DNA of 46,985 nucleotides from Solimonas sp. SE-A11 (GTDB taxonomy: Bacteria > Pseudomonadota > Gammaproteobacteria > Nevskiales > Nevskiaceae): contig NZ_JAUASX010000028.1 in the NCBI RefSeq assembly GCF_030345715.1, forward strand, positions 1 to 46,985. Direction: 5' to 3'. This document shows, piece after piece, positions 1 through 46,985 of this stretch (positions are counted from its first letter, which is position 1; every line of letters begins with the position of its first letter). Made by a program: the position numbers and the translations under genes. The notes beneath the pieces were generated by a model. The model did not search any database. It was not told the DNA's origin and saw only the letters and a list, made by a program, of their open reading frames with translations.

Positions 1-55
1 CATCCGCTTCCTTCAGAAATCCGATGATCTGCTCTTCCGAATACCGCTTCTTCAC
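1..55 (-). CDS. IS3-family transposase OrfA, N-terminal 18 codons (partial)
   Basis: The minus-strand reading from a GTG at 55 gives VKKRYSEEQIIGFLKEAD, the familiar start of IS3-family OrfA proteins, the small helix-turn-helix protein that is joined to OrfB by frameshifting. An AGGAGGT-type ribosome binding site lies just upstream (61-67). The rest of the gene lies left of the window. Only the N-terminus is visible, so the exact IS subgroup is not assigned. Confidence 0.8.
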   Translation of the reverse strand, partial: MKKRYSEEQIIGFLKEAD

Positions 56-122
56 GTCCGACCTCCTGGGGTCTTGGGTCGGACTCTAAACCACGGTGCT
101 ACTCAATTTTGGGGTAACGTCG
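1..122 (-). mobile_element. IS3-family element, 5' end only (continues left of window)
   Basis: This is the upstream end of an IS3-type insertion sequence lying mostly outside the window. It holds the orfA start and about 67 bases of leader ending in a terminal inverted repeat (about 81-122; read inward it starts CGACGTTACCCC and contains TTGAGTAGC and TGGTTTAGAG). The same repeat, with small differences, occurs at 46865-46902 beside the 3' end of an IS3 orfB. The two therefore look like left and right ends of the same or very similar elements. The sequence just outside the tip is the interrupted istA of an IS21 element, so this copy appears to have inserted into IS21. The exact tip is inferred from where the two copies stop matching. 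Confidence 0.75.
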
Positions 123-123
123 T

Positions 124-1344
124 GCCGGCAGCTACAGCCGCATCACCGAGTTCGTCCGCCGCTGGCGGGCCGAAGCCGGGGCCGTCACCGCCCGCTCCGC
201 CTACGTGCCGCTGCGCTTCGACTGGGGCGAAGCCTTCCAGTTCGACTGGAGCGAGGAAGGCCTGGTGATTGGCGGCATCTGGCGCAAGATCCAGCTGGCG
301 CACATGAAGCTCTGCGCCAGCCGCGCCTTCTGGCTGGTGGCCTACCCCAGCCAGGGCCACGAGATGCTCTTCGATGCCCACAGCCGCTGCCTGACCGGCC
401 TGGGCGGGGTCGCCCGGCGCGGCATCTACGACAATATGAAGACCGCCGTCGACCGGGTGCCGGGTCGCGGCAAGGCCCGCATCGTCAACGCCCGCTTCGC
501 CGCGATGACGGCGCACTACCTCTTCGATCCCGACTTCTGCAACGTCGCCTCGGGCTGGGAGAAGGGCCGGGTCGAGAAGAGCGTGCAGGACACGCGCCGG
601 CGCATCTGGCAGCAGGCCGCCGATCATCGCTTCGCCAGCTTTGGCGAACTCAATGTCTGGCTGGCAACGCAGTGCACCGCAGCTCGACAGGCGCCGCACC
701 CCGAGTTTCCCGGCATGAGCATCCAGGAAGCCTGGGAGCACGAGCAGCCGCAGCTGATGCCGGTACCGACGCCGTTTGATGGCTACATCGAATCCCCCGC
801 CCGGGTGTCGAGCACCAGCCTGGTCTCGATCGCCCGCAATCGCTACTCGGTGCCCTGTGCGCTCGCCGGACATCGCGTCAGTGTGCGGCTGTACCCCGAG
901 CGCGTCGTGATCGTCGCCGAGCAGGCCATCGTGGCCGAGCACACCCGGGCCAGCGATCGTGACCATGTGGTCTACGGCTGGCAGCACTACGTGCCGCTGA
1001 TCGAGCGCAAGCCCGGCGCGCTGAGAAACGGCGCGCCGTTTGCCGATCTGCCGGCCCCATTACAACGGCTCAGCCGCGCGCTGCTGCGCCGCGACGGTGG
1101 CGACCGGGTGATGGCGCAGGTGCTGTCGGCCGTGCCGGTCTTCGGGCTGGAAGCGGTGCTGGTCGCCGTCGATCTGGTCCTCGAATCCGGGCGGCCCAGC
1201 GCCGAGCATGTGCTCAATGTCCTGGCCCGATTGCGGGAAGGGCCGCCGCCGGAATCGGTCGATACCGCCCTGACGGTCACGACCACGCCGATCGCCGACC
1301 CGCGGCGCTATGACGCGCTGCGCGAGGAGGTGGGCCATGGCTGA
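124..1344 (+). pseudogene. istA: IS21-family transposase IstA, N-terminally truncated
   Basis: The reading frame is open from the IS3 junction (AGSYSRITEFVRRW...) to the stop at 1344, about 406 codons. The natural start and N-terminal helix-turn-helix region are absent. What remains matches the IstA integrase core: WGEAFQFDWSEE contains one acidic residue, YDNMKTAVDRV the second conserved region, and EKGRVEKSVQ the region with the catalytic Glu. IstA carries out DDE strand transfer with the ATPase IstB. The first internal ATG, at 205, lies inside the domain and is unlikely to be a real start. I infer loss of function through the IS3 insertion. Confidence 0.85.
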
Positions 1345-2140
1345 CCTGATCGCCGATCTGAAGGCGTTGCGCCTCTATGGCATGGCCAGCTGCTATGCCG
1401 ACTGGGGCGAGCAAGGCAGCACCGGTGGGCTGACGACCTACGAGTCGCTGCTGACCCACCTGGTGCAGGCCGAATCGACCGACCGTGGCCTGCGCTCGAT
1501 CCGTTACCAGATGCATGCCGCCCGCTTCCCGATCCATCGGGATCTGGCCGGCTTCGACTTTGATCAGTCCAAGGTCGAGCGTCGGCAGATCACCACGTTT
1601 GCCAGCACCGCCTTTACCGAGAAGGCCGAGAACATCGTGCTGATCGGCGGCACCGGAACGGGCAAGACGCATCTGGCGACGGCGCTGGGGGTCGAAGCCG
1701 TCACCCGCCATGGCAAGCGCGTGCGCTTCTACTCGACGGTGGAACTGGTCAATGCGCTGGAGCAGGAGAAGGCGGCCGGCAGGGCCGGCCGTCTGGCCCA
1801 TCAGCTAATGCACCTCGATCTGGTGATCCTGGACGAGCTGGGCTATCTGCCGTTTTCCCAGGCTGGCGGGGCGCTGCTGTTTCACCTGCTGTCGAAACTC
1901 TACGAGCACACCAGCGTGATCATCACGACCAATCTGGTCTTTGCCGAGTGGAGCAGTGTGTTTGTCGATCCCAAGCTCACCACGGCACTGCTGGACCGGC
2001 TCACGCACCACTGTCACATCGTGGAGACCGGCAACGAGTCCTATCGCTTCCGGCACAGCAGCAGCACGGCCAAGGCCCGCATCAAATCCCGTGAACAGGC
2101 CAAGACCCAGGCCAAGGAGGAAATCGACGAAGCCATCTGA
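1337..2140 (+). CDS. istB: IS21-family helper ATPase IstB
   Basis: A 267-residue protein, the usual IstB length. It has a Walker A motif ([11 protein letters not shown]), a Walker B motif ([12 protein letters not shown]) and the C-terminal RFRHSS region typical of IstB, a DnaA/DnaC-like AAA+ ATPase that assists IstA in transposition. The ATG at 1337 was chosen over an upstream in-frame start (1310) because it follows a GAGGAGG ribosome binding site and overlaps the istA stop by 8 bases, the coupling expected for istAB. The gene looks intact although its partner is truncated. Confidence 0.93.
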
Positions 2141-2161
2141 CAACCGATAGGATCAGACCAC

Positions 2162-2183
2162 GCCGGGGGCTATCGCCCCCGGC
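2162..2183 (+). terminator. Hairpin after istB
   Basis: A perfect 9-base stem (GCCGGGGGC / GCCCCCGGC) with a TATC loop starts 22 bases after the istB stop. It resembles an intrinsic terminator but lacks a clear T tract. Confidence 0.6.
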
Positions 2184-2192
2184 TTCCACCCC

Positions 2193-2235
2193 TGGTCAAT
2201 TTTCAATGAGCAGAGGTGGTCAGTTTTCAACGAGC
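2193..2235. repeat. IS21 right-end tandem terminal repeats
   Basis: TGGTCAATTTTCAATGAGC (2193-2211) and TGGTCAGTTTTCAACGAGC (2217-2235) are 19-base direct repeats differing at two positions with a 24-base period. IS21-family ends carry such multiple repeats, which are thought to be transposase binding sites. The matching left-end set is missing. Confidence 0.75.
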
Positions 2236-2284
2236 GGCAACACCCCATCCTGCAGCGTGACCTGATTGGGTCAAGGCCGGGTTG

Positions 2285-2587
2285 TCATGCAGGCAGTTTG
2301 GCTGCAAGCAGTTCGACCTTCTCGATATTGGGCGGAGAACTGAGCAAGGTCGCTGCGTTGGCCATCAAGGCCGCGGCGATCTGGCCGTTCAGATGTGCCT
2401 GGCGACCAGCCTCATCGGCAAAGGCATCGAACACACCAAACGTCGAAGGGCCAAACTTCAATGCGAACCAGGCCGTGGTGCCGGACTCGGCGTTGGCGAG
2501 CGGCAGTGCGCTGGCCAGGAAGTCGGCAAGCGCAGCCTCCTGGCCGGGTTTAGCTTCGAGGCGAACAAACAGGGCGAGCTTGGTCAT
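2285..2587 (-). CDS. Antibiotic biosynthesis monooxygenase (ABM) domain protein
   Basis: A 100-residue protein starting MTKLALFVRLEAKPG, a good match in length and pattern to the ABM/quinol monooxygenase ferredoxin-like fold. Visible family features are the N-terminal strand, the GxExAL helix, the central TTAWFALKFGPSTFGVFDAF strands and the C-terminal helices. Members are small dimeric cofactor-free oxygenases or heme/quinol-binding proteins; the substrate cannot be read from the sequence. The ATG at 2587 follows an AAAGGAA ribosome binding site; a longer upstream extension would run into the neighbouring promoter. It is divergent from the GlxA/AraC-type regulator at 2705, which is its likely regulator. 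Confidence 0.85.
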   Translation of the reverse strand: MTKLALFVRLEAKPGQEAALADFLASALPLANAESGTTAWFALKFGPSTFGVFDAFADEAGRQAHLNGQIAAALMANAATLLSSPPNIEKVELLAAKLPA

Positions 2588-2671
2588 GCTGTATTCCTTT
2601 GGGTAAATGGAAAAGTGGGGGAAGGGATCGACGAGACTGCAGTCTAAGTCTTCATGACAGACATCTCTATC

Positions 2672-2704
2672 GGCAATAATGACAACATTGATATCATTGT
2701 TGCC
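2672..2704. promoter_or_regulatory. Imperfect palindrome in divergent promoter
   Basis: The arms GGCAATAATGACA and TATCATTGTTGCC are inverted repeats matching at 11 of 13 positions. They lie immediately before the regulator ATG, in the 117-base gap between the ABM gene and the AraC-type regulator. This is a candidate operator, probably bound by the adjacent regulator; binding is inferred. Confidence 0.5.
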
Positions 2705-3667
2705 ATGAAACTCCACCTCCTTGTTTGTGATGGCGTGTTTGATCTGGGGCTTGCGGCGCTCACTGACACAGTGGGCTTAGCCAATGCGATGGCGGGCTCG
2801 CTGCCACAGGCTCCCGCGCACATAGAGCTCACGCTGGTGGGCATGCGGCGTCGCATCCGAACTGCGCAAGGCTTGACGGTCCCCGTGGTCACTGCGCATG
2901 GTGTGCCCGAACCAGACGTAGTGCTCGTGCCAGCGTTTGGCGACAAGATGCCTGACACGCTCTCGGCTCGACTCACACGCCCCGATGTGCCCGACGCGGT
3001 CGCGGCGCTACAGCAGTGGTCCACCGCTGGCGCGCACCTTGGTGCCGCTTGCTCCGGTAGTTTCTTGCTTGCAGAGAGTGGCCTGCTTGATGGGCATCGT
3101 GCGACGACGTCATGGTGGCTGGGGCCGATGTTTCGGCAGCGCTATCCGAACGTCACGCTGGACGAGTCACGCATGATCGTGAACTCGACACGCTTCACCA
3201 CCGCGGGTGCCGCTTTGGCCCACGTCGACTTGGCCTTGCGCATCATCCGAGGGCGCAGTCCGGCGCTGGCGGCCCTGGTGGCACGCTATCTGCTGGTCGA
3301 GACACGCAGTTCGCAAGCCGAGTTCGTGATTCCCGACCACCTTGCGCATGCCGACCCGATGGTGGAGCGCTTCGAGTGCTGGGCCAGACGTCGGCTCGCG
3401 CAGGGGTTCTCGCTGGCCGAGGCGGCCAGCGCCGCGGGCACAAGCGAGCGCACCTTGGCGCGGCGGCTGCAAAGCGTTTTGGGCAAGACACCGCTGTCGT
3501 ATTTCCAGGACCTGCGCGTGGAGCATGCCGTGCATCTCTTGCGCACCGGAAACGCGAGCGTCGACCAGGTCGCCGCACAGGTCGGGTACTCGGATGGGGT
3601 GACCCTGAGGGCCCTGTTGCGCCGCAAGCTGGGCCGGGGTGTCAGGGAGTTGCGACGCGGGGGATGA
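2705..3667 (+). CDS. GlxA-type transcriptional regulator (DJ-1/PfpI + AraC HTH)
   Basis: A 320-residue regulator. Residues about 1-180 form a DJ-1/PfpI-like domain with the conserved nucleophile-elbow region AACSGSFLLAESGLLDG, and the C-terminal third is an AraC-type double helix-turn-helix (FSLAEAASAAGTSERTLARRL and VDQVAAQVGYSDGVTLR). Such proteins sense small molecules and activate nearby genes. I prefer the ATG at 2705, where homology begins (MKLHLLVCDG), over the in-frame ATG at 2654, which would translate through the palindrome. Divergent partner: ABM monooxygenase. The Old Yellow Enzyme gene downstream may also be in its regulon (inference). Confidence 0.88.
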   Translation: MKLHLLVCDGVFDLGLAALTDTVGLANAMAGSLPQAPAHIELTLVGMRRRIRTAQGLTVPVVTAHGVPEPDVVLVPAFGDKMPDTLSARLTRPDVPDAVAALQQWSTAGAHLGAACSGSFLLAESGLLDGHRATTSWWLGPMFRQRYPNVTLDESRMIVNSTRFTTAGAALAHVDLALRIIRGRSPALAALVARYLLVETRSSQAEFVIPDHLAHADPMVERFECWARRRLAQGFSLAEAASAAGTSERTLARRLQSVLGKTPLSYFQDLRVEHAVHLLRTGNASVDQVAAQVGYSDGVTLRALLRRKLGRGVRELRRGG

Positions 3668-3801
3668 CCAAAGGCGTTTGGTGCATGTACGGCTGGAGAC
3701 CGCCGCGAAACTGTCGGAAGCAAAGGCCTACCCACTTGCGTCTACTACATCGTGCGTTGGGTGCAAAAGCACCAGCCGTGCCAGAGCAGTCTTCAGTGAC
3801 C

Positions 3802-3830
3802 TTTCAAAGTTCAGAGACTTTTCAAAGTTC
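3802..3830. repeat. 18-base-period direct repeat upstream of the OYE gene
   Basis: TTTCAAAGTTC occurs at 3802-3812 and 3820-3830, each followed by a similar TGAG/AGAG context. It lies about 70 bases before the Old Yellow Enzyme start in a 228-base intergenic region (3668-3895) that holds no gene I can support. It could be a regulator binding site, with helical phasing of just under two turns. Confidence 0.4.
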
Positions 3831-3895
3831 TGAGTGTTGGGAATACTGTTAGCTTTACCACTGTTTTCTGTTCACCAATCTGGGGTTTCATCCAC

Positions 3896-4960
3896 ATGTT
3901 ATTCAATCCACTTCAAGTAGGTTCTCTCACCCTGCCCAACCGCATCCTTCTGGCACCACTGACACGCGCCCGTGCCGACGCTGGCCACATGCCCAACCCG
4001 CTGATGGCCGAGTACTACAGCCAGCGAGCCACCGGCGGCCTGCTGATTTCCGAATGCACCATGGTGGCGCCCGGTACATCGGCCTTCGTCAATGAGCCTG
4101 GCATCTACAACGACGCGCAGATTGCAGCCTGGAGGCAGGTGACCGACGCGGTGCACGCCAAGGGCGGACGCATCTTCATGCAGATCTGGCACGCTGGCCG
4201 CGCAGCCTACCCTGGCGCTGCCGATGGCGCCCCCATTGTCTCCAGCAGCGCCACCGCTATTGAGGGTGAGATCCACACGCCCCAAGGCAAGGTGCCGCAC
4301 GCGGTGCCCCGCCCCCTGACCGTCGACGAGATTCCCGGCATCGTCGCTGCGTTTGCTCAAGGCGCGCGCAACGCCATTGCCGCCGGCTTTGATGGTGTGG
4401 AAGTACACGGCGCCAACGGCTACCTGATTGACCAGTTTCTGCGCGACACGCCCAACCAGCGCACCGATGCTTACGGCGGATCGCTGGAAAACCGTGCACG
4501 TTTGCTGTTCGAGGTACTCACTGCCGTGACCCAGGCGATCGGTTCCGAACGTGTGGGCCTGCGCCTGTCGCCCCTCAACAGCTTCAACAGCATGAAAGAC
4601 AGCGACCCGCTGGCCCTCATCGGCTTCCTGGCCGATAGGCTCAATGCCTTCAAGCTGGCTTACCTGCACGTGATGCGCGCCGATTTCTTCGGCGTGCAGA
4701 AGGCCGATGTCATGCCCGTAGCGCGTGAGAAGTATAAAGGCGTGTTGGTGGGCAACATGGGCTACAGCGCTGATGAGGCAGAGGCGGCCATCGCCGCAGG
4801 CAAGCTTGACGCTGTGGCCTTTGGCACCGCCTTCCTGGCTAACCCGGACCTGCCCGCACGCATCAAGGCCAAGGCACCGCTGAACGCGCCTGACTCCAAC
4901 ACGTTCTACGCAGGTGGCGCCAAGGGCTATACAGACTATCCGACACTGCAGGTCGCATAA
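3896..4960 (+). CDS. Old Yellow Enzyme family FMN oxidoreductase (NemA-like)
   Basis: A 354-residue TIM-barrel flavoprotein, the normal OYE length. It contains the N-terminal FMN-binding PNRILLAPLTRARA, the MQIWHAGRAA segment, the substrate-binding His/Asn pair in EVHGANGYLIDQFLRD, the YGGSLENR motif and the C-terminal phosphate-binding GNMGYSADEAE and AFGTAFLANPD. OYEs reduce activated C=C bonds of enones, maleimides, quinones and nitro-compounds with NAD(P)H. A quinone-oxidoreductase-like gene follows 32 bases later, suggesting an electrophile/quinone detoxification unit. The substrate is not predictable from sequence. Confidence 0.92.
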   Translation: MLFNPLQVGSLTLPNRILLAPLTRARADAGHMPNPLMAEYYSQRATGGLLISECTMVAPGTSAFVNEPGIYNDAQIAAWRQVTDAVHAKGGRIFMQIWHAGRAAYPGAADGAPIVSSSATAIEGEIHTPQGKVPHAVPRPLTVDEIPGIVAAFAQGARNAIAAGFDGVEVHGANGYLIDQFLRDTPNQRTDAYGGSLENRARLLFEVLTAVTQAIGSERVGLRLSPLNSFNSMKDSDPLALIGFLADRLNAFKLAYLHVMRADFFGVQKADVMPVAREKYKGVLVGNMGYSADEAEAAIAAGKLDAVAFGTAFLANPDLPARIKAKAPLNAPDSNTFYAGGAKGYTDYPTLQVA

Positions 4961-4992
4961 ATCAAAGCCCATTCAAAAGCGAGGTATCCGTA

Positions 4993-5329
4993 ATGGCACG
5001 CATTGTCAGAATTCATGAATACGGTGACGCCAGCGTTCTGAAGCTGGAAGATCTGGACGTACCGGCGCCGGCAGCAACCGAGGTGCAGATTTGCGTCAAA
5101 GCTATTGGCCTGAACCGTGCCGAAGTGATGTTTCGCAACCATGCGTATCTACAGGAGGCCGAGTTCCCGAGCCGCTTGGGCTATGAGGCCGCTGGCATCG
5201 TGGTCGCAGTCGGTAGCGACGTAACCGAGACAAAGGTTGGCGATGCCGTCGCTCTAATCCCTCCATTGGATATCGCTCGCTGGGGCACCTACGGCGAGCT
5301 GGCCAATGTACCGGCTCATCTGGTGCGGC
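4993..5329 (+). pseudogene. MDR-family quinone oxidoreductase/alcohol dehydrogenase, 3' truncated
   Basis: The first about 112 residues (MARIVRIHEYGDASVLKLED ... GLNRAEVMFRNHAYL ... LGYEAAGIVVAVGSDV ... GTYGELANVPAHLV) are a clear GroES-like N-terminal domain of the medium-chain dehydrogenase/reductase family. Homology stops at about 5329. After that the strand carries the reverse complement of an IS1182-type transposase start, and the frame runs on as nonsense to 5430. The Rossmann domain is missing, so the product cannot be functional. The start follows the OYE gene closely; the two were probably co-transcribed before the insertion. Confidence 0.85.
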
Positions 5330-5495
5330 CAGTGTCCTCTGCGTGGACGCCATCGAACCCCAGCTTAGCGAGATCCAGCTCGTCGACGAAGGCATCGATC
5401 ACTCGAACCGGGTTGTCCTCGCCGATGTAATCATCAAGACGCTCTGGGAAGAGGACGCTTTGCGTTCTGTCTTCACCTTCGATGAAGCGGCTCAT
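5330..5495 (-). pseudogene. IS1182-family transposase, N-terminal fragment
   Basis: Reading minus from an ATG at 5495 gives MSRFIEGEDRTQSVLFPERL, then a continuation with EDNPVRVIDAFVDELDL and GFDGVHAEDT, the conserved opening of IS1182-type DDE transposases. The match ends at the junction with the truncated oxidoreductase after about 55 codons, so the rest of the transposase and the distal IS end are deleted. The sequence upstream of its start probably includes the other terminal repeat (around 5540-5560). Confidence 0.8.
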
Positions 5496-5714
5496 CCGAT
5501 TCTCCGTCTCCGCAGACGGAGTTTGCCCAGCAAGCTTTAGGCCGTTTTCACACAGCCTCGGCTGATCAGCGACTGTCGCTTAAGTGTCAGTTATCGCCTT
5601 CGAAAATGACCGCCTCCGAGATGCTCGGATGAAGACCTAAGGGCACATGCGTATATGGGCGGGAGAAGCGAAGTGGCCGTCTCGCTTGCTCGGCCTCCTG
5701 CTACAACGTGATGC
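5496..5714. other. Non-coding stretch: IS1182 leader and unassigned junction DNA
   Basis: The first part is the leader of the IS1182-type fragment, containing GTTTTCACACAGCC, which I recognise as typical of such ends. The remainder to 5714 has no supportable gene, RNA or repeat and probably represents a deletion junction. Confidence 0.4.
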
Positions 5715-5975
5715 CTATGCATGCCAGGATGAGTAGGCTTCCTCACCAGCATCAAACGTTCTCACGGCATCCAGGCGCGACCCTACTCCCAGCTTCGAGT
5801 AAAGATTCTTTCGATGAAACTTGATGGTGTTGATTGACACCCCCAACGCCTTTGCAGTCTCGAGAGCGGTCAACCCGTCCCGCAAGGCTTGGAAGACGAG
5901 CTTCTCACGGTTCGTCAGGACCTCTACTCTTACTCTGGAGTTGCGACCACGCAAACCGATCCCAGCAAATGACAT
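5715..5975 (-). pseudogene. LuxR-type HTH domain remnant
   Basis: The C-terminal part is a convincing LuxR/FixJ DNA-binding domain: LTNREKLVFQALRDGLTALE, AKALGVSINTIKFH, and RKNLYSKLGVGSRLDAV. Such domains normally sit at the C-terminus of larger regulators (for example MalT-like ATPases or response regulators). Here only about 86 residues from the ATG at 5975 are plausible, and the upstream frame runs into the maleylpyruvate isomerase gene. I read it as the 3' remnant of a regulator lost to rearrangement. A free-standing HTH protein of this size is possible but less likely. Confidence 0.6.
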
Positions 5976-6021
5976 CGAAGTTTCCCGGTCAGGAACATTA
6001 AGTGCCGGCTGCCGGCTCGCA

Positions 6022-6666
6022 TCACTCCGCATCCGGTTGATTCGCCGGATGTGCATTCTGGAAAGCCTTCAGAATATTGCAGGCCTGCTCGATGCGCCGC
6101 AGGTTCGGATAGGCGTCCAGCGCCATCCCGAAGCGCTCCGCATTGAATAACTGGGGCACCAGGCAACAATCCGCCAAAGTCGGTCGATCGCCGAAGCAAA
6201 ATGCACCGCGGCGCGGCGATGTGGTCAGCCTGCTCTCGAGCGCTTGTAGCCCGAGATCGATCCAATGGCGTATCCAGGTCTGCTTCTGCTCCTCCGACAA
6301 GCCTATCGGGCCGGTCAAGTACTTCAGGACGCGCAGATTGTTTAGCGGGTGAATATCGCAGGCGATGGCCAGCGCGATCTGCCGGACCCAGGCACGGTCG
6401 GCGGCGGAGGCCGGCAGCAACGGCGATTCCGGGTAACGCTCGTCGAGATATTCAATGATTGCCAATGACTGGGCGATACGTTCGCTACCGTCTTCCAGCA
6501 CCGGTACTAGCGCCGCGGGGTTTGTAGCGCGGAACTTCGCCAGGAACTGCTCGCCCCCATCTCGCGTCAGATGCACGGGCAGATGTTCGGCCTCCAGCCC
6601 CTTGAGGTTAAGCGCGATGCGGACGCGGTAGGAGGCGGAACTGCGGTAGTAGGTGTGAAGTTTCAT
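6022..6666 (-). CDS. nagL: Maleylpyruvate (maleylacetoacetate) isomerase, GST zeta-like
   Basis: A 214-residue glutathione-dependent isomerase of the zeta GST family. It has the N-terminal active-site SSASYRVRIALNLKG, the glutathione-binding NPAALVPVLEDG and ERIAQSLAIIEYLDE, and the C-terminal FCFGDRPTLADCCLVPQL. In the gentisate pathway the enzyme converts maleylpyruvate to fumarylpyruvate; in tyrosine catabolism homologues act on maleylacetoacetate. Context decides for maleylpyruvate, because gentisate dioxygenase and fumarylpyruvate hydrolase are in the same operon. The ATG overlaps the MFS stop by 4 bases (ATGA). It is the last gene of the lower operon. Confidence 0.9.
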   Translation of the reverse strand: MKLHTYYRSSASYRVRIALNLKGLEAEHLPVHLTRDGGEQFLAKFRATNPAALVPVLEDGSERIAQSLAIIEYLDERYPESPLLPASAADRAWVRQIALAIACDIHPLNNLRVLKYLTGPIGLSEEQKQTWIRHWIDLGLQALESRLTTSPRRGAFCFGDRPTLADCCLVPQLFNAERFGMALDAYPNLRRIEQACNILKAFQNAHPANQPDAE

Positions 6667-8006
6667 GGAAGCAGGTTCCGGGACGAGGGGGCGGGAGCCG
6701 GGGCGCTCAGCCGCGCCAGGCCGAAGATCGCCGCTGCCGTGACCAGCGCCGGGATCGCGCAGGCCAGCACCAGTTGGTCTGGGGACCACCCCCAGCCCAG
6801 CAGAAGTCCACCCAGCAGCGGACCGGCGACCGAGCCTATTCGACCGATGCCCAGCGCCCAACCGACACCGGTAGCACGGATCGCGGTCGGATAGGCCTCG
6901 GCAGCCAAGGCGTTGAGGCAGAATTGCGCGCCGACTACGCCCGCGCCGGCCAAGAAGATCGCTGGCAGTGTCAGCCGCGGTAGCGCCGTCACGTGGGCCA
7001 GCGCCGCCACGATGGCGGCAACCAGCACGAAGGCAGCTCCCAGCGTCCGGTAGGGGCCATAGCGTCGCACCAAGGCAGCCAACAGGATGCCCCCGCCGAT
7101 CCCGCCCAAGTTGAGCAACGACGAGGCCAGGATCGCCAAGCTTAGCGAGTAGCCGGTCAGCGTCAGCAGGGTCGGCAGCCAGTTGACCATGAAGTACATG
7201 ACCAGTAGGTTCATGAAGAACGCGGTCCACAGCAGCAAGGTGACCTTCGTGCGCCGACCGCGGAACAACTCCCGTAGAGGAAATCCCGGATGCGGCGGTT
7301 CGCCGGCGATAACGCTTCGCAAATCATGCCGTCTGTCCGGCTCCAGCCGTTCCAGCACGCGCTGGAGTTCACGGCTACGAGCGCGCCGCAAAAGCAGGAA
7401 CCCGGGCGACTCCGGCAAGCGCCAGGCCAGCACCAGCGTCAGCATCAGGGGGACAGCGCCACCGAGCACGAAAAGCGCCGGCCAGCCCAAGGTTGGAATC
7501 CACAGCGCGCTAAGAACGCCACCGAGGATAGAGCCCAGCGGGAAGCCGCAGAACATCAGCGTCACCAGCATGGTGCGCAGTCGCGCCGGAGCATACTCGG
7601 AGGTCAGCGCGATCAGGTTGGGCATCGCGCTGCCCAGGCCTAGCCCGGTCAGCAGGCGCAAGGCCAGCAATTGTCCGGGTGTCTGCGCCCAAGCAGTCGC
7701 CAGTGCGAATACGCCGAACAGCAGGGTCGAAACCACGATCGTCCACTTGCGCCCCCAACGGTCGGCCAGCGGCCCGCCGATAAGCGCGCCGGCCATCAGA
7801 CCCAGCAGCCCGGCACCGAACACCGGCCCCAGCGCCGACGGCGCCATGCCCCATTGCTCGGCAATCGCGGGAGCGACGTAAGCGATGACCTGGGTGTCGA
7901 AGCCGTCAAGCAAGGCCACCAGAGCGCACAGCGTGACAACCTCAAGCTGCAGGCGTCCCAGCGGGCGCGTGTCGATCAGCTCGGTGATCCGAAATACGCC
8001 GGTCAT
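6663..8006 (-). CDS. MFS aromatic acid:H+ symporter (AAHS family)
   Basis: A 447-residue protein with about 12 hydrophobic segments. It has AAHS-family signatures: LLDGFDTQVIAYVAP in TM1, the loop 2-3 motif GGPLADRWGRKWT, and GSAMPNLIALTSEYAPARLR. Relatives (PcaK, BenK, MhpT, GenK) import aromatic acids such as 4-hydroxybenzoate or gentisate. Its place among salicylate/gentisate genes suggests salicylate or gentisate uptake. The gene is 7 bases downstream of the hydroxylase small subunit and overlaps the isomerase by 4 bases. Confidence 0.9.
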   Translation of the reverse strand: MTGVFRITELIDTRPLGRLQLEVVTLCALVALLDGFDTQVIAYVAPAIAEQWGMAPSALGPVFGAGLLGLMAGALIGGPLADRWGRKWTIVVSTLLFGVFALATAWAQTPGQLLALRLLTGLGLGSAMPNLIALTSEYAPARLRTMLVTLMFCGFPLGSILGGVLSALWIPTLGWPALFVLGGAVPLMLTLVLAWRLPESPGFLLLRRARSRELQRVLERLEPDRRHDLRSVIAGEPPHPGFPLRELFRGRRTKVTLLLWTAFFMNLLVMYFMVNWLPTLLTLTGYSLSLAILASSLLNLGGIGGGILLAALVRRYGPYRTLGAAFVLVAAIVAALAHVTALPRLTLPAIFLAGAGVVGAQFCLNALAAEAYPTAIRATGVGWALGIGRIGSVAGPLLGGLLLGWGWSPDQLVLACAIPALVTAAAIFGLARLSAPAPAPSSRNLLP

Positions 8007-8013
8007 TAAGTTC

Positions 8014-8496
8014 CTAGATTGGGTAGATGATCGCGTTGGGGATCATTTCGCTGTCGTAAATGCAGAAGCGCGACGCGAACTTCAGCGCACCATCTACCCT
8101 CACCACTTCGTCCAGATAACGGCCGACATTGAACACCGTGCTGATTTCCCCAAGCTTGGTACGGAACACCGCGTAGTTCGCCTCCAGGAACCAGCGCCCG
8201 CGATCCACCGCCAGGACGCGCGGCAAGCTCACGACATGCCGTTGGTAGTAGGGGTCATGGAACAGGGTCTCGCGGATTCCGTAGACGCGATCCTGCAGCA
8301 TGCCCTTGCTATGGAAATGCAGCGTCGCCAGCGGCAGCCCACGCTCATGGTTTTCGCGCGGCTGGAGCTTGTAGACGCAATCCTCGGTGAAGAACTCCGG
8401 CCAGCCGTCCCAGTTGCCCGCATCGACGGTGGCCGTATACTCGGCGTAGAGCTGCAAAAGCTCGGTGTACACCAGCGGTTCGAGTGCCTGATTCAT
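8014..8496 (-). CDS. nagH: Salicylate 5-hydroxylase small (beta) oxygenase subunit
   Basis: A 160-residue NTF2/SnoaL-fold protein of the aromatic-ring-hydroxylating oxygenase beta-subunit family: an N-terminal helix (LLQLYAEYTATVDAGNWDGW), the FFTEDCVYKLQPREN strand, and C-terminal strands with SRFCIYDSEMIPN. Beta subunits are structural partners in alpha3-beta3 oxygenases. It overlaps the alpha-subunit stop by 4 bases, so the pair is translationally coupled. Assignment to salicylate 5-hydroxylase rests on the adjacent large subunit and the gentisate genes. Confidence 0.85.
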   Translation of the reverse strand: MNQALEPLVYTELLQLYAEYTATVDAGNWDGWPEFFTEDCVYKLQPRENHERGLPLATLHFHSKGMLQDRVYGIRETLFHDPYYQRHVVSLPRVLAVDRGRWFLEANYAVFRTKLGEISTVFNVGRYLDEVVRVDGALKFASRFCIYDSEMIPNAIIYPI

Positions 8497-9755
8497 ACGC
8501 CCATCACCCGCCGCCAGTATTGATACATGCCCCGAATCAGTGTCTCCGAGGCGATGTTGGTTGCCTCTTCGCTATCGTGCCCACCCATTTCCAGCAGGCA
8601 TTGCTGGTCTGGCTTTTCCTGGAACCCCATCTGCGAGAACTCGATGACCTCGCCGTCGTCCGCGGAAACATAGCCGGACGGGCCGAACAGGTTGGCTTGC
8701 AGCAAGCGCCGCTGGATCATCTCGTCGCTGTCGTCTTCGAAGGCGAAGTGAGTCCACACGAAATCAAACACGCCAGGCCCGCGCGGTTGGATATGCCGCA
8801 TCGAGAGACTATTGACCTGCTGCTGAATGATCAGGCTCGGAAACAGCGTCAACATCACCGCGGTCGGACCCTTCCACCATTCCTCTGGCACGATGTCGAG
8901 TTGGCGCGGGTCGCGCAGGCTCATGTCGGCTTTGTAGCTGGTCACGCCGGAGACGACGTCCCCGGCCGGCTTGCCGACGCTGCGCACGCCGATCATCGCG
9001 GCATGGCGCTTGTGCGGGTCCATCTTCAGTGAGGTCTTGCTGTCGGCGCGCCACAAGCCGAAGGTCACGAACCAGCTATGCAACAGGCCCGGATGATAGG
9101 GATCCTTGATGTTTTCCTGCATCAGCTTCCAGTTTCCCGGGATTCGTTGCCGGTTGTAGCCCAGTATCTTCAGCTTGCGGCCGTCGAAAACGCGGTCGAA
9201 GTAGGACAGGATCGTCGGACCGAGGTAGTCCTCAAAGGACTCCAGCGAGTGGTCGAAGCTGGCAAACACCACGCCGCCGCGCACCGCGACCTTGAGCGAG
9301 GTCAGGCCGCGGCCCTCCATCTGGAAATCAGCCGGCATGCCGCCATTGAGCTGACCGTCCTGGCGGATACCTCGGCGATAGGGAATGCCGCGCAACTTGC
9401 CCTCAAGATCGTAGGCCCACTGATGGTAGGGGCAGACGAATTCCTTGCGGTTACCCTGGCGCTCGCGGCAGAACTGCGCGCCGCGATGGGCGCAGACGTT
9501 CTCCAGCACCCGCACGCCGCCGTCCTGGGTGCGCACCATGATGACCGAACGCTCTCCGACAACCGAGCGGCGGAAGTCGCCCGGGTGCGGGATCTCGGCC
9601 TCCAGGCCGATATAGCACCAGTGACCGGCGTAGTAGAAGCGCTCGAGTTCGCGTCGATAGGTATCCGGATCCGTGTAGACCCAATAGGGCACGCGGTGCA
9701 CCCCGTCGCCCGGCCAACCCGGCGACGAAGGGAGAGTGATGGGGGCGTCGTTCAT
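8493..9755 (-). CDS. nagG: Salicylate 5-hydroxylase large (alpha) Rieske subunit
   Basis: A 420-residue Rieske non-heme iron oxygenase alpha subunit. The Rieske cluster ligands are C88/H90 (ENVCAHRG) and C108/H111 (FVCPYHQW). The mononuclear iron ligands are H221 and H226 with bridging D218 (NIKDPYHPGLLHSW). The pattern resembles NagG of the Ralstonia U2 nag operon, which hydroxylates salicylate at C5 to give gentisate. Gentisate 1,2-dioxygenase lies two genes upstream, which supports that product. Other salicylate- or anthranilate-type hydroxylases cannot be excluded by sequence alone. The ATG at 9755 follows an AGGAGA site. Confidence 0.85.
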   Translation of the reverse strand: MNDAPITLPSSPGWPGDGVHRVPYWVYTDPDTYRRELERFYYAGHWCYIGLEAEIPHPGDFRRSVVGERSVIMVRTQDGGVRVLENVCAHRGAQFCRERQGNRKEFVCPYHQWAYDLEGKLRGIPYRRGIRQDGQLNGGMPADFQMEGRGLTSLKVAVRGGVVFASFDHSLESFEDYLGPTILSYFDRVFDGRKLKILGYNRQRIPGNWKLMQENIKDPYHPGLLHSWFVTFGLWRADSKTSLKMDPHKRHAAMIGVRSVGKPAGDVVSGVTSYKADMSLRDPRQLDIVPEEWWKGPTAVMLTLFPSLIIQQQVNSLSMRHIQPRGPGVFDFVWTHFAFEDDSDEMIQRRLLQANLFGPSGYVSADDGEVIEFSQMGFQEKPDQQCLLEMGGHDSEEATNIASETLIRGMYQYWRRVMGV

Positions 9756-9773
9756 GGCGGTTCTCCTGAGCGG

Positions 9774-10469
9774 TCAGCCCGCCACGCGTACCTGGATTTC
9801 GCCTAGACCATCGATCCGTCCCAGCATCAGGTCGCCGGCGACCACCGCGCCGACGCCTTCCGGCGTGCCGGTCATGATCAGATCGCCCGGTTGCAGGGTC
9901 TCGAACTGCGACAAGAAGGCGATGCACTCCGGCACGCTCCAGATGAGCTTGGCGATATCCGAAGCCTGGCGCGGCTGGCCATTGACAGCGACCGATATGG
10001 AAGCGGATTTCGGATGGCCCACGTCGGCGACCCGACGGATCGCGCCGATCGGCGCAGACTGCGAAAAAGATTTGCCGAACTCCCAGGGGCGCCCCTTGTC
10101 GCGAGCCTCCAGCTGCAGGTCACGGCGCGTCATGTCCAGGCCCACGGCGTAGCCGTAGACCAGCGACTCGGCCTCGTCCTGCGACACCGCCCTGCCCTGC
10201 CGGCCGATCGCCACCACCAGCTCGATCTCATGATGGAAGTTGCCGGTCATCGGCGGATACGGAATCTCCGCGGTCTGACCGTTGACGACCACGATCGCGG
10301 AGGCGGGTTTCATGAAGAAGAACGGCGGCTCGCGCTCGTCCTGGCCCATTTCACGGGCATGGGCCGCGTAGTTGCGGCCGACGCAGAAAATGCGATTGAC
10401 CGGAAACTGTTCGTCGCTGCCGGCCACCGGCAGCACATAGCCCGGCGCGGGCGAAAATGTGTACTTCAC
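9774..10469 (-). CDS. nagK: Fumarylpyruvate hydrolase (FAH family)
   Basis: A 231-residue fumarylacetoacetate-hydrolase-fold enzyme with the core elements FCVGRNYAAHAREMG, PPFFFMKPASAIV, the metal-binding HHEIELVVAIG and GYAVGLDMTRRD, GKSFSQSAPIG, and the C-terminal GDLIMTGTPEGVG. In the gentisate pathway it cleaves fumarylpyruvate to fumarate and pyruvate. I place the start at GTG 10469, six bases after a GAGGAG site; a TTG one codon upstream is the alternative. It lies between gentisate dioxygenase (46-base gap) and the hydroxylase large subunit. Confidence 0.88.
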   Translation of the reverse strand: MKYTFSPAPGYVLPVAGSDEQFPVNRIFCVGRNYAAHAREMGQDEREPPFFFMKPASAIVVVNGQTAEIPYPPMTGNFHHEIELVVAIGRQGRAVSQDEAESLVYGYAVGLDMTRRDLQLEARDKGRPWEFGKSFSQSAPIGAIRRVADVGHPKSASISVAVNGQPRQASDIAKLIWSVPECIAFLSQFETLQPGDLIMTGTPEGVGAVVAGDLMLGRIDGLGEIQVRVAG

Positions 10470-10518
10470 CAAACTCTCCTCGAGTACTGTGATTCGGGTT
10501 GTGAACCTGGATGTGTAA

Positions 10519-11568
10519 TCAGGCCTTTTGCTCGCGCCATAGACCCAGTAGTCGCTGGACCGGGCGGTCGGAATAGCTGAACAGGATGGTTTCGCAAGTC
10601 ACTTGGAGGCGCAGTTCATTCCAGGAGGGCACGACGAACACGTCGTTCTCGCCAAAGCGCAGTTCGGTCTCGCCGATGCGCGCCACACCGCCGCCCTGCA
10701 GGCAGATAAAGATGCTGCTGTCGGTACTGCGGCAACCGCGGGTCTCGAAGCCGGCGGGTAGCAATTGAGCCGCCGCGCCGATCGTCGGCATCGGGGAACC
10801 TCCAGTGGCCGGGTTGACGTAGCGAAGCTTGTAGCCGTGATGCGGATCGATGTCGCCTGATGCGATCCCACGCAGCGCCTCTCGCGTCCGGGCGTAGGGA
10901 TAGACGAAGACCTTGGTCGGATCCTGGCGCTGCGGCTCGAAATCCACCGGCAGCATGTTGTACCCGTAGCGCGCGAGTGCATCGCCCTCGCGCCGTATCA
11001 CCGCTTGCTCGTCTTGCGCGCTCTTTTCAGCGAAGCCGGCGTCGAGCAGTTGCACGATCGGGATGTCGAGGCCATCGAGCCAGATCACCGGCTGCGTGCC
11101 GGAGTTTCCGTGATCGTGGAACGTCCAGGCCGGGGTGATGATGAAATCACCGCGGCGCATCGTCGTGCGCTCGCCGTCGACTGCGGTGTAGGCGCCCTCG
11201 CCTTCCAGTACCAGGCGCAGCGCCGACTGCGTATGACGATGTGCCGGCGCGACTTCACCCGGCAGGATCAGCTGCAGGCCGGCATAGAGACTCTGAGTGA
11301 TGCGCGACTGCCCCCGCAATCCGGGATTCTCCAGCACCAGCACCCGGCGCTCGGCCTCGTGCGCGCTGATCAACCCGCCGGCTTCAAGCAGGTAGTCGCG
11401 GGCCTGGTTGTAGCGCCACAGTGCCGCCTGTGCCGGGCTTCTCGGCGTCGGCGGCACCAACGTCCCTAGCACTTCCCAGAGCGGCGTGAGGTGGTGGCGG
11501 TCGATGCGTTCGTAGTACTCGCGGCGGGCATCGAGGCCAGCGGGGTCGATCATGGCAGCGGAGGTCAT
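10519..11568 (-). CDS. nagI: Gentisate 1,2-dioxygenase
   Basis: A 349-residue bicupin. The N-terminal cupin carries iron ligands H110 and H112 (VAPAHRHTQSALRLVLEG) and H151 (TPAWTFHDHGN). The second cupin (IFICLQGGGVARIGE ... ENDVFVVPSWNELRL) is degenerate, as in this family. The enzyme opens gentisate between C1 and C2 with O2 to give maleylpyruvate. The ATG at 11568 lies 10 bases after the reductase stop; an alternative ATG at 11553 is less favoured. Length and motifs are normal. It connects the salicylate 5-hydroxylase with the isomerase and hydrolase of the same operon. Confidence 0.93.
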   Translation of the reverse strand: MTSAAMIDPAGLDARREYYERIDRHHLTPLWEVLGTLVPPTPRSPAQAALWRYNQARDYLLEAGGLISAHEAERRVLVLENPGLRGQSRITQSLYAGLQLILPGEVAPAHRHTQSALRLVLEGEGAYTAVDGERTTMRRGDFIITPAWTFHDHGNSGTQPVIWLDGLDIPIVQLLDAGFAEKSAQDEQAVIRREGDALARYGYNMLPVDFEPQRQDPTKVFVYPYARTREALRGIASGDIDPHHGYKLRYVNPATGGSPMPTIGAAAQLLPAGFETRGCRSTDSSIFICLQGGGVARIGETELRFGENDVFVVPSWNELRLQVTCETILFSYSDRPVQRLLGLWREQKA

Positions 11569-11578
11569 GGGAGCCTGG

Positions 11579-12562
11579 CTAGTTTCCGGTGATGTGAAAG
11601 GGTTCGGCGTAGATGCTCTGTTCCGCCATCTGCTTCTCCCGCAGCGTACGCACCGTGGCGTCCACCGCGTGCGGCGATCCAAAAACGTAGCCGCGCCAGC
11701 CCGCAAGGCTGGGGAAATCAGCTGCGATCGCGCTTGTCAGCAGGCCACGCCTCATGCCACGGTCGAGGGCTCCGGTGGCGACCACGGTGTGTGTGCACGC
11801 CGCCGGCAACTGCTCCAGAACCTGCGCCAGTTCGTCCTGGCCATAGACGTCTTCCCGACAGGTGAACCCCAAGTAGATCTGCAGCGGATTCTTCATTCCT
11901 GCGGCGGCAATGCCGCGCAGGATCGACAGCGTCGGTGCCAGGCCTGTGCCGGCACCCACACAGAGGATGGGATCTTCATTGCGAGATCGCAGGAAGGTGA
12001 TTCCCAGAGGCCCACGCAGCTTGAGCACGTCGCCGGGCTTGAGCTCTCCGGAAAGGCGGGCGGAAGCACGGCCCCCTGGATGGAGACGCGCGTGGAACTC
12101 CAGTTCGTTTCCCGGCAATCCACACATCGAGTACGGACGGGCAAGGCCGCGCTCGAATTCCAGCTCGACGTACTGCCCTGGGGAAAATGACAGCGGCAAC
12201 TGTGGCCGCACCCTCAGCCGCAGGGTGTCGCGGGACAGAGGCGCCACCGCCACCACCTCGGCCTTCATCGTGCGCGCCGGGTGAACTACCACCTCTTCCG
12301 GCGCAGGAATCTCGATCACACAGTCTTCGGTCAGCACGCTCTGGCAGGCCAGCACGCAGGACCACCCCGGAACCGGCGACGGACGCATCTGCCGCGCCGT
12401 CCCCACGACTTTGCCGCGCAGGAGCCGGCAGCGACAGACGCCGCAGCGTCCGTCCTTGCAGCTGTGCGAGATAGGAACCTGGTTGCCCAATAGCGCGTCC
12501 AGCAGGGTCTCCCCCGCCTGTACTTCCAGGACACGCCCGCTGGGTCGCACCACCAGTTCCAC
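11579..12562 (-). CDS. Ferredoxin-type oxygenase reductase (NagAa-like), lower operon
   Basis: A 327-residue reductase. The N-terminal plant-type [2Fe-2S] domain has C35, C40, C43 and C73 (SHSCKDGRCGVCRC ... LACQS), followed by the FAD-binding RPYSMCG and the NAD-binding GAGTGLAP. It passes electrons from NAD(P)H to a Rieske ferredoxin or oxygenase. It is the first gene of the operon containing salicylate 5-hydroxylase, so that is its likely partner. The start is a GTG at 12562 preceded by GAGGAGAG; the longer open frame upstream would cross the divergent promoter. The second reductase at 17863 is a different sequence. Confidence 0.88.
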   Translation of the reverse strand: MELVVRPSGRVLEVQAGETLLDALLGNQVPISHSCKDGRCGVCRCRLLRGKVVGTARQMRPSPVPGWSCVLACQSVLTEDCVIEIPAPEEVVVHPARTMKAEVVAVAPLSRDTLRLRVRPQLPLSFSPGQYVELEFERGLARPYSMCGLPGNELEFHARLHPGGRASARLSGELKPGDVLKLRGPLGITFLRSRNEDPILCVGAGTGLAPTLSILRGIAAAGMKNPLQIYLGFTCREDVYGQDELAQVLEQLPAACTHTVVATGALDRGMRRGLLTSAIAADFPSLAGWRGYVFGSPHAVDATVRTLREKQMAEQSIYAEPFHITGN

Positions 12563-12716
12563 CCTCGCTCTCCTCTGATCCACTTCGATTGCAGAATCGG
12601 AGATGCCCCACCATAAGTAAATCGTATAGGGTGAATGATGCCGTTCACTCTCGTGAATGTTGCGCCCGGAGGATCGCGGGCTAGTCTGCGCACTCCGACA
12701 TCGACAGGGATCAACG
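12563..12716. promoter_or_regulatory. Divergent promoter region with palindromic LysR-type box
   Basis: The 154-base gap separates the lower operon (minus) from the CoA-transferase/lyase pair (plus). It contains TTCA-CTCTCG-TGAA (12644-12657), an exact inverted repeat TTCAC-N4-GTGAA, and a further GTGAA half-site at 12631-12635. NahR sites are recalled as TTCA-N6-TGAT-like, and the adjacent LysR protein is NahR-like, so this is a candidate salicylate-responsive site. Promoter -10/-35 boxes were not assigned. Confidence 0.55.
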
Positions 12717-13925
12717 ATGAGCAGCGACGCACGTACCGACCCGCCGCCTCTGACAGGACTCAAGGTTCTCGAATTAGGACAGCTGATAGGCGGTCCCTTC
12801 GCCGGCAAGGTCCTCGGCGACTTCGGCGCCGAAGTAATCAAGATCGAGCCGCCGGGACAGGGCGACCCGCTACGCAACTGGCGCCTGCTTCGCAACGGCA
12901 CCTCGGTCTGGTGGCAGATACAGTCGCGCAACAAACGTTCGGTGACGCTGGACCTGCGCCAGCCCGAGGCGCAGGACATCGCGCGACGGCTCGCGGCAGA
13001 GGCCGACGTGTTGATCGAGAATTTCCGCCCCGGCGTGCTGGAGGACTGGGGGCTGGGATGGAAGGAGCTGTCGGCGCTAAACCCGGGCCTTGTGATGCTG
13101 CGCATCTCCGGTTATGGCCAGACCGGTCCTTACCGCGACCGTCCCGGCTTTGGCGTCATCGGCGAAGCCATGGGCGGCCTGCGCCACCTCAGCGGCGAGC
13201 CGGGACGCCTGCCGGTTCGGGTTGGCGTCAGCATCGGCGATACCCTGGCCGCTCTGCACGGTGCGATCGGCATACTGCTGGCGCTGTATCACCGCAAGGT
13301 CAACGGTGGGGCCGGCCAGGTGATCGACGTGGCGCTGTACGAGGCCGTGTTCAACTGCATGGAGAGCCTGCTATCGGAGTACAGCGCCGCCGGCGTCATA
13401 CGTGAACCAGCGGGCAGCGCGCTGCCGGGTATCGCACCCAGCAACGCCTACCCCTGTAGCGACGGCCACGTCCTGATCGCCGGCAACGGCGACAGCATCT
13501 TCAGGCGGCTGATGGAGACGATCGGCCGCCACGACCTGGCACAGGACACGGCACTAGCCGACAACGAAGGCCGTGTTGCCCGCGCCGCGCAGCTCGATGA
13601 AGCGATCGGCGCCTGGACCCGGCTACGCCGCGTCGAGGAGGTACTGGGGGCACTGCAGGCCGAACGCGTGCCCTGCGGCCGGGTCTACTCCGCCCGAGAC
13701 ATCGCCGAGGACCCGCAATACCGTGCACGCGGCATGATACAGACCGTGACCACGCGGGAGGGCGACATGCTGGAAGTTCCGGGCATCATCCCCCAGCTGT
13801 CGCTAAGTCCTGGCGGAATTCGCCACCCCGCGCCGCGGCTAGGTGAGGACACCGAGGCCGTGCTGGCCAGCCTTGGGATCGAGGGCGAGCGCCTTTCTGC
13901 CTTGCGCGGGGCGCGCATCGTATGA
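12717..13925 (+). CDS. Class III (CaiB/BaiF) CoA-transferase
   Basis: A 402-residue family III CoA-transferase. It has the N-terminal LTGLKVLELGQLIGGPFAGK, LGDFGAEVIKIEPPGQGDPL, the NKRSVTLDLRQPE strand, and DVLIENFRPGVLEDWGLGW, all conserved in the family, and ends with PRLGEDTEAVLASLG. Such enzymes move CoA between carboxylic acids (formyl/oxalate, carnitine, succinyl/citramalate). Overlap by ATGA with an HMG-CoA-lyase-like gene suggests the pair activates a hydroxy-diacid and then cleaves its CoA ester. A succinyl-CoA:citramalate-type transferase is my best guess; the acid substrate is inferred. The ATG at 12717 has an AGGGAT-type site; an upstream frame from 12657 exists. Confidence 0.88.
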   Translation: MSSDARTDPPPLTGLKVLELGQLIGGPFAGKVLGDFGAEVIKIEPPGQGDPLRNWRLLRNGTSVWWQIQSRNKRSVTLDLRQPEAQDIARRLAAEADVLIENFRPGVLEDWGLGWKELSALNPGLVMLRISGYGQTGPYRDRPGFGVIGEAMGGLRHLSGEPGRLPVRVGVSIGDTLAALHGAIGILLALYHRKVNGGAGQVIDVALYEAVFNCMESLLSEYSAAGVIREPAGSALPGIAPSNAYPCSDGHVLIAGNGDSIFRRLMETIGRHDLAQDTALADNEGRVARAAQLDEAIGAWTRLRRVEEVLGALQAERVPCGRVYSARDIAEDPQYRARGMIQTVTTREGDMLEVPGIIPQLSLSPGGIRHPAPRLGEDTEAVLASLGIEGERLSALRGARIV

Positions 13926-14863
13926 CCCATGCAATGAATCCGCGTCCCCGCATCCACCTCACCGAGGTCGCCCCGCGCGACGGCCTGCAGGCCGAAGCCT
14001 GCTTTGTGCCCAGTGCCGACAAGATCGCGCTGATCGACATGCTGTCGCGCAGCGGCCTGGCCAAGATCGAAGTCACGTCCTTCGTATCGCCCCAGGCCAT
14101 CCCGGCGCTGGCCGATGCGGACGCCGTGCTCGGCACGATCCATCGCGCGCCGGAGATCATCTACACGGTCCTGGTGCCGAACCTGCGGGGCGCCGAACGC
14201 GCACTGCCATTGCGGCCGGACGAATTCAACCTGGTGATGTCGGTCAGTGAGAGTCACAACCGTGCCAACCTGCGCCGCAGCTGCGAAGAGTCCTTCAGCG
14301 CCTTGCGCGAGGTCGTCGCCCTGGCACGCACGGCCGGCATCGCCATCAACGTCTCGCTATCCACCGCCTTCGGCTGTCCTTACGAAGGTGAGGTCGCTCA
14401 GGCACGTGTGCTCGACTGGGCATGGCAGTTCTTCGATCTCGGCGTGGACAGCATTGCGCTCTGCGATACCACCGGAATGGCCTACCCCGCCCAGGTTTCC
14501 ACGATCAGCGCCGCCTGGGCGCGACGATGGCCGCTGGAGACGCTGACACTGCACTTCCACAACACCCGCGGCATGGGCCTGGCCAACGTGCTGGCCGGCG
14601 CAGCTGCAGGCGTCAGGCGCTTCGACGCTTCGCTGGGCGGATTGGGCGGCTGCCCGTATGCGCCGGGTGCCACAGGAAATGTCTGCACCGAGGACGTCGC
14701 GCACATGCTGGAGTTGCAGGGCTACGACTGCGGCATCGACATCGACATCCTGCTCGCCGCTTCCGAGAGGCTGCAGAAGCTGGTCGGCCACGAAGTCCCC
14801 GGTCAAATCCTCAAGGCCGGGCGGCGCCTGGAACGGCGCCCCGCGGCCATCGTCAAACGGTAA
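13922..14863 (+). CDS. HMG-CoA lyase-like (DRE-TIM) acyl-CoA lyase
   Basis: A 313-residue TIM-barrel lyase with the catalytic EVAPRDGLQAE loop, KIEVTSFVSPQAIPALADAD, the metal-binding HFHNTRGMGLAN and the family signature GLGGCPYAPGATGN. HMG-CoA lyases yield acetyl-CoA plus a keto acid; relatives cleave citramalyl-CoA to acetyl-CoA and pyruvate. The second role fits the coupled CoA-transferase better than leucine catabolism, because no other leucine-pathway genes are present. It overlaps the transferase by 4 bases, and its last 11 bases overlap the convergent LysR gene. Confidence 0.85.
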   Translation: MTHAMNPRPRIHLTEVAPRDGLQAEACFVPSADKIALIDMLSRSGLAKIEVTSFVSPQAIPALADADAVLGTIHRAPEIIYTVLVPNLRGAERALPLRPDEFNLVMSVSESHNRANLRRSCEESFSALREVVALARTAGIAINVSLSTAFGCPYEGEVAQARVLDWAWQFFDLGVDSIALCDTTGMAYPAQVSTISAAWARRWPLETLTLHFHNTRGMGLANVLAGAAAGVRRFDASLGGLGGCPYAPGATGNVCTEDVAHMLELQGYDCGIDIDILLAASERLQKLVGHEVPGQILKAGRRLERRPAAIVKR

Positions 14864-15758
14864 ACAGTTCGAACAGCAATCGCCGCAGCCACTGGTTGGC
14901 CGGGTCGCGATGCAGCTTGGCATGCCAAAACAAGTCGATGGAGTGATCCGGCAGTTTGACCGGATGCGGCACGCATGTGAGCTTGAAGGGACCTTCGAGG
15001 CGTTTCGCGAGCCGCTCCGGCAGGGTCGCGATCAGGTCGGTTTCCTGCAGGATATGGCCCATCGCCACGAAATGCGGCACTGACAACTGTATCCTGCGCT
15101 CGGCGCCCTTGCGGTCAATCAGCTTGTCCACTTCTCCGTGACCGGTGCCATGGAGCACCACCACGGCGTGTTTCGCCGAGTAGAAATCTTCCTTGCTGAC
15201 GATCTTGCGCTTGGCCAGCGGATGCTGGTTGCGGAACACGCAGACGAAGCGCTGACGAAACAGGCGCTGGCGGAAGAAGCTGCCCTGCAGCTGCGGCAGC
15301 AGGCCGATCGCAAAATCCGCGCGGCCGCTCTCCATGTCGTCCTTCAGGTTTGCCGGGTTGTGGCGGATCGTCGACAGGGTGACGCCCGGCGCCATCTCCG
15401 CGAGCCGGTTCAGCAGCGGCGGAAGGAAATAGATCTCGCCGATGTCGGTCGCCGCAATGGTGAAGCTGCGCGTGCTGGTCGCCGGTTCGAACACACTCTC
15501 CTGGCTCAGCGCGCTCTTGATCGTATCGATCGCGTAGGCGATCGGTTCGGCCAGCTGCAGCGCACGAGGCGTGGGTTCCATGCCGTGAGAGGTACGAAGG
15601 AACAGGTCATCGTTGAGCAGCTTGCGCAGGCGGTTAAGCGCGTTGCTCACCGCTGGCTGCGAGACCCCCAGGCTTTCGGCGACGCGCGACACGCGCCGCT
15701 CGATTACCAGCTGGTTGAACACAAGCAATAAGTTTAGGTCGACTTTATTCAGATCCAT
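14853..15758 (-). CDS. NahR/NagR-like LysR-family regulator
   Basis: A 301-residue LysR protein resembling NahR along its whole length: DLNLLLVFNQLVIERRVSRV, QPAVSNALNRLRKLLNDDLF, HGMEPTPRAL in the HTH region, then FTIAATDIGEIYFLPPLLNR, HGTGHGEVD, and the C-terminal DHSIDLFWHAKLHRD. NahR and NagR activate naphthalene/salicylate operons on binding salicylate, which fits the pathway here. The ATG at 15758 follows GGAGG. It is divergent from the ferredoxin/ALDH/reductase operon and converges with the lyase gene. I infer that it controls both modules through the TTCA-N6-TGA sites. Confidence 0.9.
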   Translation of the reverse strand: MDLNKVDLNLLLVFNQLVIERRVSRVAESLGVSQPAVSNALNRLRKLLNDDLFLRTSHGMEPTPRALQLAEPIAYAIDTIKSALSQESVFEPATSTRSFTIAATDIGEIYFLPPLLNRLAEMAPGVTLSTIRHNPANLKDDMESGRADFAIGLLPQLQGSFFRQRLFRQRFVCVFRNQHPLAKRKIVSKEDFYSAKHAVVVLHGTGHGEVDKLIDRKGAERRIQLSVPHFVAMGHILQETDLIATLPERLAKRLEGPFKLTCVPHPVKLPDHSIDLFWHAKLHRDPANQWLRRLLFELFTV

Positions 15759-15910
15759 GGCGCCTCCATTTGAACCTGACGCGCGCTGGCCCGACATTCA
15801 GCGGAGTGATGAGGTTCATTACTCTCATTCTATTGAATGATGCTCTGCCGTTCACGATCCTTTGGCAACAGCTGACAGACCAACGGTCGAGAATCGGAGA
15901 GCGCACTTCA
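15759..15910. promoter_or_regulatory. LysR/ferredoxin divergent promoter with NahR-like box
   Basis: This 152-base gap between the regulator and the Rieske ferredoxin gene contains CTCA-TTCTAT-TGAA at 15824-15837 (minus strand TTCA-N6-TGAG). It also holds the inverted repeat CATTC-N4-GAATG (15826-15839) and extra TTCA half-sites at 15797 and 15815. The arrangement resembles the element at 12644-12657. Autorepression plus activation of the divergent operon is the usual LysR arrangement (inference). Confidence 0.55.
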
Positions 15911-16231
15911 ATGACAAGAAAAATACGGCTTTGTAGCAGGGCCGACGTCCCCGCTGCCGGCATGTTGCCCCTGGACATCGCCGGCCTTCCGCCGGTTGCC
16001 GCCTTCGACGTCGGCGGCGAAATCTACGTCACCAGCAACGTCTGCACGCACAACGTCGCCCTGCTGAGCGACGGCTTCTTCGAGGGCGACACCATCGAGT
16101 GCCCCCTCCACGGCGGTTGCTTCAACGTAAGGACCGGTGAGGCCACGCAGTTCCCCTGTGAAGTGCCGCTGCAGACCTACCCGGTGATCGTCGAGGGCGG
16201 CGATCTCTATACCGAAATCAAGGATCACTGA
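15911..16231 (+). CDS. nahAb: Rieske-type [2Fe-2S] ferredoxin of ring-hydroxylating dioxygenase
   Basis: A 106-residue Rieske ferredoxin, the normal size. Cluster ligands are C45/H47 (SNVCTHNVALL) and C64/H67 (IECPLHGGCFN), with the 16-residue spacing of the family. It carries electrons from a reductase to the terminal oxygenase. It is the only Rieske ferredoxin in the window, so it may serve both the NahAcAd-type dioxygenase and salicylate 5-hydroxylase, as NagAb does in strain U2. The ATG at 15911 was preferred to a start at 15770, which would extend through the promoter. First gene of a plus-strand operon. Confidence 0.92.
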   Translation: MTRKIRLCSRADVPAAGMLPLDIAGLPPVAAFDVGGEIYVTSNVCTHNVALLSDGFFEGDTIECPLHGGCFNVRTGEATQFPCEVPLQTYPVIVEGGDLYTEIKDH

Positions 16232-16265
16232 CGGACAAGCCGCCAGTCGAACGAGGAGACCAGAA

Positions 16266-17792
16266 ATGACCAAGAGCGAATTCCCGGACCGCAACGGCGA
16301 TGCCGCCCAGGCAGCGAAATACTTCCAGAAGGAGTATGGCCACTTCATAGGCGGCACATGGGTCCAGGGCGCCAGCGGCGAGCGCATCCCGATGATCAAT
16401 CCCGCCAACGGTCAGACTCTGTCGTATATCCAGTCCGGCAACGCCGAGGACGCGCGCCGAGCTGTCGATGCCGCAGCGCAAGCCTTTCCGGCCTGGTCGC
16501 AGACGCCGCGCTCCGAGCGCCAGCGCGTCCTCTACGAGATGGCGCGCCGCCTGCGTGCGCGAATGGCCGACTACGCGATGATGGATTGCCTGGACAATGG
16601 CAAACCCGCTATGGAAGCGATGCATTTCGACCTGCCGATGGCCATCGAGCAGTTCGAGATATTCTCCGGAGCTCCTTGGTTCCTTCATGGCCAGTCGATC
16701 GACGCGCCGAATACCCTGGGTATCGTGCTGCGTGAACCGCTGGGGGTGGTGGCGCAGATCATTCCCTGGAACGTTCCGCTGATCATGATGGCCGCGAAGC
16801 TGGCGCCGGCTCTGGCCGCGGGCAACACCGTGGTGCTGAAGCCCTCCGAGATCGTCTGCCTGTCGGTGCTGGAGTTCTTCCGCGAGATGGCAGATCTTCT
16901 GCCGCCAGGCGTGGTCAACGTCGTCACCGGATATGGCCCCAGCGTCGGTGAGGCACTGGTGACGCACCCGAAGGTGCGCAAGGTCGCCTTCACCGGCTCC
17001 CGTCCGACGGCACAAAAGCTGATGCAGTACGCCAGCGTCAACATCATTCCGCAGACCATGGAGTTGGGTGGCAAGTCCGCCAATATCGTCTGCGAGGATG
17101 CCGACCTGGATGCCGCCGCCGAGGGCGCGGCGATGTCGACCGTGCTCAACAAGGGCGAGGTTTGCCTGGCTGGCAGCCGCGTCTTCGTGCACGAAAAGGT
17201 CAAGGATGTCTTCCTCGACAAGTTCACCTCCCTGCTCAAGCGCGTGAAGGCAGGAGACCCGCGCGAGCCGACGACGCAGATCGGGCCGCAGGTCTCCAGG
17301 ACGCAATACGACAAGATCATGGGCTACCTCGAACTCGGCCAGCAGGAGGGCGCCAAGCTCGCCGCCGGTGGCCGCAAGGCCACCCCGGCCGGGTTCGAGG
17401 ATGGCCTGTTCATCGAACCGACGGTGTTCTTCGACGTCGACAACAGCATGCGCATCGCCCAGGAAGAAATCTTCGGCCCGGTCAGCTGCGTCATCGGCTT
17501 TCGCGACGACGAAGAGGTGGTGCGCATGGCCAACGACTCGGTCTACGGTCTCGGTGGCGGACTGTGGACCAGGGACCTCTCCCGCGCCCATCGCATCGCG
17601 CGGGGCCTGGAAACCGGCACGGTCTGGGTCAACCGTTACTACAACTTCCTTGGCGGCATGCCGGTCGGCGGCTACAAGCAGAGCGGTTTCGGCCGCGAGT
17701 TTGCCGCCGAGGTGATGAATCACTACACCCTGACCAAGAGCGTGATCGTCAACCTTGCTGAAGGTCCGATCGGCGTCTTCGGGCAGCAGTAG
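16266..17792 (+). CDS. Aldehyde dehydrogenase, probable salicylaldehyde dehydrogenase
   Basis: A 508-residue NAD(P)-dependent aldehyde dehydrogenase with the nucleotide-binding IIPWNVPL (165-172), catalytic E266 in TMELGGKSANIV and catalytic C300 in NKGEVCLAGSRV. Given the hydratase-aldolase elsewhere in the window, which would release salicylaldehyde, the most likely reaction is salicylaldehyde to salicylate (NahF role). Its position between ferredoxin and reductase genes of the same route supports this. Sequence alone does not exclude another aromatic aldehyde, since broad-specificity ALDHs look alike. A GAGGAG ribosome binding site precedes the ATG. Confidence 0.85.
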   Translation: MTKSEFPDRNGDAAQAAKYFQKEYGHFIGGTWVQGASGERIPMINPANGQTLSYIQSGNAEDARRAVDAAAQAFPAWSQTPRSERQRVLYEMARRLRARMADYAMMDCLDNGKPAMEAMHFDLPMAIEQFEIFSGAPWFLHGQSIDAPNTLGIVLREPLGVVAQIIPWNVPLIMMAAKLAPALAAGNTVVLKPSEIVCLSVLEFFREMADLLPPGVVNVVTGYGPSVGEALVTHPKVRKVAFTGSRPTAQKLMQYASVNIIPQTMELGGKSANIVCEDADLDAAAEGAAMSTVLNKGEVCLAGSRVFVHEKVKDVFLDKFTSLLKRVKAGDPREPTTQIGPQVSRTQYDKIMGYLELGQQEGAKLAAGGRKATPAGFEDGLFIEPTVFFDVDNSMRIAQEEIFGPVSCVIGFRDDEEVVRMANDSVYGLGGGLWTRDLSRAHRIARGLETGTVWVNRYYNFLGGMPVGGYKQSGFGREFAAEVMNHYTLTKSVIVNLAEGPIGVFGQQ

Positions 17793-17862
17793 GCCTCCCT
17801 TCTCCGTCCTTGGCGGCTGCGCGGGCAGTGTCGACGCCGGCCGCCTTTTCTATTCCATACAC

Positions 17863-18885
17863 ATGGCCAGGCACCTGATTACCCTCGAAGCCAGCGGTCA
17901 GAGCTTTCCTTGCGATGCCGGAGATACGGTGCTGCGTGCCGCGCTGCGTGCCGGAATCGCCTTCCCCTACGAGTGCAATTCCGGTGGCTGCGGCTCCTGC
18001 CAGTTCGAAAGGGTTTCCGGAGACCTCGAAGAATTGTGGCCTCAGGCCCCGGGCCTCACGCCACGGGCCCGCGAGCGCGGGCGGCAGTTGGCCTGCCAAA
18101 CGGTCCCCAGCGGTGACTGCACACTGCGCGTCCGGCTCAAGCCGGACTGCCAGCCGTCGCTGCGACCCACGCGGCGGCGTGCGACCCTGGTGTCGAGAAC
18201 GCGGCTGACCGCCGACATGGCCGAGTTCAGCTTCCGCGCAGGGGACCCGGCGGATTTCCTGCCCGGCCAGTACGCCTTGCTGGACCTGCCGGGCGTCGCT
18301 GGCGCCCGCGCCTACTCCATGTCGAATCTGCCGAACGGCGAGGGCCTCTGGCAGTTCGTGATCAAACAAATAGGCGCCGGTCGCGGCGGCGCGGCTCTGT
18401 TCGAGGGCCTGCAGCCCGGCGATACGATCGGCCTGGACGGCCCCTACGGCATGGCACACCTGCGCCCGGACAATGACCGCGACATCGTCTGCGTCGGCGG
18501 CGGCTCGGGCATTTCGCCACTGCTGTCGATCTTGGCCGCTGCGGCACGGGCACCGCAGCTGGCGTCCCGGCGGCTGCTGCTGTTCTACGGCGGCCGTACG
18601 CCGGCAGACCTCTGCGCGCCGGCCCTGCTGGCGCGCGATGAGGCGCTGGCCAGAAGAGTCGAGTGCGTCACCGCGATCTCCGACCCAGCGCATGCCGGGG
18701 CCTGGGAAGGCCAGCGCGGCTTCGTGCACCAGGTGCTGCAGGGGTGGCTGGAGTCGGCAGGCGATGCCAGCAGATACGACTACTACTTCTGTGGCCCGCC
18801 GCCGATGACGGACGCACTGCAGCGACTACTGATGCTGGAAAAGCGCGTGCCAACCGCACAGCTGCATTTCGACCGTTTCGTCTAA
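17863..18885 (+). CDS. nahAa: Ferredoxin-NAD(P)+ reductase for ring-hydroxylating dioxygenase
   Basis: A 340-residue reductase. The N-terminal plant-type ferredoxin domain has C38, C43, C46 and C78 (YECNSGGCGSCQFE ... LACQT), followed by the FAD-binding RAYSMSNLP, the NAD-binding VGGGSGISPLLSI and the C-terminal YYFCGPPPMTDALQ. It should reduce the Rieske ferredoxin encoded at the start of this operon. The ATG at 17863 begins at the homologous MARHLITLEA; the upstream open frame overlaps the ALDH gene. The gap after the ALDH is 70 bases. It ends just before a strong shared terminator. Confidence 0.88.
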   Translation: MARHLITLEASGQSFPCDAGDTVLRAALRAGIAFPYECNSGGCGSCQFERVSGDLEELWPQAPGLTPRARERGRQLACQTVPSGDCTLRVRLKPDCQPSLRPTRRRATLVSRTRLTADMAEFSFRAGDPADFLPGQYALLDLPGVAGARAYSMSNLPNGEGLWQFVIKQIGAGRGGAALFEGLQPGDTIGLDGPYGMAHLRPDNDRDIVCVGGGSGISPLLSILAAAARAPQLASRRLLLFYGGRTPADLCAPALLARDEALARRVECVTAISDPAHAGAWEGQRGFVHQVLQGWLESAGDASRYDYYFCGPPPMTDALQRLLMLEKRVPTAQLHFDRFV

Positions 18886-18892
18886 GCGGATA

Positions 18893-18921
18893 CACCGCGC
18901 CGGCAAAATGCCGGCGCGGTG
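18893..18921. terminator. Bidirectional hairpin terminator between convergent operons
   Basis: A perfect 13-base stem (CACCGCGCCGGCA / TGCCGGCGCGGTG) with an AAA loop lies between the plus-strand reductase (stop 18885) and the minus-strand FAH gene (stop 18946). A T tract is lacking on both sides. It is well placed to stop both the ferredoxin operon and the 14-kb upper operon. Confidence 0.75.
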
Positions 18922-18945
18922 ATTGGAGACGAGCCTTCTGTACGA

Positions 18946-19812
18946 TCAGACGTAGCGGTCCGCCACCTGGATGCTGAAACGGCCAATCTGCGCGATCTCC
19001 GCGTCCACCCGGTCACCGGGCAGCAACGGCCCCACCCCCTCCGGCGTGCCCGTGAAGATCAGATCGCCCGGATGGAGCGTGTAGAAGCTGGAGGCGTATT
19101 CGATCAGGCGCGGCACATCGTAAATCAGCTGCCGGGTATTGGCCGACTGCCGCAATTCGTTGTTGACCCAGAGGCGCAGATCCAATACGCCGGGATCCGG
19201 AATCTCGTCGCGCGTCGCCAGCCAGGGCCCGCAGACCGCATAGGTGTCCGGCGACTTGCGAAAGCTCTGCAACTCGGGGCCGCGGATCGTGATGTCCAGG
19301 CCGATGGCGTAGCCGGCGACGTAGTTCAAGGCCTCCTCGCGGGACACTTGGTGGCAGCGCCGACCGATGACCACCGCCAGTTCCACTTCGTGGTCATTTC
19401 GGCGATCGGGAAAGCGCAGGCGAATCTGTTCGGAGGGACCGATCAGCGCGCTGCTGGCCTTCAGGAACAGGCCCCAGTCCCAGATGCTCCGGGTCATGTC
19501 GCGCCCATGCGCAATGGCTGCGTCCTGGCTGGTCTCGTCGATGTGTGCCCGGTAGTTGATCGGCGCATTGACGATCTTGCCGGGATTGGCCACCGGTGAA
19601 TCCAGCGCCAGGCGATCCAGCGCCAGGCGCGGTGCCGCGGGCAGCAGCTCCCGCACCCGCTCCAGTACGGTGTCGAAATGCAGGATCAGGGGATCGCCCT
19701 GTGCCAACGGCCAATGCTGCAGGGGGATCGCGGCCAGCGCCGGCGTCACGTCCAGAACGCCGTCTCCTACCAGAACTCCGAGGCGGTTGCCGTTGAATCG
19801 ACAGATTTTCAT
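18946..19812 (-). CDS. FAH-family hydrolase/isomerase, second copy
   Basis: A 288-residue fumarylacetoacetate-hydrolase-family protein with its own N-terminal domain (MKICRFNGNRLGVLVGDGV). The core has IVNAPINYRAHIDE, WGLFLKASSALIGP, the metal-binding HEVELAVVIGRRCHQ and GYAIGLDITIRG, and the C-terminal GDLIFTGTPEGVGPLLPGD. It is longer than and different from the fumarylpyruvate hydrolase of the lower operon. Relatives act as fumarylpyruvate hydrolases, 2-hydroxyhepta-2,4-diene-1,7-dioate isomerases or oxaloacetate decarboxylases. As the last gene of the upper operon it may process a ring-cleavage product; the substrate is unknown. Confidence 0.8.
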   Translation of the reverse strand: MKICRFNGNRLGVLVGDGVLDVTPALAAIPLQHWPLAQGDPLILHFDTVLERVRELLPAAPRLALDRLALDSPVANPGKIVNAPINYRAHIDETSQDAAIAHGRDMTRSIWDWGLFLKASSALIGPSEQIRLRFPDRRNDHEVELAVVIGRRCHQVSREEALNYVAGYAIGLDITIRGPELQSFRKSPDTYAVCGPWLATRDEIPDPGVLDLRLWVNNELRQSANTRQLIYDVPRLIEYASSFYTLHPGDLIFTGTPEGVGPLLPGDRVDAEIAQIGRFSIQVADRYV

Positions 19813-19827
19813 GTCATGCCCCGCGCT

Positions 19828-20448
19828 TCAGGTCATATCCTTCAGCAAGCCCTCCGCGCGCAACGCGGCCTGCACCGCCTGGCGGGCGGCGATGCGCTGC
19901 TGGTATGCCCCGATCACCGGCCAGCGGCCAAGATCGAAACCGATGAAAGCGCCCCAGCCATTGACCGTGAACAGGTAAGCGTCGGCTATCGTGAAGCAAT
20001 CGCCGACCAGATAGGTGCGGTCGCGCAGCTCGTTGGCCAGCCAGATATAGCGCCGCTCCAGCGCGGCTATCGCAGTCTGGCGCTGCTCGGCGGTGCAAGC
20101 CGGGTTGAACAGCGGGCTGTACTGCTTGTGCAGTTCGGAGGAGAAGAAGTTCAGCCAGGCCTGTAGCTGGTAGCGCTCTCGGCTGCCGACTGGCGGCGCC
20201 AGTCGCAGCCCCGGATTCTGGTCCGCGACGTACTGCAGGATCGCCGGCCCCTCAGTCAATACCGAGCCGTCGGCAAACTGCAGCGCCGGCACATAGCCCT
20301 TGGAATTGATCGAGAGATAGTCGCCGCCGGAGGCGGTCCGGCGGCTGGCCAAGTCGACCTTCTCCAGCTCGAAGGACAGGCCTGACTCGCGCAAGGCGAT
20401 GTGTGCCGCCAGCGAGCAGGCGCCGGGACTGTAGTACAGCTTCAGCAT
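19828..20448 (-). CDS. Glutathione S-transferase (beta class, BphK-like)
   Basis: A 206-residue bacterial beta-class GST starting MLKLYYSPGACSLAAHIAL, with C11 in the characteristic Cys position, the cis-proline segment GYVPALQFADG, LTEGPAILQYVADQ, and the C-terminal LVGDCFTIADAYLFTV. GSTs of this class are common passengers in aromatic-degradation operons (BphK in biphenyl, PahE-like proteins in PAH clusters), where they may detoxify quinones or epoxides or dechlorinate intermediates. It lies 23 bases after the dehydrogenase and 15 before the FAH gene. Its precise role here is not known. Confidence 0.88.
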   Translation of the reverse strand: MLKLYYSPGACSLAAHIALRESGLSFELEKVDLASRRTASGGDYLSINSKGYVPALQFADGSVLTEGPAILQYVADQNPGLRLAPPVGSRERYQLQAWLNFFSSELHKQYSPLFNPACTAEQRQTAIAALERRYIWLANELRDRTYLVGDCFTIADAYLFTVNGWGAFIGFDLGRWPVIGAYQQRIAARQAVQAALRAEGLLKDMT

Positions 20449-20471
20449 GGGTTTTCCCCTATGTAATGGAG

Positions 20472-21287
20472 TTACAGGTTCTCGCCGCCGCAGACATTCA
20501 TGATGCCGCGCACGCCGAAGCCGCCATCGCTGTTGATGACGACACCGGTGATGGGCGCCGCGTTTTCGCGCGAGGCCAAAAGGACGTAGGGTCCGCAGGT
20601 CTGTGCCGTCGTCGGCGCCATACGCAAAGGCGTGATTCCGACGATCATCTGGTCGAATTCATCGATCTGGTTCAGCGCCTGCTGCGCGGTCCCCGTCGCG
20701 ACCAGGCCGCTGAGGTTGGTGCGCAGGCCACCGGGGGCGACGCCGTTGACGCGCACCTTCGGTGCCAGCTCATGCGCCAGCTGCTTCACCAGGCCGACCA
20801 GCGCATGCTTGGAGGCGGTATAGATCGGGCCGCCTCCGCCGGCATAGAAGCCGGAATTGGAGATCGTGAAGATGATGCTGCCCTGGCTCTTCAGCAACTC
20901 CGGCAGCGCTGCCCGGGCCCCGAGGAGGCCGCCCTTGACGTTGACCGCGAACAATTCATCGAAGGCCGCGGAAATCTTCTCAGGCTCCAGCTGCGGCAGG
21001 GCCTGGAAGAAATCAAAGATGCCCGCGTTGGCGATAAAGGTGTCCAGCCGGCCGAAGCGCGCGGCGGTCTGTTCCACCACACGGGCATTGTCCTCCCAGG
21101 TCGTGACATCGCCCGTTACGACCTCGACCTGATCGCCGAAATCGCGCCGCAGTTCCTCGCCGCGCTCGGCGCTGCGCTCCAGTACGCCCACCCTTGCGCC
21201 TTCCTTGATGAAGCGCTCGACCAGCGCCCTGCCAAGCCCGGAACCGCCGCCGGTGACGATTGCCACATTGCCTTCAAGCCATCCCAT
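20472..21287 (-). CDS. nahB: cis-dihydrodiol dehydrogenase (SDR family; NahB/BphB-like)
   Basis: A 271-residue short-chain dehydrogenase with TGGGSGLG (12-19), NAG (87-89) and the catalytic S145, Y156 and K160 in SGFYAGGGGPIYTASK. It closely resembles BphB/NahB/PhnB enzymes that oxidise cis-dihydrodiols to catechols with NAD+. Coupled to a naphthalene-dioxygenase-type oxygenase, the likely reaction is cis-1,2-dihydroxy-1,2-dihydronaphthalene to 1,2-dihydroxynaphthalene. I prefer the ATG at 21287 (GGAG six bases upstream, homology starts at MGWLEGNVA); an ATG at 21302 would add five residues. Confidence 0.88.
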   Translation of the reverse strand: MGWLEGNVAIVTGGGSGLGRALVERFIKEGARVGVLERSAERGEELRRDFGDQVEVVTGDVTTWEDNARVVEQTAARFGRLDTFIANAGIFDFFQALPQLEPEKISAAFDELFAVNVKGGLLGARAALPELLKSQGSIIFTISNSGFYAGGGGPIYTASKHALVGLVKQLAHELAPKVRVNGVAPGGLRTNLSGLVATGTAQQALNQIDEFDQMIVGITPLRMAPTTAQTCGPYVLLASRENAAPITGVVINSDGGFGVRGIMNVCGGENL

Positions 21288-21317
21288 GCTTCGCTCCGCC
21301 ATGTTGTTTCTCGTCTG

Positions 21318-21890
21318 TCAAAGGATCATCACCAGATTGCGGCCAGCCACCGAGCGCTCGTCGAAGTCGATACGTCGCTGCACCAGCCGCAGCGTGCCGA
21401 AGGGGCAGCGCCGCAGGACGTCCTCCCGGCAGTACACGAACTGGTCGATCTCGTAGGCGCGGCGCGTGCGGACCGCCAGGCAATTGCTGCGCGCCGCGAA
21501 CTCGCCGTCCTTGCCGGTCTCGAACACCTCGACATTCGTCACCAGACGCCGGTAGCGCTCCGGCGGATCGACGCGCCACTGCATGCCGCTGTGGAACTGG
21601 TCGACACGCGCCTTGAGGAAGCCGTAGTCGTCGTCGTACATGAAGACCTCCGCGGGCTGTCCATAGCGTTTCTCCTTGCGGAAGCGCAGTTCCCTGCTCA
21701 CCACCATGTAGCGAATCGTCGGATCCACGATCTGCTCCAGCCAGTCGGACAAGCGCTCGGTGTCGAGCAACCGGGCCTCGCGGTACAACAGCCGCTCGGC
21801 CTCGCGCCAGACCGCGTCCGGAGCGTACTGTTCCGGCGGCACGGTTCCGGCCGTGTCCAGCTTCACCGCTACCGCTGCATCGTTTGCCAT
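21318..21890 (-). CDS. nahAd: Naphthalene/PAH dioxygenase small (beta) subunit
   Basis: A 190-residue NTF2-fold beta subunit of a ring-hydroxylating dioxygenase. Recognisable segments are LLYREARLLDTERLSDWLEQ, the strand DPTIRYMVVSRELRF, and the C-terminal RRIDFDERSVAGRNLVMIL. It packs with the alpha subunit into the alpha3-beta3 enzyme. The ATG at 21890 follows a GGAGA site and lies 16 bases downstream of the alpha subunit stop; the longer in-frame start at 21950 would overlap the alpha gene. Family and partner are clear; substrate specificity resides in the alpha subunit. Confidence 0.9.
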   Translation of the reverse strand: MANDAAVAVKLDTAGTVPPEQYAPDAVWREAERLLYREARLLDTERLSDWLEQIVDPTIRYMVVSRELRFRKEKRYGQPAEVFMYDDDYGFLKARVDQFHSGMQWRVDPPERYRRLVTNVEVFETGKDGEFAARSNCLAVRTRRAYEIDQFVYCREDVLRRCPFGTLRLVQRRIDFDERSVAGRNLVMIL

Positions 21891-21906
21891 ATAGGGTCTC
21901 CGGGGA

Positions 21907-23274
21907 TCAGGCCGCTGCCGCGACGGGGGTCGGATCGGCTCCTGCCTCAATAAGCTGGCGCTTCCACTGCGAGTCGTTGGGATCCATGTCGTGCCAGTCC
22001 TTCGCGGCCATCACTTCCTGGTAGAAGCGGAAGTAGCCACGGTAGGAGGTCTCGCCGATGGCCGACTCGCCGACCACGCCCGGCAATTCCGGGTCCTCGC
22101 GGTCACCACCGATACCCATTTGCGCGTTCATGAAGCCCTGGCGCGTGACATAGCCGCGAGACAGCTGGCTTTCCGATTCCATGTTGTCGTTGTCATCCGC
22201 CTCCCAGTAGCCCGCCACGCCGAAGGTGCGGTGCATGGAATTGGCGATGCGCTGCTTGAGCTCCGCCGGCATGTCCTTCTCCACAATCGCCCAGGTGAAG
22301 CACTCGGTGCGATCGGGCCCGTGCGGCTGCCAGACCTTGAACAGGTTGGATCCCCAGAGGTAGGTATTGTTGGGAAACACCGAACCGTTGATGTGCGAAC
22401 CGTAGTAGCGCGCGCGCAGGGCGCCCACCGCTTTCTCGATCGCGGGACGCTTCTGGGCCTGCCACGCCAGTAGGTCGGCGGCCAGCTTGCCGTCGTGGGA
22501 GCCGGGGGCGACGTCGTAGAGGATGCCCAAACCGTGGCCGTAGCGCGTCGCCACCTGCAGGCCGGCGCCCTCCGGCGGCAGGCCCGCATTGCCGGCCATC
22601 GGCGCCAGCATGCCGCCACCGGCTTTCAGCGCAGCAGCATGGGTCCATCCAACGTGATAGGCATCGCCAACGAAGTTCTCGCTCGGCGCCTTCCAGTTGC
22701 AATGCACCATAGAGCGCCCGGGCGGTCCGATCAACTCGACGCCGCCGCTGGCTTCCATCCAGATATCCAGGTACCAGCGCGCCTCGCCCAGGTAGTCCTC
22801 CAGGCTCGGGGCGGCGGCATCAAAGCAGCCATAAACAAAACCGTGATAACTCTTCACTTTGGCTACTTCGCGCAGGCCATGCGTGGCCTTGTCCAGTCGA
22901 CCCTTGTACAGCTCCTTCTCGAACGGCACGGACTGCAACGAACCATCCGAGCCATAGGACCAGCCGTGGTAGTTGCAGACGAAGCCCCGCGAATTTCCGG
23001 CTTCGACCGGACACAGGCGCGCTCCGCGGTGACGGCACACGTTGAGGAAGGCCTTGAGGCTCCGGTCCTTCTGTCGCACGACGATGACCTCATCCTGGCC
23101 CATGCGCGCGGTAACGAAGTCACCCGGATTCGGGATCGCGCTCTCATGCGTCAGGAACAGCCAGCAGCGCGCGAAAATCTGCGCCATCTCCTGCTCGTAG
23201 ATATCACGGTCATGATAGATGCGCGCGCTCTGCAGGCCGTTCCGCACATCGATCAAGGTATTGATGGAACTCAT
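21907..23274 (-). CDS. nahAc: Naphthalene/PAH 1,2-dioxygenase large (alpha) subunit
   Basis: A 455-residue Rieske oxygenase that aligns over its full length with classical naphthalene dioxygenase NahAc as I recall it. Rieske ligands are C80/H82 and C100/H103. Mononuclear iron ligands are H207, H212 and D361 with bridging D204 (NFVGDAYHVGWTH; WEADDNDN). F351 corresponds to Phe352 of naphthalene dioxygenase, which controls regiochemistry, and is retained. It adds O2 to naphthalene or a related PAH to give a cis-dihydrodiol. The ATG at 23274 overlaps the isomerase stop by 4 bases. Phenanthrene-type specificity is equally possible. Confidence 0.92.
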   Translation of the reverse strand: MSSINTLIDVRNGLQSARIYHDRDIYEQEMAQIFARCWLFLTHESAIPNPGDFVTARMGQDEVIVVRQKDRSLKAFLNVCRHRGARLCPVEAGNSRGFVCNYHGWSYGSDGSLQSVPFEKELYKGRLDKATHGLREVAKVKSYHGFVYGCFDAAAPSLEDYLGEARWYLDIWMEASGGVELIGPPGRSMVHCNWKAPSENFVGDAYHVGWTHAAALKAGGGMLAPMAGNAGLPPEGAGLQVATRYGHGLGILYDVAPGSHDGKLAADLLAWQAQKRPAIEKAVGALRARYYGSHINGSVFPNNTYLWGSNLFKVWQPHGPDRTECFTWAIVEKDMPAELKQRIANSMHRTFGVAGYWEADDNDNMESESQLSRGYVTRQGFMNAQMGIGGDREDPELPGVVGESAIGETSYRGYFRFYQEVMAAKDWHDMDPNDSQWKRQLIEAGADPTPVAAAA

Positions 23275-23894
23275 AGTACTTTCTCCTGAATCGCAAACTT
23301 CAAATCGGGCTGCGCGAGGTACTCCTCGAGGAAGTCCAGGCGGTCGTTGCCCCACCACATCTGATCGCCGATCCGTATCGTCGGCACCCCAAAAACACCC
23401 AGTTCCTGGGCAAGCCGGTTGCTGGCGTCGTACCGCGCCTCGGCGTCCTCCGAATGGAGAAACCCGAGGAACTCGCCCGCGTCCCAGCCGAGCTCTTCCG
23501 CAACCTCCTGCAGAAGCGCGGGGTCACCCATATCGCTGCCCTCGCCCCAACAGCGGCGCCAGGCGACGCCTGCATAGGATTCCGCCTGGGCTCGGTCGAT
23601 GGCATAGAACAGACCCTTGTTCATCAGGCCCGAGTCCAGCGACACCGGGAATTTCAGCGGTACGCCGTAGCGCCGCGCCCAGCGATCCATGTCGGTCACC
23701 AGGTAGCGCAGCTTCACCGGAATCTTCACGTTGGGTGGGCCGCTGTTGCCGGCAGCACGCTTGGCTGCCGGCAGGTCGATCGGGCAGTAGGTGATGCCGC
23801 GCCCATAGCGGCGCGCAAGCGACGGCAGCCGCTGGTGCGCCAGGTAGGCGAAGGGACTCATGAAGTCCAGGAAGAACTGCAGGTTGCGGGACAC
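23271..23894 (-). CDS. nahD: 2-hydroxychromene-2-carboxylate isomerase
   Basis: A 207-residue DsbA-like, kappa-GST-related protein. It has the N-terminal FFLDFMSPFAYLAHQRLP with S13 in the glutathione-activating position, CPIDLPAAKRAAGN, and the diagnostic C-terminal GVFGVPTIRIGDQMWWGNDR. NahD/PhnD enzymes open 2-hydroxychromene-2-carboxylate to trans-o-hydroxybenzylidenepyruvate using glutathione. This enzyme is specific to bicyclic aromatic routes and helps identify the pathway as naphthalene-like. The start is a GTG at 23894, 7 bases after the LigB-type gene, with only a weak ribosome binding site, so coupling to the upstream gene is likely. Confidence 0.9.
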   Translation of the reverse strand: MSRNLQFFLDFMSPFAYLAHQRLPSLARRYGRGITYCPIDLPAAKRAAGNSGPPNVKIPVKLRYLVTDMDRWARRYGVPLKFPVSLDSGLMNKGLFYAIDRAQAESYAGVAWRRCWGEGSDMGDPALLQEVAEELGWDAGEFLGFLHSEDAEARYDASNRLAQELGVFGVPTIRIGDQMWWGNDRLDFLEEYLAQPDLKFAIQEKVL

Positions 23895-23901
23895 GGGGAG
23901 C

Positions 23902-24729
23902 TCAGGCCGCCTTCAGTTCGGCGAATCCGATGCCGGTGATCCACTGCGGCACCGGCTCGTACAGCATCAGCTCGGCCCTGGATTCTCCGAGAGCAGCCAT
24001 GGCGCAGATCCAGTTGCGTATCTCCAGAGCGCCATTACCGCCCTCGCGAAGGATCTCCTCGTCGGATAGCGCGATCAGACCCTCGACGTCACCGGCGCCC
24101 GCAAGCGCCAGGATGCGGCGGTCGAAGCTCTCGTTGACTCGGCCCATTTCCGCGCTGCCGACCCAATGGCTGATGCCGCCGGTTCCGAACACCACCACAC
24201 GCTCCTTGCCACCCCAGCTGCCGATAGCGCGGCGGATACTCTGGCCAATCTGCTGGGCCCGACGCCCCTGCACCACCGGCATCACACCGCAGTTGAGATA
24301 CACGGGAATGGTGCGCAGCCCAACATTGGACTTGACACAGTAGTGATGCGGCACTGCGACCCCATGGTCCACCGTCAGGGCCTTGGCAAAAGACCAGTCG
24401 ATTCCATCGTCGTAACCACTGAACAGGATGTGCTTGGCCAGCGGCTCGTTGTTCTCGATCACGCCGGTCTCGAAGCCGAGCCAGTTCTCGGCCGGCCCCT
24501 CGACATCGCCAATGCCGATCAGGCAGCGCGGGATGCAGTGCGGTCCAAACAGCGCGTAGTGATCGTCTCCGATGATGATCGCAGTGTCGGCTTCAAGTTT
24601 ATCGATCCGGCGCGCGATTTGCTCGAAGGCACCGAGAACGCGATCACGCTGCGTAGGTTCCGCGGCATCGGTGATGCTGGGGATCAAGGGGTCATGCGGC
24701 ATCAGGAAGCCGCCCACTATTTCTGCCAT
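23902..24729 (-). CDS. LigB-type (class III) extradiol ring-cleavage dioxygenase
   Basis: A 275-residue catalytic subunit of the LigB superfamily. Residues matching the LigB iron site are H12 (FLMPHDPLIP), H57 (IGDDHYAL) and E236 (ALEIRNWIC), with the catalytic base H188 in GTGGISHWVG. Class III enzymes cleave protocatechuate, gallate or dihydroxy-PAHs; PhnC of Burkholderia RP007 is the recalled precedent. Here the neighbours imply meta-cleavage of 1,2-dihydroxynaphthalene, the step done by the unrelated type I NahC in classical pathways. An AAGGAGA site precedes the ATG. The small LigA-type partner is encoded directly upstream. Confidence 0.88.
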   Translation of the reverse strand: MAEIVGGFLMPHDPLIPSITDAAEPTQRDRVLGAFEQIARRIDKLEADTAIIIGDDHYALFGPHCIPRCLIGIGDVEGPAENWLGFETGVIENNEPLAKHILFSGYDDGIDWSFAKALTVDHGVAVPHHYCVKSNVGLRTIPVYLNCGVMPVVQGRRAQQIGQSIRRAIGSWGGKERVVVFGTGGISHWVGSAEMGRVNESFDRRILALAGAGDVEGLIALSDEEILREGGNGALEIRNWICAMAALGESRAELMLYEPVPQWITGIGFAELKAA

Positions 24730-24753
24730 TTCTGTCTCCTTCGTAGGTCGGCC

Positions 24754-25014
24754 TCAGGCCGGACGGTTCATGCTCTGCATGTACTCGCCCATCGATGCAG
24801 GCCCGCGCACCGCCAGGAAAGCCATCATCAGCAGCAGCGTGCTGGTCTCGCGCCGCGCCATGGCGCCGACATCCAGCTCGGCCAGGATGGCCCGCTCCGC
24901 TTCGTCCAGCCGGAACTCCGCTGCGTAGGTCTGCGGGCAGGCGCGGTAGCGCTCCGTCTCCACCGGGTTGGTTCCGATCTGCCACAAGGCCTTTTCAAGT
25001 GCATTGGTACTCAT
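24754..25014 (-). CDS. LigA-type small subunit of extradiol dioxygenase
   Basis: An 86-residue helical protein (MSTNALEKALWQIGTNPVE ... YAAEFRLDEAERAILAELDVGAMAR ... LLLMMAFLAVRGP). It matches the pattern of the LigA domain, the small alpha subunit that caps the active site of LigB-type dioxygenases. It is shorter than LigA of protocatechuate 4,5-dioxygenase (about 139 residues). The gene starts one base after the hydratase-aldolase stop and lies 24 bases before the LigB-type gene, so the two subunits are probably made together. The longer upstream frame overlaps the aldolase and was rejected. Confidence 0.8.
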   Translation of the reverse strand: MSTNALEKALWQIGTNPVETERYRACPQTYAAEFRLDEAERAILAELDVGAMARRETSTLLLMMAFLAVRGPASMGEYMQSMNRPA

Positions 25015-25015
25015 G

Positions 25016-26008
25016 TCACCCTCCCTGCTTGTCGTATTCCCGGTGCAGCTGTGCCCAACGCCGGCCGGACTCGCGGGCACCTTCGAGATAAGCCTCCGGC
25101 ACCAGCGTGTACGGCGGCCGGGCCGGGCCCGCTCGCATCCAGCCGGCGGCGTCCATGCGCGCCTTCTCCAGACCAATGTTGTAGAGCGAGAACTCCTTGA
25201 ACGAGCCTTGCGGGAACAGTGTTTGGTAAGTGCGGCTGATGGCGCCGGTCAGTGCCTGGGCCTGAGCCCAGTCACCGCATTTCTTCGCCCGTTCCACTTC
25301 GTCGCGCAGCCGCAGCACCGGCGCCGGGCCGCAGACGGCGCCGCTGGTCCAGAAAGCGGTGCAGAACTCCGGCGCAATACGTGCGGCTGCGTAGTAGTCG
25401 GCGTCAATCGGTAGGAAGCGGATGCGTCCCTTGGTCAGATTCAGATCCGCCATTAGTGCGCCGATACCCAGGTACTTCGCCGTGATGACCTGCGGGATTT
25501 CCGCGACCTGCGCCCAGAACGGCCGCGGGAAATCGAACTTGAAGGCCTCTGGGTTGGCGTAGATGCAGATCGCCGTATCCGGGCATGCCTCGGCGACGTC
25601 GCGGTAGAACTGCACCGCGGTCGGCACGTCGGGCGCGCACCACATGGGCGGCCCAAGCATGACGCCGTCAATGCCGATGGCACGCGCCTCGCGCGTCTGC
25701 CGGATGGTTTCGCGCGTGCCCAGGCTGCTGGTGCCGCCGAATAGCGGCACGCGGCCGCGCACGGTCTCGACCAGCGTGCTCAGGTAGGCGCGCTTCTCCT
25801 CCCAGGTCAGCGTCGCGCACTCGCCCAGGGAGCCCAGGGTCACGATCGCGTCGACCCCAGCGGCGATCAGTTTCTCCGCCGTTTGCGCGGTTTCGTCGAG
25901 GTCAACGCTGTCCTGGACGCGCCAATCGCCGGCATCGGGGGTCGCGGGTGTGGGCATGATCGCCCAACACCCACGAACCTCATCGACAGTGAGCAACTTC
26001 CTTCCCAT
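25016..26008 (-). CDS. nahE: trans-o-hydroxybenzylidenepyruvate hydratase-aldolase
   Basis: A 330-residue member of the DHDPS/NAL superfamily of Schiff-base aldolases. The NahE/PhnE signature [17 protein letters not shown] (57-73), the conserved Y150 and Schiff-base K178 ([10 protein letters not shown]) are present. The enzyme hydrates and cleaves trans-o-hydroxybenzylidenepyruvate to salicylaldehyde and pyruvate. The true start is the ATG at 26008, sharing one base with the DUF1329 stop (TGATG); a TTG codon just upstream is unlikely. Followed after one base by the LigA-type gene. Confidence 0.92.
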
Positions 26009-27321
26009 CAAGCACCACCGCTGCGCATGAACTGCGGGTTGAACATGCGCACCGGGCTCTTGCTTCCGTCAATCTCGGTGCGGAACTGCCCGGTGGTGCA
26101 GCGCTGGTTCTGCACGTCGAACATGCCGAAGCTATCGTAGATCGCCGCAAACTTGCCCTTGTTGCTCGGCAGATGATGCTCGGTAGAGGTGTGGCCGATG
26201 GTCCAGGACTTCCACAGCTTGCCGGCGCGGTCATAGATCAGCGTTCGCGGCGCGACGAAGGTCTGGGAGTCGAGGTACATCACGCGGCGACCAACCGGCG
26301 AGGATTTATCAACCGGCGTCATCTCCAGTTCGTGCACCTGCCGCAGCTGCCAGGTGACGTCGGGGAAGCACTCGCCCTTGCCGGTCATCGCAACGAACTT
26401 GTAGCCGTCCGGCTGCTTGTACTCATCCGAAAGCTTCTGCTCGTTATGGCGGTACAGCGGCATCAGCAGGGTCTTGGTTCCCTTGAACTTCCAGTTCATC
26501 TCGGCCACGCGGCCGAAGTAGCCTTCGAAGTCCTGGATCATCAGGTCGGAACCGAGGAAGGCATCCGTGGTCTGGCTGGTCTCCAGGCGACGCACGCGGC
26601 GCTGGAAGCCCAGATACAGGTAGCCGTCGCTGGCCTTCTGGTCCTGGTCGAAGCCCAGGATCATCAGCTGCGTGTCCTGCACGTCCTGAGGGCTGAAGGC
26701 CTTGCCGTAGATGCCGCGGAAGTAGTCGTTGGGGTTGGGCGAGACCGCCGGGATCGGCTGCTCGGCGACACGGTGCTTGAAGTTCAGGAAGTTGAACTGG
26801 AATTCGACCGTGCGATCCACCTTTCCGGTTGCGGCGTTGCGGTACTTCCAGTAGAACGGCTTGATCTGGACGTTGTCGCCAGCCGAGAAGGTGTGACGGA
26901 AATTGAACGCCAGCTTGCGGCCGGCGTCGGCATCGCTGCTCGACGGCAGCTCCGGAAACGGTCGGCCGGCGCTGTAGCCTTCGAGGTTGCCACCGACGAT
27001 CTTGACCTTGCCGATGTTCTGCCGTGTCGCCTCCACGTACTTCGGATGCACATCGAAGGAATCGGTGGGGCCAACCTTGATAGACGGCTGCACACCTTTC
27101 TTCAGCAGGTCGTAGGTGACCGGGTCCAGCACCGCCTTGAACTGGTCGGCATTGTTCTTGTCGATCAGGACCCCGACGTTAACGCCGGCCGCCGTCGGCG
27201 CGCCGGCCTTGTAGGGGTAAAAGGACTGGTTGATGACGTCGTCGGCGCCTTGCGCCAGCGCCGGAGCAGTGAACAGCGTTCCGGCGAGCATCGCCAATAC
27301 GGATCGGGTGATTCTCTTCAT
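26008..27321 (-). CDS. DUF1329 exported protein
   Basis: A 437-residue protein with a Sec signal peptide ([24 protein letters not shown], cleavage after ALAQ) and the features of DUF1329, a LolA-like fold: [20 protein letters not shown] early, and [25 protein letters not shown] near the end. Members are found beside DUF1302 and MMPL genes in clusters for degradation of hydrophobic substrates such as steroids and aromatics, and are thought to work at the outer membrane or in the periplasm. The exact function is not established. No lipobox cysteine is evident. The ATG at 27321 was chosen because it gives the signal peptide. Confidence 0.85.
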
Positions 27322-27358
27322 CTTGGATTCCTCTCGGGGGTTTCTGCGTGGGGCCGGA

Positions 27359-29434
27359 TCAGAAGAACTGGTAGCCCAAATTGATAAAGACCTCGTCTTC
27401 CTTGTCCGATGAGCCCAGGGGGCCCTGGCGGAAACGGCCCAGCGGCTCGAAGCCGGTGAGACCGATGGGGCCGGCCTCCAGCAAGGGGCCGCCGGATGAG
27501 GCATAGGCGGTAAACGGCGGATAGGGGTTGCAGTCGCGGCAGTCGTTGAATTTCTGCGCACCGTCGCCGAACTTGACGTTGGCACCGATCGACAGCTTGA
27601 GGTTCTGCGATAGCAGGTAGTCCACCGAAGGCTGCATCGCGTAGGCACCGGCCTTCCAGTCACGCGCCATCACCAGCTTTGGCTGCAAGCGGTCTTGCAG
27701 GTACCAGGTCTGCATGAAGAGCGTGGCGGTCCAGTTGTCCTTCCAGTCCGGCATGCCCACCTGCCCCAAACGACCCTGCTCCAGCTCGTGGTCGAGCAGG
27801 TGCTGGCCGAAAATCTGCAGCGAGAACAGGAAGGTGCGGTCGGCGTTCAGGAAGGGAATGAAGGTCAGGCGATCCAGGCCGACGACGTAGCGCGCAACGC
27901 GCGACTCGCTATACAGGCTCGGCCGCAGGGTGTTGGGAAACTGCTCGCCCCAGGTCATCGCCGCCTCGATGCGCGCCACCGTCTTGATCGGCGCGATCGT
28001 GAAGTCCAGGGAGCCCCCCAGCATCTTGACGCGCGGAAAAGCGATATCGAAGGCGATCAGGTACGGCACCTGGCGCGGCACTGTGTTGTACTGGCCCACC
28101 CCCGGCAGCAGTTCCGGCAATTGCAGGTCTACCGGCAGCAGCAGGTTGGCGAAGGGACTGATCGCTGGCGGCCCCTCGGAGCCGCCATGCAGGCTGGGCA
28201 GCTGCGAGCGATACAGCAGGCCGTTGAGCGAGAAGCTGACGTCGCCCAGCACGCCCTCGAACTTGGTACCGATCTGGGTGTTCGACAGCGTCCAGTTCGG
28301 CAGCTTGACCTCGCGGATGCCGACCTGGTTAGGCCCGAAGTCCGTAGTCATAGCCATACCCGGCTGCCCGAGGATTGGCGGCACCAGGGCAAAGTTGGAC
28401 ACCGTACCGCCGTTATCCCAGAGATTCTTCATGCCGCGGAAGAAGCAGCCGGCATCCAGGATGACGTTGGCGGTGCCGCATTGGCCCAGGCTGTTGGGGC
28501 GGAATTTGTCGAAGTTCCATACCACCTGCCAGTTGAGATCCTGCAGGGCCGCCACCGGGCCCATTCGGTACTCTGCCGTGGCGATCCACATCGGGATGCG
28601 AATGTCCTGCAATTCGTCATAGATGTTGTTGCGCGAGTAGTCGACCGGGTTGATGACGTCGAGCACGCGAAACAGATCGGTACGGCCCCAGATGACCTGC
28701 TGCTTGCCTACGCGGAAGAACAGTTCCTGCTCCTCGCCGTTGAGCGGCGATGAGAACAGCAGGGAACTGTCGAAGTAGGCTTCGCGCAGCCAGTCGAGGC
28801 GGTCGGCATCAGCGAATTCCGGGAAGCGCAGATCGTTCTCGCTGCCGTCCATGTAGCCGCCGAGGCAGCCGCGGGAATCCACGTCGCAGGGCCGCACCGG
28901 AACGCCGAATGCGACACCGCCGCCCGGCCGGTGCAGGGGCTCGCCCAGCACGATCATGCCGTCGTTAGGATTGTTGGCCAGGTTGAAACCGAATTGGCCG
29001 AGGCCTGCGCCCGGCACGCCGTTGAACACCCCGTACTGCAGGTTATTGCCGCCGAAGGCGCCGCGGCCATGCGCCACGCAGCCGGCCGGGATCAAGCCGG
29101 AGGTGTCCTCCAGGCAGATCGGGCCACCGGCATCGCGGCCGTACTCCTTCGAATTGAGGTCATAAACACCGTCGTAGGTGCCACGCAGCTTCAAGGTCAA
29201 GGAGTTGCCGGTGAAGGCACCGAGATCGTCGAACTCGCGATCTGCCTCGAGGCGCAGGGTATTGCGCTCCTTCGACAGGCCGACATCCTGGCGGACGCGG
29301 GTATCGTTCTCCAGGAAGCCATTGATGCGCCATGCGCCCAGTTCCCCGGCCTGTACCGTCTTGCCATGCAGGGCCAAGCCCCATGCGCACAATCCCATCG
29401 CGAGGCTTCCCAATGCCTTTCCGGTAATCCTCAT
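27359..29434 (-). CDS. DUF1302 outer-membrane beta-barrel protein
   Basis: A 691-residue predicted beta-barrel with an N-terminal signal sequence (through about LHGKTVQA) and the DUF1302 pattern: GAWRINGFLENDTRVRQDVG, many alternating-hydrophobicity strands, FFRVGKQQVIWGRTDLFRVL, DVINPVDYSRN, and a C-terminal aromatic residue (LGYQFF) typical of BAM-inserted proteins. Family members accompany uptake of hydrophobic compounds, and a channel for aromatics is inferred. The ATG at 29434 is preferred because GAGGAG lies 8 bases upstream; an in-frame GTG at 29443 sits too close to it. Confidence 0.85.
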   Translation of the reverse strand: MRITGKALGSLAMGLCAWGLALHGKTVQAGELGAWRINGFLENDTRVRQDVGLSKERNTLRLEADREFDDLGAFTGNSLTLKLRGTYDGVYDLNSKEYGRDAGGPICLEDTSGLIPAGCVAHGRGAFGGNNLQYGVFNGVPGAGLGQFGFNLANNPNDGMIVLGEPLHRPGGGVAFGVPVRPCDVDSRGCLGGYMDGSENDLRFPEFADADRLDWLREAYFDSSLLFSSPLNGEEQELFFRVGKQQVIWGRTDLFRVLDVINPVDYSRNNIYDELQDIRIPMWIATAEYRMGPVAALQDLNWQVVWNFDKFRPNSLGQCGTANVILDAGCFFRGMKNLWDNGGTVSNFALVPPILGQPGMAMTTDFGPNQVGIREVKLPNWTLSNTQIGTKFEGVLGDVSFSLNGLLYRSQLPSLHGGSEGPPAISPFANLLLPVDLQLPELLPGVGQYNTVPRQVPYLIAFDIAFPRVKMLGGSLDFTIAPIKTVARIEAAMTWGEQFPNTLRPSLYSESRVARYVVGLDRLTFIPFLNADRTFLFSLQIFGQHLLDHELEQGRLGQVGMPDWKDNWTATLFMQTWYLQDRLQPKLVMARDWKAGAYAMQPSVDYLLSQNLKLSIGANVKFGDGAQKFNDCRDCNPYPPFTAYASSGGPLLEAGPIGLTGFEPLGRFRQGPLGSSDKEDEVFINLGYQFF

Positions 29435-29462
29435 CTGATTCACTCCTCTCTCAGGTCTCTGG

Positions 29463-31895
29463 TTATTCGGCGGCTGCCTGGCGCCCGCAGCCGGGCGTGG
29501 CGAAATCCGGGGGTGATGCCGCCCCGATGGAGCCCACGGGCGCGGCGGACGAGGCCGTCACGAAGCCGGGGCGGAAGGCGAGAATCCAGGCGGGTACGAC
29601 GACCATGGCGCCAATGGCGTTGAGCACCAGCATCACAATCAGCAGCAGTGCGGCCGAGGACTGGAAGCGCAGGTCTGAGAAGAACACCCACATGACCACA
29701 CCAGCGACGAGGGTCGTTGCGGTGAACATCACCGCAAGGCCAGTGGTGCTGATGGCATGGGCGACGGCATCGTGCAGCGCTCGTCCCTTCTCTATCTCGT
29801 CGCGAACGCGGTCCATCACATAGATCGCATAGTCGATGCCCACGCCCATTCCCACCGCGACCACCGGGATGATGTTGACGTTTATGCCTACATTGGCGAT
29901 GCCCAGATAGCCGTAGCTGAGCACCGTGGCGAAGATCATCGGCAGGATCATCAGCCAGCCGGCGTGCGCCGAGTTGTAGTAGATCGCCACCATCAGGAAC
30001 GATGCGATCAACACGAAAGCCGTGACCATGACGCTGTCATGGAAGTTGGCCTGATTGATAGCGGCGTTGACGCCGACGACACCGGCCGCCGGCTCGATCG
30101 TGAAGCCCTCGATACCCTTGCCGTAAAGCTCGGCGCCCTGCTTCGCGCGCTGCACCGCCGCCTCGATCGTCTTCGCCTGCAGGTCCGGCAGGTAGAAGCT
30201 CAGGTTTGCCAGCGTCTCCTCGGGGTTGACGTACTCGCGCAGGGCTCCGGGTACCGGACTGGAGTACTCGAAGGCATACATCAGGCTGCCCACGCCGCGT
30301 GCATCTCCGGGGACCTGCAGCCAGCGCGGATCGCCCTCGTGGGTCAGGCGATTGACCTGCTTCACCAAATCTGGGAGGCCCTTGGCGGCTCCCACCACCG
30401 GCTCCTCAAGCATGTAGCGCTCGAATTTCTCCATGGCTGCCATCGCCTCGGGGCTGCGCAAGCCCTCGCGCTCGCTGGAGCGGGCCACCACGAACAGTTC
30501 CTCACTGCCGGGGAAGCTCTCCGAGATCAGGTGCGCCGAGCGGTTGTAGTCGTGGTCACGCTTGAGAATCGGCGAGCCAGGCTCGGACTCTCCGAACTGC
30601 ACCTGGGACGCGCCCCATGCACCCAGCCCGAGCAGCACCAGGGCGCCCAACAGCACCGCACGGCCGACGCCGGCGTTGGAGACCGGCTCCACCATCCGGT
30701 GCAGATGCGCCGAAGTCTGATCACGGCTGTTATCAGTGCGCCTGGGCTGCGGTAGTACGGTCAGCGCCAGCGGCACCATGAAGTGCACCGTGAAGATCAC
30801 CGAGAAGGCCCAGAAGCCGGCAAAGGCACCAAGATGCTTGTTGAATGGCGCCGCACCGATCGCCACTGCGGCGATACCGATGGCGTCGACGATGATCGCC
30901 AGGGAACCTGGGCGGAACAGCGCGTCCAATGCATTGCGTGCAGCCTGGCGACCGTTCTGGGTGCGCGCCAGTTCGTAATAGTAGCGCTCGACCAACTGCA
31001 CCCCGTGCGAAGTCGCACGGGCGGCAATCAGAAAGGGGATCGGCATCGACAGCGGATCGAGATGAATGCCGACCAGATTCATGAAGCCCAGGCCCCAGGC
31101 CGAGGACAGGAGAATGCCCAGCAAGGGCAGCACGATGCCGTAGAGGCGGCGGAAGTATCCCGCCAACAACAGTATGATCAGGGCCGTGGTGTACAGCAGA
31201 ATCTCGACGATCTGCGGCAGGTAGGTGTAGACCCAGCCAGTCAGCACCGGGTTTCCGACCGCATAGATGCGCAGGCCGTCGCGTGCTTCTGCCTCGCGGA
31301 TTTTCTGTAGCCCGGCGAAGGCTTCGAGCAGTTCGTCGGAGGTCGAACTGTTCATCTGTGCCCGGATGATAGCCACCCTGCCATCGGCCGACACCAGGCG
31401 CCCGCTGATGCGAGGATCCGCCTGCACCTGCAACTGCAAGGTCTTGAGTTGCGCCGCCGTCAGGGTCTCGGTATTCGGGTCGTAGTAGGGATCGGAGCGG
31501 ATCGTGCCGGCTTCATTGATGTAGACCCGGCGCGTCGTGCGATGCGTGATGCTGGCCACGAGGTTGTGATTGACCCCCGGCAGCATGTCGATGCCCTGCG
31601 TAATGCGTTCGATCGCGGCGAGTGCTTCGTTGCTGAAGATCGTGCCCTGCCCGACCTCCACCGCAACCGTGATGACGTTGGCCCCGCCAAAAATCCCGCG
31701 CACCTCGTTGTGCAGCTGGATATAGGAATGCTGCTGCGGCAGAAGGTCCTCGAAATCCGACGCCATTTTCATGCCGGGGATCTGGCTGGCGAAGAACGCC
31801 GACAGGCCGAGAATCAGCGCGAGCACAAAGCGCGGGCTGGCAAAAATCCACTCTTCGCCCCGCTGCAGCGCGGCGACTATCTTTTGGCGAATCAA
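29463..31895 (-). CDS. MMPL/RND-superfamily transporter (HAE3-like)
   Basis: An about 810-residue membrane protein with two repeated halves: one TM near each N-terminus (FVLALILGLSAFFASQIPG; RAVLLGALVLLGLGAWGAS), large periplasmic loops, and five clustered TMs in each half, e.g. ALIILLLAGYFRRLYGIVLPL and VGMGVGIDYAIYVMDR, the latter being the conserved GxxxDY motif. Such proteins move lipids or hydrophobic molecules using the proton gradient. A TTG start at 31895 overlaps the YCF48 stop (TTGA) and lets translation begin at LIRQKIVAAL; the upstream frame is inside the neighbouring gene. It probably works with DUF1302/DUF1329. Confidence 0.83.
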   Translation of the reverse strand: MIRQKIVAALQRGEEWIFASPRFVLALILGLSAFFASQIPGMKMASDFEDLLPQQHSYIQLHNEVRGIFGGANVITVAVEVGQGTIFSNEALAAIERITQGIDMLPGVNHNLVASITHRTTRRVYINEAGTIRSDPYYDPNTETLTAAQLKTLQLQVQADPRISGRLVSADGRVAIIRAQMNSSTSDELLEAFAGLQKIREAEARDGLRIYAVGNPVLTGWVYTYLPQIVEILLYTTALIILLLAGYFRRLYGIVLPLLGILLSSAWGLGFMNLVGIHLDPLSMPIPFLIAARATSHGVQLVERYYYELARTQNGRQAARNALDALFRPGSLAIIVDAIGIAAVAIGAAPFNKHLGAFAGFWAFSVIFTVHFMVPLALTVLPQPRRTDNSRDQTSAHLHRMVEPVSNAGVGRAVLLGALVLLGLGAWGASQVQFGESEPGSPILKRDHDYNRSAHLISESFPGSEELFVVARSSEREGLRSPEAMAAMEKFERYMLEEPVVGAAKGLPDLVKQVNRLTHEGDPRWLQVPGDARGVGSLMYAFEYSSPVPGALREYVNPEETLANLSFYLPDLQAKTIEAAVQRAKQGAELYGKGIEGFTIEPAAGVVGVNAAINQANFHDSVMVTAFVLIASFLMVAIYYNSAHAGWLMILPMIFATVLSYGYLGIANVGINVNIIPVVAVGMGVGIDYAIYVMDRVRDEIEKGRALHDAVAHAISTTGLAVMFTATTLVAGVVMWVFFSDLRFQSSAALLLIVMLVLNAIGAMVVVPAWILAFRPGFVTASSAAPVGSIGAASPPDFATPGCGRQAAAE

Positions 31896-32863
31896 TGGAT
31901 GCCCTCCGATTCGATATTCACCATCGCCGGCGTGCGGGCGCCGGAACCGCCGACCACGATCAGGGACGAGCGGCCCGGGAGGGCGACGCCGCCACGGAGG
32001 TAACCGCTGCCGGAGGTAGCGCTCGGCAAAACCCGCCATTTGCCGTTGGATCCGCGCTGCTGGATCAAACCGAGTTCGCCGACAGCAAATAGGCGGCCAC
32101 CGGCTCCAGACAGAAAGCCGTACATCGGCACACCGGCGGCATTAGCCTCCGGCGCCCAGCTCTGACCGCCATCGCGGGTGCACAGGATGATCCCGCCGCG
32201 ACCCGTCAGCCAGCCGGTATCGGCGTCGGTGAACCAGACGTCGAAGGCGTAGAAATCGTCCGGAATGGGGGGCAGCATCTCCCAGCTGGCGCCGCCATCG
32301 CTGCTGCGCGCAACGATGCCAAACTCACCGGCGACAACCGCATTGCCGGCGTCGAGGAATCGGATGGTGGTGAGGATCGCGTCTTGGCCAAACTCGGTCT
32401 TCTGCCAGCTCACTCCGCGATCGCTGCTATGCAGAACTGTGGAATAGGTCCCAACGACCCAGAATCCGCCGTCCGGAGCACACGCCAGGGCCATAGGGGT
32501 GAAGTCCTCCGGCATCGAGCCCGCGGCAAGGCGCCAGCCGGTACCTTGTGCATTCCCAGTCCAGACACGGCGATGGAAGTCGAGTGCGACAAAGCTTCTG
32601 TCCGCGCAAGCCGCGACATCGATCAGCGCCGCTCGCCTCTCTAGCTTTTGCGCTTCCCAGGTCTTGCCGGAATCGGTCGAACGGGACAGTAGGTCATTGC
32701 CGACAGCCACGATCGCCTGGCCATTCGACGCAATTTTTTGCAGGTCGTCAGCGACGTGCGTGGCGCCATGGGCGATCGGCGAAAAGGCGGCAGCCACAGC
32801 AAAAATGGCCAGGATCGCGCTGGGCAATCCAAGATGGAGCGCCAGTGGCGCGCGACGGCTCAT
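31892..32863 (-). CDS. YCF48-like exported beta-propeller protein
   Basis: A 323-residue protein with a signal peptide (ending about SPIAHGA) and repeated propeller blades carrying the BNR/Asp-box pattern: SRSTDSGKTWE, HSSDRGVSWQ, RSSDGGASWE, CTRDGGQSW. It resembles YCF48/Hcf136, a photosystem II assembly factor in phototrophs. In heterotrophs relatives are encoded beside MMPL-family transporters, probably as periplasmic partners. First gene of the 13-gene upper operon; the ATG follows an AGGAGGAG site. Its biochemical role here is unknown. Confidence 0.83.
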   Translation of the reverse strand: MSRRAPLALHLGLPSAILAIFAVAAAFSPIAHGATHVADDLQKIASNGQAIVAVGNDLLSRSTDSGKTWEAQKLERRAALIDVAACADRSFVALDFHRRVWTGNAQGTGWRLAAGSMPEDFTPMALACAPDGGFWVVGTYSTVLHSSDRGVSWQKTEFGQDAILTTIRFLDAGNAVVAGEFGIVARSSDGGASWEMLPPIPDDFYAFDVWFTDADTGWLTGRGGIILCTRDGGQSWAPEANAAGVPMYGFLSGAGGRLFAVGELGLIQQRGSNGKWRVLPSATSGSGYLRGGVALPGRSSLIVVGGSGARTPAMVNIESEGIH

Positions 32864-33330
32864 TGCCGAGTCTCCTCCTAGTAGTAATAAACTGCGGAGG
32901 GAGAATCAGTGAAGCAGCGATATAAGTGAACCCGATTGCGGGAATGATCGCCATCACTAGGATGAATAATCTGGTGCTATCCCTCGGTCGACAAAAAGGG
33001 AACCGCGTTTCCTGCAGAAAAAGCGGATTTTGGTAGCGGAAATCGCCGCGCGGCCGCTCGCTCTTGGCACCAGCGGGGAGCAACCTCGATCTGCAACGTA
33101 ACGCAGATGAGCGTGCAATTTGCCGGGGCGGAGTGGCGCTCTATCCCGGGCCTGCTTTGCGGGAACCTACTGGATGCCCCGGCGGCCTCCGAGCGGGCAG
33201 TCGCGTGTTCAGCTGCTCGCTGCGACAGCAAGCATCATTACCGCATGGTCTTTGTCGCTTCTGTGCTTGAGCCCTGCCAAGGCGTCGCGGCTTCGCAAGG
33301 GTTCCGCCCTGCGGAAGTAAGAAAGGCCCG
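32864..33330. promoter_or_regulatory. Leader/promoter region of upper operon; otherwise unassigned
   Basis: This 467-base gap must contain the promoter of the upper operon (transcribed leftward). Two GTGAA motifs, at 32909-32913 and 32926-32930, are the only repeats I noticed, and they do not form a TTCA-N6-TGA element. Short open frames on both strands have no recognisable product. I see no RNA gene. Confidence 0.35.
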
Positions 33331-36003
33331 TCATTTCACCGGCGCTATATTGCGGGAATGGCCCTGCAGCTCTTGCGCGAGAAATGGAGCGGTTCGACTG
33401 CCCGCTGCCTGAGATACTTGATGCGGCGTGCCGCTCGCCACCAGCCGGCCACCGGCGTCGCCCGCGCCCGGACCCACGTCGATCACCCAGTCGGCTTGCA
33501 TCACCGCGCGCATGTCATGCTCGATCATCACTACCGTGTTGCCCGCATCGACCAGGCGCTGCAATTGAACCAGCAGCCGATCGGCATCCGATGCATGCAG
33601 CCCGGTGGTCGGCTCGTCGAGCACGTACAGGTTGCGGCCGCGCTGGCTGCGCTGCAGTTCAGTGGCCAGCTTGATGCGCTGCGCCTCGCCTCCGGACAGC
33701 TCGGTAGCCGGCTGTCCCAGGCGCAGGTAGCCCAAGCCGATATCGATCAGAAGCTGCAGCGGGCGCGCCACTGCATCCTCGCCGCCGAAGAATTCATGCG
33801 CCTCCTCCACGGTCATCTGCAGCACCTGGGCAATGTTGCGCCCCTTCCAGAGCACCTTCAGTGTGGCTTCGTTGTAACGCGCTCCATGACACGTCGAGCA
33901 GGGCGCGTACACACTGGGCATGAACAGCAACTCCACGCTAACGAATCCCTCTCCCTCGCAGGTTTCGCAGCGTCCCTTCGGCACATTGAACGAGAACCGG
34001 CCCGCATCGAAACGGCGGCGGCGCGCATCGGGGGTAGCGGCGAAAAGCCTGCGCACGTGATCGAACAGCCCGGTGTACGTCGCCAGGTTGGAACGCGGCG
34101 TGCGGCCGATCGGCTTCTGGTCCACTTGCACCAGGCGCTGCACGGCGTCCACATCACCGGCGAGGTGGCCTCCGGTGGTCTCGATCACCGCAGGCCCATC
34201 ACCGTCCTCTGCTTCGACCGGATCGTCCTCGGGCTCGTGCCCCAGGTGCAGCAGCACCAGCTCGGGCAGCGCCTGCGCCACGAGGCTGGACTTGCCGGAG
34301 CCGGAGATGCCGGTGACGGCCGTCAGGACGCCCAGCGGTATGCGCGCATCCACCCCACGCAGGTTATGTCGACGGATACCCTGCAACTCCAGCCAGCCGG
34401 CGGGTGTGCGCCCGCGGCTGCCCGGCGCGGGGATCTTGGCGAACAGGTAGCCCGCAGTGCGCGACTCGGCGACGTCGCGCAGGCCGACAGGTACGCCGCT
34501 GTAGAGAACGCGGCCGCCGCGCTCACCGGCCTCCGGGCCGACATCCACCAGCCATTGCGCTCGGCGCATCAGATCCAGGTCGTGCTCCACCACGAGCACC
34601 GAATTGCCCGCGTCGCGCAGCCTTTCGAGTGCGCCGTATAAAGCCCGGCTGTCCGAGGGATGCAGGCCCGCCGAGGGCTCGTCGAGCACATAAACCACGC
34701 CGAACAGCAGGGAACTCAGCTGCGTAGCAAGCCGCAGGCGCTGCAGTTCGCCGGCCGAGAGGGTCGGCGTTGCGCGGTCCAGCGTCAGGTAGCCCAGGCC
34801 CAGCTCCCGCAACTGGCGCAAGCGCGCCAATACCCCGTCGGCCAGGCGCTGCGCGGCGAGGCGCTTTTCCTCCGACAGCGCGGAGCTGCGACGTACATCG
34901 GGCGATGCCGCATGGACGGCCCGGCCCGAGGCCGCACGCGCGGCACGGTCGCGGCGCGTGACCTCCTTGTCGGCGCCCGCTCCAGCGGCATGCGCATGGA
35001 AATCGCCCTTGGCAATGGGTTCCAGCAAGGCCGCCACCTGGTCCAGCGGCATTTTCAGGAATTCGCCGATGTCCGCCCCGGCGAAGGTCACCGAAAGCGC
35101 CTCGGGCTTGAGCCGCTTGCCGTGGCAGGACGGACACGGCTGGCCTTCCATGAAGCGGGATACGCGCTTTCTCATCAGCGCGCTCTGGGTGTTGGCGAAG
35201 GTCTGCAGCACGTAGCGCCGTGCGCCGGTGAAGGTCCCCATATAGCTGGGCTCCAGCTTGCGCCTGAGCGCCGCGCGGGTTTCGGCAGCCGTGAAGCCCG
35301 CGTAAACCGGCACGGTGGGCGTTTCCTCGGTGAACAGGATCCAGTTGCGGTCTTTCCTGGAGAGGTCCTTCCATGGCCGGTCGATGTCGTAGCCCAGGGT
35401 CACCAGGATGTCGCGCAGGTTCTGCCCGTGCCAGGCCGGCGGCCAGGCGGCGACCGCACGTTCGCGAATGCTCAGTGACGGGTCCGGCACCATGCTGGCT
35501 TCGGTCACCTCGTACACATGTCCGAGGCCATGGCAGCTCGGGCATGCTCCCTGGGGCGTGTTTGGCGAGAAATCCTCGGCATACAGCATCGGCTGGCAGG
35601 CCGGGTAAGCGCCGGCGCGGGAATACATCATCCGCACCAGGCTCGACAAGGTCGTCACGCTGCCCACGGAGGAGCGCGCGTTGCTGGAGCCGCGCTGCTG
35701 CTGCAGGGCCACCGCCGGAGGCAGGCCGTCGATCGCATCGACATCCGGCACGCCCGCCTGATCGATCAGGCGCCGCGCGTACGGCGCCACCGACTCGAAG
35801 TAGCGCCGCTGCGCCTCGGCATAGATGGTGCCGAAGGCGAGCGAGGACTTGCCGGATCCGGAGACGCCGGAAAACACGACCAGCGCATTGCGTGGGATGG
35901 CGACGTCAACGTCCTTGAGGTTGTTCTCGCGTGCGCCACGCACTTCCAGGAAACCGCTGGCCCCTGCGGTGCGGGATGAACCACCGGAAGCAGGTTTCGT
36001 CAT
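33331..36003 (-). CDS. UvrA2-type excinuclease ABC subunit A paralogue
   Basis: An 890-residue twin ABC ATPase of the UvrA superfamily, shorter than canonical UvrA (about 940). Two Walker A motifs (GVSGSGKSS at 46-54 and GISGSGKSS), two signature regions ([15 protein letters not shown] and [15 protein letters not shown]), two Walker B motifs ([26 protein letters not shown]) and CxxC zinc-binding pairs ([34 protein letters not shown]) are present. UvrA2/DrrC-type paralogues lack much of the UvrB-binding region and are linked to tolerance of DNA-damaging or intercalating compounds. It lies upstream of the upper operon with its own leader, so co-regulation is unclear. Confidence 0.85.
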
Positions 36004-36044
36004 TTTTTCCCCCGAAGGTTGTGAGCCGCATGTTTCGGCAACAG

Positions 36045-36075
36045 CGCGCAGGGCGGGTTATGCCCGCCCTGCGCG
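36045..36075. terminator. GC-rich hairpin between UvrA2-like and HbpS-like genes
   Basis: A perfect 13-base stem, CGCGCAGGGCGGG / CCCGCCCTGCGCG, with a TTATG loop lies 8 bases after the stop of the HbpS-like gene in its transcription direction. No T tract follows, so it may be a weak terminator or an mRNA-stabilising stem. Confidence 0.55.
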
Positions 36076-36082
36076 GGCTGAT

Positions 36083-36817
36083 TTACTTCTTTCTCACCAC
36101 CGACAGCTTCACCTTCTCCTCGGTTCCCCCGCAGAGTGGATGCTTGAAGCCGCTCGACTTCTCGGTCTGGCCGAGGAAGATGATGTTGTCGTCCTTCGCG
36201 GGGCTGACACCACCCGGCACGTAGTCGAGCGCGAACGCTTGGCGCGTCTTCCAGGCGATGTTGTGGTCCGCGCACGAAGAATCGCCGCTGACGCCCAGTG
36301 CTCCCACGCGATCGCCTTTCGCGTTGTATAGCGCCAGTCCGCCGCCGAACACGTTCACGCCGCCGATCCGCTTGCCCGTCATGGGGTCCTTCGCGGTGCC
36401 GAAATACGCGGCGTTGCCGGCGTAGGCCACGCCGGTGTCCACCGGGTTGGAGTGCTGCAAGCCGTAGAGGCTGCCGCCCGGCTGCGTGGCCGAGTAGAGA
36501 TTGGCGGTGGAAAGCGCGAGGCCCGGAAGGCTGAAGGCATTCGCGGTATTCGCCTTCTGCGCGGAGATCACGCGGCTACCGAGCCACTGGTCGCCGTACT
36601 CCGCGCCGGTGAAGGCCACGGCACACACGGTGCCGTCGGTGCTGACAACCGTGCCCCACATGTCGAGGTTGAAGCCGCCATTGGATTCCTTGCGGGCGGC
36701 GGTGAGCGTTTCCTTGAGCTGCTGCCAGCCAGGAAGGCCGTCGCACGCGCCCGCGTGAGCCGCGAGCGGCAGAAGGAGAGAGGAGAACATCAGGGTTAGA
36801 ACAGGGAGCTTCGTCAT
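36083..36817 (-). CDS. Exported GlcG/HbpS-like heme-binding-domain protein
   Basis: A 244-residue protein with a signal peptide (MTKLPVLTLMFSSLLLPLAAHA). The mature part shows the GlcG/HbpS fold pattern: KETLTAARKESNGGFNLDMW, a STDGTVCAVAFTG strand, and the glycine-rich IGGVNVFGGGLALYNAKGDRVGALGVSGD with DHNIAWKTRQAF. HbpS binds heme and senses redox stress in Streptomyces; other members are of unknown function and often accompany oxidoreductases. The mature protein has Cys residues that could pair in the periplasm. No direct functional link to its neighbours is visible. Confidence 0.75.
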   Translation of the reverse strand: MTKLPVLTLMFSSLLLPLAAHAGACDGLPGWQQLKETLTAARKESNGGFNLDMWGTVVSTDGTVCAVAFTGAEYGDQWLGSRVISAQKANTANAFSLPGLALSTANLYSATQPGGSLYGLQHSNPVDTGVAYAGNAAYFGTAKDPMTGKRIGGVNVFGGGLALYNAKGDRVGALGVSGDSSCADHNIAWKTRQAFALDYVPGGVSPAKDDNIIFLGQTEKSSGFKHPLCGGTEEKVKLSVVRKK

Positions 36818-36895
36818 GATTGAAACCTCTGGGTTGAGATGAACCCGATGGCGGGCGATCCGCCTGGGGTCCGGGTGGTGGTTGGGAAAAACCAG

Positions 36896-37777
36896 CTACG
36901 GATTCGCATACCGAGCCCTCTGGAGAGCCGGCATCTTCTGCCCATCCCAGTCGCGGTCAACCGCGACCTGGGCCTGTGCCCGGTGCTTTTCAAGCGCCTC
37001 GAAGTCCAGATCGGCGATCGCCCACAACTGCTCGCCGCGGGCCATGGCGAGAATGCCGCCTTCCGGAAAGCCATGATCCATCGGTGCATAGATCGTGGCC
37101 TCGCCGGTGTTCGTGTCCAGCGCAGGGCTCCAGCCGGCGGTTCCAGTCGTCACCGCCTGCGCGACGAACATCCGGTTCTCCAGGGCGCGTGCCATGCAGC
37201 CCACGCGGACCCGTGTCGCGCCCGCCGCGGTGTCCGTGCAACTCGGAACCAGCAGCAGGCGGGCGCCGGCCTCGCGCTGGGCGCGTACGGGCAAGGGGAA
37301 TTCGCTGTCGTAGCAGACGGAGATGCCGGCACGCACACCGTTGAGATCGAACACCTTGAGGTCGTCGCCGCCCTCGATGATGCCGGCCGCCCTCTCGAAC
37401 CCCGTCAGCTGCAACTTGTCCTGATAACCGCGCGTGCCGTCTGGCGCAAACCACCAGGCCCGATTGCGATAGCGCTGCGGTGCCACCTCGGTGAGGAACG
37501 TGCCGGCCTGGAGGGTCATGCGCAGCTCGCGCGCCAGATCAGCGTACAGCGTCAACCACGCCGGCTGCAGAGGCTGCAGCGCGGCCAGCGAGGCGCTCAG
37601 GTCGCGGCTGATCTCGGGGGCAAACGTCGCCGCCAGCTCGAGGGCAAGGTACTCGGGCAGCACCGCCAGTTCGGCGCCGGCGCGACGCGCTTCCTCCAAG
37701 ATCAGCCGCTGGCGTGCGGCGAATTCCCCGAAGTCCGCGGGTTTGCCCACGGAGTACTTGGCCACGGCAAGCTTCAT
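36896..37777 (-). CDS. Carbon-nitrogen hydrolase (nitrilase superfamily)
   Basis: A 293-residue enzyme with the nitrilase-superfamily triad visible: a Glu in LAVLPEYLALE (E42), K121 in YQDKLQLTGFE and C155 in GISVCYDSEFPLPVR. Members hydrolyse amides, N-carbamoyl compounds or nitriles. The sequence is closer to the amidase-like branches than to true nitrilases, but the substrate is not predictable. Its ATG overlaps the GNAT stop (ATGA), making it the third gene of an NTF2-GNAT-hydrolase operon. Confidence 0.85.
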   Translation of the reverse strand: MKLAVAKYSVGKPADFGEFAARQRLILEEARRAGAELAVLPEYLALELAATFAPEISRDLSASLAALQPLQPAWLTLYADLARELRMTLQAGTFLTEVAPQRYRNRAWWFAPDGTRGYQDKLQLTGFERAAGIIEGGDDLKVFDLNGVRAGISVCYDSEFPLPVRAQREAGARLLLVPSCTDTAAGATRVRVGCMARALENRMFVAQAVTTGTAGWSPALDTNTGEATIYAPMDHGFPEGGILAMARGEQLWAIADLDFEALEKHRAQAQVAVDRDWDGQKMPALQRARYANP

Positions 37778-38382
37778 CGGCGGGCCTCCAGGGGCCGCAG
37801 CCACATGGTCAGCGTCTGCCCGGTTTCCTGCGATGACTCCACCTGCTTCCACGGCAGGCGGACGCTCATGTCCGGCTGCGGCACGTAGCCGCGACGGGTC
37901 CAGAACGGATCGTTGCTGCGGTAGTCGGGCGGGCGTCGCGGATCGTCCTTCGCTCGATCCACCGATGCGAAGGCCGTCCATCGGATGCCGCCCAGCGATC
38001 GGGCATGCGCTTCCCGCTCGTCGAAGAAGCGATGCCCCAGTCCCAGGCCGCGGAAGGCCGGGAGCAGGACGGATTCGCCGCAGTAGAATACGTCTTCCAC
38101 CGGGATTCCCTGGTCGGCAAACGGCTGCCGGAAGGCAGGCTCCGCTGCGCTTAGCGGCAGGCCTGTGGAGGCGCCCACGACCTGATCGCCGGCGAGAACA
38201 ATGACCAGCAAGCTGTCCGCCGACCGGGCGTAGGTGGCAAGGTAATGCTTCTCGTACCCAGCATCGCCCTCGTACAGATATGGAAAACTGCGAAAGACCT
38301 CGACGCGCAGGCTCGCCACGGCATCGAACCACTCGGCCGAGTCTGCCCCCCTGCGGGTCAGCACGCGCACGTCGCTCGCCAT
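37774..38382 (-). CDS. GNAT-family N-acetyltransferase
   Basis: A 202-residue protein with the GNAT core: an N-terminal strand and helix (FDAVASLRVEVFRSFPYLYEGD), the central LLVIVLAGDQVVGASTGLPL, and the acetyl-CoA-binding motif SVLLPAFRGLGLGHRFFDERE. The C-terminal part has WTRRGYVPQPD, a typical last strand. The start at 38382 follows the NTF2-fold gene by one base. Co-occurrence with a carbon-nitrogen hydrolase suggests acetylation and hydrolysis of a common small amine or amide, but this is only inference. Confidence 0.83.
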   Translation of the reverse strand: MASDVRVLTRRGADSAEWFDAVASLRVEVFRSFPYLYEGDAGYEKHYLATYARSADSLLVIVLAGDQVVGASTGLPLSAAEPAFRQPFADQGIPVEDVFYCGESVLLPAFRGLGLGHRFFDEREAHARSLGGIRWTAFASVDRAKDDPRRPPDYRSNDPFWTRRGYVPQPDMSVRLPWKQVESSQETGQTLTMWLRPLEARR

Positions 38383-38383
38383 T

Positions 38384-38791
38384 TCAGGCCTTCCCGCCGA
38401 CCTGGGCGATCCAGTCGGCCAGGCTGTAGTAGTTGGTGACACGCGCGATCTTTCCGTGGCGGATTTCGAAGAACGCGCCGCCCGGCAGCACATAGCGCTG
38501 GCCCGCGGCTTCCGGCAGTCCTTCGTCGGTGACCTTGTATGCACCGTGCACCACATACTCGGCGCTGGCGCGCAGGCCATCGGCACTGGCCATCACCACG
38601 ATGTCGCGCAGCTGCTCTACATAGCAGCGGTCCATGCGCTGCAGGAAAGCGCGAAAGGCCTCGCGGCCGACTTCGCGCGCGCCCTGGTTCAGGTCGTGCG
38701 CAACGTCATCGACCAGCATCGACAGCATGGCCTCGCGGTCGCCGCGGTTGAATGCGTCGTAGTAGGCGGCAATCAAATTGGGGGTGCTCAT
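38384..38791 (-). CDS. NTF2-fold/SnoaL-like (ketosteroid isomerase-related) protein
   Basis: A 135-residue small alpha+beta barrel protein: the N-terminal helix LIAAYYDAFNRGDREAMLSML, the DDVAHDLNQG strand, and the C-terminal LPGGAFFEIRHGKIARVTNYYSL. This is the usual shape of ketosteroid-isomerase-like proteins, which act as isomerases, hydrolases or binding proteins. The ATG at 38791 follows GGAGC. First gene of the cassette and divergent from a LysR regulator 157 bases away. Confidence 0.8.
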   Translation of the reverse strand: MSTPNLIAAYYDAFNRGDREAMLSMLVDDVAHDLNQGAREVGREAFRAFLQRMDRCYVEQLRDIVVMASADGLRASAEYVVHGAYKVTDEGLPEAAGQRYVLPGGAFFEIRHGKIARVTNYYSLADWIAQVGGKA

Positions 38792-38872
38792 TCGGGGCTC
38801 CGTGTTTTCTGCAGTCGAATGCGGGTCATTCCGCATGGGCACCAGTTTGAGAAGTCGAGAAATCTCTGTATA

Positions 38873-38899
38873 TGGAACAGTTTCGATTTCACAGTTCCA
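38873..38899. promoter_or_regulatory. Palindromic LysR-type operator
   Basis: TGGAACAGT-N9-ACAGTTCCA is an inverted repeat with one mismatch, in the gap between the NTF2-fold gene and the LysR gene. A third half-site, TGGAA, lies at 38905-38909. This is a good candidate binding site for the adjacent regulator; it fits the T-N11-A architecture only loosely. Confidence 0.6.
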
Positions 38900-38948
38900 T
38901 TTTTTGGAATAATATGCTGGCAATTAGAGCCTGCCGCCGGGATGTGCC

Positions 38949-39857
38949 GTGAACAATGACCTGGAACTGCTCCGTATCTTTCGGGTGGCGGCCGAGAGCA
39001 GCAGCTTTCGCGATGCAGCCGTCCGCCTGGGGGCTTCTCCCCAAGCCGTCACCCGCGCCATCCAGTGCCTGGAGAAGCACTATGGTGAACTGCTGTTTCA
39101 CCGAAGCACCCGACAGGTACGCCTCACGGCCTTTGGCGAGGGCTTGCTGGAACAGCTGCGCCCCGCGCTGGAGCGGTTCGAGGACCTATGGCGGATACCC
39201 GGGACGGATCAGCAGGCTTCCGTGTCGGGCACGGTTCGGGTCACCGCACCGCATAGCCTGGGCAGCCGGGCGGTACTGCCTGCATTGGAGCGTGTTGCTG
39301 CACGTCATCCGGGTATCGCCTTGGACGTGCGCCTGTCGGACCGCATCAGCAACACGGTCGACGAGGGGGTCGATATCGGAATCAGGGTCGGATTCATGCG
39401 CGACAGCCGTTTCATTGCCCGCAAGGCGGCTGATATGCACCTCCCAATCGTCGCGGCTCCGCGTCTGATCGAGAAGACGGGCGTGCCTGGTAGCATTGAT
39501 GCGTTAGCCGGGCTTCCGGTCACCGCCGCCCTGGATATCAACACCGGCCGTCCCTGGCCCTGGCACTTCAAGGCAGGGCGGCAGTGGACGCCCGCCTCGC
39601 CTGCTTTCATCGCGGACAACGCCGACATGGAGATGGAGGCCGTGCTTGCAGGGATCGCCTTTGCACAACTGGCGGACTACATGGCCGCCCCTTACATTGC
39701 CAGCGGAAAGCTCGTGCAGGTGCTGCAGAACGAGGAGCCTCCGGCTTGGGGCCTGTACGTCTACCGACCCCAGCGCGGCCCCGTGCCGGCCAGGGTACGG
39801 GCGGTGTTCGACGAGTTGTATACAGCCCTCGGATCGCTGCCCACGTTGCGCCAGTAA
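38949..39857 (+). CDS. LysR-family transcriptional regulator
   Basis: A 302-residue LysR protein with an N-terminal winged HTH (LELLRIFRVAAESSSFRDAAVRLGAS, TRAIQCLEKHYGELLFHRSTR) and an effector domain of the CrgA-like group (SGTVRVTAPHSLGSRAVLPAL; ISNTVDEGVDIGIRVG). The GTG start at 38949 places the HTH at the very N-terminus. It is divergent from the NTF2/GNAT/hydrolase cassette, which it probably controls through the palindrome at 38873-38899. The effector is unknown. Confidence 0.88.
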   Translation: MNNDLELLRIFRVAAESSSFRDAAVRLGASPQAVTRAIQCLEKHYGELLFHRSTRQVRLTAFGEGLLEQLRPALERFEDLWRIPGTDQQASVSGTVRVTAPHSLGSRAVLPALERVAARHPGIALDVRLSDRISNTVDEGVDIGIRVGFMRDSRFIARKAADMHLPIVAAPRLIEKTGVPGSIDALAGLPVTAALDINTGRPWPWHFKAGRQWTPASPAFIADNADMEMEAVLAGIAFAQLADYMAAPYIASGKLVQVLQNEEPPAWGLYVYRPQRGPVPARVRAVFDELYTALGSLPTLRQ

Positions 39858-40047
39858 GTGACACCCTTCTGGATCGGCCTGGGCTGGCTGCACGGCTCTG
39901 GGCGGAAGCGACTCGAACCAACCAGCTAGAAGCTGAAAATATGAATAAATATTCACTTTTAATGCCAAGGCCATGCGCCTGCGCTTAGCGAACCTGCTGC
40001 ACCACACCAGCGTCAAGCTGAGCTGTCCCCGCCGGTAGTTGGTTGAC
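39858..40047. other. Junction between LysR gene and recombinase module
   Basis: This 190-base stretch holds no gene. The only structure I noticed is a short palindrome TGAATA-AA-TATTCA at 39942-39955 in an AT-rich patch. It probably includes one boundary of the integrated element carrying the ParB-like and recombinase genes; no attachment-site repeat could be established by eye. Confidence 0.35.
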
Positions 40048-40935
40048 CTATGACTGGTCGAGCGCAACGGTCATTACGACAGCCTGCAGCTCTTTCAGCA
40101 CGTCCGGCTGCCGCTGCTTCAAGTAGCGTATGACAGCCCCATTCTCCAACAACCGAATCAGGTATCCCCGGGCCAGTACGAGGTTAAGAACATCCTGGCC
40201 GTAGGATTCCTCGACCATCTTGTACTGCCCCCGCAGGCTCGCCATCTCGCGTTCCATCTTGGCCATCTGCTCCTGCGTCACCCCGCCCGAGGCCTTCCGC
40301 GGCTTTTTACCTTCCACAAGCATCTCCGCCGGCGTTGCGATGAACATGGCCTCAACATAGGCGACGGTCAGGTTGTTGGCTGAGAGCATGAGCTCGATGC
40401 ACTCGACCTGGCGAGTGGGCTTCATCTGGCGCAAGAAGCGGGACAGCTCCGGGGAGAACTGCCGATCTCTTAGCATCTCCTGCGCCTCCGGGCAAATGCC
40501 GTCCAACAGCCGCATCTTCTTATTGACGTGGCTGACGTCCATGCTCAGCGCCTTGGCCAGCCGTTCGGCCGACACGCCGCGCTCGATGGCGCGGCGGATC
40601 ATGTAGTGCTCCTGGATGGTCGACAGGCGGTTAATGCGGCTGTTGTAGGTGTAGCCTTCGTCGTCCTTGGCGACGAGGCACGGCACGTCGGCGTGACCGA
40701 GTTCGCGCAAGGCGATCATCCGCACATGTCCATCCAGCACCATGTGGTTGCCGGACTGCTGGATCTCCGGTGTAATCGAGAGTGGCTCGATCAACCCGAT
40801 CTCCTCGATGGATGAGCGGATTTGCTTGTACTTCTTCGAGATGTTGAGCCCTTCCGGAATCTTGCGGGACGGCAGCAGATTGGCGATCTCCACCGACATG
40901 GCTTCCAGCGAAAATCCCAGGGCAACGGACTTCAC
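40048..40935 (-). CDS. ParB-like protein with RepB-type C-terminal domain (2 of 2)
   Basis: A 295-residue protein. The N-terminal half is ParB-like (IEEIGLIEPLSITPEIQ, VLDGHVRMIALRELGHADVP), a nucleotide-binding/HTH core continues with IQEHYMIRRAIERGVSAERLAKAL, and the C-terminal half resembles the RepB plasmid-partition domain (SRFLRQMKPTRQVECIELM). The GTG start at 40935 follows AGGAGG and overlaps the upstream ParB-like gene by 4 bases. In many proteobacterial mobile elements two such proteins follow a serine recombinase. They may help integration or maintenance, but their role there is not established. Confidence 0.8.
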   Translation of the reverse strand: MKSVALGFSLEAMSVEIANLLPSRKIPEGLNISKKYKQIRSSIEEIGLIEPLSITPEIQQSGNHMVLDGHVRMIALRELGHADVPCLVAKDDEGYTYNSRINRLSTIQEHYMIRRAIERGVSAERLAKALSMDVSHVNKKMRLLDGICPEAQEMLRDRQFSPELSRFLRQMKPTRQVECIELMLSANNLTVAYVEAMFIATPAEMLVEGKKPRKASGGVTQEQMAKMEREMASLRGQYKMVEESYGQDVLNLVLARGYLIRLLENGAVIRYLKQRQPDVLKELQAVVMTVALDQS

Positions 40936-41831
40936 ACCGCACCTCCTTGCACGCCGATCCGTTCGGCCAGGTACTTCGGCAGTGTGTCCAGGCCTTCCGC
41001 CCGCATCAAATTGCCGAAGTTCTCGTCGGAAAAAAGTTGGCGGAGTGCACCGGTCACGAAGAGCAGCCGCTGCTGCGCAAACTCCGCCTTCTTGACCAGC
41101 AATCGTTGGCGTTCGACCTCCCGCTGGTAAGTGCGTACCAAGCTCGACGGCGTCACGTTCATACGCTTACGCGGCGTGCCGCGATCCACCGTGCGGCCCA
41201 GATTCATCCGACGCTCCAGCACCTTCTTGGCTTCCAGCAACTGTTTACCGCGGAGATCGCCTAACTCGTAGGCCTGCTGCAGGGCTGTCTGGATGGCGCG
41301 GTCATCGCTGCCAGAGCCAACGATGGACAGCGCCGTGTTGAGCGGGATGCGCCCCTTCTGGACGGCGACCAGTAATCTCTCCTCGCCGTGCTGCAGGAGG
41401 GTCAGGATGCCGCCGACGTACTCAGCGGTCAGGCCAGTCTTGGCGGAGATGGTTTTCTTGTCGTAACCCTGGTCGTGCAGCACCTTGATGCCGGCCAGTA
41501 TCTCCAGCGGACGGCATTGCCGTCGGGCGATGTTCTCGGCCAGGCTCATGATGAAGGCATCTTCATCGCTGACGTTGACCACTAGCGCTGGGATCGTCGG
41601 CTGGCGCATCGCCTTGAAGGCATTGAGTCGCCCTTCCCCGCAGACCAGCAGGTAGTGCTCCTCCCCCTCCGGCCCCGGCCTTGGTGTTACGGTGATGGGC
41701 TTCTTCAGACCGATAGCGTGGATGTTGCCCGCGATCTCCTCGAAAACCTTGGCGTTGCGTTCGCGGTGATTCAGGACCTCGATGCGATCGACCGGGATCA
41801 TCCGGATTTCGCCGCTGCATGTCTTGCTCAT
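40932..41831 (-). CDS. ParB/RepB/Spo0J-like protein (1 of 2)
   Basis: A 299-residue ParB-family protein: IPVDRIEVLNHRERNAKVFEEI, the GLKKPITVTPRPGPEGEEHY strand, the CTP-binding-like CGEGRLNAFKAM, SLAENIARRQCRPLEI and an HTH (KKTISAKTGLTAEYVGGIL). ParB proteins bind parS-like sites and slide on DNA as CTP-dependent clamps. The adjacent copy differs in sequence, so this is an old duplication or a two-component pair rather than a recent repeat. It overlaps the recombinase fragment by 4 bases. Confidence 0.83.
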   Translation of the reverse strand: MSKTCSGEIRMIPVDRIEVLNHRERNAKVFEEIAGNIHAIGLKKPITVTPRPGPEGEEHYLLVCGEGRLNAFKAMRQPTIPALVVNVSDEDAFIMSLAENIARRQCRPLEILAGIKVLHDQGYDKKTISAKTGLTAEYVGGILTLLQHGEERLLVAVQKGRIPLNTALSIVGSGSDDRAIQTALQQAYELGDLRGKQLLEAKKVLERRMNLGRTVDRGTPRKRMNVTPSSLVRTYQREVERQRLLVKKAEFAQQRLLFVTGALRQLFSDENFGNLMRAEGLDTLPKYLAERIGVQGGAV

Positions 41832-42991
41832 GCTGCCCTCCGGAGGCGGGTCCGCTCCGCCATGCCGTAGAGGTAATCCAGGGTGTCGAACCGATAGCTG
41901 TCGAACTCAACCGCGTTCTGGTCGGCGAGGTTCAAACGCGTGTGTCCGAAGTCGAGGCGCGGCAGCAGGTAGTAGTCGAGCGGCGCCTGGTTACTGACAT
42001 CCATTCGCACTGCCACGGTAATATCCGGCAGCAGGCTCGTATCGAAGCGAATCTTCCAGCGGTTCCGGCCCGAAGCGGGCACAGTACAGCGCGCGAGTAC
42101 CAACGACACCGTGAACTCCCTGTTCACATGCAGCAGATCGGTGGCGGGATCCCGGAAGACCTGGCCGCCGACGCGGGCGATCTCGGCCTCGGTCTGCGCG
42201 ACGATGCCGGGGTTCATCTGCCGCAGAATGCGGTTGACCTCGATATGGCGATAGTCGCGGTCGGGTGTGAACCCGACGCGCTCGTAAGCGCGGATCAAGC
42301 CGCCGAACCGGAACGAATACACCGACGACGACGGCATACCGTCCGTCTCGTCGATGATCAGGCTGGTGAGTAGGCCTCGGCTCTTGTACAGATGTCGCAA
42401 GCGCTCGATCAGCTCGTCGTCGGTGTAGCGCCGGGAACGGGCGCGGATGATGCCCTGCGCGGTGAAGAACACATCGGACGGCACGATAGCCTCAAACGCG
42501 TGCTCTTTCTTGATCCACATATCGGGCGTGTTCACCACCCGAAGCTTCTTGAGCTTGAAGGAGACACGGTTGTAGACGTTATTGCCGACGTACTTCTCGT
42601 TGGTGAGGACCTGGTGCACGGTGGCCCGCGTCCAGCCGCGGTCGAGGTCGGTCTTGATGCCTCGGCTGTTGAGCCGTTCGGCGATGCCCGCCTCCATGAT
42701 TCCCTCGTCAATGAACCAGCGGTAGATCTGGGCCACCGTCTGCAACTCTTCATCCGGTCCTGGCATCAGGATCACGCGGTCGGTCTGCAGGCACTTGTGC
42801 TCACCGCGCGAGAGTTCGCTCTTGATCGAACCATGCTGATCAATCAGCATCCGACGCAGTCCGTATCCGGCTGGCCCACCTTGCCGGTAGCCGAGTTCGA
42901 TCAGACGGCACTGGCCAGCGAAGACCTTGGCCGAAAGCTCGCGGCTGTATTCTCCTGCCATCGCACGCTTGACGCCTTTGACGCGGCTCAC
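41828..42991 (-). pseudogene. Large serine recombinase, N-terminal catalytic domain missing
   Basis: About 387 residues match the middle and C-terminal parts of large serine recombinases (Recombinase domain: KRAMAGEYSRELSAKVFAGQ, GYRQGGPAGYGLRRML, ERLNSRGIKTDLDRGWTR, VHQVLTNEKYVGNNVYNR). The N-terminal resolvase domain, with the catalytic serine, is absent. The frame continues only about 10 codons upstream of the GTG at 42991 (NSVADSF) and then meets a stop. The element therefore seems unable to excise by itself. The downstream ParB-like genes look intact. Confidence 0.75.
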
Positions 42992-43212
42992 GAAGGAGTC
43001 CGCGACGGAGTTTCCATGTCATCGGCGCCCCGATTCACACTGTATTTAAGCCCATGCTCGCGACAGAAATGCCGCCTGTCGTCGCTCCTGTACTGCGCGC
43101 CTGGCCAAATTGGATCGCCACCGAAGACGTCGGCGGCAGTGCCAGAATGCCTTCAGCAGCGCGTCCAGCGCTGCCTCCTACAACTCCTGTTCTGACATGG
43201 TCACTCGAGTCA
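42992..43212 (-). other. Rearranged junction; possible protein remnant
   Basis: This 221-base gap holds, on the minus strand, a frame reading RHSGTAADVFGGDP, IWPGAQYRSDDRRHFCREHG and LKYSVNRGADDMETPS that is open at its upstream side and ends in the recombinase reading region (stop 42988-42990). It looks like genuine protein sequence but I do not recognise the family and no start codon is convincing. It may be a remnant fused to the recombinase fragment by deletion. Confidence 0.3.
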
Positions 43213-44328
43213 CTACCAGCCGCAGATCCACCAGTTCTGAATGCGATCCCAGTGGATGCCGTTGGGTTGACCACTGATGCCGCCCAAAGTGGGATACGCG
43301 GCAAGCATCTGAGGGATTCCCCCGTCGAAAGCGTAACGCGCCATTCGAATTTGGATTCGCGTGGAATCTGGCGATAACGCTTCGAGATATCCTTGGAGCT
43401 GCCCATACGCCGACTTGGTTACGCAACTACTTTGGAACTCCGGATTGAAGCAGGCGGTGTACTCGAGCGTCCCCGTCCTGCAGATACGGTCGCCGACTTT
43501 CGCTGGTGCGGATCTGGTTCCAGATGAGCTTCCACGATGCGGCCCACCAGTTGGGGGGACACTGGTGCCTTGTGTCGCCAAGTGTCGACGATTTTCTTTG
43601 TCACGCTCCGCGAGTTCGGGCGGATAGTTCAGCCTTGGCGCCGGGGCGTTCGCATCTTGCGGCCCGGCGTTCCTGATTGTCCACCCGCCTTGAATTGTGC
43701 TGTTCAGGATCGTGTTTCGCTGTGCATCCAGATCAATCGATCGGACGGCCTTCCGGATGGCTTCCATATCGACAGCAGCAACGTATTCGACGGTCTGTCC
43801 TAGCGATGTCACCCCTGTTACTGCCGCCCACCCTCCGGTAATACTCTTCGTGAAGTCGGATGTGCACATGCTATAGCCGTGTTCTTTTCGCTTGTACCCG
43901 AACAAGCCTCCTTTGCACCAATACCCCATCCGCGACGGATCGCCACTCCGCTTGCCGAATGTCGGCAGTAGCAACCTGACAAAACGTGTGTCGTATTCGA
44001 CCGCCAAAAGCTCGATGTCGGGATGCTCTAGTAGATCGGCTCGGAAGGGGTATGAGCTGTCCGGAGCCAGATTCCACCCCTTGTCTCCTTTCATTAGCAC
44101 CACAACGCCCCAGGCGGGATTGAAATCCATTGCCTTCCTGTAGGAGTCGAGGTGCGCGGGCTCAGAATCAACTCGCCAATCTTGCAGCGTCTCCGCCCGC
44201 ACGGTCCCCGGAAGCAAGGATGACAAGAAAAGAAAGATTGCAGCCGAGGTCCACCGGAGCAGGCTGTGGCGTTCGTACCGGACCTCACATGCCGCGGTGG
44301 CCGTCTTGCTGAAAATCTGATTGACCAT
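43213..44328 (-). CDS. Hypothetical exported protein
   Basis: A 371-residue protein I do not recognise. The N-terminus has a basic stretch and then a hydrophobic segment (SAAIFLFLSSLLPGTVRA) that reads as a signal peptide. The mature region has scattered Cys residues (YWCKGGLFGYK, SMCTSDF, ICRTGTLEYTACFN, SSCVTKS) that could form disulfides, a Ser/Pro/Gly-rich linker (PPTGGPHRGSSSGTRSAP) and a Trp-rich C-terminus (HWDRIQNWWICGW). An AGGAAAA site precedes the ATG. It is divergent from a small XRE regulator. Base composition is less GC-rich than the catabolic core, fitting acquired cargo. Confidence 0.6.
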   Translation of the reverse strand: MVNQIFSKTATAACEVRYERHSLLRWTSAAIFLFLSSLLPGTVRAETLQDWRVDSEPAHLDSYRKAMDFNPAWGVVVLMKGDKGWNLAPDSSYPFRADLLEHPDIELLAVEYDTRFVRLLLPTFGKRSGDPSRMGYWCKGGLFGYKRKEHGYSMCTSDFTKSITGGWAAVTGVTSLGQTVEYVAAVDMEAIRKAVRSIDLDAQRNTILNSTIQGGWTIRNAGPQDANAPAPRLNYPPELAERDKENRRHLATQGTSVPPTGGPHRGSSSGTRSAPAKVGDRICRTGTLEYTACFNPEFQSSCVTKSAYGQLQGYLEALSPDSTRIQIRMARYAFDGGIPQMLAAYPTLGGISGQPNGIHWDRIQNWWICGW

Positions 44329-44436
44329 AAATTTTCCTTTGCTAGCTGGCGTTGGAGCCGTTTGGGCTTGACGTCCTATTTCGCTTTCGCCTGAGCCTGT
44401 TCGCCGGCAGGAAGCACCGAAAAGCTCAGCTCAATT

Positions 44437-44486
44437 ATAAAGTTGTCTTTATAGAGTTTGTTGACACAACCGGCAAGGCTTGCCGG
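44437..44486. promoter_or_regulatory. Two palindromes upstream of the XRE regulator
   Basis: TATAAAG-N4-CTTTATA (44437-44454) and CCGGCAAG-G-CTTGCCGG (44470-44486) are both perfect inverted repeats. The second ends immediately before the ATG of the XRE gene. They lie in the 158-base divergent gap. The first looks like an operator overlapping a promoter; the second could be an operator or an mRNA hairpin over the start region. Confidence 0.6.
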
Positions 44487-44720
44487 ATGAAAAGAGGCCC
44501 CCAAAGGACGCCCGCCAAGATCTCGGTAGGCCGACAAATAAAACGCTTACGCGTTTCAATGGGCTATTCGCAGGAAAAACTCGCTGAACTGGCCGGATTG
44601 AGCCAAGTAAGCGTCAGTGCCATCGAGCGCGGCGTCACCGCCACCAACCTGGACGTACTGGACCGATTGGCTCTGGCACTTCACCGCGAGACGGCGGACT
44701 TCTTCGCAATGCCGGAGTAG
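44487..44720 (+). CDS. Small XRE-family HTH regulator
   Basis: A 77-residue protein that is almost all one Cro/C1-type HTH: VGRQIKRLRVSMGYSQEKLA, ELAGLSQVSVSAIERGVTAT, NLDVLDRLALALHRETADFF. Such proteins repress neighbouring genes and often themselves. The ATG at 44487 was chosen because the HTH starts soon after and because the upstream frame runs through the promoter palindromes. It probably regulates the divergent exported protein and itself through the palindrome at 44437-44454 (inference). Confidence 0.8.
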   Translation: MKRGPQRTPAKISVGRQIKRLRVSMGYSQEKLAELAGLSQVSVSAIERGVTATNLDVLDRLALALHRETADFFAMPE

Positions 44721-44742
44721 TCCTGGCCCCCCCGACGGGCAG

Positions 44743-45093
44743 TCACCAGTCGCCGAAAGAACATCCGCTGTCATGGATGTCGTTGTTCCAGGATTCCGAT
44801 CCAAACGAATCCTCCGCAAGGTCGGTCCCGTATAGGTTTCCCGCCACGTCCAGTTCCCCTGCCATGGGCAAACCAGTCGCTGGATTTATTCCCGAAGAAT
44901 CGTCCGAAAACAGGTGCGCCGTTACCATGGGGTCATCTCCCTCGGACGGGCTTTCCCATTCCTCGACGGCACACTCCGAGCACAATGCCCCCCACGCCTC
45001 GGACATCCAGTCGACTGACAGTTGCGTGAAACGGTGAAGGGCTCGACGGGCAGAGGCCGATTGGCCTGAACAGATTATTGCCCATCTACCCAT
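44743..45093 (-). CDS. Hypothetical acidic accessory protein
   Basis: A 116-residue protein of unknown function. The C-terminal half is strongly acidic and contains INPATGLPMAGELDVAGNLY, a phrase I associate with short accessory proteins of proteobacterial islands, followed by an acidic, Ser- and Trp-containing tail (SFGSESWNNDIHDSGCSFGDW in part). An AAGGGG site precedes the ATG at 45093. Its 5' end overlaps the 3' end of the next small gene by 8 bases, suggesting a two-gene operon. It converges with the XRE gene. Confidence 0.55.
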   Translation of the reverse strand: MGRWAIICSGQSASARRALHRFTQLSVDWMSEAWGALCSECAVEEWESPSEGDDPMVTAHLFSDDSSGINPATGLPMAGELDVAGNLYGTDLAEDSFGSESWNNDIHDSGCSFGDW

Positions 45094-45289
45094 TTAAGTC
45101 CCCTTCATTCCTGGCAACTTCTGTGGGCAACCAGGCCAGCACCAGACACTCGGTTGCCATCAGCACCAAGCTGAGTTGGTCAATCGTTAGCAGCTGGCTT
45201 TCACCCAGTTTCATTGCCGTCGCCCAGACGCATATCAGCCATTGGCCGGCGGTAGCGGCCCTCAGTACTCGTGGAAATTGACCCGGCAT
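45086..45289 (-). CDS. Hypothetical small protein, possibly membrane-associated
   Basis: A 67-residue protein with two moderately hydrophobic stretches (GQWLICVWATAMKL and LSLVLMATECLVLAWL). A strong AAGGAGG ribosome binding site lies 7 bases before the ATG at 45289. It overlaps the start of the acidic protein gene by 8 bases. I know of no family; the ribosome binding site and coupling are the main evidence that it is real. Confidence 0.5.
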   Translation of the reverse strand: MPGQFPRVLRAATAGQWLICVWATAMKLGESQLLTIDQLSLVLMATECLVLAWLPTEVARNEGDLNG

Positions 45290-45468
45290 CGCATGTCCTC
45301 CTTGGGAACATCCATCCAGGTTGACCGGTGTTTTCAGAATGCAAGGGGAGGCAATAGCCGGATAACCCGCAAAATCCGTTCAACGGCGGCCGCAGGGCTG
45401 CCGTTACCTGGCTGACCGCCACGGTGCCATCCCGGATGCTAGGCGCATCCAGAATGGAGGACTGACTA

Positions 45469-46143
45469 ATGATTATTGCCGCTGAATCAGCACCCGAACT
45501 TGCGCGGCTTTGCGCTCGCCAGGGGTCTGTTAGGGCGATCGTGAGGCTGAATAACGGACAGATAGAAATCGAGATACAGGGCTCAATTGAACCAAATCCA
45601 CTTGTGGAGCCGGTTGGCCCCAACCCATCGCCAGAGATGAATGACAGCAGAGCGCTCGCGCTACGGAACGATCAGCCGCCCGTTCTAACGGCAGCAACCC
45701 CGCCCCTCATTGACCACTCCGGCACGCCAATGGCTTTGCCCTCCCCCGTCCAAGGACCGCCAGCCCACTTGCAGCGAATCCTGTCTCTTTCATCGCCGAC
45801 ACAACCAGAGTCGAATCGGGTCCGAGAAATTCACTTGATTCATCTCATCAACTGCACGTCGGACGGGGTGTTAAATGCAATCGTAGATGGCAGACACCGC
45901 AAGATTCGGGTGCTTGGATCCGGGGTGATTCGGCTTGCCCGTGTCATTGAACTCTTGACCTGTAGAGTATTCCTGACGACCGTCCGGTATATGGGCCGCG
46001 GCCGTGACAGTGACATGGAAGTCGACGCTACCGAGTTGCTGGGCGTGATTCTGGATGCTTGCAGGCGTGTGGCTGAGGGAGCAGCCGAAGAGGCTGAGAA
46101 AATGGACTATGGGCTGGATTCCATCTGCGACCCTCTAGCCTGA
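45469..46143 (+). CDS. Hypothetical protein
   Basis: A 224-residue protein of no recognised family. The N-terminal part is short strands (SVRAIVRLNNGQIEIEIQG), the middle is Pro-rich and probably disordered (VEPVGPNPSPEMND; ATPPLIDHSGTPMALPSPVQ), and the C-terminal part appears folded and ends in an acidic helix (RRVAEGAAEEAEKMDYGLD). GGAGGA is placed 8 bases before the ATG. The convergent gene on the minus strand starts its stop codon only 5 bases later. Possibly island cargo. Confidence 0.55.
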   Translation: MIIAAESAPELARLCARQGSVRAIVRLNNGQIEIEIQGSIEPNPLVEPVGPNPSPEMNDSRALALRNDQPPVLTAATPPLIDHSGTPMALPSPVQGPPAHLQRILSLSSPTQPESNRVREIHLIHLINCTSDGVLNAIVDGRHRKIRVLGSGVIRLARVIELLTCRVFLTTVRYMGRGRDSDMEVDATELLGVILDACRRVAEGAAEEAEKMDYGLDSICDPLA

Positions 46144-46148
46144 CCCCC

Positions 46149-46850
46149 CTACGTCGCCCGCTGTCGCAGAATGTCGTCGATGGCGAGCGCGATAAGCACG
46201 ACCAACGCTCGCGATCGTCCCTCTGGGTATTGCGAGATATTCAGGCCTTGGACCGCAGCCAGGTTCACCTCTTCCAATCCGCGTCTTTGCAACCGGGCTG
46301 CGCTCAGGAACACTTGCCACTCTCGAGGATGCCCCTTCGCTAGCTGGTCCAGCCCGCGAGCAAGCACGAGTGCATCGCGGAGCTTTGGGCCTCGCCGCCC
46401 CTTCTTGACGACGCCTAGCTTAAGCAGTTTCTGATCGATCTCGTCGAGGGGGATAGTTCGATTGACTACCCCAGCACGGTACAAGTGATCGAGCCGTTCA
46501 ATTGCCCGGGCGAGTTGCCGCATCCATTCGATGCCACGCCCATAGCGATGGTCGAGAACACCCAGGCTTTCCCCGGCCAACCAGGGTTTAACCCACTGCA
46601 GAGTATCCTCGATAAGAGTGGCACCACCGGCGGCTCTTATATGCCTTTCGAATTCGGGATACTGTGGGTGCGTCACTTGACTCCGGTCAGCGCCTAAAGC
46701 ATCGATCACCACGCCGATCCTGCCATCCAGGCCGAGGTCACGCCCGCCAGCACGTAGAACCCGAACCGCAAGGGTCGAGCTCTTCACCCCAGCAGCTGCA
46801 GCCAATAGTCCCTGGGTTGTAGACGGCAGGGCACGGTCCAGAAATCGCAT
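46149..46850 (-). CDS. Hypothetical protein, 5' end probably cut by IS3
   Basis: A mostly helical, basic protein of up to 233 residues from the ATG at 46850 (MRFLDRALPSTTQGLLAAAAG ...), with segments IEWMRQLARAIERLDHLYRAG and LKLGVVKKGRRGPKLRDALV. I recognise no family. The open frame continues upstream into the IS3 terminal repeat and orfB, which cannot be native coding sequence, and the ATG at 46850 has no good ribosome binding site and lies only 15 bases from the IS tip. The gene may therefore have lost its true N-terminus. Confidence 0.5.
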   Translation of the reverse strand: MRFLDRALPSTTQGLLAAAAGVKSSTLAVRVLRAGGRDLGLDGRIGVVIDALGADRSQVTHPQYPEFERHIRAAGGATLIEDTLQWVKPWLAGESLGVLDHRYGRGIEWMRQLARAIERLDHLYRAGVVNRTIPLDEIDQKLLKLGVVKKGRRGPKLRDALVLARGLDQLAKGHPREWQVFLSAARLQRRGLEEVNLAAVQGLNISQYPEGRSRALVVLIALAIDDILRQRAT

Positions 46851-46864
46851 ATCCGCCAGGGAAT

Positions 46865-46902
46865 CGACGTTACCCCGCCTTGAGTAGCGGTTTGGTTTAG
46901 AG
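46865..46902. repeat. IS3 terminal inverted repeat (right end)
   Basis: Begins CGACGTTACCCC and continues with TTGAGTAGC and TGGTTTAGAG, matching the inverted repeat at 81-122 read on the opposite strand with a few differences. It lies at the 3' end of the orfB fragment, as expected for the right end of an IS3 element. Confidence 0.75.
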
Positions 46903-46985
46903 CCCTGGGTTGATGGTAATAGCCTTTGCAGCAAGCTGCTTGGCGTAGACGGCGGGCGCCAGCCCGCCGAGTGCTTTCTTGGGTC
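46897..46985 (-). CDS. IS3-family transposase OrfB, C-terminal end (partial)
   Basis: Read on the minus strand, the last 29 codons encode PKKALGGLAPAVYAKQLAAK then AITINPGL and a TAA stop. It resembles the RPH-x-LG-x-L-x-P C-terminus of IS3 OrfB, the DDE integrase part of the transposase. The remainder lies right of the window. The orientation is the same as that of the orfA fragment at the left end. Confidence 0.75.
   Translation of the reverse strand, partial: PKKALGGLAPAVYAKQLAAKAITINPGL

Follow-up and report, generated by a model that had tools for sequence, protein, structure and literature searches.

A CoA-transferase and HMG-CoA-lyase-like gene pair beside a gentisate operon, with a possible role in (R)-citramalate breakdown

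Introduction

What a CoA-transferase gene and an HMG-CoA-lyase-like gene do beside a gentisate operon is the question raised by a 46,985-nucleotide stretch of the Solimonas sp. SE-A11 genome, referred to here in its whole length as the window. Methylated aromatics are abundant in oil and tar, and what becomes of their additional methyl carbon once the gentisate route has run was described biochemically long ago. Hopper, Chapman and Dagley are said to have described the breakdown of alkylgentisates via citraconate and citramalate in Pseudomonas in 1971, and HbzF and HbzIJ of P. alcaligenes are part of this alkylgentisate chemistry. We know of no genes for the citramalate steps from the Pseudomonas work, with which the chemistry proposed below for the window agrees.

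Results

The gene pair

Both genes are on the forward strand. The first (12717..13925; 402 amino acids from the ATG at 12717) encodes a class III CoA-transferase matching PF02515 at 423 bits, and the second (13922..14863; 313 amino acids from the ATG at 13922) an HMGL-fold, HMG-CoA-lyase-like protein matching PF00682 and PRK05692. The 3′ end of the transferase gene overlaps the start of the lyase gene in the tetranucleotide ATGA. The coupled pair described in the initial annotation is confirmed at exactly these coordinates. The catalytic aspartate that marks the class III fold is D175, and the surrounding G-(I/V)-S-(I/L)-G-D motif is common to the window transferase and the pair transferases of Chloroflexota. 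Identity of the transferase was 47% to locus L201 and 50% to locus L207. The lyase contains the metal and acid-base residues of the HMGL fold (R19, D20, E50, H211, H213, C244 and N253), matched by the human numbering. Its predicted model had a pLDDT of 90.5 and was closest to structure 6nds, which was solved with CoA and 3-methylmalate. The two proteins are predicted to be a succinyl-CoA:(R)-citramalate CoA-transferase and an (R)-citramalyl-CoA lyase.

An ordinary HMG-CoA lyase, with a transferase that activates HMG or glutarate-like acids, would account for several of these features. The lyase scored 340.9 bits against NCBIfam PRK05692, above the cut-off of 246, its fold and catalytic residues are those of HMG-CoA lyases, and the top NCBIfam match of the transferase was succinate-glutarate CoA-transferase, at just 275 of 750 bits. 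However, the genome carries a leucine-type HMG-CoA lyase as a separate gene (G000:C2), 42% identical to the window lyase, and it is this paralogue whose operon also encodes methylcrotonyl-CoA carboxylase and acyl-CoA dehydrogenase. The window lyase is not in that operon, and a role in leucine breakdown was rejected for it because the dedicated gene sits elsewhere. The two lyases of the genome also grouped apart in a quick lyase tree, and the gentisate cluster has no source of HMG, which makes this explanation very improbable.

The gentisate operon and the intervening region

The operon divergent from the pair is on the reverse strand. It comprises a ferredoxin reductase component (11579..12565; PF00111, PF00970, PF00175), followed by gentisate 1,2-dioxygenase (10519..11568; TIGR02272, 508.4 bits, cut-off 442.1) and FAA1, a fumarylpyruvate-hydrolase-like protein (9774..10472; PF01557) whose second-best PDB match was the putative fumarylpyruvate hydrolase 4maq. 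The alpha (8493..9755; PF00355, PF00848) and beta (8014..8496; PF00866, PF13577) subunits of a Rieske hydroxylase come next, and from its context this enzyme is probably a salicylate 5-hydroxylase. An MFS aromatic-acid transporter (6663..8006; TIGR00895, 382.7 of 418.6 bits) and a GST-family protein (about 6022..6660; GST_N and GST_C matches) complete the set. The latter is 47–49% identical to the NagL/maleylacetoacetate-isomerase genes of loci L071-L073 and is probably a maleylpyruvate isomerase.

The pair and the gentisate operon diverge from a promoter region of 151 bp (12566..12716) that contains the palindrome TTCAC-N4-GTGAA at 12644-12657. The sequence TTCACTCTCGTGAA was the sole match in the window at ≤1 mismatch, and its arms were identical in the six related islands while the centre varied. 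A LysR-type regulator (14853..15797, reverse strand; PF00126, PF03466) overlaps the 3′ end of the lyase gene by 11 bp and is a candidate for control of both operons, with the palindrome as its candidate operator. Of the shared LysR-box promoter put forward in the initial annotation, the divergence across a conserved palindrome stands, whereas the LysR box itself is a candidate only. An operator common to the window and Xenophilus was dropped, since no palindrome was present at ≤1 mismatch in Xenophilus locus L139.

Conservation of the pair

A search of 146 related genomes found the pair at 96–100% identity in seven, from five genera, each time inside the same naphthalene-degradation island; all seven islands contained it. 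A family search at E≤1e-60 reported no copy of the pair between 46% and 96% identity. Over the seven islands the dN/dS was 0.10 for the transferase and 0.14 for the lyase. The pair is under purifying selection, and these values indicate that it is more than a chance arrangement.

Related pairs in other bacteria directly adjoined LeuCD-type hydratase genes in eight of the loci that were opened and lay ≤10 kb from a gentisate dioxygenase gene in six; in Pusillimonas and Xenophilus the pair was linked to both. Loci L104 and L139 have hydrolase, transferase, lyase, LeuC, LeuD and gentisate dioxygenase all together, and on three PAH plasmids and Antarctobacter pSMS3-3 the pair is accompanied by gentisate dioxygenase and by a hydrolase resembling HbzF. 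Given this recurrence near gentisate dioxygenase and LeuCD, and the presence of the pair in every island, its membership of the gentisate/PAH cluster was upheld. Among the best 80 genome loci the transferase adjoined the lyase in 69, LeuC and LeuD occurred together in four, gentisate dioxygenase occurred in two and a class I fumarase query matched in none; most close relatives sit with transporters instead.

The transporters raise the explanation that the pair handles imported citramalate, or a similar branched hydroxy-diacid, and is a mere passenger in the PAH island. Tripartite-tricarboxylate binding-protein genes were frequent among the best 80 genome loci, and a tripartite-tricarboxylate or dicarboxylate transporter gene lay near the pair in six of the eight plasmid loci opened first. 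Against this, no such transporter was present among the window genes scanned, the pair shares its promoter region with the gentisate operon and is kept in all seven islands, and linkage to gentisate genes arose more than once, as tree tests with a one-clade constraint rejected a single common origin of the gentisate-linked pairs. Uptake is therefore an unlikely explanation.

Stereochemistry and the missing hydratase

According to excerpts of PMC6689899, the substrates of CitE-type lyases are (S)-citramalyl-CoA and (R)-HMG-CoA while TIM-barrel HMG-CoA lyases act on (S)-HMG-CoA, and an HMGL-fold lyase should therefore use (R)-citramalyl-CoA. Excerpts of PMC4682846 describe the conversion of mesaconate to (S)-citramalate by class I fumarase. 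The initial annotation had expected methylgentisates to yield mesaconate or citraconate as C5 diacids; citraconate fits the (R)-route, but mesaconate, which leads to the (S)-isomer, is the less likely intermediate. An isomerising branch would run from methylfumarylpyruvate to mesaconate and, by class I fumarase, to (S)-citramalate, with an (S)-specific pair. The operon does hold isomerase and fumarylpyruvate-hydrolase-like genes, and there is one class I fumarase in the genome. The branch is nevertheless improbable, as cleavage of (S)-citramalyl-CoA belongs to CitE-type lyases and not to the HMGL fold in the excerpts of PMC6689899, and LeuC and LeuD accompany pairs in four of the best 80 loci and class I fumarase in none.

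No linked citraconate hydratase was found among the window genes scanned, in agreement with the initial annotation. The genome has a single LeuC, a search for a second finding none, and no LeuC was found in island genome G033. The proposed citramalate function holds in part: a citramalate-type pair is favoured by the separate leucine-type lyase and by relatives near LeuCD and gentisate genes, but the complete methyl-PAH lower pathway proposed with it is not borne out by a window without a hydratase gene and a genome with one LeuC and one class I fumarase.

A second hydrolase

A further PF01557 gene, FAA2 (18946..19812, reverse strand), is an uncertain candidate for a maleylpyruvate hydrolase; its top PDB match was the maleylpyruvate hydrolase 6jvv (E 6.6e-69). 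Its assignment as a plain HbzF was weakened by its tree clade, in which 9 of 12 rows had no gentisate dioxygenase in the fetched stretch. Among 399 Burkholderiales genomes, a set centred on genome G453 because it carries both genes, an FAA2-like hydrolase was found in 12 (E≤1e-75), a lyase in 73 (E≤1e-80) and both in eight (one-sided Fisher p 2.4e-4, uncorrected for genome size or kinship). An adjacent pair was present at only 1 of 15 Burkholderiales FAA2-like loci, counting L104 as the fifteenth, and a rule that HbzF-like hydrolases travel with the pair was rejected on this count. HbzF-like hydrolases occurred at E≤1e-60 in 27 plasmid records, eight of which were opened, the Antarctobacter record having been chosen from the lyase list. 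The pair lay ≤12 kb away in five of these eight, including AntQ-1, where it is about 11.5 kb away across the record start.

The plasmids bear on a route for plain gentisate, in which maleylpyruvate would pass through maleate, (R)-malate and its CoA ester to acetyl-CoA and glyoxylate by means of the pair. The Antarctobacter pair is linked to 3-hydroxybenzoate 6-monooxygenase and gentisate dioxygenase, and the plain substrate there would lead to maleate. However, for plain gentisate the window already offers the GST isomerase and fumarylpyruvate-hydrolase-like genes, and the pair is not adjacent in three opened clusters that combine hydrolase with gentisate dioxygenase: none was seen in the Shinella and Advenella plasmid stretches, and in Cupriavidus it is 29 kb off. 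The HMGL-fold lyase family, moreover, acts on tertiary 3-hydroxy-3-methyl acyl-CoAs. The (R)-malate route is accordingly doubtful.

Discussion

On balance, a two-step (R)-citramalate module branching off the gentisate pathway is the somewhat favoured reading of the pair, the substrate and stereochemistry being predicted. Methyl-substituted salicylates would give methylgentisates, and ring cleavage methylmaleylpyruvate, whose hydrolysis without cis-trans isomerisation, perhaps by FAA2, would yield pyruvate and citraconate. A LeuCD-type hydratase, perhaps the housekeeping LeuCD, would form (R)-citramalate; the transferase would convert this to (R)-citramalyl-CoA, drawing CoA from, for example, succinyl-CoA, and the product would then be split into acetyl-CoA and pyruvate by the HMGL-fold lyase. 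If true, the host could finish degrading methyl-substituted aromatic pollutants, and two recurrent PAH-cluster genes would gain a testable role and possibly serve as a genome marker for the use of methyl-substituted PAHs. A wider proposal, tentative and somewhat short of even odds, is that gentisate pathways of PAH degraders can fork: plain gentisate would take an isomerising NagL/NagK arm, and methylmaleylpyruvate would take a cis arm by way of citraconate and (R)-citramalate and end as acetyl-CoA and pyruvate. The transferase/lyase pair of the cis arm would have been recruited at least three times independently, with housekeeping LeuCD as citraconate hydratase in the clade of the window.

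Succinyl-CoA:(R)-citramalate CoA-transferase (EC 2.8.3.20, K18313) and (R)-citramalyl-CoA lyase (EC 4.1.3.46, K18314) were characterised in Chloroflexus aurantiacus. The Chloroflexota pair compared here, presumably that of C. aurantiacus, likewise has a class III transferase followed by an HMGL-fold lyase, with a similar aspartate motif and identities of 47% and 39%, but the Chloroflexus pair serves autotrophic CO2 fixation whereas the window pair has a context of gentisate and PAH breakdown. In a midpoint-rooted tree of pair transferases only, which carried a long-branch warning, the Chloroflexota pair transferases were sister to the larger group of the window. The lyases did not group: in the quick lyase tree the window lyase did not join the presumed Chloroflexus pair lyase, and L201, L203 and L207 joined the leucine-type lyases with support of 85–88 on branches flagged as long. 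A residue signature was pair-type in 19 of 33 columns for the presumed Chloroflexus pair lyase and mixed in Sagittula-type lyases (12–16 pair-type and 8–10 leucine-type of 33). It was rejected as proof of citramalyl specificity because stand-alone Chloroflexota lyases carry it too (20/33 in both L200 and L206).

The PAH cluster of Sagittula sp. MA-2 resembles the window in having gentisate dioxygenase, NagK, NagL, HbzF, transferase and HMG-CoA-lyase-like genes (PMC11705938), although its pair, 46% and 42% identical to that of the window, has a separate origin; its authors gave the transferase and lyase genes no assignment. The openly licensed literature searched yielded no genes assigned to the citramalate steps of methylgentisate breakdown and, within that literature, the assignment is the new part, the enzymes and chemistry being of known kinds. 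The itaconate/(S)-citramalate cluster PA0878-PA0883 of Pseudomonas aeruginosa also employs a CoA-transferase and then a lyase step that yields acetyl-CoA and pyruvate, but its (S)-citramalyl-CoA lyase has a different fold, and P. putida carrying the cluster did not use (R)-citramalate or citraconate according to excerpts of PMC9875883. Compared with the nag-type naphthalene/gentisate pathway, with which it shares hydroxylase, gentisate dioxygenase, isomerase and fumarylpyruvate hydrolase genes, the window has two additions, namely the transferase/lyase pair and the further FAA hydrolase FAA2.

Gene pair and surroundings

The initial annotation had placed a class III CoA-transferase in translational coupling with an HMG-CoA-lyase-like enzyme, and this arrangement was confirmed, with the transferase at 12717-13925 and the lyase at 13922-14863 overlapping in an ATGA. 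Pfam assigned the two proteins to CoA-transferase family III and the HMGL-like family. The lyase scored above the cut-off of the NCBIfam HMG-CoA-lyase model and the transferase fell far under all named NCBIfam equivalogs, the top one being succinate-glutarate CoA-transferase at 275 of 750 bits. The divergent operon on the minus strand encodes a ferredoxin reductase, gentisate dioxygenase, FAA hydrolase, Rieske hydroxylase alpha and beta subunits, an aromatic-acid transporter and a GST-type protein. Beyond the pair lie an aldehyde dehydrogenase, FAA2 (a second FAA hydrolase and candidate maleylpyruvate hydrolase; 18946-19812, minus strand), a second GST, an SDR and ring-hydroxylating dioxygenase subunits, and the same stretch contains a DsbA-like protein, a LigB-type dioxygenase and a DHDPS-like aldolase. 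The genes from the aldehyde dehydrogenase to the aldolase probably represent an upper naphthalene-type pathway.

A frame at 17755-18885 (plus strand) lies between the aldehyde dehydrogenase and FAA2; by tblastn, the corresponding place in related islands matched the gentisate-operon ferredoxin reductase at 30-33%. In the window the island is flanked by genes for an IS21-type transposase and IstB (205-2137); in genome G004, IstB-like (88%) and transposase-like (79%) matches were located past the GST gene (L053:18951-19998).

Separation from the leucine-type lyase

The window lyase is not the enzyme of leucine breakdown. The second lyase of the genome (42% identity) is grouped with a biotin carboxylase with a methylcrotonyl-CoA carboxylase domain, a carboxyl transferase and acyl-CoA dehydrogenases. 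A residue signature of 33 columns separated 10 pair-type from 6 leucine-type lyases in hand-picked rows. In the pair lyases of the Chloroflexota loci L201 and L207, pair-type residues occupied 19 and 17 of these columns and leucine-type residues 5 and 8; in Sagittula-type lyases the counts were 12-16 and 8-10 respectively. The signature was ruled out as proof of citramalyl specificity because the stand-alone Chloroflexota lyases L200 and L206 carry it too, with pair-type residues at 20 and 20 of the 33 columns. These stand-alone HMGL-fold proteins are 45-47% identical to the window lyase, closer than the lyase of the Chloroflexota transferase pair. The AlphaFold model of the window lyase had a pLDDT of 90.5 and its structure matches were HMG-CoA lyases, the top match being 6nds (48% identity), which according to its title was determined in the presence of coenzyme A and 3-methylmalate.

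Conservation of the island

A lyase match at E<=1e-60 was present in 63 of 146 related genomes. Identities of 96-100% were confined to seven of these 146, including the window's own, spread over five genera, and the next best lyase within the same family reached 46%. In all six other islands the order was kept as gentisate operon, pair, then LysR, aldehyde dehydrogenase, FAA2, GST, SDR and dioxygenase. The transferase had a mean dN/dS of 0.102 and the lyase one of 0.137 (21 comparisons); the values were 0.094 for gentisate dioxygenase (20 comparisons) and 0.348 for LysR, the latter from just five comparisons of four equal-length rows. The sequence TTCAC-N4-GTGAA occurs once in the 151-bp divergent region, with identical arms and a variable centre across the seven islands.

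Recurrence in gentisate clusters

Among the loci opened outside the window's islands, the pair directly adjoins LeuC-LeuD in eight loci (L012, L082, L104, L125, L139, L224, L226 and L227) and lies within 10 kb of a gentisate dioxygenase in six (L071, L072, L073, L104, L139 and L225). The transferase was directly upstream of the lyase in all of the first eight plasmid neighbourhoods, seven of which had a LysR gene nearby (L013 being the exception) and six a tripartite-tricarboxylate or dicarboxylate transporter gene; on Cupriavidus necator pBB2, LeuC-LeuD is directly 3' of the pair. Among the best 80 of 593 confirmed lyase matches in named genomes, the transferase adjoined the lyase on the same strand in 69, some of the other 11 ending at contig edges. 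LeuC and LeuD were found in four of these 80 loci (L082, L104, L125, L139), gentisate dioxygenase in two (L104, L139) and class I fumarase in none, the query being the copy from the window genome.

The Pusillimonas caeni locus L104 reads hydrolase, transferase, lyase, LeuC, LeuD, gentisate dioxygenase, a hydrolase like FAA1 (the fumarylpyruvate-hydrolase-like gene at 9774-10472, minus strand, of the window) and GST. The Xenophilus azovorans locus L139 contains hydrolase, gentisate dioxygenase, ABC transporter genes, transferase, lyase, LeuC, LeuD and a chemotaxis protein, together with a LysR and a hydroxylase alpha subunit that are 59% and 70% identical to those of the window. This locus opens with a P450 end (L139:1-366), 53% identical to that of Sagittula, ahead of a ferredoxin reductase.

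On the plasmids of Sagittula, Actibacterium and Neorhizobium petrolearium, the pair is accompanied by gentisate dioxygenase, both hydrolases and an isomerase. In the Sagittula sp. MA-2 PAH cluster, as listed in Table 1 of PMC11705938, NagL and HbzF flank an HMG-CoA lyase and an acyl-CoA transferase, both marked as unrelated to known aromatic-degrading enzymes. In the Sagittula-type clusters a cytochrome P450 either is close to the pair and the HbzF-like hydrolase or separates them (L071:12714-13952, L072:10667-11911, L073:10663-11907). The Antarctobacter lyase retrieved seven plasmid records at E<=1e-70, and the transferase adjoined in all seven. A gentisate-dioxygenase-like gene and an FAA2-like hydrolase were on the same plasmid in five (Sagittula, Actibacterium, Neorhizobium, Antarctobacter and Sphingobium AntQ-1), and LeuC-LeuD followed the pair in three (AntQ-1, TKS and MI1205). 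The Antarctobacter order is hydrolase, transferase, lyase, 3-hydroxybenzoate 6-monooxygenase and gentisate dioxygenase; the first four of these genes abut or overlap. No gentisate gene was seen within the stretches opened for TKS and MI1205; on these Sphingobium plasmids (L226, L227) the pair and LeuCD lie inside P450/SDR/thiolase clusters.

Separate origins

AU tests on 37 rows rejected a common clade for the transferases linked to gentisate genes (those of the window islands, L104, L139 and L071-L073; p 6e-35) and a clade of the window islands with L104 and L139 (p 6.6e-42), and also the same two groupings of the lyases (p 0.012 and 0.013), all four p-values being weakened since the groups were named after the first tree had been viewed. 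On the simplest reading, the pair was recruited at least three times.

Stereochemistry and route

The biochemistry of alkylgentisate breakdown via citraconate and citramalate was reportedly described by Hopper, Chapman and Dagley in 1971, and the enzyme kinds are already known. Citraconate would arise if methylmaleylpyruvate is hydrolysed without isomerisation, and its hydration by a LeuCD-type enzyme fits (R)-citramalate. Class I fumarase converts mesaconate to (S)-citramalate (PMC4682846). CitE-type lyases act on (S)-citramalyl-CoA and (R)-HMG-CoA and TIM-barrel HMG-CoA lyases on (S)-HMG-CoA (PMC6689899), so that an HMGL-fold lyase would be expected to accept (R)-citramalyl-CoA. Pseudomonas putida with an (S)-type cluster used neither (R)-citramalate nor citraconate (PMC9875883), which argues that the (R)-isomer requires a different enzyme set. 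The accessible part of a naphthalene-degradation review (PMC8006333) names direct hydrolysis and isomerisation of maleylpyruvate and contains no word starting citra-. The new part seems to be the gene assignment, in which gentisate/PAH clusters have repeatedly and independently taken up an (R)-citramalate module; no such assignment was found in the CC-licensed papers searched.

Hydratase and hydrolase

Part of the evidence weighs against the proposed route. The genome has a single LeuC, 68% identical to that of the Pusillimonas cluster. LeuC of this kind is present in six of the seven island genomes; G033 carries the island, yet gave no LeuC match at E<=1e-20. A LeuC tree (13 rows) placed the LeuCs of the six island genomes in one clade (99*) and four of the seven cluster LeuCs in another (98*). 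On Advenella plasmid 24p a LeuC frame missing from the listed annotation lies between a cupin gene and LeuD (L077:3460-4797).

The top structure match of FAA2 was maleylpyruvate hydrolase. Nine of the 12 rows in its clade were without gentisate dioxygenase in the fetched stretch, and in the one such context scanned, the tested proteins included a branched-chain-type ABC transporter and none from aromatic pathways. FAA2-like genes occurred in two of 369 class-sample genomes, the window's own and G176, both among the six whose lyase matched at E<=1e-85. At a contig end in G176, gentisate dioxygenase and hydrolase are next to a transferase fragment that has the other motif type, and the lyase is on a different contig. 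In 399 Burkholderiales genomes lyase and hydrolase co-occurred in eight, but were adjacent in one.

Chloroflexota reference pair

A lyase match was found in 100 of 201 Chloroflexota genomes. Stretches were opened from seven, of which three had transferase-lyase pairs (transferase 47, 47 and 50%, lyase 39, 39 and 43% identical to the window) and the other four a lyase without transferase in the stretches opened. The genome of L201 was taken as C. aurantiacus J-10-fl and that of L207 as Roseiflexus sp. RS-1; the C. aurantiacus pair is said to have been characterised by Friedmann et al. in 2006. EC and KEGG entries for this pair are listed in PMC8307300. The motif G-(I/V)-S-(I/L)-G-D at the catalytic Asp is common to the window and Chloroflexota pair transferases, and the transferases of two other pair types (L068, L194) are without it. 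The window and Chloroflexota pair lyases were not joined in the lyase tree, and the Chloroflexus analogy draws more on architecture and the transferase than on the lyase. Hydantoinase A/B-type genes are directly downstream of the L201 pair and a GntR-type gene is upstream (L201:3339-7341).
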